DNA of 36,417 nucleotides from Bdellovibrio sp. (GTDB taxonomy: Bacteria > Bdellovibrionota > Bdellovibrionia > Bdellovibrionales > Bdellovibrionaceae), in the NCBI GenBank assembly GCA_013360185.1, contig JABWCO010000019.1, forward strand, positions 1 to 36,417, written 5' to 3'. Position numbers and translations under genes: made by a program. Position 1 is the first letter of the stretch. Each line of letters starts with the position of its first letter. Under the pieces are notes generated by a model. It saw only the letters and a list, made by a program, of their open reading frames with translations. It did no database searches and was not told the DNA's origin. Of the stretch, positions 1 to 36,417 are shown piece by piece.

Positions 1-222
1 AATAAGAAAGAGAGTGTATAACAAAGCAGCAAAAAAGGGGCAAGCCTTGGGGTCTTAACGCAATGAATTATTATTTCGTCGGGAGTTTTTTATCCTGCCT
101 GCCATCTCAAATCACCAGCGTCGCCTCGCTGGATCTTCTATCTATTTGATATCACTACATTAAACTTCCCATCCCCACGAAGCTAGTCTATAACGGTCTG
201 AATAAACACGGAGTCTTCCTCG
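1..222. other. Intergenic leader before terC-family gene
   Basis: No convincing coding region is seen before the TerC-like gene. The only clear structure is a perfect 6-bp inverted repeat, CCAGCG (115-120) and CGCTGG (127-132), around a 6-base loop. It has no following T-run, so it is not a classical terminator. I could not assign a promoter with confidence. TerC genes in some bacteria carry a manganese riboswitch, but its conserved motifs are not recognisable here. Confidence 0.4.
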
Positions 223-972
223 ATGGAACTTTTATCGAATCCACAAATGTGGATCGCTTTTACTACTTTATTCGCCCTAGAACTCGTTCTGGGTATTGAT
301 AACGTCATCTTTATTTCTATCCTGGCGGCAAAGCTTCCCAAGGAACAACAAAGCAAAGCTCGCGTTATGGGCTTGGGCTTAGCCGTTGGAACGCGCATTT
401 TATTGCTTATGTCTTTATCTTGGATCATTGGCTTAACAGCACCACTGTTCACCGTTTTAGACCATGAAATCTCAGGCCGTGATTTGATCCTTCTTTTAGG
501 CGGTCTGTTCTTGATCGTGAAAAGTACCATGGAAATTCACCACAAACTCGAGGGTGTCGAAGGCAGTCAGTCCTCTGGGGTGGCTCATTCTTTTAATGCC
601 GTGATTTTGCAAATCTTGCTTTTAGATATCGTGTTTTCTTTAGATTCTGTGATCACAGCCGTCGGCATGGTTAGCGAAATTTCTGTGATGGTGGCAGCGG
701 TCATTGCTTCAACCCTCGTGATGATGTTTTCAGCCAAAGCCATCAGTGATTTCGTCGACTCGCATCCATCCCTGAAGGTACTGGCTTTAAGCTTTTTGTT
801 GATGATCGGCTTCACTTTGATCGTCGAATCTTTAGAAGTGCATATTCCAAAAGGTTATGTGTATTTCGCGATGGCTTTTTCTATCGGTGTTGAAATGCTA
901 AATATTCGTATGCGCAAAAAATCTGTGACAGCCCCGGTAAAATTACGCGAACGAATTGCTGAGGAAAAATAG
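223..972 (+). CDS. TerC-family integral membrane protein
   Basis: A 249-residue polytopic membrane protein with about seven hydrophobic segments. It shows the paired acidic membrane motifs typical of the TerC family: ELVLGIDNVIF near residues 20-30 and DIVFSLDSVITA near 135-146. TerC-family members (Alx, YoaE, YkoY) are inner-membrane proteins linked to metal handling, mostly manganese export, and to tellurium resistance. The exact substrate cannot be read from sequence. Here the protein is only the membrane domain, without the CBS and CorC domains fused to it in YoaE/YegH. Its TAG stop shares one base with the GTG start of the next gene, so the two are probably translationally coupled. The family call is firm; metal specificity is inference. 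Confidence 0.9.
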   Translation: MELLSNPQMWIAFTTLFALELVLGIDNVIFISILAAKLPKEQQSKARVMGLGLAVGTRILLLMSLSWIIGLTAPLFTVLDHEISGRDLILLLGGLFLIVKSTMEIHHKLEGVEGSQSSGVAHSFNAVILQILLLDIVFSLDSVITAVGMVSEISVMVAAVIASTLVMMFSAKAISDFVDSHPSLKVLALSFLLMIGFTLIVESLEVHIPKGYVYFAMAFSIGVEMLNIRMRKKSVTAPVKLRERIAEEK

Positions 973-1898
973 TGAGTTCAGCTGAAGACATCAAATGGAT
1001 GAAACAGGCGCTCAGCCTGGCAAAAAAAGCGGCCATCAAGGGCGAAGTCCCGATTGCCGCACTTCTGGTGGGCCCGCAAGGGTTGATTGCTTCAGCTATT
1101 AATACACGCGAACGGCAACAAACACCGCTGGGACATGCCGAGCTTTTTGTTTTGCACAAAGCTTCGCAAAAAATGAACAGCTGGCGCCTTAGCGATTGCA
1201 CTTTGTATGTGACTTTAGAGCCTTGCGTAATGTGCGCAGGAGCAATTCAACAAGCCCGCCTTCAACGCGTTGTCTATGGCGCCTCGGATCCAAAAGGGGG
1301 CGCGGTGAAAAGTTTGTTTCACGTCTTAAATGATCCCCGTTTAAATCACCAAGTCGAAGTCGCTGGCGGAGTCTTAGAAAAAGATTGCGCACGCCTTTTA
1401 CAAGATTTTTTTCAAGAACGCCGAGACGAAACAAAAGCCCTGAAAGCTGCCAAAGAATACCGTCATCGCACCTCGGTGATCGTGGTCCATAAAAATAAGA
1501 TTTTAGGCTTCCACGCCGAAGATCCCACCTCAAAGAAGCCGTATTTTTTTATGCCTGGGGGAAAGATCGAATCTGCTGAAAGTGCCGCCGAGGCCGCTGC
1601 CCGCGAGTGTTTAGAAGAGACCGGCTATAAAGTTCGAGTTCTGGAAGATTCTGCCTTCATCCGTAAGTATGATTTTTTATGGGATGGAAAAATGAATCAC
1701 TGCCATACCACTTTTTTTCTGGGTGTCCTTGAAGAGGAGTTCAGCTCACCTAAAGAGGTCTCAGATGCAACCTACCATCGAGGCGTGGCGTGGATTGACA
1801 AGAAAGACGCCAACAAAGTGTTTGGTTATCATCCTGACATCCTTTGGGCCGTGCAAAAATTGCTGAAACTGGCGCAAAAGAAATCCGCCTTGCTCTAA
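972..1898 (+). CDS. tadA: TadA adenosine deaminase fused to a NUDIX hydrolase
   Basis: A 308-residue two-domain protein starting at a GTG that overlaps the previous stop by one base. Residues 1-155 are a tRNA adenosine-34 deaminase, which makes inosine in the tRNA-Arg wobble position. They carry the zinc/catalytic HAE (His55, Glu57) and PCVMC (Cys85, Cys88) motifs. Residues about 165-300 are a NUDIX hydrolase with a complete Nudix box (Gly197-Tyr219, REC-LEE-TGY core). TadA alone is usually about 150-170 residues, so the fusion is real rather than a misread stop: the frame is open throughout and both domains are intact. The NUDIX substrate is unknown; nucleotide sanitation is one possibility. 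No separate tadA is seen in the window, so this protein likely carries the essential tRNA editing activity. Confidence 0.9.
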   Translation: MSSAEDIKWMKQALSLAKKAAIKGEVPIAALLVGPQGLIASAINTRERQQTPLGHAELFVLHKASQKMNSWRLSDCTLYVTLEPCVMCAGAIQQARLQRVVYGASDPKGGAVKSLFHVLNDPRLNHQVEVAGGVLEKDCARLLQDFFQERRDETKALKAAKEYRHRTSVIVVHKNKILGFHAEDPTSKKPYFFMPGGKIESAESAAEAAARECLEETGYKVRVLEDSAFIRKYDFLWDGKMNHCHTTFFLGVLEEEFSSPKEVSDATYHRGVAWIDKKDANKVFGYHPDILWAVQKLLKLAQKKSALL

Positions 1899-1926
1899 AA
1901 CGGGGGGCCTGTTACAAAGGCCCTTC

Positions 1927-3309
1927 ATGACAAATACAAAATTCACTGATCTCCCATTAGTTGCCCCTCTTCAATTTGCACTCAAAGAAGCTGGATACGA
2001 AACCCCAACACCCATTCAGTTGGCGGCCATTCCCGTTATTCTTGAGGGTCACGACCTTTTAGGTATCGCACAAACTGGAACTGGTAAGACGGCAGCGTTC
2101 TCTTTACCGCTGTTGCAAAACTTGGCCAAAAGTAAGACACGCTTAGAATCTCGCCGCCCACGCGCTTTGATTTTAACTCCGACACGAGAACTAGCGATTC
2201 AGATTCACGAAAACATCGTGGCTTATGGCAAACACTTAAAAATTAAAGCTGCTGTAATCTTTGGCGGCGTAGGCCAAGGCTCTCAAGTAAATGCCCTGCA
2301 AAGTGGCGTAGATATTTTGGTCGCGACACCGGGTCGTCTTTTAGATCTTTATCAGCAAAGACATCTGTATCTTGATAAGGTCGAAGTTTTTGTCTTAGAC
2401 GAAGCTGATCGCATGCTTGATATGGGCTTTATGCAAGATATTAAAAAAATCCTGCCGATGTTGCCAAAAGTTCGCCACAATTTATTTTTCTCGGCAACGA
2501 TGCCACACGAAATTCAAAAGCTTGCGAACAACATTTTGGTAAACCCAAGAAAAGTTGAAGTGACTCCAACCTCTTCAACAGCTGAAAAAGTTGAGCAGTC
2601 AGTGATGTACGTAGATAAAAAAGACAAAATGGATCTTTTACTGCATCTTTTGAAAGACAACGAACTTTTCCGCGTCTTGGTTTTCGTACAAATGAAATTT
2701 GGCGCCAACAAGGTAGTAGATCGCTTAGTCAAGGCTGGCGTTGCTGCGGCTGGTATTCATGGCGACAAGTCACAGTCAGCCCGTCAAAGAGCTTTAGAAG
2801 ATTTCCGCAATGGTGATATTCGTGTGCTGGTAGCGACTGACATCGCCGCTCGCGGTATCGACATTGATGGCATCACGCATGTTATTAACTTTGAGCTTCC
2901 TCACATCCCAGAAAGCTATGTTCATCGCATTGGACGAACAGCGCGTGCTGGCGCTTCAGGCAAGTCCATAGCGTTTAGCACCCTAGAAGAAAAATCTTTC
3001 TTGTATGCGATCGAAAAAATCACTCGTCAAAAAGTGGCTGTGGTGACTGACCAACCTTTCCATTCAGAAGAAATCGCCAACGCAACGATGATGACTGTCG
3101 GTAAAGCGAAGGCTTTGCTTGAAAGCCAAAAGAAAGCCAACAAAGAACGCCACAGACCTTCTGGAAACCGACGTTTTGGCGGTCCTAAGAAAAGCTCAAG
3201 TGGCGGCAATGGCGGCGGCAGTTCTAGCGGTGGAGGCGGCGGAGCTTCTGGTGCAGGGAAAAAGAAAAGTCCAAAAAGACGTTTCTTCGGCAACAACAAA
3301 TCCCGATAG
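1927..3309 (+). CDS. rhlE: DEAD-box RNA helicase, RhlE type
   Basis: A 460-residue ATP-dependent RNA helicase with all core motifs in order: Q motif PTPIQ (27-31), Walker A AQTGTGKT (48-55), PTRELA, TPGRLLD, the DEAD box in VLDEADRMLDMGF (about 155-165), SAT, and the C-terminal HRIGRTARAG motif. The wording around the motifs matches the RhlE subgroup better than DeaD or SrmB. RhlE proteins remodel RNA in ribosome assembly and mRNA decay. After the RecA2 domain the protein ends in a tail from about residue 400 that is basic, then rich in Gly and Ser, then basic again. Such tails bind RNA and can promote condensate formation (family knowledge). The gene follows tadA by 28 bases and ends at a strong terminator. 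Confidence 0.95.
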   Translation: MTNTKFTDLPLVAPLQFALKEAGYETPTPIQLAAIPVILEGHDLLGIAQTGTGKTAAFSLPLLQNLAKSKTRLESRRPRALILTPTRELAIQIHENIVAYGKHLKIKAAVIFGGVGQGSQVNALQSGVDILVATPGRLLDLYQQRHLYLDKVEVFVLDEADRMLDMGFMQDIKKILPMLPKVRHNLFFSATMPHEIQKLANNILVNPRKVEVTPTSSTAEKVEQSVMYVDKKDKMDLLLHLLKDNELFRVLVFVQMKFGANKVVDRLVKAGVAAAGIHGDKSQSARQRALEDFRNGDIRVLVATDIAARGIDIDGITHVINFELPHIPESYVHRIGRTARAGASGKSIAFSTLEEKSFLYAIEKITRQKVAVVTDQPFHSEEIANATMMTVGKAKALLESQKKANKERHRPSGNRRFGGPKKSSSGGNGGGSSSGGGGGASGAGKKKSPKRRFFGNNKSR

Positions 3310-3334
3310 ATCTTAGCTTCAAGATCGTAAGAAT

Positions 3335-3362
3335 AAAAAAGGCCCTTTTAAGGGCCTTTTTT
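3335..3362. terminator. Bidirectional rho-independent terminator
   Basis: A-tract, then AAGGCCCTT / AAGGGCCTT inverted repeat, then T-tract. It forms a GC-rich hairpin flanked by A and T runs on both sides. It sits between the convergent helicase (+) and response regulator (-) genes and can serve both. Confidence 0.9.
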
Positions 3363-3385
3363 ACGTAAAGTTTAAAGTCAAAAAA

Positions 3386-4063
3386 CTATTCTTGCACTTC
3401 AAGGCGATAACCCAATGATGGAACCGCAACAATGCGACCATTAAAGCTGTTAATCTTGCGCTTTAAATAATTAATCTGCGAATCCACGTTTCTGGAAGTG
3501 ACTTCAGTGTCTCCCCAGATTTCCGAAAGACATTTTTCGCGAGTGACCAGATTGTTTTTGCCTGCGACTAACAATTTTAAAATATCAAATTGCTTTGGCG
3601 TTAAGTTGACTTCTTCACCGCCAACGAAAACTTGGCGCGAAAGTAAATTCATACGCAGATTCGCCGCAGTTAACTCTGACGCCACTTCGGTGTCTTTTTC
3701 TGACAAACGCGCTTTGATTCTTAAGATCAATTCTTTTACATGGAATGGCTTAGAAATAAAATCGTCAGCTCCCGTTTCGAAAGCTTTAATTCTTTCATCG
3801 ATGGTTGCCGCGCCAGATACAAAAATAATCGGCGTACTGCGAGTGGCTTCGCTTTCGCGAACCATACGACAGACATCAACACCCATCACGCCTGGCATTT
3901 TATAGTCTAAAAGAATAAGATCTGGTTTTTTTTCGTTGATCAACTTCACTGCCGAGGAGCTATCCGAAGTATAGGAGCACTCATAAGTGGAGCTGAGAAT
4001 TTCCGCAAGCAGCTTACAGCTCTCTTCGTAATCATCAACGATCACAATTTTTTTTGCTGTCAA
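3386..4063 (-). CDS. OmpR/PhoB-type response regulator
   Basis: A two-domain transcriptional response regulator. With the TTG start at 4063 it has 225 residues: a receiver domain with acidic pair Asp10-Asp11, phosphoacceptor Asp53 (LLDYKMPG) and Lys105 (SKPF), followed by a winged-helix DNA-binding domain (about 130-225, motif EVNLTPKQFDILKLL). The TTG is preceded by AAGAGG at good spacing and puts the receiver strand at the N-terminus as usual. The frame is open further upstream (TTG at 4138, ATG at 4090) but those starts lack a ribosome site. No cognate kinase is adjacent; the nearest kinase is at 16977-18944. It lies downstream of the PrkA/YeaH/SpoVR/SUI1 genes on the same strand, so it may be co-transcribed. 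Its targets are unknown. Confidence 0.9.
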   Translation of the reverse strand: MTAKKIVIVDDYEESCKLLAEILSSTYECSYTSDSSSAVKLINEKKPDLILLDYKMPGVMGVDVCRMVRESEATRSTPIIFVSGAATIDERIKAFETGADDFISKPFHVKELILRIKARLSEKDTEVASELTAANLRMNLLSRQVFVGGEEVNLTPKQFDILKLLVAGKNNLVTREKCLSEIWGDTEVTSRNVDSQINYLKRKINSFNGRIVAVPSLGYRLEVQE

Positions 4064-4156
4064 ATCTGCACCTCTTAAAGAACTCGTCATAAACAGATTC
4101 ATATTTTGAAGCATCTCTTGATTGGGTCCAAAAAACAAGCCTGACGAAGTCCAGTT

Positions 4157-4519
4157 TTAGAAACCTTTATATTTTATGTTCTTTCCTTCAAGTATCTTCT
4201 TAAGAGCATCCCTCTTGTCACCTTGAATTTCAATGACCCCGCTCTTTTCCGTTAAAGCATGGGTTCCACCAACACCACATTTTGCCTTAAATTCTTTCGC
4301 CAACGTCTTGAGGTAGTCTTCATTTCGGGGAAAACCCTCCATCACCGTGACGATTTTGCCACCCCGTCCGCCTTTTTCTATGCGAAAGATCACCGTAAAC
4401 TGCCCTTCCTGCACGGTTTCTGTCGGACGGCACTTGCACTCTGCTTTAAGTTCGTGGCACTGAGGGCACTTGATATTATCTTTAGGGTCAGTACTATAAA
4501 CTAACCGAGTATTCTTCAT
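4157..4519 (-). CDS. yciH: SUI1/eIF1-family translation factor (YciH-like)
   Basis: A 120-residue protein with a cysteine-rich N-terminus (CPQC...CKC, residues about 19-31) and a SUI1/eIF1 fold from about residue 40, including the KGGRGGKIVTVMEGF signature and the C-terminal GVIEIQGDKRD strand. Bacterial YciH proteins resemble eukaryotic initiation factor eIF1 and are thought to influence initiation fidelity. Length is normal for the family. Its ATG overlaps the SpoVR TGA stop (ATGA, 4516-4519), so the two are translationally coupled. That link places an initiation factor in the PrkA/SpoVR stress module, which is an inference about shared use. Confidence 0.9.
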   Translation of the reverse strand: MKNTRLVYSTDPKDNIKCPQCHELKAECKCRPTETVQEGQFTVIFRIEKGGRGGKIVTVMEGFPRNEDYLKTLAKEFKAKCGVGGTHALTEKSGVIEIQGDKRDALKKILEGKNIKYKGF

Positions 4520-6042
4520 GATCCCGAGCTTTCCTGATTTGCTGGATTTGGACTTGGTTCTTCACCAAGCTTGTGTTGGGTATACTCCTTTCCATCAAAT
4601 CGAAAAAGCTGCGGAGCTCCATCCATAACAGTCGCTAAGTTCGCAGGGCGCTTCCAAATCTTGTAAACATTCTTCAAAGTTTCGCTCATAAAATCGGGCT
4701 GCATGTCGATACCTTCATGCAAATGAGTCAACAAAAGTTCCCCGCGATTTTCAAAGTTTGCGTCTTCAATACGAATGATTGGCTGACCAAAGTTTGTCAT
4801 ATGAAATAACAACTGCGTTTTGATCGCTTTAAAGTCCTTCGTATCCACTTCAAACTTATTGGTTTTTTTATTGAACTTATATACAAACATTTTATTTCGC
4901 ACACAAAAATCTTCAGTTAAAAACTGATCGATAAAAGTGACGTCATTGCAGACCTTACGAACTTCAAAAATTTTATCCCGTCCCAGACCCAGCTTACGAT
5001 CCCAGTGCTTTCTTTCGCGCACATCATCGCACTCTTCCCATTCGCGCCCGAACTGTCCTTTGTTCCAACGCTCTTCGATATCGCGCATCAGTTCGATACC
5101 CACTTTATAGGGATTGTAACCGTTCGGTGCCATCGCCATCGTACCACTGTGATGATCGGCGAAGTCGATGATTTCCGAATCATTCAGAATTTTTGTCGTC
5201 ATCAACTTAGAATGCCAATAAGACGCCCATCCCTCGTTCATGGTTTTGGTCATACCTTGTGGTGAAAAATAATATGCTTCATCACGAATAATCGTCAAAA
5301 CATCCTGCTGCCAGTCAGTCAAAGGCGCATGATGAATAAAGAAGTTCAAAATATCTTTTTCTGGTTCTGCGGGAAAACGCTGTGACTTTTCGAAAGCTTG
5401 GTCTTCCGCTTTTTTACGCTGTTCTTCAACGTATGCGGGAGGATTTATATAGTCACGCATGTATGACTTATCAACTCGCAATAAATAACTAGTATCTTCT
5501 TTCGCAGCCGCTGGGGATTTAGCCACAGACTTTTCCACATAGGGACTGTAACGGTCGATCAGATTTTCTAAACTTAAACACACGTCGATAAAATTTTCGA
5601 CGACGTCCTGGCCGTGGCGATCCATATAACGACGGATCCGCGTCGCATGATTTGCCATTTGGTCCATCATCTTACGATTGGTTTTTGAAAACCAAATGTT
5701 GTTCTTAAAAAAGTCACAGTGACCGTACACGTGGGCCATCACAAGCTTTTGGTCCATCATGGCGTTGCCTTCCATTAAATAGGCATAGCAGGGATCCGTG
5801 TTGATCACCATTTCGTAAATCTTCGAAAGACCGTATTCATAACTTTTAGAAAGATGTTCGTATTCCATACCGAACTTCCAGTGCGGGTAACGAACAGGAA
5901 AGCCCCCATAGGCGGCGAACTGGCTGATTTGATCGTACGTGATCAACTCAAAGACGGTTTCAAAAAAATCCAAGCCCGCGTCTTTCGCGATTTGGCAGAT
6001 TCTTTTTCTTTCGGCTTCTAATTCAGGCGTTAAGTTAGCCAT
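4516..6042 (-). CDS. spoVR: SpoVR family protein
   Basis: A 508-residue member of the SpoVR/YcgB family. Diagnostic stretches include the N-terminal FELITYDQISQFAAYGGFPVRYPHW region, the WKFGMEYEH segment, a His-rich MAHVYGHCDFFKNN motif near residue 105-118, and a central MNEGWASYWHSK motif near residue 265. SpoVR proteins are soluble and of unresolved biochemistry; in Bacillus they affect spore cortex formation and in enterobacteria they belong to a starvation-response set with YeaG and YeaH. The start has a good ribosome site (GGAG, 7 bases upstream). The gene follows yeaH after 49 bases and overlaps the SUI1 gene. Family identity is certain, function is not. Confidence 0.95.
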   Translation of the reverse strand: MANLTPELEAERKRICQIAKDAGLDFFETVFELITYDQISQFAAYGGFPVRYPHWKFGMEYEHLSKSYEYGLSKIYEMVINTDPCYAYLMEGNAMMDQKLVMAHVYGHCDFFKNNIWFSKTNRKMMDQMANHATRIRRYMDRHGQDVVENFIDVCLSLENLIDRYSPYVEKSVAKSPAAAKEDTSYLLRVDKSYMRDYINPPAYVEEQRKKAEDQAFEKSQRFPAEPEKDILNFFIHHAPLTDWQQDVLTIIRDEAYYFSPQGMTKTMNEGWASYWHSKLMTTKILNDSEIIDFADHHSGTMAMAPNGYNPYKVGIELMRDIEERWNKGQFGREWEECDDVRERKHWDRKLGLGRDKIFEVRKVCNDVTFIDQFLTEDFCVRNKMFVYKFNKKTNKFEVDTKDFKAIKTQLLFHMTNFGQPIIRIEDANFENRGELLLTHLHEGIDMQPDFMSETLKNVYKIWKRPANLATVMDGAPQLFRFDGKEYTQHKLGEEPSPNPANQESSGS

Positions 6043-6091
6043 TGATCACTCCATTGTTTCCGCAACGTAACCGCAAAGGTACGGCGTACCT

Positions 6092-7189
6092 CTATTTTCC
6101 TTTTCCTAGGAAGTCTTTGATAGAATCTAGTATTTTATCGCGATTTTCGATTTGGCTTAAGGTCAGACGTTCATCCCCGCCAAATTCTTTTTGCAAGTCC
6201 TTTAGGAACTGGCCGCTGCCATATTTACTTTCCACTTGGCCGTAACTAAAGACATTGCAATTCGGCAGAAAGAATTCATTCAAAAGTTTTACGCACAAAC
6301 GCGTGTCTTCTCCAGACCAATTGTCACCATCACTAAAATGGAAGGGATAAATATTCCATTCGTTAACGGGATAGTCGCTGGTGATAATTTCTTGGCAAAG
6401 TTTATAAGCGGAACTGATTAAAGTTCCGCCCGATTCACTGGTTCTAAAGAAGGTATCTTCATCGACTTCTTTCGCGGCAGCGTCATGGATAATAAAGCGA
6501 GTTTCTAACCCCTTATAATGTTTCTTTAACCATGTGTTGATCCAGAAGCTTTCAAGGCGCACGATTTCTTTTTGTTCGTCGCCCATACTGCCGGAAACGT
6601 CCATCATGTAAATAACCACCGCTTGTGTTTGCGGTTTCTCAACCTTCTTAAAGGACTTGTACTGCATGTCCCGACGGATCGGTAACACCAAAGGTTCTTC
6701 AGCATTATAGGTGCCTGAACCGACCATGCGTTTTAAAGCTCGCTTGTAAGAAGATTTAAAATGACGAAGTCCTTCCGGCCCGACGGGTGCTAAGCCTGTA
6801 AACTTCGTTTTTAAGGATTCAATATTTTTAGAACCTTTTGGTTCAATACGCGGAAGCTGCAGCTTTTCACCAAGGATGTCTGCGAGCTCATCCATAGAAA
6901 GTTCGACCTCTAGAAGATGCTCTCCCGGAGCTTCCCCAGCTTGACCTTGTCCGCCTTCACCAGGATCGCCGACTTCTTGACCGGGCTGACCCTCACCTTG
7001 ACCAACCCCGCCTTGTTGCTTAGGACCATAACGGAAATTCGGAATATCAATTCTTGGAAGTGGAATCTTGACGTATTCGTCTTCCCTCTTCCCGATCATT
7101 TCTCCTTGCGACACGTACTTTCTAAGGTCTTCTTTGACCTTGCCCTTTACGATGTCTTTGAATCTGTTATGGTCTTCGCGTATTGCCAT
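6092..7189 (-). CDS. yeaH: YeaH/YhbH (DUF444) von Willebrand A-like protein
   Basis: A 365-residue protein of the YeaH/YhbH family. A Gly/Gln/Glu-rich low-complexity stretch (residues about 58-90) precedes a von Willebrand factor A-like domain that begins near residue 188. The metal-ion site motif is Asp197-x-Ser199-x-Ser201 ([11 protein letters not shown]). YeaH is the constant partner of the PrkA/YeaG kinase and probably an adaptor or substrate, though its activity is unproven. The ATG overlaps the prkA TAA by one base (TAATG), which is strong evidence for coupled expression. Length is slightly shorter than E. coli YeaH. Family call is firm. Confidence 0.95.
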
Positions 7190-9264
7190 TATTTATTCTT
7201 TACGTCCCCTCGGGCGAAGATACTTGCTACGTAATGCAACACATCCGTGGCAGAGATTTCATCGTAACCGAAGTCTTTGATGAGACGGGTTTTAACAATA
7301 TCAATTTTTTCCTGCGTGTCTTTGTCAGCGACATTAGTTACTAAAGTCGTTAACTTGATACTGTCTTTTTGGTCTTCAAAAAGTTTCAATTCAATTGCTT
7401 TATGCAGGCGCTCGTTCATCTTGAAGTTGAACTTTTTGCCTTCTAAAGCCAAAGCCCCGATGTAATTCATGATCTCGCGACGGAAGTCATCTTTGCGCGA
7501 TTCAGGAATTTCGATCTTTTCTTCAATCGAACGCATTAAACGTTCATCCGGCTCCTCGTCGTTACCCGTGAATTGGTTGCGCACTTTTTCCCGTTGCGTG
7601 TACGCTTTCACATTATCGATATAGTTTGAGCACAAACGCTGCATCGCACTTTCGTCAGCACTGATCGCGCGTTGAACTTCGGCTTTGATGATTTCTTCAT
7701 ACTCTTGCATCACCACGCCTAAAAGTTCTTTGTATTCTGTTTTTAGCTCTTCATTAGCAATCAAAGAGTGATTTTTTAATCCCGACTCAAGCTCTTTAAA
7801 CACCATGAATGGATTCACAGACCCTTTATTGGATTGCTGTGCCGCCACCAAGGCATTTGAAAGTTTATCTTGGATGTAACGGGCTGAAATACCTTCCAAA
7901 CCTTCGCGGTTTGTTTCTTTACGCAGTTCACGCACGTTATCTTCGGTGTAATTCGCCAAAGTTTTACCGTTATACAATTTTAGTTTTTGCAAACGAGTTA
8001 AGTTGGCTTTCTTCGGTTTTTCTAAACGAGTTAGAAGCGCCCACATCGCGGCCATTTCAACTGTGTGCGGAGCAATACTGATCCCACGCACTTTTTGCGA
8101 ATTGAAATCACGCTTATAGATATTGATTTCATCTCTCCAGCGCGTGATGTACGGAATGTCGATTTTCACCGTACGGTCACGAAGCGCTTCCATGAATTCA
8201 TTGTCTTGCAGGCGACGGTACTCGGGCTCATTGGTATGACCGATGATCACTTCGTCGATATGTGTTTGTGCGAATTTTTTTGGTTTCACGCGATGTTCTT
8301 GTGACGCACCTAAAAGATCGTACAGGAAGGCCACGTCTAACTTAAGAACCTCGACGAATTCAATCATCCCGCGGTTGGCGACGTTAAATTCTCCGTCAAA
8401 GTTAAAGGCACGTGGATCGGAATCAGATCCGTACTCTGCAATCTTACGGTAATTGATATCACCAGTAAGCTCTGTCGAGTCCTGATTCTTTTCATCTTTT
8501 GGCTGGAAGGTTCCAATACCGATACGATCTGCTTCCGAGATGAACAATCTTTTCACACGCACGTGCGAAAGAACCTTCATCAAGTCACCGTCGTATTTTT
8601 CCATCAAAGCTTTAAAGATAAAGCGAGAAGGGGGACTTAATTCACCATCCACATTAACTCGGTAAGAACCTTCTTGGCCTTTGTTGATGGAATCAAAAAT
8701 CTGTTGGCGTAAGCCTTCAGGAATAAGCAACAAAGGTTCTTCATTCATTGGTGACGGGAAGGTTTTTACTTCCTTACCCAGCAATCCACCAAGCTCTTGC
8801 TTTTCATCAATCCACTCGAACGTGTAAAGAGCACCCTCTTTAGAGTGCGAGTATTTTTCCAAACCTTTTTTTAGCATGCGGCAGATTGTGGATTTCGCGC
8901 TTCCTACCGGTCCGTGAAGCAAGATCACACGTTTTTCTGTGCCGTATCCTAAGGCGGCAGCCTTAAGCACGTTTACCAACTTCATTAGTTGCACGTCTAA
9001 GCCAAAGACGGCGTCTTTGCCGTTGTTGTGCACATCATCGAAGAACTTATAACGAACGACTTCTTTTTTGAAATCGATATAAGTCTCTGTCCCTTCTTCG
9101 ACGATCATATCAAACATACGCTGATAAGCGTTGCGCGTGATTTTTGGGTTCTGTTTTACCAGATCCAAATACTCTGCGAAGGTGCCGCTCCAATGTTCTT
9201 TGGCAGCCGTGCCTGAATTTTGCCAGTTGATGACTAATGAATGAAGATCAATCTTAGAGGCCAT
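7189..9264 (-). CDS. prkA: PrkA/YeaG serine protein kinase
   Basis: A 691-residue PrkA family protein. An AAA+-like N-terminal domain carries Walker [10 protein letters not shown] (residues 118-126), and the C-terminal half is the PrkA kinase-like region. PrkA/YeaG proteins are cytoplasmic stress or starvation kinases, or AAA+ proteases by some reports. The start at 9264 is chosen because GGGGGAG lies just upstream of this ATG and the protein begins MASKIDLHS; the frame stays open to 9300 but without a ribosome site. It heads a tight run with yeaH and spoVR, the same order seen in Bacillus and E. coli relatives. It lies 81 bases downstream of a lipoprotein gene, so a shared promoter is possible. 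Confidence 0.95.
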
Positions 9265-9345
9265 AATCTCTCCCCCGAGGGTGTTTGGTGACACACACAC
9301 TTGACTATTAGATTATGCCTCAATACTAGACGGTTAACGAGGATT

Positions 9346-9972
9346 TTAATTTATTTGTATTGCTTTGAATCCGGCGGGTTGTTTCAAAGTGAAAAGCTCT
9401 GACTTAAACTGGACTTCAGTCTGGGGAGCATTAAATTGCCACTGCATTTCGAACTGAGGAGCCGTTATAACGACCTTCTTTTTTCCTTCGATTCGCGTGT
9501 TCCAAGTCACACGAATGGCACGATTTATATTCTCACATTGAGAGATAAACCCCGTCGCATCCAAACCACACTTCCATCCCGGTCCACGCACAGGTTCATC
9601 AAAGGCAATGTTGACTAAGTTCATCGGATGCAATGGCAGATCAATCATACGACTGAAAGCGCGCTCGGAATTACGACCATAAAAGAAAGTTTTCTGGGGA
9701 TAAATAGAATAAGAAATTTCTGAAGGACTCATCACCAGGCTTGCCACCTGATAACCTAACAACGCCGAGATCTCTAGGCGTGCTCTTTCATTCTTGATCG
9801 CATAAATATCAATATTCAAGGACTGCGTTTTATCGTGCTTTAAATCTTTAACCACCGCCTGGGTTTCCCACTGAGCTTTTTGATAAGCCCCGTCGCGCAC
9901 CAATTTTGTGACACAGCCAGAAAGAAAAAAGGTTAAAACTAAAAAGAGAATTAAATTGATCCTGGTATTCAT
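9346..9972 (-). CDS. LolB-like outer-membrane lipoprotein
   Basis: A 208-residue secreted lipoprotein: signal peptide 1-19 with lipobox LSGC (Cys20) and Val at +2, which favours the outer membrane. The body is rich in beta strands, with segments such as RLEISALLGYQVASLVM and YSIYPQKTFFYG that resemble the LolB/LolA half-barrel, which receives or carries lipoproteins in the periplasm. The similarity is judged by eye and is weak in the second half, so a related lipoprotein of unknown role is the alternative. The start codons of this gene and the divergent gene at 9990 are only 17 bases apart, so their promoters must overlap one another's coding sequence. Confidence 0.6.
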   Translation of the reverse strand: MNTRINLILFLVLTFFLSGCVTKLVRDGAYQKAQWETQAVVKDLKHDKTQSLNIDIYAIKNERARLEISALLGYQVASLVMSPSEISYSIYPQKTFFYGRNSERAFSRMIDLPLHPMNLVNIAFDEPVRGPGWKCGLDATGFISQCENINRAIRVTWNTRIEGKKKVVITAPQFEMQWQFNAPQTEVQFKSELFTLKQPAGFKAIQIN

Positions 9973-9989
9973 TGCCTTAGCATAGGGAA

Positions 9990-10613
9990 ATGAATGCTTT
10001 TAAACAAGCCTTGAATCATTTCAAACAGAACTGGCAATTTGGGCTTATTTTAGGCTCTGCGGCCGCATTTATCGTGCTCTTTTCACGTCATATTCCTTAT
10101 ATAAGCTCGTTTTTGATGTCGGCAGGTCTTTTAAGTCTGCAACAAATTGCAGATCGAAAAATGCGGGGCGAAAAAGGCAAGACCCTTTTGACAGCCAAAG
10201 AGCTCACGGCCTTCCTCGTGGCAGCCGTTGTTCTTTTCCCCACAGGGGTTCTTTTGGGTTCTTCCATGGGCATCTTAGAAAGTCCTCAGCCGTTGCACAT
10301 GACAATGCCGCTGTCTTTGGGGTTATTTATTCTTTCGATTTATTTTTACTTAGTTCTTTCGCAGGCCCTGCGTTTACGTTTGGAAAGCAAAGTGAATATC
10401 GCCAAAGCCATCGATGTGGTCGGACTGAATTCCTTTAAACGCTTTCGGCTATACTTTTCTTTAAGTTTTTATCTGGCAATTTTGGTGATGATTTCAGGTT
10501 TAACTTGGGGAGCCGGTTTTCTGCTCACTCTCCCCTTGTTATTTTATGTCAGCTACTTCTCGTACTTAGAGGTTCGCGAGCAACTTATTAGCGCGAGTTC
10601 TCTGCCGCAATAG
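9990..10613 (+). CDS. Polytopic membrane protein, unknown function
   Basis: A 207-residue protein with about five or six hydrophobic segments (near residues 17-33, 35-50, 70-87, 97-118, 155-172 and 175-195). A short basic loop follows the second segment (ADRKMRGEKGK). AGGGAA immediately precedes the ATG. I do not recognise a family; it could be a small integral-membrane sensor or transport accessory. The 3' end overlaps the convergent TPR lipoprotein gene by 26 bases. It is divergent from the LolB-like gene with only 17 bases between starts. Confidence 0.75.
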   Translation: MNAFKQALNHFKQNWQFGLILGSAAAFIVLFSRHIPYISSFLMSAGLLSLQQIADRKMRGEKGKTLLTAKELTAFLVAAVVLFPTGVLLGSSMGILESPQPLHMTMPLSLGLFILSIYFYLVLSQALRLRLESKVNIAKAIDVVGLNSFKRFRLYFSLSFYLAILVMISGLTWGAGFLLTLPLLFYVSYFSYLEVREQLISASSLPQ

Positions 10614-12465
10614 GAGCTTCGACCGACGCGGGAAAGCGTGGATTGGCTAGCTCTTGTTTTTCGATCGCAAAAATCTTGCTACGGATTTCATCGACTTTCT
10701 TTTTGTCTGTTTCAAGATCTGCGGCTTTGCGATACATTTTTTTCGCTTTATCAACCATCGCCTGCTTATAATAGGCATCACCCAAGTGTTCTGCGATAAT
10801 GCTGACTGTTCCTTGATACTTGTGAGCTGCCTCTAGGAACTTAATCGACTCTGCAAACTTCGCTTGTTTGTACAAGATCCATCCCAAAGTATCTAAGATG
10901 TAACCATCTTTGGGTTCAAGCGCCAAAGCTCTTCGCGCTAAGTCCTCAGCTTCTGGCAAGTGTAAGTTCATTTCAGCCCAAGTGAAGGCTAAATAATTCA
11001 TCCCTTGCACGTGATTGGGATCGATCTCTAACACCCGTTTCATCTCTTTGATCACGATCTCTTTTTTACCTAGACGGTCATTGATCGTCCCATAGTAAAA
11101 TCTTAATTGCGCGTTATCGGCAAACTTTTCTAAACCTTGCTCTAAGATTTTTGAAGCGGCTGCGTAATCACCTTTTTCATCCAACAAAGAAGCATACATT
11201 GCAAAAATTTGCGGTTGATCCTGACGGTCTTTTAAACCTTTAGAAGCAACTTCCAAAGCTTCCTCCAGTTTCCCCAAACCTTTAAGTAAGTAAGCCGCAT
11301 GCACCACAGCTTCACCATAATAAGTGCTTGTCACCGGAATCTTGCGATACTCCCTTGCCGCTTTTTCCGCTTGCTGCATTTCTTCAAACACGGCTGCCAA
11401 GTAAAAACGAACTTTGTCAGATTCTGGAGCATCCTTAAGAATGTCTTCTAATTTTTGAGCTGCCGTATCGTAGCGTTTTTGTTCTATTAGGATCAAAGCC
11501 ATTTTCATGCGCACATTTAATGGCTCATCAGATTCGCTTTCAACCACTTCCAGCTGTTCATAGGCCGCTGCATAGTCACCGCGATCAATGTAAGTTTGCG
11601 CTAAAATTTCGGCGATGCGACCACTGGGCGTATTTTCCTTTTGAAATTCACGGTACAAAGCAATCGCCTTGTCTTCCTTTTTTTGTTTTCCATAAAGGGC
11701 ACCCAAAGCTAATGTCGCATCAGCAAAGTCCGGCTTTAACTTCAAAGCCTTTTTGAAATAATCTTCTGCGACTTTTTGATATTTTGCCTCGGGCTGCTCT
11801 ACTCGCACGCGGCCAATATAGTAATTTGCTAAATATGGCGTCGCGTATTCAGGATTTTTCGCCAAGGACTCAAAATATTTTACTGCAGTGTCGTACTGCT
11901 TCTGTTCAGAATACAACGCGCCGATATACAACGGCGCTTCCGTGTTGTTTGGCTGCAGCTTCATCACTTTCGTGTATTCAACCATCGCCTTTGGGTAAAG
12001 CTTCATTGACGAATACAAACCACCCAACAACAGTTTAGCATCGATATTTTTCGGATCTTTTTTCACGGCCTCTTCGGCTTGACTCATGGATTCAGAAATC
12101 AAACCTTGCTTAAGGTACTCTGTCGCCAAACGCATATTCACCGCCGGAGACTCTTGATCATACACCAAAGTCATTTTGAAGGACTCTACCGCTTTCACTG
12201 AGTTTCCATCTAAACTGTACGCTTCGCCCATTGCAAAGTAATAGTCCGCTTGAGTGCGCATGTACAAAGGATCTAAGGTAGCGCTGCCGTCACTTGCTAG
12301 AGTCGCAGGAGCAAAGGATGCAGGAGCGCGATTTTTATCATCATACGAAGATTCATAGTATGTTGCTTTGCCTGATTCAGATGTCGAAGACGACGTGAAA
12401 GTCGCACAGGCAGTGAGAGTTAATAAAACAGGGAGGATTATCGCGGCCCTAGTGTATGGAAACAT
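10588..12465 (-). CDS. TPR-repeat lipoprotein
   Basis: A 625-residue lipoprotein: signal peptide with lipobox LTAC (Cys19, Ala at +2), a short Ser/Thr-rich linker, then about a dozen tetratricopeptide repeats from residue 70 to near 600. Typical repeat wording is visible (AVKYFESLAKNPEYATPYLANYY, ALGALYGKQKKEDKAIALYREF, LGWILYKQAKFAESIKFLEAAH). Such long TPR lipoproteins act as scaffolds at the outer membrane, for example in secretion, polysaccharide export or pilus assembly. The partner is not evident here. AAGGAG lies 6 bases before the ATG. The gene is not obviously in an operon. Confidence 0.9.
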   Translation of the reverse strand: MFPYTRAAIILPVLLTLTACATFTSSSTSESGKATYYESSYDDKNRAPASFAPATLASDGSATLDPLYMRTQADYYFAMGEAYSLDGNSVKAVESFKMTLVYDQESPAVNMRLATEYLKQGLISESMSQAEEAVKKDPKNIDAKLLLGGLYSSMKLYPKAMVEYTKVMKLQPNNTEAPLYIGALYSEQKQYDTAVKYFESLAKNPEYATPYLANYYIGRVRVEQPEAKYQKVAEDYFKKALKLKPDFADATLALGALYGKQKKEDKAIALYREFQKENTPSGRIAEILAQTYIDRGDYAAAYEQLEVVESESDEPLNVRMKMALILIEQKRYDTAAQKLEDILKDAPESDKVRFYLAAVFEEMQQAEKAAREYRKIPVTSTYYGEAVVHAAYLLKGLGKLEEALEVASKGLKDRQDQPQIFAMYASLLDEKGDYAAASKILEQGLEKFADNAQLRFYYGTINDRLGKKEIVIKEMKRVLEIDPNHVQGMNYLAFTWAEMNLHLPEAEDLARRALALEPKDGYILDTLGWILYKQAKFAESIKFLEAAHKYQGTVSIIAEHLGDAYYKQAMVDKAKKMYRKAADLETDKKKVDEIRSKIFAIEKQELANPRFPASVEAPIAAENSR

Positions 12466-12558
12466 TAGATCTCCTTAGTCACTAGGCTGATCGGCGTATT
12501 TTGAGAATTTCTTTATGTAACAGGACCTCATCGCGACCTAAATCGTGAGAGGGAGAAT

Positions 12559-13263
12559 CTAGTTTTGAGACATACTCAGAAGAACACCCATATCGTCGCC
12601 TAAATAAAGGGGCTGTTCTTTGACGGGAGCTTCCTCATTGTCGAGGCTAGCCGTCTCTACTTTCTGATTGGGACCAGAAGACCAGACCAGAATACGCACC
12701 TTTCCTAGGGCATCCGCAGAGAGAATGCGATAGCGATACGGCTGACCCCATGGGTCCACCCCCATCGTACCGGTGCTGCGCAAATTTTCAGGAGAAAACG
12801 TCTGGGAATCGTCTATGGAAGCGGGATTTCGCGATTTTTTTTCTGCAGAAGAGGCTGAATTTTTTGCCGCTTCGCGGTATATTTGCACGACTTGATAACC
12901 TACAACTTCGGCTTTTTGGCGGGCAATTTCGCTGCGTGAATCTTCAATTTGGCGGTTCCAGGGGGTCGCAATGATCGCCGTTGAAAAGCCGACAAGACCC
13001 AATAGAGTCAATACACCCGACGACTTAAACTCTTGTTTTTCTTTAGTTTTCATTAAACGATGCCCCACCCGCAAAGAAAGCTTATTTACGTTTCGGCGGG
13101 CTTTTCGAAAAACTTTAGACAAAGGTCGGTAAAAGTTTTGAAAACGGGTGTTTATTTGTTTTAAAAATAACGCCGAGAGTCTTTTCTTTTGATCTGACGA
13201 GCCCTTGACAAGGGGTGGCGGCAGGGATAGGTTGCGCCCATCTGCAAGGGGACGCTGAATCAT
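12559..13263 (-). CDS. Single-pass protein with pseudopilin-like C-terminal domain
   Basis: A protein of 234 residues from the ATG at 13263, which has AAGGAG 12 bases upstream. It has a basic, presumably cytoplasmic N-terminus of about 80 residues, one hydrophobic segment (GVLTLLGLVGFSTAIIATPW), then a soluble region. The C-terminal part has DPWGQPYRYRI followed by a strand and SSGPNQ, the wording found at the end of type II secretion major pseudopilins (GspG). A prepilin peptidase site with Glu at +5 is not seen, so it is probably not assembled as a classical pseudopilin. Other starts are possible: an in-frame GTG at 13314, or ATG at 13053, giving a 164-residue protein with the hydrophobic segment near its N-terminus. 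Function unknown. Confidence 0.65.
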   Translation of the reverse strand: MIQRPLADGRNLSLPPPLVKGSSDQKKRLSALFLKQINTRFQNFYRPLSKVFRKARRNVNKLSLRVGHRLMKTKEKQEFKSSGVLTLLGLVGFSTAIIATPWNRQIEDSRSEIARQKAEVVGYQVVQIYREAAKNSASSAEKKSRNPASIDDSQTFSPENLRSTGTMGVDPWGQPYRYRILSADALGKVRILVWSSGPNQKVETASLDNEEAPVKEQPLYLGDDMGVLLSMSQN

Positions 13264-13316
13264 TAGACAGCATATCTCCTTGAGACTTTGGGGAAATTTC
13301 AAATTGGGAGGCACTT

Positions 13317-13865
13317 TTGATCAACCAAAACGAAACATTAACATCGAAGCCAAATTCTAAAGTTAAAATCATCAAGCGCTATCAGAATCGCAAACTTTAC
13401 GACACACAACAAAGCTGCTACGTGACTTTGGACGATATCGCTAAAATGATCCGTACAAACGAAGAAGTGATGGTTATCGATAACAAATCGAAAAACGATA
13501 TCACTGCTGCTACTTTGACGCAGATCATTTTCGAAGCAGAAAAGAAAGCATCTCAATATGCTCCTCTTTTCACACTTCGCGAAATTATCCAAAACGGTAA
13601 CGGAAGCATCTCTGGTTACCTTGCGAAACTTGGTGCGTTCCCTCAGGATTACATGACTAAGCAACAAGTTAACACTGTTGTTGAAAATGCTTCTACTGAC
13701 AGCGTTAAGCAAAACTTGGAAAACCGCGTTGCAACTGCAGCGACTCGCTACAACACAGACACTACTGCTAAAGTAGCTGCTGAAAAAGCGACTGTTCTTC
13801 CTGGTCTTCAACAAGACGACGAGACTCCGAACCTTCCAGGTTCATCTCTTGGCTTGAACAACTAA
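13317..13865 (+). CDS. phaR: PhaR-like polyhydroxyalkanoate synthesis regulator
   Basis: A 182-residue protein with the PHB accumulation regulatory domain near residues 17-80 (IIKRYQNRKLYDT, YVTLDDIAKMI, VMVIDNKSKNDIT). PhaR proteins bind DNA and polyhydroxyalkanoate granules and repress phasin genes. The start is a TTG at 13317, preceded by GGGAGG with 5-base spacing. Residues about 81-115 (APLFTLREIIQNGNGSISGYL) also fit the family, and the last 60 residues are a helical, low-complexity tail. No PHA synthase or phasin gene is in the window, so whether it controls storage polymer or something else here is open. A terminator follows 26 bases after the stop. Confidence 0.85.
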   Translation: MINQNETLTSKPNSKVKIIKRYQNRKLYDTQQSCYVTLDDIAKMIRTNEEVMVIDNKSKNDITAATLTQIIFEAEKKASQYAPLFTLREIIQNGNGSISGYLAKLGAFPQDYMTKQQVNTVVENASTDSVKQNLENRVATAATRYNTDTTAKVAAEKATVLPGLQQDDETPNLPGSSLGLNN

Positions 13866-13891
13866 GACTGAGTTAGACAAACAAATATGAA

Positions 13892-13919
13892 AAGGCTCTG
13901 GAAACAGAGCCTTTTTTAT
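13892..13919. terminator. Rho-independent terminator after phaR-like gene
   Basis: AAGGCTCTG (13892-13900), GAAA tetraloop, CAGAGCCTT (13905-13913), then TTTTTATTT. The hairpin is perfect over 9 bp. It terminates the PhaR-like gene (+). It may also end the convergent lipoprotein gene, whose stop lies within the T-tract. Confidence 0.9.
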
Positions 13920-15157
13920 TTAAGCGAACGCCAGACGATGAATTTCTTTTGGCCGGACTTGATTTCAACCGTTCGTTCCTCTGACGACTCACCCGTCGGC
14001 GTTCCCGACATATTAAGCCCTTCCACAGTTGCCAAGTATTTTCCCGGCGCTAAAGGAACACGAATGATTTGAATTGTTTGTGGCAAGGTTGACCACTGGC
14101 GCACATCTGCACGATCAGCCACATTCATGGCAATCCACGCAAGACTTCCCAAAAGCTCGTTTTTTTGGCGCAACTGATCTGACAACACCGCTTTGGTAGC
14201 AATTCCTGCGACACGTTTTGCGACTAGAATGCCTTGGTCATCCATTAAGGTCGCGATAGCCGCGTTTTGAACATCGTAAACTTCACGGCTAAGATACGAT
14301 TTACTGCTGACATTCAAACGCGCTTGTTGTGTTTCACTATACACCGGCACCAGCGTCGGAAAACGATACTCGCCTGGGCCGGGCGCTTTTCTTGGTCCCC
14401 AACCCTGTTGATAAATCACAATAAGTTCGCCGCGAGTTTTATCGTACCAGGACGAATCTTCCACCACTTCAGGGAACTTCTTTTTCCAATCCTGGTAAGC
14501 ATCCATACGGCGCGCCAGTTTTGCAGAGCGGATCAAGTCCTCACGAATTGTCGTAATCGTCGAATCAATTTTATAGGCTTCGTTGTAGGCTATGTAAGCG
14601 TCGTCATAATTTCGACTGGCTTCCCAGGTCACAGCAGAAAGATACTTACTGAAAGAGTTCAGTTCGAACGCCTTTTTTTCATCAGCGCGATATTTTAAGA
14701 ACTTTTCGTTAATGCGACGGGCTTCAACCAAAGCATCATCAAGCTTTCCCATCTCTAAAAAATTCATGGCCAGGTACGCGTTGATAAAGATCTTTTCAAA
14801 CGTGTCGCCTTTGTATTGCACCATTTCCTCATTCAGCGCCAAAGATCCGGCGATCCGCGACACCGAGTGATAATCAATTTGTTCTGCCAAACGATCGGCT
14901 TGCAAAAAAACGTCATTACTTTCTTTGTACTGACCAGCCAATTGCAAAGCCACACCGTAATCCAACAAGTAAACCAGTTGGTCCCCATTGGCTTGATTGG
15001 CTAAGGGTTTTAGTTCAGTGATGGCGGCTTGAAAATCGCGCCGGGCAAGAGCCTCCCGTGCACCAGTCACTTTGTTTTGATAAGTGGCACAACCTAGAAG
15101 CGATAAACTAAAAAAAAGACCCACGACAGGCGTGAGTCTTCGTAAGAAAAAATTCAT
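13916..15157 (-). CDS. COG3014-like lipoprotein
   Basis: A 413-residue lipoprotein with signal peptide and lipobox LLGC (Cys23, Ala at +2). The first half is helical and TPR-like (YLLDYGVALQLAGQYKESNDVF, LAMNFLEMGKLDDALVEAR). The second half is a beta-rich region with motifs GELIVIYQQGWGPRK and RVPLAPGKY, followed by a WSTLPQTIQI segment. This combination recalls COG3014, an uncharacterised family often encoded beside LpoB-like and YcfL-like lipoproteins (my recollection, not checked here). The LpoB-like gene is indeed immediately upstream, only 4 bases away, so the two are almost certainly co-transcribed. A role in cell-wall synthesis at the outer membrane is inference from this pairing. Confidence 0.8.
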   Translation of the reverse strand: MNFFLRRLTPVVGLFFSLSLLGCATYQNKVTGAREALARRDFQAAITELKPLANQANGDQLVYLLDYGVALQLAGQYKESNDVFLQADRLAEQIDYHSVSRIAGSLALNEEMVQYKGDTFEKIFINAYLAMNFLEMGKLDDALVEARRINEKFLKYRADEKKAFELNSFSKYLSAVTWEASRNYDDAYIAYNEAYKIDSTITTIREDLIRSAKLARRMDAYQDWKKKFPEVVEDSSWYDKTRGELIVIYQQGWGPRKAPGPGEYRFPTLVPVYSETQQARLNVSSKSYLSREVYDVQNAAIATLMDDQGILVAKRVAGIATKAVLSDQLRQKNELLGSLAWIAMNVADRADVRQWSTLPQTIQIIRVPLAPGKYLATVEGLNMSGTPTGESSEERTVEIKSGQKKFIVWRSLK

Positions 15158-15161
15158 CTAA

Positions 15162-15761
15162 TTAAAGACCAATAGATTTCTTTTTAAAGGTTTTACGAAT
15201 TTGTTTTTGATCAGACCAAGTGATCATGCTTGATTTCAAGTTCGTCAAATTCAAAGTCAGTTTGTAATAGACTGATTTGTCTTTACCAACTTCCTGAACA
15301 ATTGAATCCAAACGCCCATTGATGATGAAATCGGCTCCGACTTGACCACCAGGGCCTTTTTTAGAGTCTTCTGCGACCATTCCAGAGTTTTGATAGTTGT
15401 ATTCATCAGAAATATCCTGACGAGCTTCTTTATCAATAAAGCCAACCTTACCTGATTTCATTAACTCTACGCGAATCATGTCCATGATGCTTTGAGTGTC
15501 GATATGTTCGCTTGTTTTATTTTGCAAGCCCGTCACCATGACCACAGGCATTTTTTTGGTGCCATTGATTGCTGGGGATACCATCAAGCTAGCAACAAGG
15601 TCTGCCACCGCTTTTTGCATGTCTGTTTCTGACCATTGATCATTCATAAGGTTTTCGCGATTTACATCGTCGTATTGACCTTTTACGAAAGCTTTAGGAC
15701 CGCAGCTAACAACTGCCAGAAGTGAAAGAGACAGGGCTGCTAAAGTAAGATTCTTTTTCAT
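15162..15761 (-). CDS. lpoB: LpoB-like penicillin-binding protein activator lipoprotein
   Basis: A 199-residue lipoprotein: signal peptide with lipobox VVSC (Cys20, Gly at +2), a short linker, then an alpha/beta domain (about 45-199). The domain contains PVVMVTGLQNKTSEHIDT and GADFIINGRLDSIVQEV, the LpoB/COG3417 pattern. In enterobacteria LpoB reaches from the outer membrane to activate the peptidoglycan synthase PBP1b. Here the linker is short, so the reach would be small. The gene has a clear promoter and an AGGAAGG ribosome site, and leads the COG3014-like gene. Family assignment is good; that it activates a PBP in this organism is inference. Confidence 0.85.
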   Translation of the reverse strand: MKKNLTLAALSLSLLAVVSCGPKAFVKGQYDDVNRENLMNDQWSETDMQKAVADLVASLMVSPAINGTKKMPVVMVTGLQNKTSEHIDTQSIMDMIRVELMKSGKVGFIDKEARQDISDEYNYQNSGMVAEDSKKGPGGQVGADFIINGRLDSIVQEVGKDKSVYYKLTLNLTNLKSSMITWSDQKQIRKTFKKKSIGL

Positions 15762-15796
15762 AACACCTTCCTATTCCCATTTGGAACATTAACGAA

Positions 15797-15825
15797 AGTC
15801 TATGTCGATGTTTTCGGACAAGCAA
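15797..15825 (-). promoter_or_regulatory. Sigma-70-type promoter for lpoB-like operon
   Basis: On the minus strand, TTGCTT (15825-15820), a 17-base spacer, then TAGACT (15802-15797). The predicted start lies about 30 bases before the LpoB-like ATG. The -10 is the same as that of the mreB promoter. Assigned by eye. Confidence 0.55.
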
Positions 15826-15900
15826 GTCCCAAACCGGACGTCTGAAACGCTTTATTCTGACATCAAGGCTGTGTAGCTTTTGCACGCGCATTAAGAAATA

Positions 15901-16308
15901 ATGGAAGTGTCCACAAGTCTGCAAGCCTATGAATGTCTGCACACGCAAATAAATCCCTTCGTTGAAGAAGTCTGGATTATTGCTCTTAATTCGCATTTAA
16001 AACTCATTAAAACAGAGATGATATTTCGCGGAACAGCAGACCATTGTCTAATTCATCCCCGCGACATCTTCCGTTTTCTGATTCTGTGCAACGCAAGTTC
16101 CTTCGTAATGGCCCACAACCACCCCAGCGGACAAGCACAACCCTCTGAACAAGACATTCTGATCACCCGTAAAATCAATCAACTAGCCAAGGTCTTTCAA
16201 ATTTCATTAAACGATCACATCGTCATGACATCGTCACAATACTTTAGCATGGCCGATCACGGATTTTTTAAACGCTGGAAAAAAAGCACGAACATTTTGA
16301 ATTACTGA
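15901..16308 (+). CDS. Short RadC/JAB-domain protein
   Basis: A 135-residue protein that is essentially one JAB/MPN metalloprotease-like domain of the RadC family. Metal-site motif: His72-x-His74-P-S-G...Pro81-Ser82-x-x-Asp85, with acidic Glu22/Glu23 as the possible catalytic partner. Usual RadC (UPF0758) proteins are about 220 residues and begin with a helix-hairpin-helix region, which is missing here. RadC-like proteins are linked by context to DNA repair and mobile elements, but their activity is unproven. The 3' end overlaps the convergent next gene by 7 bases. No neighbouring phage or integron gene is seen, so a recent transfer is not supported. Confidence 0.85.
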   Translation: MEVSTSLQAYECLHTQINPFVEEVWIIALNSHLKLIKTEMIFRGTADHCLIHPRDIFRFLILCNASSFVMAHNHPSGQAQPSEQDILITRKINQLAKVFQISLNDHIVMTSSQYFSMADHGFFKRWKKSTNILNY

Positions 16309-16907
16309 GCGGCCCCTGCACCGGAACCACTGCCGAAGACTTCCATCTGATTTTGGCTAGGGCGACGAATTGGTGTCACTGAGATGACCCGAGTGAGATC
16401 TTCACTTAACATAACCTTGTAGCCGCCGCGACGAGCATTTTCAACGAACTGGCGCGCGAACTCTTCGCGATAGGCTTGTGAGTATTCTTCTTTCTGCTGA
16501 CTTTCAAAAATCTCTTTTTGTACAACATCATGAGGACTTGAATATTCTTCGCGGCGCTCGCCACGTCCTAATTCATTAGCAATTTCGGCAGCGCGAGTAT
16601 CCTGCGAAAGATCCAAGCGGTCTTCGTTTTGATATGCCCGCTGAGAACTCACGGATCCGAACTCTCGGTTGGCATGCTCTAAACGTAAACGTTGTTCTTG
16701 TTGCTGAATTCTTTCATTAGTCAGCATTAAGTGTTTATTTACCGCTTGTTCATACTTTTCATTTTTTGTCAGAGGTGCGCGAGGCACGGAAGATGAGGAA
16801 TGCACTTCACCCGAATCTAAATAAGAGAAAAGCAACCCGGCCGCGCCAACAAAAAGCAGCAAAGCTAGGAACATAGATTTTTCTTTTTGCGAATTGCGTT
16901 CCGCCAT
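16302..16907 (-). CDS. Single-pass membrane protein with helical polar domain
   Basis: A 201-residue protein with a short charged N-terminus, one hydrophobic segment (residues about 11-30) and a long polar region rich in Glu, Gln and Arg (about 45-165) that is probably helical or coiled. The C-terminal section (RGGYKVMLSEDLTRVISVTPIRRP) looks more globular. It ends in a Gly/Ala-rich tail. I do not recognise a family. There is no clear ribosome site before the ATG. It lies downstream of the histidine kinase after a hairpin and may be separately expressed. Confidence 0.7.
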   Translation of the reverse strand: MAERNSQKEKSMFLALLLFVGAAGLLFSYLDSGEVHSSSSVPRAPLTKNEKYEQAVNKHLMLTNERIQQQEQRLRLEHANREFGSVSSQRAYQNEDRLDLSQDTRAAEIANELGRGERREEYSSPHDVVQKEIFESQQKEEYSQAYREEFARQFVENARRGGYKVMLSEDLTRVISVTPIRRPSQNQMEVFGSGSGAGAAQ

Positions 16908-16939
16908 AGAAAACTTATCGGTGGCGGCTGAAAATTCTA

Positions 16940-16957
16940 GAGACAGTTCCCTGTCTC
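16940..16957 (-). terminator. Perfect hairpin after histidine kinase gene
   Basis: GAGACAG, a GGAA tetraloop and CTGTCTC form a perfect 7-bp stem on the minus strand, followed by TAGAATTTT. It sits 20 bases past the histidine kinase stop and before the next gene. The T-run is short, so it may be a weak terminator or another control element. Confidence 0.45.
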
Positions 16958-16976
16958 ATTCTGCAACAGGACCTGT

Positions 16977-18944
16977 TTATTTGATTAGAGGTTGATCCTT
17001 ATCTTGGATCGGCGGGTAAACTGGAATGATCACAATGAACTCAGTCCCAACTCCCACCTCAGAACGCACTTGGATTTCGCCGCCGTGATTTTGGATGATG
17101 CCATAAGAGATACTAAGACCTAAGCCCGTGCCCTGCCCAACACCTTTCGTCGTGAAGAATGGATCAAAAATCTTTTCCAATGTTTCCGAAGAAATACCCT
17201 TACCGCTGTCTTGAATAGAAACTTGCACCCAACCCCGACGATCCTTCGAACCCTTGTAATCCTTCAGCGGAGTCGTAGAAATCCAAATATGCCCTGGCCC
17301 GTCTATCGCCTGCGCCGCATTCGAAAGGATATTCATAAAAACTTGATTGATCTGACTTGCATAGCAGTGAATCAGCGGAGTGGGTTCATACTGACGGTGA
17401 ATTTCCAATCGATTTTTGATTTCACCCTGTAAAAGATCTAACGTGGTATCTAAACTTTGCTGCACGTCGATCTCTTGCAACTTCGCCTCTTCCAGACGCG
17501 AGAAATTTCTTAAGCCCAAAACAATGTCGCGCGTGCGGCGAGCACCATCTTGGCAAGACGCTACAAGCTTAGGCAGATCTTTAACAATATAATCAAATTC
17601 GTATTCCTCTTTCAGAGCCGGCAAACGCTGCGGTTCTTTTTCTGCCGCTTCTGACAAAGCTATAAGCTTTTCCGAATAGTCCTTTAGGTGCGTCATGTTA
17701 CTATAAATAAAGCCAATGGGATTATTCAGCTCGTGCGCAACACCGGCGACAAGCTGACCTAAGCTGACCATTTTTGCCGAGTGCACAAGTTTAGTTTGCG
17801 TGTCCTTAAGTTCTTTGTTCGCGTCTTGAAGCTCAGTGATCTTCTTTCTTAAATCGGATCTTGCCTGCCAGATTTTTTTACTCATTTCATTGAAGGATTC
17901 TGTTAGCAAGCCGATCTCAGTGTCATTTTTGACTGGGATTGTGACCGCTTGCTCTTGTGATTCAAACGACTGCAAAGCCTCAACCAAGTCGTACAGGGGT
18001 TTTAAGACCCAATTTGAAGTAACTAAAATTGTTATAATCAAAAGTACGATCACCGCACCCACGACAGTGATAAATGCATAGTTCACATTTTTTAGTACGG
18101 CTTTCGCTTCACTCTTTGACGCTCCCAAGGCGACATAGAATTTCGTCAAGCCCCAATCAATCGGGTAGATCAAAAAACCATACGGAGTTGTGCGCACATT
18201 TAAATCAAAAAAACGTTCCGCACCATTACGAAAATTCGACGCGAAAAAATCTTTTTTATAAAGATAAAAGTCAGGATGGCTGGCGACGACCACTTGCCCC
18301 CCCTCTTTAAAAACGATCAATTCAAGTTTTAATCTGTTTTTTAGTTTCCCGACGAAGGCTTTGTTCAGGTCGACAATCTGCTCGACGTAACCAATTAAAC
18401 GGCCTCCGCCCGCCGTAACTCTTGAAATCAAAATCAAATTAACTTTTTGCGTTTCCGTGAATTCCGCTAAGGCGACTTCTTTTTGACCCTTCATCTCGGC
18501 CATATACTTAGCAGATAAAAAAACTGCATCTTGTACTGGAACGAAGCTTCGCACGGCCTCTTTGTCGTCCTTAAACACAGACGCTAGCATTCTGCCCTCG
18601 CGGTCAAAGAATGTCAGACTGGAAACATTGTCAGATTTTACCCACTGAGAGGTCAAACTGCGGATCGTAGAACCGTCACCGATAGCCATGTGGTAAAGCA
18701 AGCTTGGGTCGCGAACATATTTGTCTCTTTTTTGCTGTAGACCAATGCGTAAGTCCGCCAGAGCCACGTCGATTTCCCGCGCGTTACCCGTCAAACGCTG
18801 CGATAGCTCATAGTCGATGGCCTTTTCGTATTTGATCATCGAGTAAACTGTCACGAATGCAAGTGGGATAACGCTGAACAGAACAAACCATACGATCAGA
18901 ATCGTGCGTAAAGATCGCTTAGGTTTCTTCCGTAGAGTTTTCAC
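16977..18944 (-). CDS. Membrane sensor histidine kinase
   Basis: A 655-residue kinase: TM1 about 13-36; extracytoplasmic sensor domain about 37-285, likely Cache-like; TM2 about 288-309; HAMP about 310-362; coiled coil; dimerisation domain with phosphoacceptor His404 ([13 protein letters not shown]); ATP-binding domain with DSGKGIS and GTGLGLS. The HELNNPxG wording places it in the NtrB/HisKA subgroup common in delta-type bacteria. It starts at GTG and follows the anti-sigma-like gene by only 4 bases, so it is part of that operon. No response regulator is adjacent; the nearest is at 3386. Its signal is unknown. Confidence 0.95.
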
Positions 18945-18948
18945 TTAA

Positions 18949-19965
18949 TCACTTCTTTGCTTCATCCAAAGTGATGATCAGACGAACGATACCGTCAGGC
19001 ATTATGCGGGGATGTTTTTCTTTGGCAATTTTGGGTTTTCCGTAAGTGCCCAAAAAGTTAAGAAGATCCTGGTATTTTGCTTCGGGAATGGTGAAGTGAT
19101 AATACATCGAAGTGGGTGTCTTTTGCCAACCCAGCTCCACCGACCCCGCCTTACGGCCACCAAGTTCTGCAATCTTATCCGTGATCTTTGGACCAATCAC
19201 CGCAATGTTGGTCACCGCAATGTCGCCGCGATAAAGGAATCCCCCACCAACACCCACCACAGAAGCGGCGGTTGTACCTGACGTCTCTGCCAGCGGAGCT
19301 TTATCAGATAATTTTACAGGTGCCTGCGCAGAAGCCCCCGGCGTTTGCGGCCCTGGTTTCGGCGGAACACCTTGGACCACTTGCACTTCAGGATTCTTGC
19401 CAGTGACGGCAGGTTGGTGCGTGGCCGCCACTTTCGCCGTGGTTGTTGAAGGCTTTTCTTCTTCATCAGCAAATTCGGGCTTATCTTCCACCGCCGGTAT
19501 GGCCGTTGTTTCTCCGTTTTTAGAAACTTCCGCTAGGATCACTTCTTTTGATCCGGCCGTATCAAGCTCCATGATTTTTTGCCAAGGTGTGATCGTTAAA
19601 ACTGTCACAATCCCTACGACGACGACCAAAGCTTCAAGTCCCCACTTCAGTCCTTGCGGCCACTTATCAAAATTTGATTTCTGCAAAAGTACGGACAGAT
19701 AATTTGAGGGCGCATTAATTTGCGTAATAATCGGCTGTGACACCACTGTCGCAGAAAGCCTTTCTGCATAGGTTTGGCCGTTTTGAATTTTAGCTAAATC
19801 TAACTGTGCATCACGGGAAAACTTCACATGATCTTCAACGGCTGCGCGACGTTCTTTATCCAAGCTCCCAGACAAATAGTCATAAAGAAGCTCATGCCCG
19901 ATAAAGGGAGAAATTTCGCGTTTACCTTTTTTAGAGAGAGGAATCTTACTTTCCTGTTGCGCCAT
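18949..19965 (-). CDS. Anti-sigma-like membrane protein
   Basis: A 338-residue single-pass protein. Residues about 19-60 (FIGHELLYDYLSGSLDKERRAAVEDHV) match the start of zinc-finger anti-sigma factors, but the HxxxCxxC cysteines are absent, so any sigma binding would be zinc-independent. One hydrophobic segment is near residues 107-127. A long Pro/Thr/Ala/Val-rich linker follows, then a C-terminal domain (about 230-338, YRGDIAVTNIAVIGPKI and LGWQKTPTSMYYHF). The ATG lies inside the end of the sigma-like gene (20-base overlap), the usual layout of a sigma/anti-sigma pair. The histidine kinase is 4 bases downstream. The anti-sigma role is inference from architecture and position. Confidence 0.7.
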   Translation of the reverse strand: MAQQESKIPLSKKGKREISPFIGHELLYDYLSGSLDKERRAAVEDHVKFSRDAQLDLAKIQNGQTYAERLSATVVSQPIITQINAPSNYLSVLLQKSNFDKWPQGLKWGLEALVVVVGIVTVLTITPWQKIMELDTAGSKEVILAEVSKNGETTAIPAVEDKPEFADEEEKPSTTTAKVAATHQPAVTGKNPEVQVVQGVPPKPGPQTPGASAQAPVKLSDKAPLAETSGTTAASVVGVGGGFLYRGDIAVTNIAVIGPKITDKIAELGGRKAGSVELGWQKTPTSMYYHFTIPEAKYQDLLNFLGTYGKPKIAKEKHPRIMPDGIVRLIITLDEAKK

Positions 19966-20416
19966 GCTTTAGCTTACCCACATTTTGGGTCATACTGCCC
20001 AATTTACGAAGTGCTCGTCCCAAACGATAACGAATAGTTCCTTGAGTTATGCCTAAGCCTTCAGAAATATCGTCGTCTTCCATTTTCAAAATTTTAGACC
20101 AGATCACTGTTAACAGCTCGTCTTCAGACGCTGTCTTTTGAAACTCACGCCATGGTCCTAAGTCAAATCCCTCGGGAATTAACCAACCGGATTCTACGGA
20201 TGTGTTGGGGCGACCACGGGAAACACGGGACTTATATTTATCCCACGTCACTTTGGTGGCAGAAACAATTGCGACAGAATTTTTTAACTGGGGATTTTTT
20301 TGCTTTCGCACCCGACCAAGGGCCAGTGCCTGGGTTGCAGCCTCTACGGCTTTTTGATCATCAAGAAAAGCAAAGTAAAAAAACAGAGCGATAGATTGTA
20401 CGTCGGCCTCAGTCAT
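19946..20416 (-). CDS. Divergent ECF-sigma-like regulator
   Basis: A 156-residue protein from ATG 20416, which has AAGGTG upstream; a TTG at 20443 is the alternative. The C-terminal half has a region 4-like helix-turn-helix (DDDISEGLGITQGTIRYRLGRALRKLG, about 108-134). The N-terminal half has helices that could be a strongly altered region 2 (ALFFYFAFLDDQKAVEAATQA), but no clear -10-binding motif. Normal ECF sigma factors are 170-200 residues, so this is short and divergent. It could be a true sigma factor, or a DNA-binding regulator derived from one. It overlaps the anti-sigma-like gene by 20 bases. Confidence 0.7.
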   Translation of the reverse strand: MTEADVQSIALFFYFAFLDDQKAVEAATQALALGRVRKQKNPQLKNSVAIVSATKVTWDKYKSRVSRGRPNTSVESGWLIPEGFDLGPWREFQKTASEDELLTVIWSKILKMEDDDISEGLGITQGTIRYRLGRALRKLGSMTQNVGKLKHGATGK

Positions 20417-20482
20417 TGACACCTTTTGGTTAAGGTTGCTCAAAAAAACTTCAAAGCTGTTTTCTTAAGCCACCCTTAAATA

Positions 20483-21578
<1,096 letters not shown>

Positions 21579-21603
21579 TGCAGATATTTAGACTAATTTT
21601 CCG

Positions 21604-22647
21604 TTATTTTGACGCAGCCGCACAGCTAACGGTAAGATCACTCTCTGCGAAGCTCCCACCGTAAGTCACCTGCAGACCCTCGCTAAGGGTGGCTTCCGCT
21701 TTCAGACTTTTATCAAAATCAACTTCCATAATTTCGATCATGATTTTTTCCAAGTGCCCACCAGCTGCGGGAATCAGACGAACAGAAACCGTATCACGGT
21801 TGCGACCTTTGATAAGTTCTTTTGTCGTCGCCGTTTTCAAATCCCACGAAAATTCTTCCGTGCGTTGAGAGGCGCTACGATTGTGCGCCCCAGTGTACCC
21901 TTGGCTGTAAGTACAAATCACGCGGGAAAGATTAGACTTTGGTCTTCGGAACGACGCATTTGAAATACACATCGTATCAACTTCTTTTTGATTTTCATAG
22001 TTCGTCACAATCAAACGAACGTGTGAACCTAGCTCTGTGCTAGCAGAAAAAGTTCCACCGGCACGAGGCTGCTGAACTTGAATTTGCCCCAAAGCGGCCG
22101 ACCGAGCATTTGCTGGCCATAACAAGAAGTTCACACGACCATACGAATCTGTTGCTTGCGACATAATCCCGTAGGTTTGTTTACGACGGCCGTCCCAAAA
22201 AATATCTCGGAAACTTTGTCGACGTTGCGGATTGAAGGGGTTCATGTTTTCAATAAATTTACGATCTTTTAAATCAAGGCCATTCACCACACAACGAGCC
22301 GTGTTTGCCATAGGCAGCTTCCCGACGTTTGTTATTGGCGCTGCGGTACACTGGCGATTGTATACTTCAATACGCATCTCTCTCGCACACTGGTTATTTA
22401 AAACATCGTTTAATAAAGCGTTACAATAATCTTGTTTTGAATTTAGAGTATGCTTGCCCGTCGAGCATCCATTGTATTTGTATTCGTAAGTAAATACGGA
22501 GGATTGGGTTCCCCCAGGCAAAGGAGTCACCGTAGTGTCTGCCGGAACCACCGGAGTCACGATCGGAGCACCCCCGCCCCCATCTTTTGAACAGGCACCA
22601 AGAACTAAAAATAGTGATGTATAAAGAACGATCCAGTGTTTATCCAC
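21604..22647 (-). CDS. Cysteine-containing lipoprotein, unknown function
   Basis: A lipoprotein of 347 residues from the GTG at 22647. Signal peptide with lipobox LGAC (Ser at +2), a Gly-rich and Pro/Val/Thr-rich linker, then a domain with about eight scattered cysteines, probably disulphide-bonded in the periplasm. Recognisable segments include YKYNGCSTGKHTL, CAREMRIEVYNRQC and DIFWDGRRKQTYG, but I cannot place it in a family. The start is decided by an AGGAGGT that abuts ATG 22653 (no spacing) and stands 6 bases before the GTG. It precedes mreB, which has its own promoter. Confidence 0.8.
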   Translation of the reverse strand: MDKHWIVLYTSLFLVLGACSKDGGGGAPIVTPVVPADTTVTPLPGGTQSSVFTYEYKYNGCSTGKHTLNSKQDYCNALLNDVLNNQCAREMRIEVYNRQCTAAPITNVGKLPMANTARCVVNGLDLKDRKFIENMNPFNPQRRQSFRDIFWDGRRKQTYGIMSQATDSYGRVNFLLWPANARSAALGQIQVQQPRAGGTFSASTELGSHVRLIVTNYENQKEVDTMCISNASFRRPKSNLSRVICTYSQGYTGAHNRSASQRTEEFSWDLKTATTKELIKGRNRDTVSVRLIPAAGGHLEKIMIEIMEVDFDKSLKAEATLSEGLQVTYGGSFAESDLTVSCAAASK

Positions 22648-22653
22648 GGACAT

Positions 22654-22660
22654 ACCTCCT
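22654..22660 (-). promoter_or_regulatory. Ribosome site that decides a GTG start
   Basis: Minus-strand AGGAGGT is directly followed by ATG (22653), leaving no spacer, but lies 6 bases before GTG at 22647. The GTG is therefore the likely start of the lipoprotein. Confidence 0.7.
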
Positions 22661-22731
22661 ATGAGATATGCGCAAGTAATACAAGGAACCTGCCACCCTG
22701 GTTGTGGTCTATAAATGAAGACGCCTGGACA

Positions 22732-22778
22732 GCCCTAAAAACAATATAGGGCCGCGACAAATAAGGGCACCACCCTTA
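22732..22778 (-). terminator. Two hairpins between glpD and the lipoprotein gene
   Basis: The 153-base gap holds two 6-bp inverted repeats. The first met after glpD is TAAGGG / CCCTTA (22778-22762, loop 5), followed on the minus strand by TTTG. The second is GCCCTA / TAGGGC (22752-22732). Neither has a long T-run, so one or both may be a weak glpD terminator or may sit in the lipoprotein leader. Confidence 0.4.
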
Positions 22779-22800
22779 ATGGAAGGAAGGGGGGTAAGGG

Positions 22801-24435
22801 CTATAGAAGATGCTTTTTCCACTCTACTTCATGGGCCATATACTCGGTAAGAAGATGCTTTTCGTCCTTCAGGCGGGCGTCCGTCCAACCCAGCTTTTCC
22901 TGAAAAACAGCCCCGACTTCGTCCATCACTTTTACGCCATGGTTACGATCGGCCAAGAACAACGGCACGCGACGGGAATAGAAGTCACGCATGTGCAGAC
23001 ACATCGTCATATCAATGGCCTGGGCGGCTTCTTGCTGCCAATAGGTGTAATTTTCTGAGTACCTATTAAAAATTTCTTGAGCCTCAAGCCCATAACGCTG
23101 AGCCAACAAACGAACCTCATCCAAGGGACGACCTGTGTTTTCCGCCCACGCATGCACTAAGCTTTGCGCCTGACCAAAGACCTCAACACCCGTGTAAGGA
23201 TTTAAAGGAACTGCAGTATTGGCTTTAGCAAACTTCACGCGCTCTTCAAACGTAAACGATTGCAAAGCTTTGCTGACGGTTTGTTCGCACATCAAGCGAT
23301 AGGTTGTATACTTGCCACCGGCAACAAAAGTAATACCACGATCATCCGAAAGAATTGTGTGCTCACGGCTGGTCTTGCCTTCACTCGAGGAGCCATCATT
23401 TACTAACGGACGAACTCCGGCATAACTGGCAATCACATCATGGGCCGTAATACCCGCACCCGGGAAATAGTCAGCAATAACTTTTAACAGGTAGCGCACG
23501 TCTTCGGGTGTTGCGACAACATCTTCAGGGTGTTCTTGAAAGTCCGTATCGGTGGTGCCGATAATGATCATTTCATGGCGAGGAATACCGAAAACAATGC
23601 GATCACTTTTTTCCGCCGCCATCACCACCGCACTTGAAAGTGGCAGGCGATGTTTAGGTAAAGTTAAGTGAATTCCTTTGGTTGGACGTAAGATTTTTTT
23701 CCAATCCTTTAAAAGACTTTGTCCTAATTCGTCAGTCCACGGGCCCACACTGCTGATCACATGACGACCTTTGATCGCAAACTTCTCTTGGGTCTGCTGA
23801 TCTTCACACATTATTTCAGAAATTTTACCATCTGTGAATTTTGCTCCAGTGGCCTTGATGTAATTTGCGCACACAGCGCCTAGTTCATTGGCTGATCTTA
23901 AAGTTTCGTGCACCAGTCGATCATCATCCATGTAAGCATCTGAATAAATATATGAACCCACAAGGCCCCGTGAACGAATCGCTGGCATGTGTTCTATAGA
24001 TTCCTTGGCATTAAGACGTTCGTGCATTTCAGGCGTTTGGAAAAGCGCCAAGGCATCGTACAGCCACATGCCCATGCCCATCTTAAACATCCCCACGCGG
24101 CTTTCTTCATACAGTGGCAGCATAAATCTTAAGGGGTGGACGAGGTGGGGTGCCATTTCAAACAAACGAGTGCGTTCATTTAAAGCTTCAAAAACAAGTT
24201 TGAACTCCATGTTCTCTAAATAACGAATGCCACCGTGTATAAGTTTGCTCGATTTTGAAGACGTGCCCGACGCAAAATCTCGGCCTTCGATCAGGGCCAC
24301 GGACATACCGCGGGCGGCCGCATCACGCGCCACGCCGGCTCCGTTAATTCCTCCCCCGATCACGATCACATCAAATTCCTGAGTTCTCATTTTATTGATA
24401 TTTTCGATGCGATTTGCGAAGGAGAATTTTTTCAT
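22801..24435 (-). CDS. glpD: Aerobic glycerol-3-phosphate dehydrogenase
   Basis: A 544-residue FAD-dependent enzyme oxidising sn-glycerol 3-phosphate to dihydroxyacetone phosphate and passing electrons to quinone. The N-terminal Rossmann motif GGGINGAGVARDAAARG (about residues 26-42) binds FAD. SGTSSKSSKLIHGGIRYLE and GGKYTTYR are characteristic GlpD wording. Length is normal, and the enzyme is peripheral to the inner membrane. AAAGG lies 8 bases before the ATG. It follows the GNAT-like gene by 4 bases, suggesting one transcript. A predator digesting prey lipids would release glycerol phosphate, so the gene fits that lifestyle (inference). No glpF or glpK is in view. Confidence 0.95.
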   Translation of the reverse strand: MKKFSFANRIENINKMRTQEFDVIVIGGGINGAGVARDAAARGMSVALIEGRDFASGTSSKSSKLIHGGIRYLENMEFKLVFEALNERTRLFEMAPHLVHPLRFMLPLYEESRVGMFKMGMGMWLYDALALFQTPEMHERLNAKESIEHMPAIRSRGLVGSYIYSDAYMDDDRLVHETLRSANELGAVCANYIKATGAKFTDGKISEIMCEDQQTQEKFAIKGRHVISSVGPWTDELGQSLLKDWKKILRPTKGIHLTLPKHRLPLSSAVVMAAEKSDRIVFGIPRHEMIIIGTTDTDFQEHPEDVVATPEDVRYLLKVIADYFPGAGITAHDVIASYAGVRPLVNDGSSSEGKTSREHTILSDDRGITFVAGGKYTTYRLMCEQTVSKALQSFTFEERVKFAKANTAVPLNPYTGVEVFGQAQSLVHAWAENTGRPLDEVRLLAQRYGLEAQEIFNRYSENYTYWQQEAAQAIDMTMCLHMRDFYSRRVPLFLADRNHGVKVMDEVGAVFQEKLGWTDARLKDEKHLLTEYMAHEVEWKKHLL

Positions 24436-24439
24436 GATG

Positions 24440-24895
24440 TTAACCTTTCGTCGTCCTAACTGAAAGCGTTCCTGGTTGCCACGGCTCTGGCTTGAAGGAT
24501 TTTACGGAATTGGGAACTCCATTATCATTGGGAAAGTACACTCTTTGTAAATTCTTTTCGCGTCCCAGCTTGTAGGCTAGCTCGCAAAGTTCGTCACGTG
24601 CCTGTAAAGAAGTGTACTGGACATGCTCTACCCACAAAGACTGCGTATGACCGTCAAAAAACAAAAGCGGTTGCGCAATTAAATATCCCACAAGCTTGTT
24701 ATCTTCCGGATCACGCGCCAGGAAACTCCAACCCACAGAAATATAATGATTTAATGCTTCGACGCGGAATTTAGAATTCCAAGCCGCCATCATTCTTTCC
24801 ATTTCGTCAGGAAAGGCTTCAGCGAGCTTTTTATTTTCTAGATCCTGGATTTCTTGTAGATCGTCTGCCTGAATCACGCGGCAAAAAAGGCTCAT
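24440..24895 (-). CDS. GNAT-like N-acetyltransferase
   Basis: A 151-residue protein from the ATG at 24895, chosen because AAGGAG lies 10 bases upstream; the in-frame ATG at 24916 precedes that site. The centre has a GNAT-like strand-loop (GWSFLARDPEDNKLVGYLIAQP) and a following helix region (ARDELCELAYKLGREKNL), with FPNDN near the end. The usual acetyl-CoA-binding R/Q-x-x-G-x-G/A signature is not clear. It is co-oriented with glpD and 4 bases upstream of it. The substrate is unknown. Confidence 0.65.
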   Translation of the reverse strand: MSLFCRVIQADDLQEIQDLENKKLAEAFPDEMERMMAAWNSKFRVEALNHYISVGWSFLARDPEDNKLVGYLIAQPLLFFDGHTQSLWVEHVQYTSLQARDELCELAYKLGREKNLQRVYFPNDNGVPNSVKSFKPEPWQPGTLSVRTTKG

Positions 24896-24909
24896 GACCT
24901 GAGGTCTCC

Positions 24910-24938
24910 TTGTCATTTAACTGTTCCTATTTCATACT
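24910..24938 (+). promoter_or_regulatory. Promoter of HAD phosphatase gene, possibly leaderless
   Basis: TTGTCA (24910-24915), 17-base spacer, CATACT (24933-24938). The start of transcription would fall at or within a few bases of ATG 24947. No ribosome site precedes that ATG, so the mRNA may be leaderless. Confidence 0.5.
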
Positions 24939-24946
24939 AACAGCGC

Positions 24947-25690
24947 ATGAAATACAAAGATTATTCTCCCGACATTTGGAAGCGCTTAAATACGACACTA
25001 GACCAAGTTTTAAAAGAGGATTCTTCTCCTGTGGCTGCTTTTGACGCTGACGGAACTCTTTGGGACATCGACCTGGGTGAAACGTTCTTTCACTATCAGA
25101 TCGATAACAAACTTGTCAGCCTGCCTCCACACCCGTGGGAGCACTATGAAACCATGAAAGCGAAGAATGCTCCAGAGGCGTACCTTTGGCTAGCTCAAAT
25201 CTGCCAGGGAAAGAAGCTGGAGCAAGTGCACCAATGGGCGGTGGACGGCGTAAAGGCCGCATCCCCCTTGCCTATCTTCCTAGAGCAAAAACGTCTGATT
25301 GACCTGTTTCTTTCTAAGGGCGTTAGGATTTATATCATTACCGCTTCAGTGAAGTGGGCCGTGGAACCTGGCGTAGAAATCTTGGGCCTTACAAAAGACA
25401 ATGTTATTGGCATTGAAACGGAAGTGAACGAAGGACTTATTTCTAACCGCCAAAAAGGACTTATTACTTATCGCCAAGGTAAAGTTGACGCCTTAATGGA
25501 AATCACGGGCGGAAAGAAACCTTTCTTTGCGTCAGGCAATACTATGGGCGATTTCCAATTGCTTCAGTCTGCAACTCATCTAAGCTTAGCGGTAAGTGCT
25601 GCCTCCCGCGATGATAAGCTCTTTAAGACTGAATATGAACTACAACAAAATGCAGAAAAATTCGGGTGGCTGTCGCACCGATTTGTTTAA
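24947..25690 (+). CDS. HAD-superfamily phosphatase (PSP-like)
   Basis: A 247-residue haloacid dehalogenase phosphatase related to phosphoserine phosphatase. Catalytic Asp motif FDADGT (about residues 31-36, nucleophile Asp32), threonine/serine motif IITAS, lysine motif GKVDAL and the acidic motif GNTMGDF. A helical cap lies between the first and second motifs. The substrate could be phosphoserine, phosphocholine or another small phosphomonoester; the sequence does not decide. A strong terminator follows. It is divergent from the GNAT/glpD operon. Confidence 0.9.
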   Translation: MKYKDYSPDIWKRLNTTLDQVLKEDSSPVAAFDADGTLWDIDLGETFFHYQIDNKLVSLPPHPWEHYETMKAKNAPEAYLWLAQICQGKKLEQVHQWAVDGVKAASPLPIFLEQKRLIDLFLSKGVRIYIITASVKWAVEPGVEILGLTKDNVIGIETEVNEGLISNRQKGLITYRQGKVDALMEITGGKKPFFASGNTMGDFQLLQSATHLSLAVSAASRDDKLFKTEYELQQNAEKFGWLSHRFV

Positions 25691-25711
25691 ACTGTCAGGC
25701 AAATTAAAATA

Positions 25712-25739
25712 AAAAAGGCCAAGAAATCTTGGCCTTTTT
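25712..25739. terminator. Bidirectional rho-independent terminator
   Basis: A-tract, GGCCAAGA and TCTTGGCC around an AA loop, then T-tract: A/T runs flank a GC-rich stem on both sides. It separates the convergent HAD phosphatase (+) and Xaa-Pro aminopeptidase (-) genes. Confidence 0.9.
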
Positions 25740-25746
25740 CTTATCT

Positions 25747-27066
25747 TTAAGCTTTACCGACAACTTTTTCTAAGTCGGCAATTTCTTTAGGTACGGATGA
25801 GGTCATGTTTTCAGATCCTGCCGAAGTCACACGGATGTTGTCTTCGATACGGATACCAATTCCCCGATACCTTTGTGGTGCTGATGTGTCGTCAGCTGGG
25901 ATGTAAATTCCCGGTTCGACCGTAAAGCACATATTCGCTTCAATCGGACGTGGTTCACCTTTTTTGAAATACAAACCTGCATCATGGACATCCAGACCCA
26001 ACCAGTGACCGATACCATGTGGATAATATTTCTTTTGCGCCAGCGCTTGGATCAAGTCATCCTTGCGACCTGAAAGCAAGCCAAGCTCAAGCATAGCGTC
26101 TGTTAAAAGAGACGTGCCCATTTCGTGCAAATCTTTAAACACAATTCCTGGCTTCACGAAATCAATGATCTCTTTTTGTACTTTCAAAACGGCTTCATAG
26201 ACCCGGGCCTGTTCATCAGTGAACTTGCCATTCACTGGGAACGTTCTGGTGATATCACCCGTATAATAATTGTATTCCGCACCGGCATCGATCAACAGCA
26301 AGTCGCCGTCTTTGCAAATTTGGTCATTAAAATTATAATGCAATGTGGTCGCATTATTTCCCGAAGCTACGATATAGCCGTAACCTTCACGGGCTGACCC
26401 CTTCATAAAGAAGTGATGAGCCAAAACACCTTGCACTTGTCTTTCAGTGACCCCAGGACGAGTAAAATGCATGGCTGCTAAATGACCTTGCGCTGTGATT
26501 TCACAGGCTTCACGCATTTGTGTCAGTTCATATTCTGATTTCACCAAACGCATTTCGCCAATCAAGGTGTCTGCATCATGAATTGATAACAAGCCATAAC
26601 CCGTGCGCCCCTGCATTTGTCTTACAGATTCAAGAACACCTTGCATGCGCTCATCGAGTTCGTGATTTTTGTACAGACGATAATAAACGCGATCCACTTC
26701 TTTTAACAATTGAGGCGCGACTTTTGCGAACTCATCAATGTGATAGGCTTTATCAATTTTGAATTCACGCTCACAGCCTTCCGGACCATAACGGAAGCCA
26801 TCCCAAGTTTCTCTTTCTGGGTCCTTACGACGTACAAACATCACAGTCTCAGGCTTCATGCCTGGACGATAAATTAAAACAGAATCTGGCTCTTCCCAGC
26901 CCGTCAAATAAAACATATTTGAATCTTGGCGATAGGGAAAATGCACATCATGATTGCGAACCAATTCAGGGTGAGACCCCACAACCAAAGCTCCGCCGGC
27001 AATTTCTTGTCCGAGCTTCTTTCTTCTTTCAGCGAAAATGTTCATATCAAAAGTGGGTTTTCTCAT
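25747..27066 (-). CDS. pepP: Xaa-Pro aminopeptidase (M24)
   Basis: A 439-residue enzyme removing N-terminal residues before proline. The N-terminal AMP_N domain (to about 170, with FPYRQDSNMFYLTGW) is followed by the pita-bread M24 domain with all dinuclear metal ligands: LIDAGAEYNYYTGDITRTF (two Asp), HGIGHWLGLDVHD (His), FTVEPGIYIP (Glu) and IRIEDNI (Glu). Length matches E. coli PepP (about 440). AGGAG lies 7 bases before the ATG. It follows the patatin-like gene after 9 bases, so it belongs to the xseA-to-pepP run. It probably degrades peptides in the cytoplasm. Confidence 0.95.
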   Translation of the reverse strand: MRKPTFDMNIFAERRKKLGQEIAGGALVVGSHPELVRNHDVHFPYRQDSNMFYLTGWEEPDSVLIYRPGMKPETVMFVRRKDPERETWDGFRYGPEGCEREFKIDKAYHIDEFAKVAPQLLKEVDRVYYRLYKNHELDERMQGVLESVRQMQGRTGYGLLSIHDADTLIGEMRLVKSEYELTQMREACEITAQGHLAAMHFTRPGVTERQVQGVLAHHFFMKGSAREGYGYIVASGNNATTLHYNFNDQICKDGDLLLIDAGAEYNYYTGDITRTFPVNGKFTDEQARVYEAVLKVQKEIIDFVKPGIVFKDLHEMGTSLLTDAMLELGLLSGRKDDLIQALAQKKYYPHGIGHWLGLDVHDAGLYFKKGEPRPIEANMCFTVEPGIYIPADDTSAPQRYRGIGIRIEDNIRVTSAGSENMTSSVPKEIADLEKVVGKA

Positions 27067-27075
27067 ACGTTACTC

Positions 27076-28083
27076 CTAAAGGCCCCATTTGCGTGTCAGA
27101 TTTTTCAATTGGCGGGAAGCTGATTCAGCACCCTTGCTAGAAATCTCACGGCGTTTTTCGAAATCCATAATACCATAGCTTTCTGTATCAAGCGAGATCA
27201 CAGTGTCGACTCCTGGCATTGGCTTATTATATAATCCCGCGACCTCACTCCACAGTACGTTGTCGGTTGCTGCGGCGTCCATAGTGTAAGGACGACTGCC
27301 TCCTGGGGCTTGCAACACATTTACGAAGACGATCAAGTTTGCGCCTTTGCTGCGCATATAATTTGCTTGAGCACTGATGTCGCGAACCCCGGCAACGCTG
27401 TTTTGGTAGGGTCTAAAGAACGGAGGATAGGACATGCAAAGGTACATCAGTTGATCAATTGCCCCCCGATTCATCAAATAGATTTGATTCTTTTTCATGT
27501 TGTAAGAGGGACAAGAGAACGGCAGGCGAAAATCTTCTACTTTAGCGCGGCTAAATGCGGTCCCAACAAATTCTTTTAAAACGGTGACCTCATTGTTTTT
27601 ATTCACTGAACCCAACAAAGATTTTTTAATCACTTCTTCGTCTTTCAGCTTGAACATCTGCCATTCCACGTCGTTGACTTGCTCTTTGTTGGCGTAAAGA
27701 GCTGCAATAGGCGCTGCGAACTCGACACCCCCGATAGAGTGCACTGGAATTTTAGCTTTTGAAAGTTCATGCAAGAAGCCAATGTGGGCATAAGTCTTTG
27801 CGCCCCCTGCACCCAAAATAATTCCAATCTTGGGAATGGATGGAATCACAGGTGCTGGCGGTATCACTGGCGTTGCAACAACATCCTCTTCATCGCCATC
27901 CGGCAAAGGAGGTTGTCCCAAGCTTTGTGAAGCCTGAGGTGTTGCGGGAGTCGCCACCTGACTTGTCTTCGTCGGCGTGGTGGCTTTGCGAATGTCCTCA
28001 CGAGACTTTAAAGTTTGGCAACCGACGAGAAATACTAAAGGTAAAAACCAACTAAGCTTTTTTAGCAAAGACAAAGAACTCAT
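27076..28083 (-). CDS. Patatin-like lipoprotein lacking catalytic residues
   Basis: A 335-residue lipoprotein: signal peptide with lipobox LVGC (Cys22, Gln at +2), a Pro/Thr/Ala-rich linker to about 83, then a patatin-like domain. The oxyanion loop GAGGAKTYAHIG (91-102) is kept. The nucleophile elbow, normally GxSxG, reads Gly119-Val-Glu121-Phe-Ala123, and the Asp-Gly-Gly motif reads Ala231-Gly-Val233, so both the Ser and Asp of the catalytic dyad are absent. The frame is intact, so this is a predicted pseudoenzyme rather than a pseudogene. The start overlaps tlyA by 32 bases and has AAGGA upstream. Confidence 0.8.
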   Translation of the reverse strand: MSSLSLLKKLSWFLPLVFLVGCQTLKSREDIRKATTPTKTSQVATPATPQASQSLGQPPLPDGDEEDVVATPVIPPAPVIPSIPKIGIILGAGGAKTYAHIGFLHELSKAKIPVHSIGGVEFAAPIAALYANKEQVNDVEWQMFKLKDEEVIKKSLLGSVNKNNEVTVLKEFVGTAFSRAKVEDFRLPFSCPSYNMKKNQIYLMNRGAIDQLMYLCMSYPPFFRPYQNSVAGVRDISAQANYMRSKGANLIVFVNVLQAPGGSRPYTMDAAATDNVLWSEVAGLYNKPMPGVDTVISLDTESYGIMDFEKRREISSKGAESASRQLKNLTRKWGL

Positions 28084-28846
28084 TGTTTCCGTCCTTTCCC
28101 TGAATTGGAGAAGAAAAATAATCTAAGACCGCAAAACCATTTTGCTGGCAGGCCTGCTTTACCCTGCTTTCGACTTCATCGTATAAAGAAACATCTTTGA
28201 CTATACCGCCCTTTGCCAGCCCGTCAACGCCGACTTCAAATTGCGGTTTTACTAAACTTAAAAGAAACCCTGAATCATTCAGAAAGAAACTTAATTGCGG
28301 GATGATTAAAGAAATTGAAATAAAAGAAACATCCATGACGATCAGATCAAATTTTTGCACAGGCACTTCCACCAGAACTTCCGAATCTGCCTTAAGACTT
28401 CGAGCATTGACTCCTTCAAGGACCTTAAGACGAGAATTCTTTAAAAGCTCAGCGTTCACTTGACCATGTCCGACATCCACACCTAAAACGAACTTGGCAC
28501 CCTTTTGTAATAAACAATCCGTAAAGCCACCCGTGGAAATACCCACATCAAGGGCGTGCAAACCCCGGGCAGAAAGTTGCAAGTGTTGCAAGGCGCCCTC
28601 AAGCTTCAGCCCCCCGCGCGAAACAAACCGATTGGCTGCACCCTCTTCGACCACGATCTTACCAAGCCACGCAGGCTCTACCGCGATACTGGACTTTTTC
28701 AAAATCTTCTTTTGAATTCCATCTTGCAAAAAAACTTGCCCGGCTTCGATCAACTCTTGGGCATGAGTGCGCGATTGCGCCAGACCATTTTCAGCAAGCC
28801 AGACATCCAAACGAACTTTATTGGTCGGCACAGTGGCGTCACTCAT
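28052..28846 (-). CDS. tlyA: TlyA rRNA 2'-O-methyltransferase
   Basis: A 264-residue protein: N-terminal S4 RNA-binding domain (RLDVWLAENGLAQSRTHAQELIEAG, residues about 12-36), then an FtsJ-like methyltransferase domain with SAM motif LDVGISTGGFTDCLL near residue 97-111. TlyA methylates 2'-hydroxyls of cytidines in 16S and/or 23S rRNA and so affects susceptibility to capreomycin-type drugs; older annotations call it a haemolysin. The gene follows ispA by 6 bases and overlaps the patatin-like gene by 32 bases. The neighbourhood xseA-xseB-ispA-tlyA is common in bacteria. Confidence 0.95.
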   Translation of the reverse strand: MSDATVPTNKVRLDVWLAENGLAQSRTHAQELIEAGQVFLQDGIQKKILKKSSIAVEPAWLGKIVVEEGAANRFVSRGGLKLEGALQHLQLSARGLHALDVGISTGGFTDCLLQKGAKFVLGVDVGHGQVNAELLKNSRLKVLEGVNARSLKADSEVLVEVPVQKFDLIVMDVSFISISLIIPQLSFFLNDSGFLLSLVKPQFEVGVDGLAKGGIVKDVSLYDEVESRVKQACQQNGFAVLDYFSSPIQGKDGNNEFFVFAKKA

Positions 28847-28852
28847 AAAAGT

Positions 28853-29722
28853 TTAATGCTTACGGGATTGGTTGAAGTTCACAAGATACTCTAGCATCAC
28901 GGCTTCCGCAGAAACTTTGCGCAATTCGCTGGAACAGCGTGTGCTGACCTCTTCAAGATAAAGCTTCGTACCGTCGACACCTAAGATGCCGGTAAAACTT
29001 CTTTGATCTTGATCTTTTTCACCGTGATCTAAAATATCATCGGCAACTTGGAAGGCTAAACCGAGGTCTTCGCCAAATTTGCGCAAGCTTTCAATTTCGT
29101 GAGGACGAGCCCCGGAAAGAACAGCAGCACCTTCAACTGCGACGCGAATCAAGGCGCCAGTTTTTAGAAGGTGCAAGTGTGTAAGATCTTCTTTAGAAAT
29201 TTTTTGTTGTTGCATCCGTAAATCAATGGCTTGACCACCGACCATACCGCGAATCCCCGCCGCCTCGGACAGCAGGCGCACCAAGCGTGCGACCAAAAAG
29301 TCAGAGTCACCATAGCTCTTTGCTAAAATTAAAAAGGCTTCAGTCAAAAGCGCGTCGCCCGCAAGCAGCGCAAAATCTTCGCCGTACACTTTATGATTTG
29401 TAGGTTTTCCCCGACGAACATCGTCATTATCCATGCAGGGCAAATCATCATGGATTAAAGAGTATGTATGAATAAGTTCTACGGCGGTGGCAAATGGAAG
29501 GACTCGCTCCGCTGCGCAGCCAAACATTTCACCGATAAGAACCGACAACACGGGACGGAAGCGTTTGCCTCCGTTGGTCGCCGAGTATAGCATGGATTTT
29601 CTTAACTCTGCGATGGCAATCCCTTGTGGCAAATCCATATCAGACAGGTACTTATCCACAAATTTATTCACAGTATTTACCCGCGCCGCAAGTTCCTGCT
29701 CAAGCTGAATTGCTAAGTCCAA
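28853..29722 (-). CDS. ispA: Polyprenyl (farnesyl/geranylgeranyl) diphosphate synthase
   Basis: A 289-residue trans-prenyltransferase condensing isopentenyl diphosphate units for quinone and cell-wall carrier lipids. Both aspartate-rich motifs are present: DDLPCMDNDD near residue 93 and DDILD near 229. GGKRFRP (about 52-58) marks substrate binding. Length fits the IspA family. The TTG start lies 2 bases after xseB with an AGGA-rich upstream stretch. dxs, often next in this operon, is not here; tlyA follows instead. Chain length of product is not determined by eye. Confidence 0.95.
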   Translation of the reverse strand: MDLAIQLEQELAARVNTVNKFVDKYLSDMDLPQGIAIAELRKSMLYSATNGGKRFRPVLSVLIGEMFGCAAERVLPFATAVELIHTYSLIHDDLPCMDNDDVRRGKPTNHKVYGEDFALLAGDALLTEAFLILAKSYGDSDFLVARLVRLLSEAAGIRGMVGGQAIDLRMQQQKISKEDLTHLHLLKTGALIRVAVEGAAVLSGARPHEIESLRKFGEDLGLAFQVADDILDHGEKDQDQRSFTGILGVDGTKLYLEEVSTRCSSELRKVSAEAVMLEYLVNFNQSRKH

Positions 29723-29724
29723 AC

Positions 29725-29949
29725 CTAGTTTTCCTCTGGCGCGAAATCGGTTACGACAGGCTTACCATCAGCGCCCACCGACATCAAAAGTTTCACTTTT
29801 GATTCCGCCTCGTTCAGACGCACGTGACATTCGCGTGAAAGTTTCACGCCTTCTTCAAATAGCTTCAATGATTCTTCTAAGGCCAAATCGCCGCGTTCCA
29901 TTTTTTGTACGATCTCTTCAAGACGACCTAGTTTTTTTTCAAAGTCCAC
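29725..29949 (-). CDS. xseB: Exodeoxyribonuclease VII small subunit
   Basis: A 74-residue, wholly helical protein matching XseB (FEKKLGRLEEIVQKME, LALEESLKLFEEGVKL, LNEAESKVKLL). Several copies bind each XseA to form the single-strand DNA exonuclease. The GTG start at 29949 is chosen because AAGGAG lies 6 bases upstream; it begins right after the xseA stop (one base between). An in-frame ATG at 29973 would overlap xseA but has no better site. Confidence 0.95.
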   Translation of the reverse strand: MDFEKKLGRLEEIVQKMERGDLALEESLKLFEEGVKLSRECHVRLNEAESKVKLLMSVGADGKPVVTDFAPEEN

Positions 29950-29950
29950 T

Positions 29951-31357
29951 TTACTCTCCTTTGACGACTTCAACAGTTGCCGTCACTGACCCATGCGCCA
30001 AACGAATATCCAGGGTGTCGCCCTTTTTCACTTGGTCGGCAGATTTAATAACTTCATTTTTCTTTGTCACAATAGAGTAGCCCCGCTCCACCACTTTTAA
30101 CGGGCTAAGACTGTCCAACATAGCCACCATGCGCGACATACGCGCTTGTTTTTTTTCTAAAGAAAAATTCAAAACTTTTTCCGTGCGCGCTGTTAGATAT
30201 TCTAGGTCTTTTCTTTTTTCTTCAATCAGATCCTGCGGATTGCTGATTTTCTCTGTCAAAAGTTCTACGCGATGGCCTTTTTCCGCCATAAAACGTTTAA
30301 TGGCAAATTCAAGGCGATTTAATAAATCATCATTGCGCAGCTCTAAATCCTGCAGGCGGCGCTTCGGATCAACCAGGCGCTTCGAAAGTCCGCCAATTTT
30401 TTCTAAAAGAAATTTCATCTTTTTTTCAAAAGACAAATTCAACATACGCTCTAACGATTTAACTTTCGTGCCCAGCTCTGCCGAACTTTTCGCAACGAGC
30501 TCCGCCGCAGCGGACGGAGTTGGTGCGCGCAGATCGGCAACAAAATCCGCAATTGTAAAATCGATTTCGTGACCAACCGCTGAAATGACAGGAACGGGAC
30601 TTGCCGCAATTAAACGCGCCAAAGCCTCGTCATTAAAGCACCACATGTCTTCTATCGAACCACCACCACGACCAACGATCACCGCATCGACGCCAGGCAG
30701 GGCCACTGCTTTTTTAAAGGCCTCACGAATTTGCGGCGCTGCCGCCTCACCCTGAACAATGGTCGGCACCACCGTCACCTGGATCGACTTTGCACGACGA
30801 GATAAAACATTTAAAATATCACGAATCGCGGCCCCCGTGGGCGAAGTCACAATTGCGATATGTCTGGGAAAAGTGGGGATCGGTCTTTTGCGAGCAGCTT
30901 CGAAAAGTCCTTCGCCTTTTAGCTTTACCTTCAGCTGTTCAAAAGCTTTTTGTAAAGCGCCAGCGCCAACCGGATCCATCATTTCACACATCAGCTGATA
31001 GTTGCCACGCGGCTCATATACGGTGATGCGACCGCGCACGATCACTTCCATGCCATCCGTCGGCTTAAACTTGAGACGTGCGTTGTGGCCACGAAACATC
31101 ACTGCCGTAATTTGTGATTTGGCATCTTTAAGACTGAAATAAAAATGACCCGAAGTGTGCGCTTTGAAATTGGAAAGCTCACCCTTCACCCACACCATCC
31201 CGACTTGACCTTCGAGCAGCTGCTTAATGTAAAGATTAAGTTGTTCTACGGATAAAACGGAGGGCTCAGTATCTTTGGCCGGAATTCCAACAGATCCCAA
31301 ACTCATTTGGGCAGAAACTTCGGATTTACGAAGGGGCTGATTAGGTGCATCTGACAT
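29951..31357 (-). CDS. xseA: Exodeoxyribonuclease VII large subunit
   Basis: A 468-residue subunit of exonuclease VII, which digests single-stranded DNA from either end. The N-terminal OB-fold (about residues 35-130, VWVKGELSNFKAHTSGHFYFSLKD) leads to the catalytic domain with ITSPTGAAIRDIL and GRGGGSIEDMWCFND. A long coiled coil (about 290-400) and a C-terminal segment (VVERGYSIVTKK) are typical. The TAA stop is followed by the xseB GTG one base later. Its promoter sits so close to the ATG that the mRNA may be leaderless. Confidence 0.95.
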   Translation of the reverse strand: MSDAPNQPLRKSEVSAQMSLGSVGIPAKDTEPSVLSVEQLNLYIKQLLEGQVGMVWVKGELSNFKAHTSGHFYFSLKDAKSQITAVMFRGHNARLKFKPTDGMEVIVRGRITVYEPRGNYQLMCEMMDPVGAGALQKAFEQLKVKLKGEGLFEAARKRPIPTFPRHIAIVTSPTGAAIRDILNVLSRRAKSIQVTVVPTIVQGEAAAPQIREAFKKAVALPGVDAVIVGRGGGSIEDMWCFNDEALARLIAASPVPVISAVGHEIDFTIADFVADLRAPTPSAAAELVAKSSAELGTKVKSLERMLNLSFEKKMKFLLEKIGGLSKRLVDPKRRLQDLELRNDDLLNRLEFAIKRFMAEKGHRVELLTEKISNPQDLIEEKRKDLEYLTARTEKVLNFSLEKKQARMSRMVAMLDSLSPLKVVERGYSIVTKKNEVIKSADQVKKGDTLDIRLAHGSVTATVEVVKGE

Positions 31358-31363
31358 GGGAGA

Positions 31364-31392
31364 AAACTAATGCCCCCATTCGGACGAGTCAA
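31364..31392 (-). promoter_or_regulatory. Promoter directly before xseA, possibly leaderless
   Basis: Minus strand TTGACT (31392-31387), 17-base spacer, TAGTTT (31369-31364), then only 6 bases before ATG 31357. Start of transcription would coincide with the start codon. No ribosome site precedes the ATG. Confidence 0.6.
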
Positions 31393-31422
31393 TAACTTAC
31401 GAAGACAAATTACAGAGGCAAA

Positions 31423-31641
31423 TTAGAGCGAAGAATACCAGACATTCTGCGCCGACCACAGCCCCCCGATAAAGAAGCAAAACCAGCCTAAACTTTTGTG
31501 ACGCGCGAGGTTCGCAAAAGCTTGCCCCATGCGCTCTTGACCGATACGCACAAGAACCGGGTTCTCCAACACAAGAACCATTAAGAGTCCATAGAAAAAA
31601 ACAAAGAAAGGAAAAATAAAATCTAACTTTTCTGGCGTCAT
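31423..31641 (-). CDS. Small two-helix membrane protein
   Basis: About 72 residues from ATG 31641, or 81 from the TTG at 31668. Two hydrophobic stretches (IFPFFVFFYGLLMVLVL and LGWFCFFIGGLWSAQNVW) are separated by a charged loop (RIGQERMGQAFANLARHKS). No ribosome site is obvious and I do not recognise a family. The hydrophobic periodicity and position upstream of xseA support a real gene, but weakly. Confidence 0.5.
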   Translation of the reverse strand: MTPEKLDFIFPFFVFFYGLLMVLVLENPVLVRIGQERMGQAFANLARHKSLGWFCFFIGGLWSAQNVWYSSL

Positions 31642-31687
31642 AATCAATTTATCGGTGCCTTGGCGCAATTGCCAAAGTCCGGTTTCA

Positions 31688-31715
31688 TTGACGAAATTAA
31701 AAGACCTGCTAGAAT
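31688..31715 (+). promoter_or_regulatory. Promoter of 6S RNA candidate
   Basis: TTGACG (31688-31693), 16-base spacer, TAGAAT (31710-31715). Transcription would begin near 31721-31723, just where the 5' strand of the predicted RNA closing stem begins. No protein gene follows within 450 bases, supporting a non-coding transcript. Confidence 0.7.
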
Positions 31716-31720
31716 GGTTT

Positions 31721-31899
31721 ATAGAGGTTCGACGGCGTAAAGCTCATCGAAATTAAACCTTACAAGCATATTTTTGGGGACTGTCCCTGACAATGGTGTG
31801 CAAGCTCAGCTCGTACTGAGAAGCCTGAAGTTGTTATAATGGTCGCCCACCTTAGCTAAAACAGGTTTATGTTTCAGAGTGGCCATCGAGCCTTTTTTT
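31721..31899 (+). ncRNA. ssrS: 6S RNA candidate
   Basis: About 179 bases that fold into one long interrupted hairpin, the 6S shape. Pairings: GGTTCGA (31726-31732) with TCGAGCC (31886-31892), closing and followed by a T-run; AAACCT (31755-31760) with AGGTTT (31863-31868); a large open bubble; GGGGAC (31776-31781) with GTCGCCC (31842-31848); TGACAA (31788-31793) with TTGTTA (31831-31836); apical CTCAG (31805-31809) with CTGAG (31816-31820). The apical stem is followed by GAGAAGCCTGAA, close to the GAGAAGCCTTAA I recall in E. coli 6S, and GGTGTGCAAGCTC resembles its other side. 6S RNA mimics an open promoter and traps sigma-70 polymerase in stationary or nutrient-limited cells. It has its own promoter and terminator-like end. 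Confidence 0.8.
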
Positions 31900-31947
31900 A
31901 TTTTCTCCAACTCACCTAATTCCTATTTTAATTCCTGCTTCAAAAAA

Positions 31948-32071
31948 TGTCTCACCTTGAATCGCCAGGCTGCAAACCCGGCGGATCACAGCAACCAAGT
32001 GATGGATGGCGCCGACGCAAAAACCTCAGTGGCTGCGACAGAAACGCACTGCTAAGTGCCTCAATGAGATA
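31948..32071 (+). promoter_or_regulatory. Structured leader resembling a GEMM (c-di-GMP-I) riboswitch
   Basis: About 124 bases in the leader of the metallopeptidase gene, closed by TGTCTCA (31948-31954) plus TTGA (31957-31960) with TCAA (32061-32064) plus TGAGATA. Inside are GCAAACC (31972-31978) and GACGCAAA (32014-32021) facing each other across a CGGCG/CGCCG stem, with AGG/CCT just outside. These two single-stranded motifs and their placement are the signature of GEMM aptamers. The second arm (CAGTG/CACTG, then GCTAAGTGCC) departs from the consensus, and no GNRA loop is seen. Bdellovibrio is known to use c-di-GMP riboswitches. It could therefore be a divergent GEMM RNA or a different element. 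No terminator hairpin was found between it and the gene. Confidence 0.45.
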
Positions 32072-32172
32072 CGCGTTAGTGCAAAAAACTTCGTCAAAAT
32101 GATCTAAACATTATCCAAGTTTTGGCCCCAACGGTCGTTCAGTGAGGTTAAAGAAAATCCGATAAGTTCAAC

Positions 32173-34143
32173 ATGAATTTACGTTGGATTGCCACCGTCG
32201 CCATCGCTATTTCGGCTCTTGCTCTGTCTGCTTGCGGAGGCAGCTCCCTGTCTGGTAATGACTATGGCTCCCAACCAGCTGCTGCGGAACCTCCTTATTA
32301 TGGCAAGCCCACGACCGTCGCTGATGGCCTGCAAGTCAAAGTCTTAGCGAAGTTTCTATATCGCCAAACGGACTTCACTCCGGGCGGGGGCTTGGCGAAT
32401 GGCTTAGGTGCTGTTGTTGCAAGTGGCAACGCCTTACCAATTCCTTTTGCTGAATTTCATGTCTATGACTCTTCGGGCACACGCATTCAACAGGGTGAAA
32501 CGACGACCGCGGGCCTGGCGGATTTTCAAATCCCTAAGACAGCCGGCACCTACACGCTGAAGGTATTTTCGCGCGCCTTAAATAGTTATTTAAACATCAG
32601 CGTTCTTGAGGATATTTATAACAATACTCCGTACTCAATCTCTAAGACGTTTACGGTGACCAGTTCCGATATCGCAAGTGGCCTGCTTGATCTTTCTAGC
32701 TCCCCTGTTTATGCCGAGGCGGACGAGACCTTATCGGCAAAGCTCGAAGGCGGCGCATTTAACATCATGTTCGACGTTTTAATTGCGAACGAATACATCC
32801 GTCGCAATATTGGCAAAAACGGCACCACTGCGGGAATACCCACGTCAAGCTCGAACACCTGGTGGGTTGCCGACAAAGTCACCGTTTATTGGAAAGCTGG
32901 ATTTAACCCGTACACTTATTTCGATTCTGGGGGCGCCCCTCTGTCTTTTTATTCTCCTGGAGAAAAAAAGTTATATATCTTGGGTGGCGTTAACGGTGAC
33001 GTCAAAAAATCTGATACCGATCACTTTGATGACTCGGTAATTTTGCACGAATACGGTCACTTTTTAGAAGACACATACGGCAACACGGGCTCTCCAGGGG
33101 GCTCGCACAACGGTAACTTTATTATCGATCCCCGCTTAGCATGGAGCGAGGGCTGGGCCAATTACTTCCAAGCCGCCGTTCTTACTGGAGCCGATGCCTT
33201 TGATGCCGCAGCCGCAGAAACCAGAATGCCTACGAATAAAAAATACCAGTACTATGTCGATACCTATGGATACAAAGGCAGTGGCAAGTACGGCGTCGGC
33301 ATTGCGTTTAACTTAGCGGAAGTCGGCACAAATGCGGACTATGACCCAGTCGGCACACATCCGCAAAATACCGGAATCTTCCGTGAGGTTTCAATAGCTA
33401 GGACTTTGTACAAGTCGACTCGTGCAACGACTGAAAGATATCCCACATCTTTGTCTTCCAATTTTGGCGGAGGCCTTGCTTTTTCTTCGGTCTGGAAGGC
33501 TTTTTCCGGCGAAGACACCAACGGTTATTCACGCACAAATCCGTGGGCGAAAAGTTTTAACAATCGCGCCCTGTATCCCGTGCCCAATGGTGGCCTGTTC
33601 AATTGGCTCCTTGCTCAGAATGGTGCCAACAATACCGAGTGGACTGACATTTTGACGGAAGAAAAACAGGTCGCACACACGCATGACTATGCCTATTACT
33701 TAGATGCCGGAACGTGCACCAACGTATTTACGAATGCGGCACCTGAAGCAACGATGTCTGCAACCGACTCTGTCAAACGTTCTGATCAACAAATGAATAA
33801 TGATTTTTATCTCTATTACCATGACGGCAGCAACACAACCTTAGCACTTTCATACACGACTACAGATACAGCTTTGGATTTAGACTTAATTCTTTACACC
33901 AGCTCGTACGTGTACTTTGAAGACTATTATGTGAATGCGGGCTACACGTCTCCATACGTGGCCCGAGCCAGCAGAAACACAGGAACTTCCTCTGAAAGTA
34001 TTAGTCTTAACGGACTTGCCGCAGGCTTTTATATTTTGAATGTTAAAGTTAACATGCGCAATTCCCCTCTTGTAAAAACAGGCACCGCAACTTACACAAT
34101 TACAAAAAATGGATCGACGACATTATGTGGAAAAGAAAGATAA
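32173..34143 (+). CDS. Lipoprotein zinc metallopeptidase (HEYGH)
   Basis: A 656-residue secreted lipoprotein: signal peptide with lipobox LSAC (Cys21, Gly at +2), a beta-rich region about 50-170 that may be a carboxypeptidase-regulatory-like fold, then a metallopeptidase domain. Zinc motif His292-Glu293-x-x-His296 (ILHEYGHFLED); likely third ligand Glu326 in WSEGWANYF, a gluzincin arrangement. The C-terminal part (about 530-650) is beta-rich and could be a pre-peptidase-like domain. A predator could use it on prey or debris at the cell surface (inference). No ribosome site is obvious at the ATG. It is preceded by a GEMM-like leader and overlaps the next gene by 19 bases. Confidence 0.85.
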   Translation: MNLRWIATVAIAISALALSACGGSSLSGNDYGSQPAAAEPPYYGKPTTVADGLQVKVLAKFLYRQTDFTPGGGLANGLGAVVASGNALPIPFAEFHVYDSSGTRIQQGETTTAGLADFQIPKTAGTYTLKVFSRALNSYLNISVLEDIYNNTPYSISKTFTVTSSDIASGLLDLSSSPVYAEADETLSAKLEGGAFNIMFDVLIANEYIRRNIGKNGTTAGIPTSSSNTWWVADKVTVYWKAGFNPYTYFDSGGAPLSFYSPGEKKLYILGGVNGDVKKSDTDHFDDSVILHEYGHFLEDTYGNTGSPGGSHNGNFIIDPRLAWSEGWANYFQAAVLTGADAFDAAAAETRMPTNKKYQYYVDTYGYKGSGKYGVGIAFNLAEVGTNADYDPVGTHPQNTGIFREVSIARTLYKSTRATTERYPTSLSSNFGGGLAFSSVWKAFSGEDTNGYSRTNPWAKSFNNRALYPVPNGGLFNWLLAQNGANNTEWTDILTEEKQVAHTHDYAYYLDAGTCTNVFTNAAPEATMSATDSVKRSDQQMNNDFYLYYHDGSNTTLALSYTTTDTALDLDLILYTSSYVYFEDYYVNAGYTSPYVARASRNTGTSSESISLNGLAAGFYILNVKVNMRNSPLVKTGTATYTITKNGSTTLCGKER

Positions 34144-34691
34144 TACTTTTAATCGGCACAGGCCTTTGCCTTGGGGTCTTTGGCGCTAATTATTTTGCGA
34201 AAAGCTCTTCGCGAGGACCGGCTTCTGTTGTCACCAACAAATCGAACTTATGGGCACCGACTCCCTTAGGCAAACACTTAGCTTTGTTCAAAGTTGAAAT
34301 CGCAAGTACGAACATTCCTGAATCGGACAACGATGAAACGACGTTAACGGGCAGAATTTTAGTGAACCAAGAATTTAACAGCGAACTTGAGTACGCCTGG
34401 GGCCTCCCAGAGGATGTTCAGGTGATCGAAGGGAATACCTCGGACATCTTGGTAGGAGTACAAAAAGGGCAGCTGATTGAATTAAAACTGACGGTCACGG
34501 GATTTAGCAAAGAAAAACAGAAACTGATCAGCTTACAAGCTTCTGGTAAAAAAGGAGCTGAAGTTTTAGGGACCTCAGCCATGTTAGCAAGTCGTCCCGA
34601 AGACACTTGGGAGGCCGTAGCCCCCAATATGAAAAAAGACGCCGATGAGCAGTTGGGCACGGGCAAGTCTCGCCGTGGTCAGGCCGAATAA
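34125..34691 (+). CDS. Membrane-anchored protein coupled to metallopeptidase
   Basis: A 188-residue protein with one N-terminal hydrophobic segment (IILLIGTGLCLGVFGANYF), not followed by a lipobox in the usual place, so a signal anchor or cleaved signal peptide. The rest is polar and beta-rich (about 45-160) and ends in a charged tail. I do not recognise a family. It overlaps the metallopeptidase gene by 19 bases and shares its leader, so a partner, inhibitor or chaperone role is possible. Its stop is one base from the convergent Nfu stop. Confidence 0.7.
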   Translation: MWKRKIILLIGTGLCLGVFGANYFAKSSSRGPASVVTNKSNLWAPTPLGKHLALFKVEIASTNIPESDNDETTLTGRILVNQEFNSELEYAWGLPEDVQVIEGNTSDILVGVQKGQLIELKLTVTGFSKEKQKLISLQASGKKGAEVLGTSAMLASRPEDTWEAVAPNMKKDADEQLGTGKSRRGQAE

Positions 34692-34692
34692 C

Positions 34693-35256
34693 TTATTGCA
34701 AAGGAATTACTTCAATTTCAGGATTGAATTGATCACGCAAGATACCTTCAATTGCCATCAAGGTTCCTGAAGTTGCACTTGGACATGTGCCGCACGCACC
34801 TTGATAAAACACGTAAAGTTTATTGTCTTCATACTTGACGACCTCCAAGTCACCACCGTCGCCCTGCAGACCAGGACGCACTGTTTGATCAAGGATCTCT
34901 TCAATCTGCTGCACTTCTGGCGGCAAATTTGCCCGACGCATCTTTTTTTCGTCAAACTGTGTTTGTTGCGGATTGTGGGCGGGCATCCGAGTTTGAATTA
35001 CTGCGCACACATTCTTTTGGATCTCTTCGGGATCTTCATCAAAGTTGTGCGTGATCGTAATCACATTCTGAAAGAAGTGGACTTGACGTACCCCAACTAC
35101 TTGAAACAAGGACGACGCCAATAAACTTTGGTCGGCTTCTTTCGCGTCAGCATAAGTCGCTTTACCCTCAGTCAATACTGGACGGTCCAAAACGAATTTC
35201 CATGCGTTAGGATTTGGGGTTGCTTGAATACGGATTAGAACATCTTGGCTGCTCAT
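34693..35256 (-). CDS. Nfu/NifU-like iron-sulphur scaffold protein
   Basis: A 187-residue protein: N-terminal Nfu_N domain (about residues 7-90, RIQATPNPNAWKFVLDRPV) and C-terminal NifU-like domain (about 112-185) with the cluster-binding Cys-x-x-Cys in YQGACGTCPSA. Nfu proteins carry and hand over 4Fe-4S clusters. The ATG overlaps the SufS stop by 4 bases (35253-35256), so desulphurase and carrier are coupled. IscU-type N-terminal cysteines are absent, so it is the Nfu rather than the IscU type. Confidence 0.9.
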   Translation of the reverse strand: MSSQDVLIRIQATPNPNAWKFVLDRPVLTEGKATYADAKEADQSLLASSLFQVVGVRQVHFFQNVITITHNFDEDPEEIQKNVCAVIQTRMPAHNPQQTQFDEKKMRRANLPPEVQQIEEILDQTVRPGLQGDGGDLEVVKYEDNKLYVFYQGACGTCPSATSGTLMAIEGILRDQFNPEIEVIPLQ

Positions 35257-36417
35257 AACAACATCTCCCGGGCTTTCACCACGGCCTTTATTAAGGACTT
35301 TATATCTTCATGATTATTATATACTGAAAACGAAGCACGTACAGTGCCTGGTACACCAAACTTTGTCATTAAGGGCTGAGTGCAATGATGACCCGCACGT
35401 ACAGCCACGCCCTCGCGATCAAGGATCTGACCCACATCAGAATGATGAGCACCTTTCAGATTAAATGAAAGGATGGGGCCTTTATCGACCGCAGTCCCCA
35501 CAATTTTTACGTCAGGAATTTGCAGCAATTGCGCCGTGGCATCTTTTAAAAGTTCCATTTCATAGGCGTGGATCTTTGCAAAGCCAATCCGCTCGACAAA
35601 ATCAATGGCAGCGTGCAAGCCCACAGCCCCTTCAACATGCGGAGTTCCCGCTTCAAAGCGGAACGGCACATCGTTGAAAGTCGTTTTTTCAATGGTTACT
35701 TTGGCAATCATACTGCCACCACCTTGATATGGTGGCATAGTGTCTAAAATTTCTTTTTTTCCGTAAACAACGCCAAAGCCAAAGGGACCAAAAAGTTTAT
35801 GCGCAGAAAAAACAAAGAAATCACAGTCGATATCTTTCACGTCGACAGCAGATTGGGACACAATCTGTGCGCCATCAATAAGAACTTTGGCGCCCACCTC
35901 ATGGGAAAGCTTAGTCAAAAGCTTCATGTCTGTGTTTGTTCCCAGCGTATTTGAACATGCCGTGAATGCGACCATTTTAGTTTTTGCAGACAGCTTCTTT
36001 TTAAAATCTGCCAAATCAAGTTCGCCATTTTCTAAAACAGCTGCCGCAACCACTTTCGCACCAAATTTTTCAGCAACAAGCTGCCAAGGTACGATGTTCG
36101 CGTGATGTTCCATTTCTGTAATCAGAATCTCATCACCAGCTTTTAAAGAAATCGCGCCCCAAGAGTTGGCTACCAGATTGATCGCCTCGGTCGTCCCACG
36201 CACAAAGATGATTTCATCAGATGACGAAGCCCCTAAAAAATCAGCGACCTTCTGACGCGAAGACTCGAAAGCTTGAGTCGCAACATCACCCAAATAGTGC
36301 GCGCCACGATGCACATTAGAAGTTTCGTAAGAATAAAATTTGGTAATGCGATCAATCACCGACTGGGGCTTTAACGTCGTCGCGGCACTGTCTAAATAAA
36401 CGATGCTTTTACCGTAA
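35253..36417 (-). CDS. sufS: SufS-type cysteine desulphurase (5' end outside window)
   Basis: A class II cysteine desulphurase, which moves sulphur from cysteine to a persulphide for iron-sulphur clusters. The frame continues open to the window edge, and residues before the GTG at 36359 read YLDSAATTLKPQSVIDR, the conserved SufS start, so the true start lies beyond 36417. Visible: NVHRGAHYLG, PLP-binding lysine in FSAHKLFGPFG, and catalytic cysteine in AGHHCTQPL. It shares four bases with the Nfu gene downstream. Other suf genes are probably just outside the window. Confidence 0.9.
   Translation of the reverse strand, partial: YGKSIVYLDSAATTLKPQSVIDRITKFYSYETSNVHRGAHYLGDVATQAFESSRQKVADFLGASSSDEIIFVRGTTEAINLVANSWGAISLKAGDEILITEMEHHANIVPWQLVAEKFGAKVVAAAVLENGELDLADFKKKLSAKTKMVAFTACSNTLGTNTDMKLLTKLSHEVGAKVLIDGAQIVSQSAVDVKDIDCDFFVFSAHKLFGPFGFGVVYGKKEILDTMPPYQGGGSMIAKVTIEKTTFNDVPFRFEAGTPHVEGAVGLHAAIDFVERIGFAKIHAYEMELLKDATAQLLQIPDVKIVGTAVDKGPILSFNLKGAHHSDVGQILDREGVAVRAGHHCTQPLMTKFGVPGTVRASFSVYNNHEDIKSLIKAVVKAREMLL

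Follow-up and report, generated by a model that had tools for sequence, protein, structure and literature searches.

The window, that is, the whole stretch of 36,417 nucleotides of Bdellovibrio DNA that was analysed, contains the following elements:

21549..21591, minus strand: conserved promoter-like element, TTGACT-N17-TAGACT, with CTAAATATC upstream
20483..21550, minus strand: mreB, open reading frame with the likely ATG at 21526 (Pfam MreB_Mbl, E 6.4e-153; NCBIfam MreB)
19946..20416, minus strand: sigL, sigma-like protein of 156 aa, ATG at 20416 (open reading frame list, Pfam, model, family conservation)
18949..19965, minus strand: asf, single-pass membrane protein of 338 aa with an anti-sigma-like N-terminus
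16977..18944, minus strand: HK, membrane histidine kinase of 655 aa (Cache-like sensor region, HAMP, HisKA and HATPase_c)

The layout originally predicted for this locus, in which sigL and asf overlap (by 20 bases), HK starts 4 bases after asf, and mreB lies upstream of all three, was right in all coordinates; the reading frame of sigL is open further 5', up to a TTG at 20443. The proposed linkage to mreB also holds in relatives: mreB followed by sigL and asf, or by a fusion of the two (2 of the loci), was kept in 40 of 40 Bdellovibrionales loci, and in 38 of them HK comes after asf or the fusion (L060 has no HK match and the contig ends in L070). sigL is present in 105 of 143 genomes of the class, and asf was found in 55 of 59 relatives. 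Because sigL, asf and the gene order are conserved, a chance origin of the gene set is excluded, and the comparison indicates that the sigL-asf pair beside mreB is ancient and conserved in Bdellovibrio-type predatory bacteria. A gene for LpoB (Pfam) also lies near this locus.

sigL matched Pfam Sigma70_r4 and Sigma70_r4_2 weakly (E 3e-4 to 5e-4, below the Pfam cut-off); Sigma70_r4_2 was matched by 28 of 39 sigL relatives. The predicted model (pLDDT 90.9) had SigW bound to RsiW as its best fold match (Z 14.8, rmsd 2.1, 129 residues), spanning residues 1-146, followed by RpoE-NepR (Z 14.4) and CnrH-CnrY (Z 13.7); the sigma-like domains of PhyR were also among the best matches (Z 12.2, 11.9 and 11.2). 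Furthermore, hhalign aligned both domains of the sigL family with 26 sigma or sigma-like sequences of the phylum at 97% probability. Two parts of the protein can be distinguished:

20225..20410, minus strand: sigL residues 3-64, sigma2-like three-helix part without the region 2.2 signature (model helices 3-17, 20-40 and 46-64; SigW fold; residue counts)
19985..20158, minus strand: sigL residues 87-144, sigma4 with helix-turn-helix; recognition residues G126, T127, R129 and R131

All 156 residues were assigned to these two parts, leaving no receiver domain, and Pfam searches of family members matched no receiver domain in sigL or asf; HTH_25 was not matched in sigL at E up to 1. A remnant of sigma region 2 was found as a fold, but not as a Pfam domain, Sigma70_r2 being matched by none of 39 sigL members. 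Judging from the model, sigL has the full sigma2-sigma4 fold.

The recognition residues correspond, by a mapping made in this analysis, to G168, T169, R171 and R173 of E. coli RpoE (Table 1 of PMC3464611). Among 105 separate sigL sequences (near-identical ones, with the same last 120 residues, merged; outgroup loci and sequences with profile E >= 1e-4 left out), G126 is kept in 102, T127 in 96, R129 in 87 and R131 in 104. The 2012 survey of sigma factors in strain HD100 listed six genes, with sigL not among them, and the group IV sigma genes were said to have no downstream anti-sigma gene (PMC3464611).

Region 2.2 was scored by column counts, as a strict regular expression matched only 1 of 28 control loci. 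In a register taken from a profile alignment of 8% identity, the Gln of this region occurs in 22 of 22 ECF controls versus 7 of 105 sigL sequences, and the acidic residue after it in 21 of 22 versus 9 of 105, with Lys or Arg at the latter position in 52 of the 105. The controls were originally found through Sigma70_r2 in relatives, and the outgroup pairs L237-L240 were kept apart. These counts argue that sigL has lost the region 2.2 signature for polymerase binding. The complete fold and the conserved -35 residues could be explained if sigL were an ECF sigma factor that is divergent but still fully functional, recruiting RNA polymerase in the usual manner. However, its core-binding signature is lost or reversed, and the domain by which the 22 controls were found detects no sigL member; thus, we consider this unlikely. 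Since sigma2 keeps its fold and not the usual polymerase-binding residues, sigL would more likely be a DNA-binding regulator derived from a sigma factor than a strongly divergent sigma factor.

Loss of the region 2.2 signature, together with the fold matches to PhyR, could also mean that sigL is a sigma mimic, which cannot start transcription and instead rivals a true ECF sigma factor for binding to an anti-sigma; the published mimicry system employs a kinase (PMC8999054). In the PhyR-NepR-EcfG system with its histidine kinase, a sigma-like domain that has no normal sigma2 is likewise found with an anti-sigma and a nearby kinase. However, there is no receiver domain in sigL, asf lies in the membrane, a second sigma partner is not known, and sigL is paired with its own anti-sigma instead of competing for that of another; moreover, the conserved -35 residues would be needless for a pure decoy. 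We therefore regard mimicry as very improbable.

In asf, three parts were recognized:

19657..19917, minus strand: asf residues 17-103, anti-sigma-like helical domain without Hx3Cx2C (VIA-align; zf-HC2)
19591..19656, minus strand: asf residues 104-125, predicted membrane helix (hydrophobic helix in sequence and model)
18961..19242, minus strand: asf residues 242-335, presumed periplasmic ferredoxin-like domain (invariant residues; pLDDT 92-98 in blocks 241-338)

The N-terminal domain matched zf-HC2 weakly (E 8e-4), and anti-sigma domains made up its four best VIA-align matches (MucA, Z 6.7 with 2.1 A over 55 residues; RsiW, 6.2; MucA, 6.2; RslA, 5.8), with Z from 5.8 to 6.7 and thus all below 8; a Foldseek search of asf gave no match under E 0.001. 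The C-terminal ferredoxin-like domain is the best conserved part of the protein; it has no Pfam name at cut-off, and DUF4349 was matched weakly by 1 of 39 members (E 0.0083). As had been noticed, the zinc motif Hx3Cx2C is absent from asf of the window. However, this absence is not a telling feature, because the motif is missing in about 44% of class I anti-sigma domains (PMC7406223), and the outgroup family f11 retains it (3 of 3, which are also the only 3 of 111 unique asf sequences of the class with the motif). The lack of zinc cysteines is thus ordinary and derived.

Among the top 40 covarying column pairs between sigL and asf (2 of the 105 sigL sequences have no asf partner in the fetched stretch), 20 join sigma2 or the linker with asf helix 4, versus 7.8 expected. 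The class I anti-sigma interface reported in PMC7406223 is likewise formed by sigma2 and the linker with anti-sigma helix 4. The covariation is suggestive of binding at these surfaces, and phylogeny and gaps may partly raise the signal.

The claimed pairing of a sigma-like with an anti-sigma-like protein is supported, and the case, made from sequences and models, is strong in fold and linkage. The pair resembles ECF sigma factors with class I anti-sigmas (RpoE-RseA, SigW-RsiW and AlgU-MucA) in its overlapping genes, in the sigma2-sigma4 fold, and in the single-pass anti-sigma with a cytoplasmic helical domain and a periplasmic part. Unlike in those systems, the region 2.2 signature is missing from the sigma-like partner, the position behind mreB is constant, and the conserved periplasmic domain of asf is ferredoxin-like.

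In two lineages, g3 and g11, sigL and asf form one polypeptide. In genus g3, with 14 genomes in the class sample, the fusion was seen in 9 of 10 loci examined (G076 has lost the gene), and homology of the fused N-terminus to sigL was assigned at 96%. R131 is lost in 10 of 10 fusions examined and W89 is kept in all 10; the fused forms are apparently no longer able to read DNA. As fusions have been maintained despite loss of the recognition helix, the sigL-asf complex may have a DNA-independent role in these lineages. Like the covariation, the joining of the two proteins in one chain is an indirect hint that asf binds and inhibits sigL. The same domain order is found in ECF48, ECF52, ECF53 and IutY, in which sigma and membrane anti-sigma are one chain; in these, proteolysis yields, or is expected to yield, an active sigma part (PMC8999054), whereas sigma4 of the g3 and g11 fusions has lost the -35 residues.

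Proteins L105-L110 from other classes of the phylum share the C-terminal domain of asf (E 1e-12 to 8e-7) and were not counted as sigL fusions, because their N-termini failed to align with sigL (0.2% probability). The N-terminus of L111 is a better match (83%; Sigma70_r4_2, 4.5e-5; zinc motif present), followed by L124 (68%), and L112-L114 reached just 1-2%. No mreB match was found within the loci examined for these related fused proteins of other classes.

RodZ has a cytoplasmic helix-turn-helix, a membrane helix, a periplasmic domain and a link to MreB, a layout like that of sigL-asf. The pair might accordingly serve the elongation machinery as a structural component that anchors MreB to the membrane in the manner of RodZ, with the sigma fold used for protein-protein contacts alone; the invariable neighbourhood of mreB, the nearby LpoB gene, and the retention of W89 in fusions without R131 would agree with this. 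However, sigL-asf belongs to a different fold family, RodZ-type HTH_25 proteins are present in 58 of 58 relatives, and the related fusions of other classes lack mreB in their loci. Furthermore, the near invariance of the -35 residues in separate sigL is unexpected for a pure scaffold, and we consider a purely structural role rather unlikely.

HK is apparently an intact kinase, with H404, N538, N542, D579, G581, G583, G605, G607 and G609 (H, N and G boxes) invariant in 31 of 31 sequences. The suggestion that it is an orphan was borne out, as no response regulator gene adjoins it in the window, where the OmpR-type regulator is distant:

3386-4138: OmpR-type regulator of the window, 12.8 kb from HK

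With this regulator as the query, matches were found near 2 of 38 HK loci, neither adjacent; that in L040 adjoins another kinase-like open reading frame on the opposite strand. A kinase without a neighbouring regulator, 4 bases after asf and following asf or the fusion in nearly all loci, could be the dedicated sensor of the pair, which phosphorylates or pulls asf (or sigL), frees sigL and so replaces the response regulator. In L308-L310, which lack HK, asf is moreover shortened, ending after the membrane helix. However, sigL and asf persist there without HK, neither protein has a matched receiver domain, and in L311, L312, L315 and L320, which belong to three lineages, neither sigL nor asf is present and HK comes directly after mreB, at a distance of 4-11 bases. 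The neighbourhoods of pair loss were compiled without G101, G108, G111, G127, G129 and G130 (mreB match, no pair), and G041 is broken across contigs. These gene arrangements indicate that HK is separable from the pair, and we regard its being a dedicated sensor as quite improbable. Of the two roles originally suggested, action on the anti-sigma is weak because of the four genomes with HK and no pair, and action in parallel fits better, given also the three with the pair and no HK.

On balance, we favour, by a modest preference, the possibility that sigL-asf is a sigma/anti-sigma-type membrane switch in the mreB operon, with HK working in parallel. asf would span the inner membrane once and tether sigL there through its cytoplasmic helical domain, while its conserved periplasmic domain may sense the state of the envelope. 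A signal could then cause cleavage or a change in shape of asf and release sigL, which might bind -35-like DNA via sigma4. HK, as a neighbour of mreB, would act through a regulator whose gene lies at another site. Inside its prey, Bdellovibrio grows into a filament and then undergoes many simultaneous divisions; thus, control of the elongation machinery is central to predation, and an order-wide pair of this kind behind mreB is a concrete candidate, open to testing, for coupling gene control to the state of the envelope.

How a sigma-type protein behaves after losing its ability to read DNA can rarely be studied, and the natural fusions provide such a case. It is conceivable, though doubtful, that sigL gave up RNA polymerase to become a membrane-tethered DNA-binding regulator of a cell-shape operon, and that in two lineages it merged with its anti-sigma, lost DNA reading and finally turned into a single-chain membrane protein that serves as sensor or scaffold next to MreB. 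If so, the whole path from sigma factor through DNA-binding regulator to fused envelope protein can be read in living relatives.

Autoregulation by sigL through the promoter-like element of mreB was considered and rejected: the element is kept in 5 of 5 g3 fusion loci (1-3 mismatches), and since it persists there with an eroded recognition helix, sigL binding does not explain it. Past close relatives the element fades, many loci having 5-8 mismatches versus 4-6 in shuffles. Within the genus, its 18-mer is exact in 22 of 24 genomes, with one exact copy each.

The gene layout of the original prediction was confirmed: mreB is followed by overlapping genes for a sigma-like protein and a single-pass membrane protein with an anti-sigma-like N-terminus, and then by a histidine kinase gene (HK). 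The names sigL and asf were coined in the present analysis.

20483-21550, minus strand: mreB
19946-20416, minus strand: sigL, sigma-like protein of 156 aa
18949-19965, minus strand: asf, 338 aa, sharing 20 bases with sigL
16977-18944, minus strand: HK, starting 4 bases past asf

In Pfam and NCBIfam, HK is a clear HAMP-HisKA-HATPase kinase and sigL has a weak sigma region 4 match; asf has a weak zf-HC2 match (Pfam). The order mreB, then sigL and asf, was found in 38 of 40 fetched loci of relatives, and mreB followed by one fused open reading frame in 2 of 40. HK comes next in 38 of the 40; L060 gave no HK hit, and in L070 the contig ends. We detected sigL in 105 of the 143 genomes sampled from the class Bdellovibrionia and asf in 55 of 59 relatives. 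A scan of named records with two short patterns, which distant relatives elsewhere could escape, returned 37 loci, titled mostly Bdellovibrio, Bdellovibrionaceae, Pseudobdellovibrionaceae or Bdellovibrionales/Bdellovibrionia; B. bacteriovorus kdesi appears once, and some titles give only a wider taxon (Deltaproteobacteria, Proteobacteria, Oligoflexia). Two of the 37, filed as Streptomyces griseus (L253) and Natrialbaceae archaeon (L263), have an asf of the Bdellovibrionales type and are probably misnamed metagenome bins.

The region 2 remnant at issue in the original prediction is present in sigL as a fold, because the best solved matches of its AlphaFold model are sigma factors in complex with anti-sigmas, but not as Pfam Sigma70_r2 (0 of 39 sigL members). 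The model (mean pLDDT 90.9; three N-terminal helices, four in sigma4 and a short one at the end) matches SigW (Z 14.8, rmsd 2.1, 129 residues), RpoE-NepR (Z 14.4), CnrH (Z 13.7) and the PhyR sigma-like domains (Z 12.2 and lower), and when sigL was aligned by profile with 26 sigma and sigma-like proteins from the phylum, both domains were covered with 97% probability. When E. coli RpoE was used as the reference for the -35-reading residues (Table 1 in the available text of PMC3464611; the residue mapping is our own), G126 was kept in 102, T127 in 96, R129 in 87 and R131 in 104 of 105 distinct separate sigL proteins. The region 2.2 glutamine is present in 22 of 22 ECF controls from relatives versus 7 of 105 sigL, and the adjoining acidic residue in 21 of 22 versus 9 of 105 (basic in 52 of 105 sigL); these counts rest on an alignment with 8% identity, in which a one-column shift gives glutamine in 27 of 105 and leaves the conclusion unchanged. 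In sigma factors, this stretch binds polymerase. Since its signature is gone, sigL was not classed as an ECF sigma factor, and may act like one in part at most. In other families of the phylum (L237-L240), a sigma-like protein of 188-192 aa is paired with an anti-sigma-like protein of 180-184 aa; the region 2.2 glutamine is also absent in 4 of 4 of these sigma-like proteins.

In the asf model, residues 20-96 form a helical domain and residues 104-125 a membrane helix; after a disordered stretch, residues 242-335 make up a ferredoxin-like C-terminal domain. Anti-sigma domains take the four top places among the structural matches of the helical domain (Z 5.8-6.7). The C-terminal domain matches XcpY, PulL and PulM of type II secretion and ribosomal S6 (mostly Z 5.0-5.7); the modelled fold is a common one and little informative on function. 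The absence of zinc cysteines, noted in the original prediction, is real, with Hx3Cx2C in 3 of 111 distinct asf of the class, all of family f11 (3 of 3 there), but is not unusual. Several asf-related proteins outside the class have the motif. By these comparisons, the cysteine-free asf is a derived form within the class, and an ordinary one: in a large survey, the motif was missing from about 44% of the anti-sigma domains of class I (available text of PMC7406223).

A sigma-like/anti-sigma-like pair is thus well supported by fold and linkage, and gene overlap, fusions and covariation support the predicted contact of the two proteins. Among the top 40 covarying pairs, 20 join sigma2 or the linker to asf helix 4 (7.8 expected), a concentration that agrees with the class I anti-sigma interface described in the available text of PMC7406223; mean covariation was 0.155 versus 0.123 in 20 shuffles, to which phylogenetic and gap effects may contribute. 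Most likely, asf would keep sigL at the membrane, an envelope signal would release it, and free sigL would then read DNA.

In genus g3, sigL and asf form one chain in 9 of 10 loci examined (14 g3 genomes in the class sample), and likewise in g11. Two independent fusions are likely, since in a tree of four neighbouring proteins, whose internal support is weak, g11 (L069) groups with the split locus L119, separate from g3. R131 and T127 are gone in 10 of 10 fused proteins and G126 in 9 of 10, and W89 is kept in all 10; the sole split sigL without R131 is that of L119, whose sister is fused. Fusions of a sigma factor with an anti-sigma are already known, as is sigma mimicry by PhyR (available text of PMC8999054 and PMC8103513). 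At L111 (1416-2891), one chain comprises a sigma4-like part, an Hx3Cx2C anti-sigma part, a membrane helix and the asf C-terminal domain, possibly an ancestral fused form. In f18, a different family of the phylum (L105-L110), a membrane protein of 409-468 aa bears the asf C-terminal domain; sigma homology was not detectable in its N-terminus, mreB was not nearby in the five loci listed, and in three of them (L105, L106, L107) it adjoins a gene that is thiolase-like by eye. A possible DNA target considered for sigL was the following element.

21549-21591, minus strand: promoter-like element ahead of mreB, TTGACT-N17-TAGACT, with an additional upstream block CTAAATATCnGnA

Of the 24 genomes of the genus, 22 contain a perfect copy of its 18-base core, one apiece. 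The element is strongly conserved, yet it is kept in the g3 fusions, and was therefore ruled out as evidence for sigL binding.

An action of HK on the anti-sigma, as originally proposed, was not supported. HK lies directly behind mreB without sigL or asf in L311, L312, L315 and L320. In L308, L309 and L310, sigL is kept, asf has 106-133 aa and stops after the membrane helix, and no HK was seen; L314 has an asf of 111 aa and a diverged kinase. These pair losses and HK losses argue that sigL and asf travel together and that HK is separable and tied to mreB. The shortened asf, consisting of the anti-sigma part and the membrane helix, occurs in small genomes alongside HK loss or divergence, as follows.

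L308, 6720-7121: shortened asf
L309, 6737-7057: shortened asf
L310, 4052-4408: shortened asf
L314, 6587-6922: shortened asf

An OmpR-type response regulator gene (3386-4138, minus strand) lies 12.8 kb away from HK in the window.

The gene bd0211 is presumably mreB1. According to the available text of PMC3464611, the published HD100 list holds six sigma genes, none an mreB neighbour, and the group IV sigma genes are without a downstream anti-sigma. In literature on Bdellovibrio mreB, orphan kinases and fused ECF/anti-sigma proteins, of which coverage was partial, we found no paper on the sigL-asf pair.

Near the mreB operon, the window also encodes an LpoB-like activator of peptidoglycan synthases (15162-15761, minus strand), whose position is kept in many relatives, and, on the opposite strand, a 135-aa RadC-like JAB-domain protein (15901-16308, plus strand), whose gene many relatives keep in the same place, flanked by HK and lpoB. 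Elsewhere are a 6S RNA gene (31721-31898, plus strand; Rfam RF00013, 74.5 bits) and one block of genes for SpoVR, DUF444 and PrkA kinase (4516-9300, minus strand).
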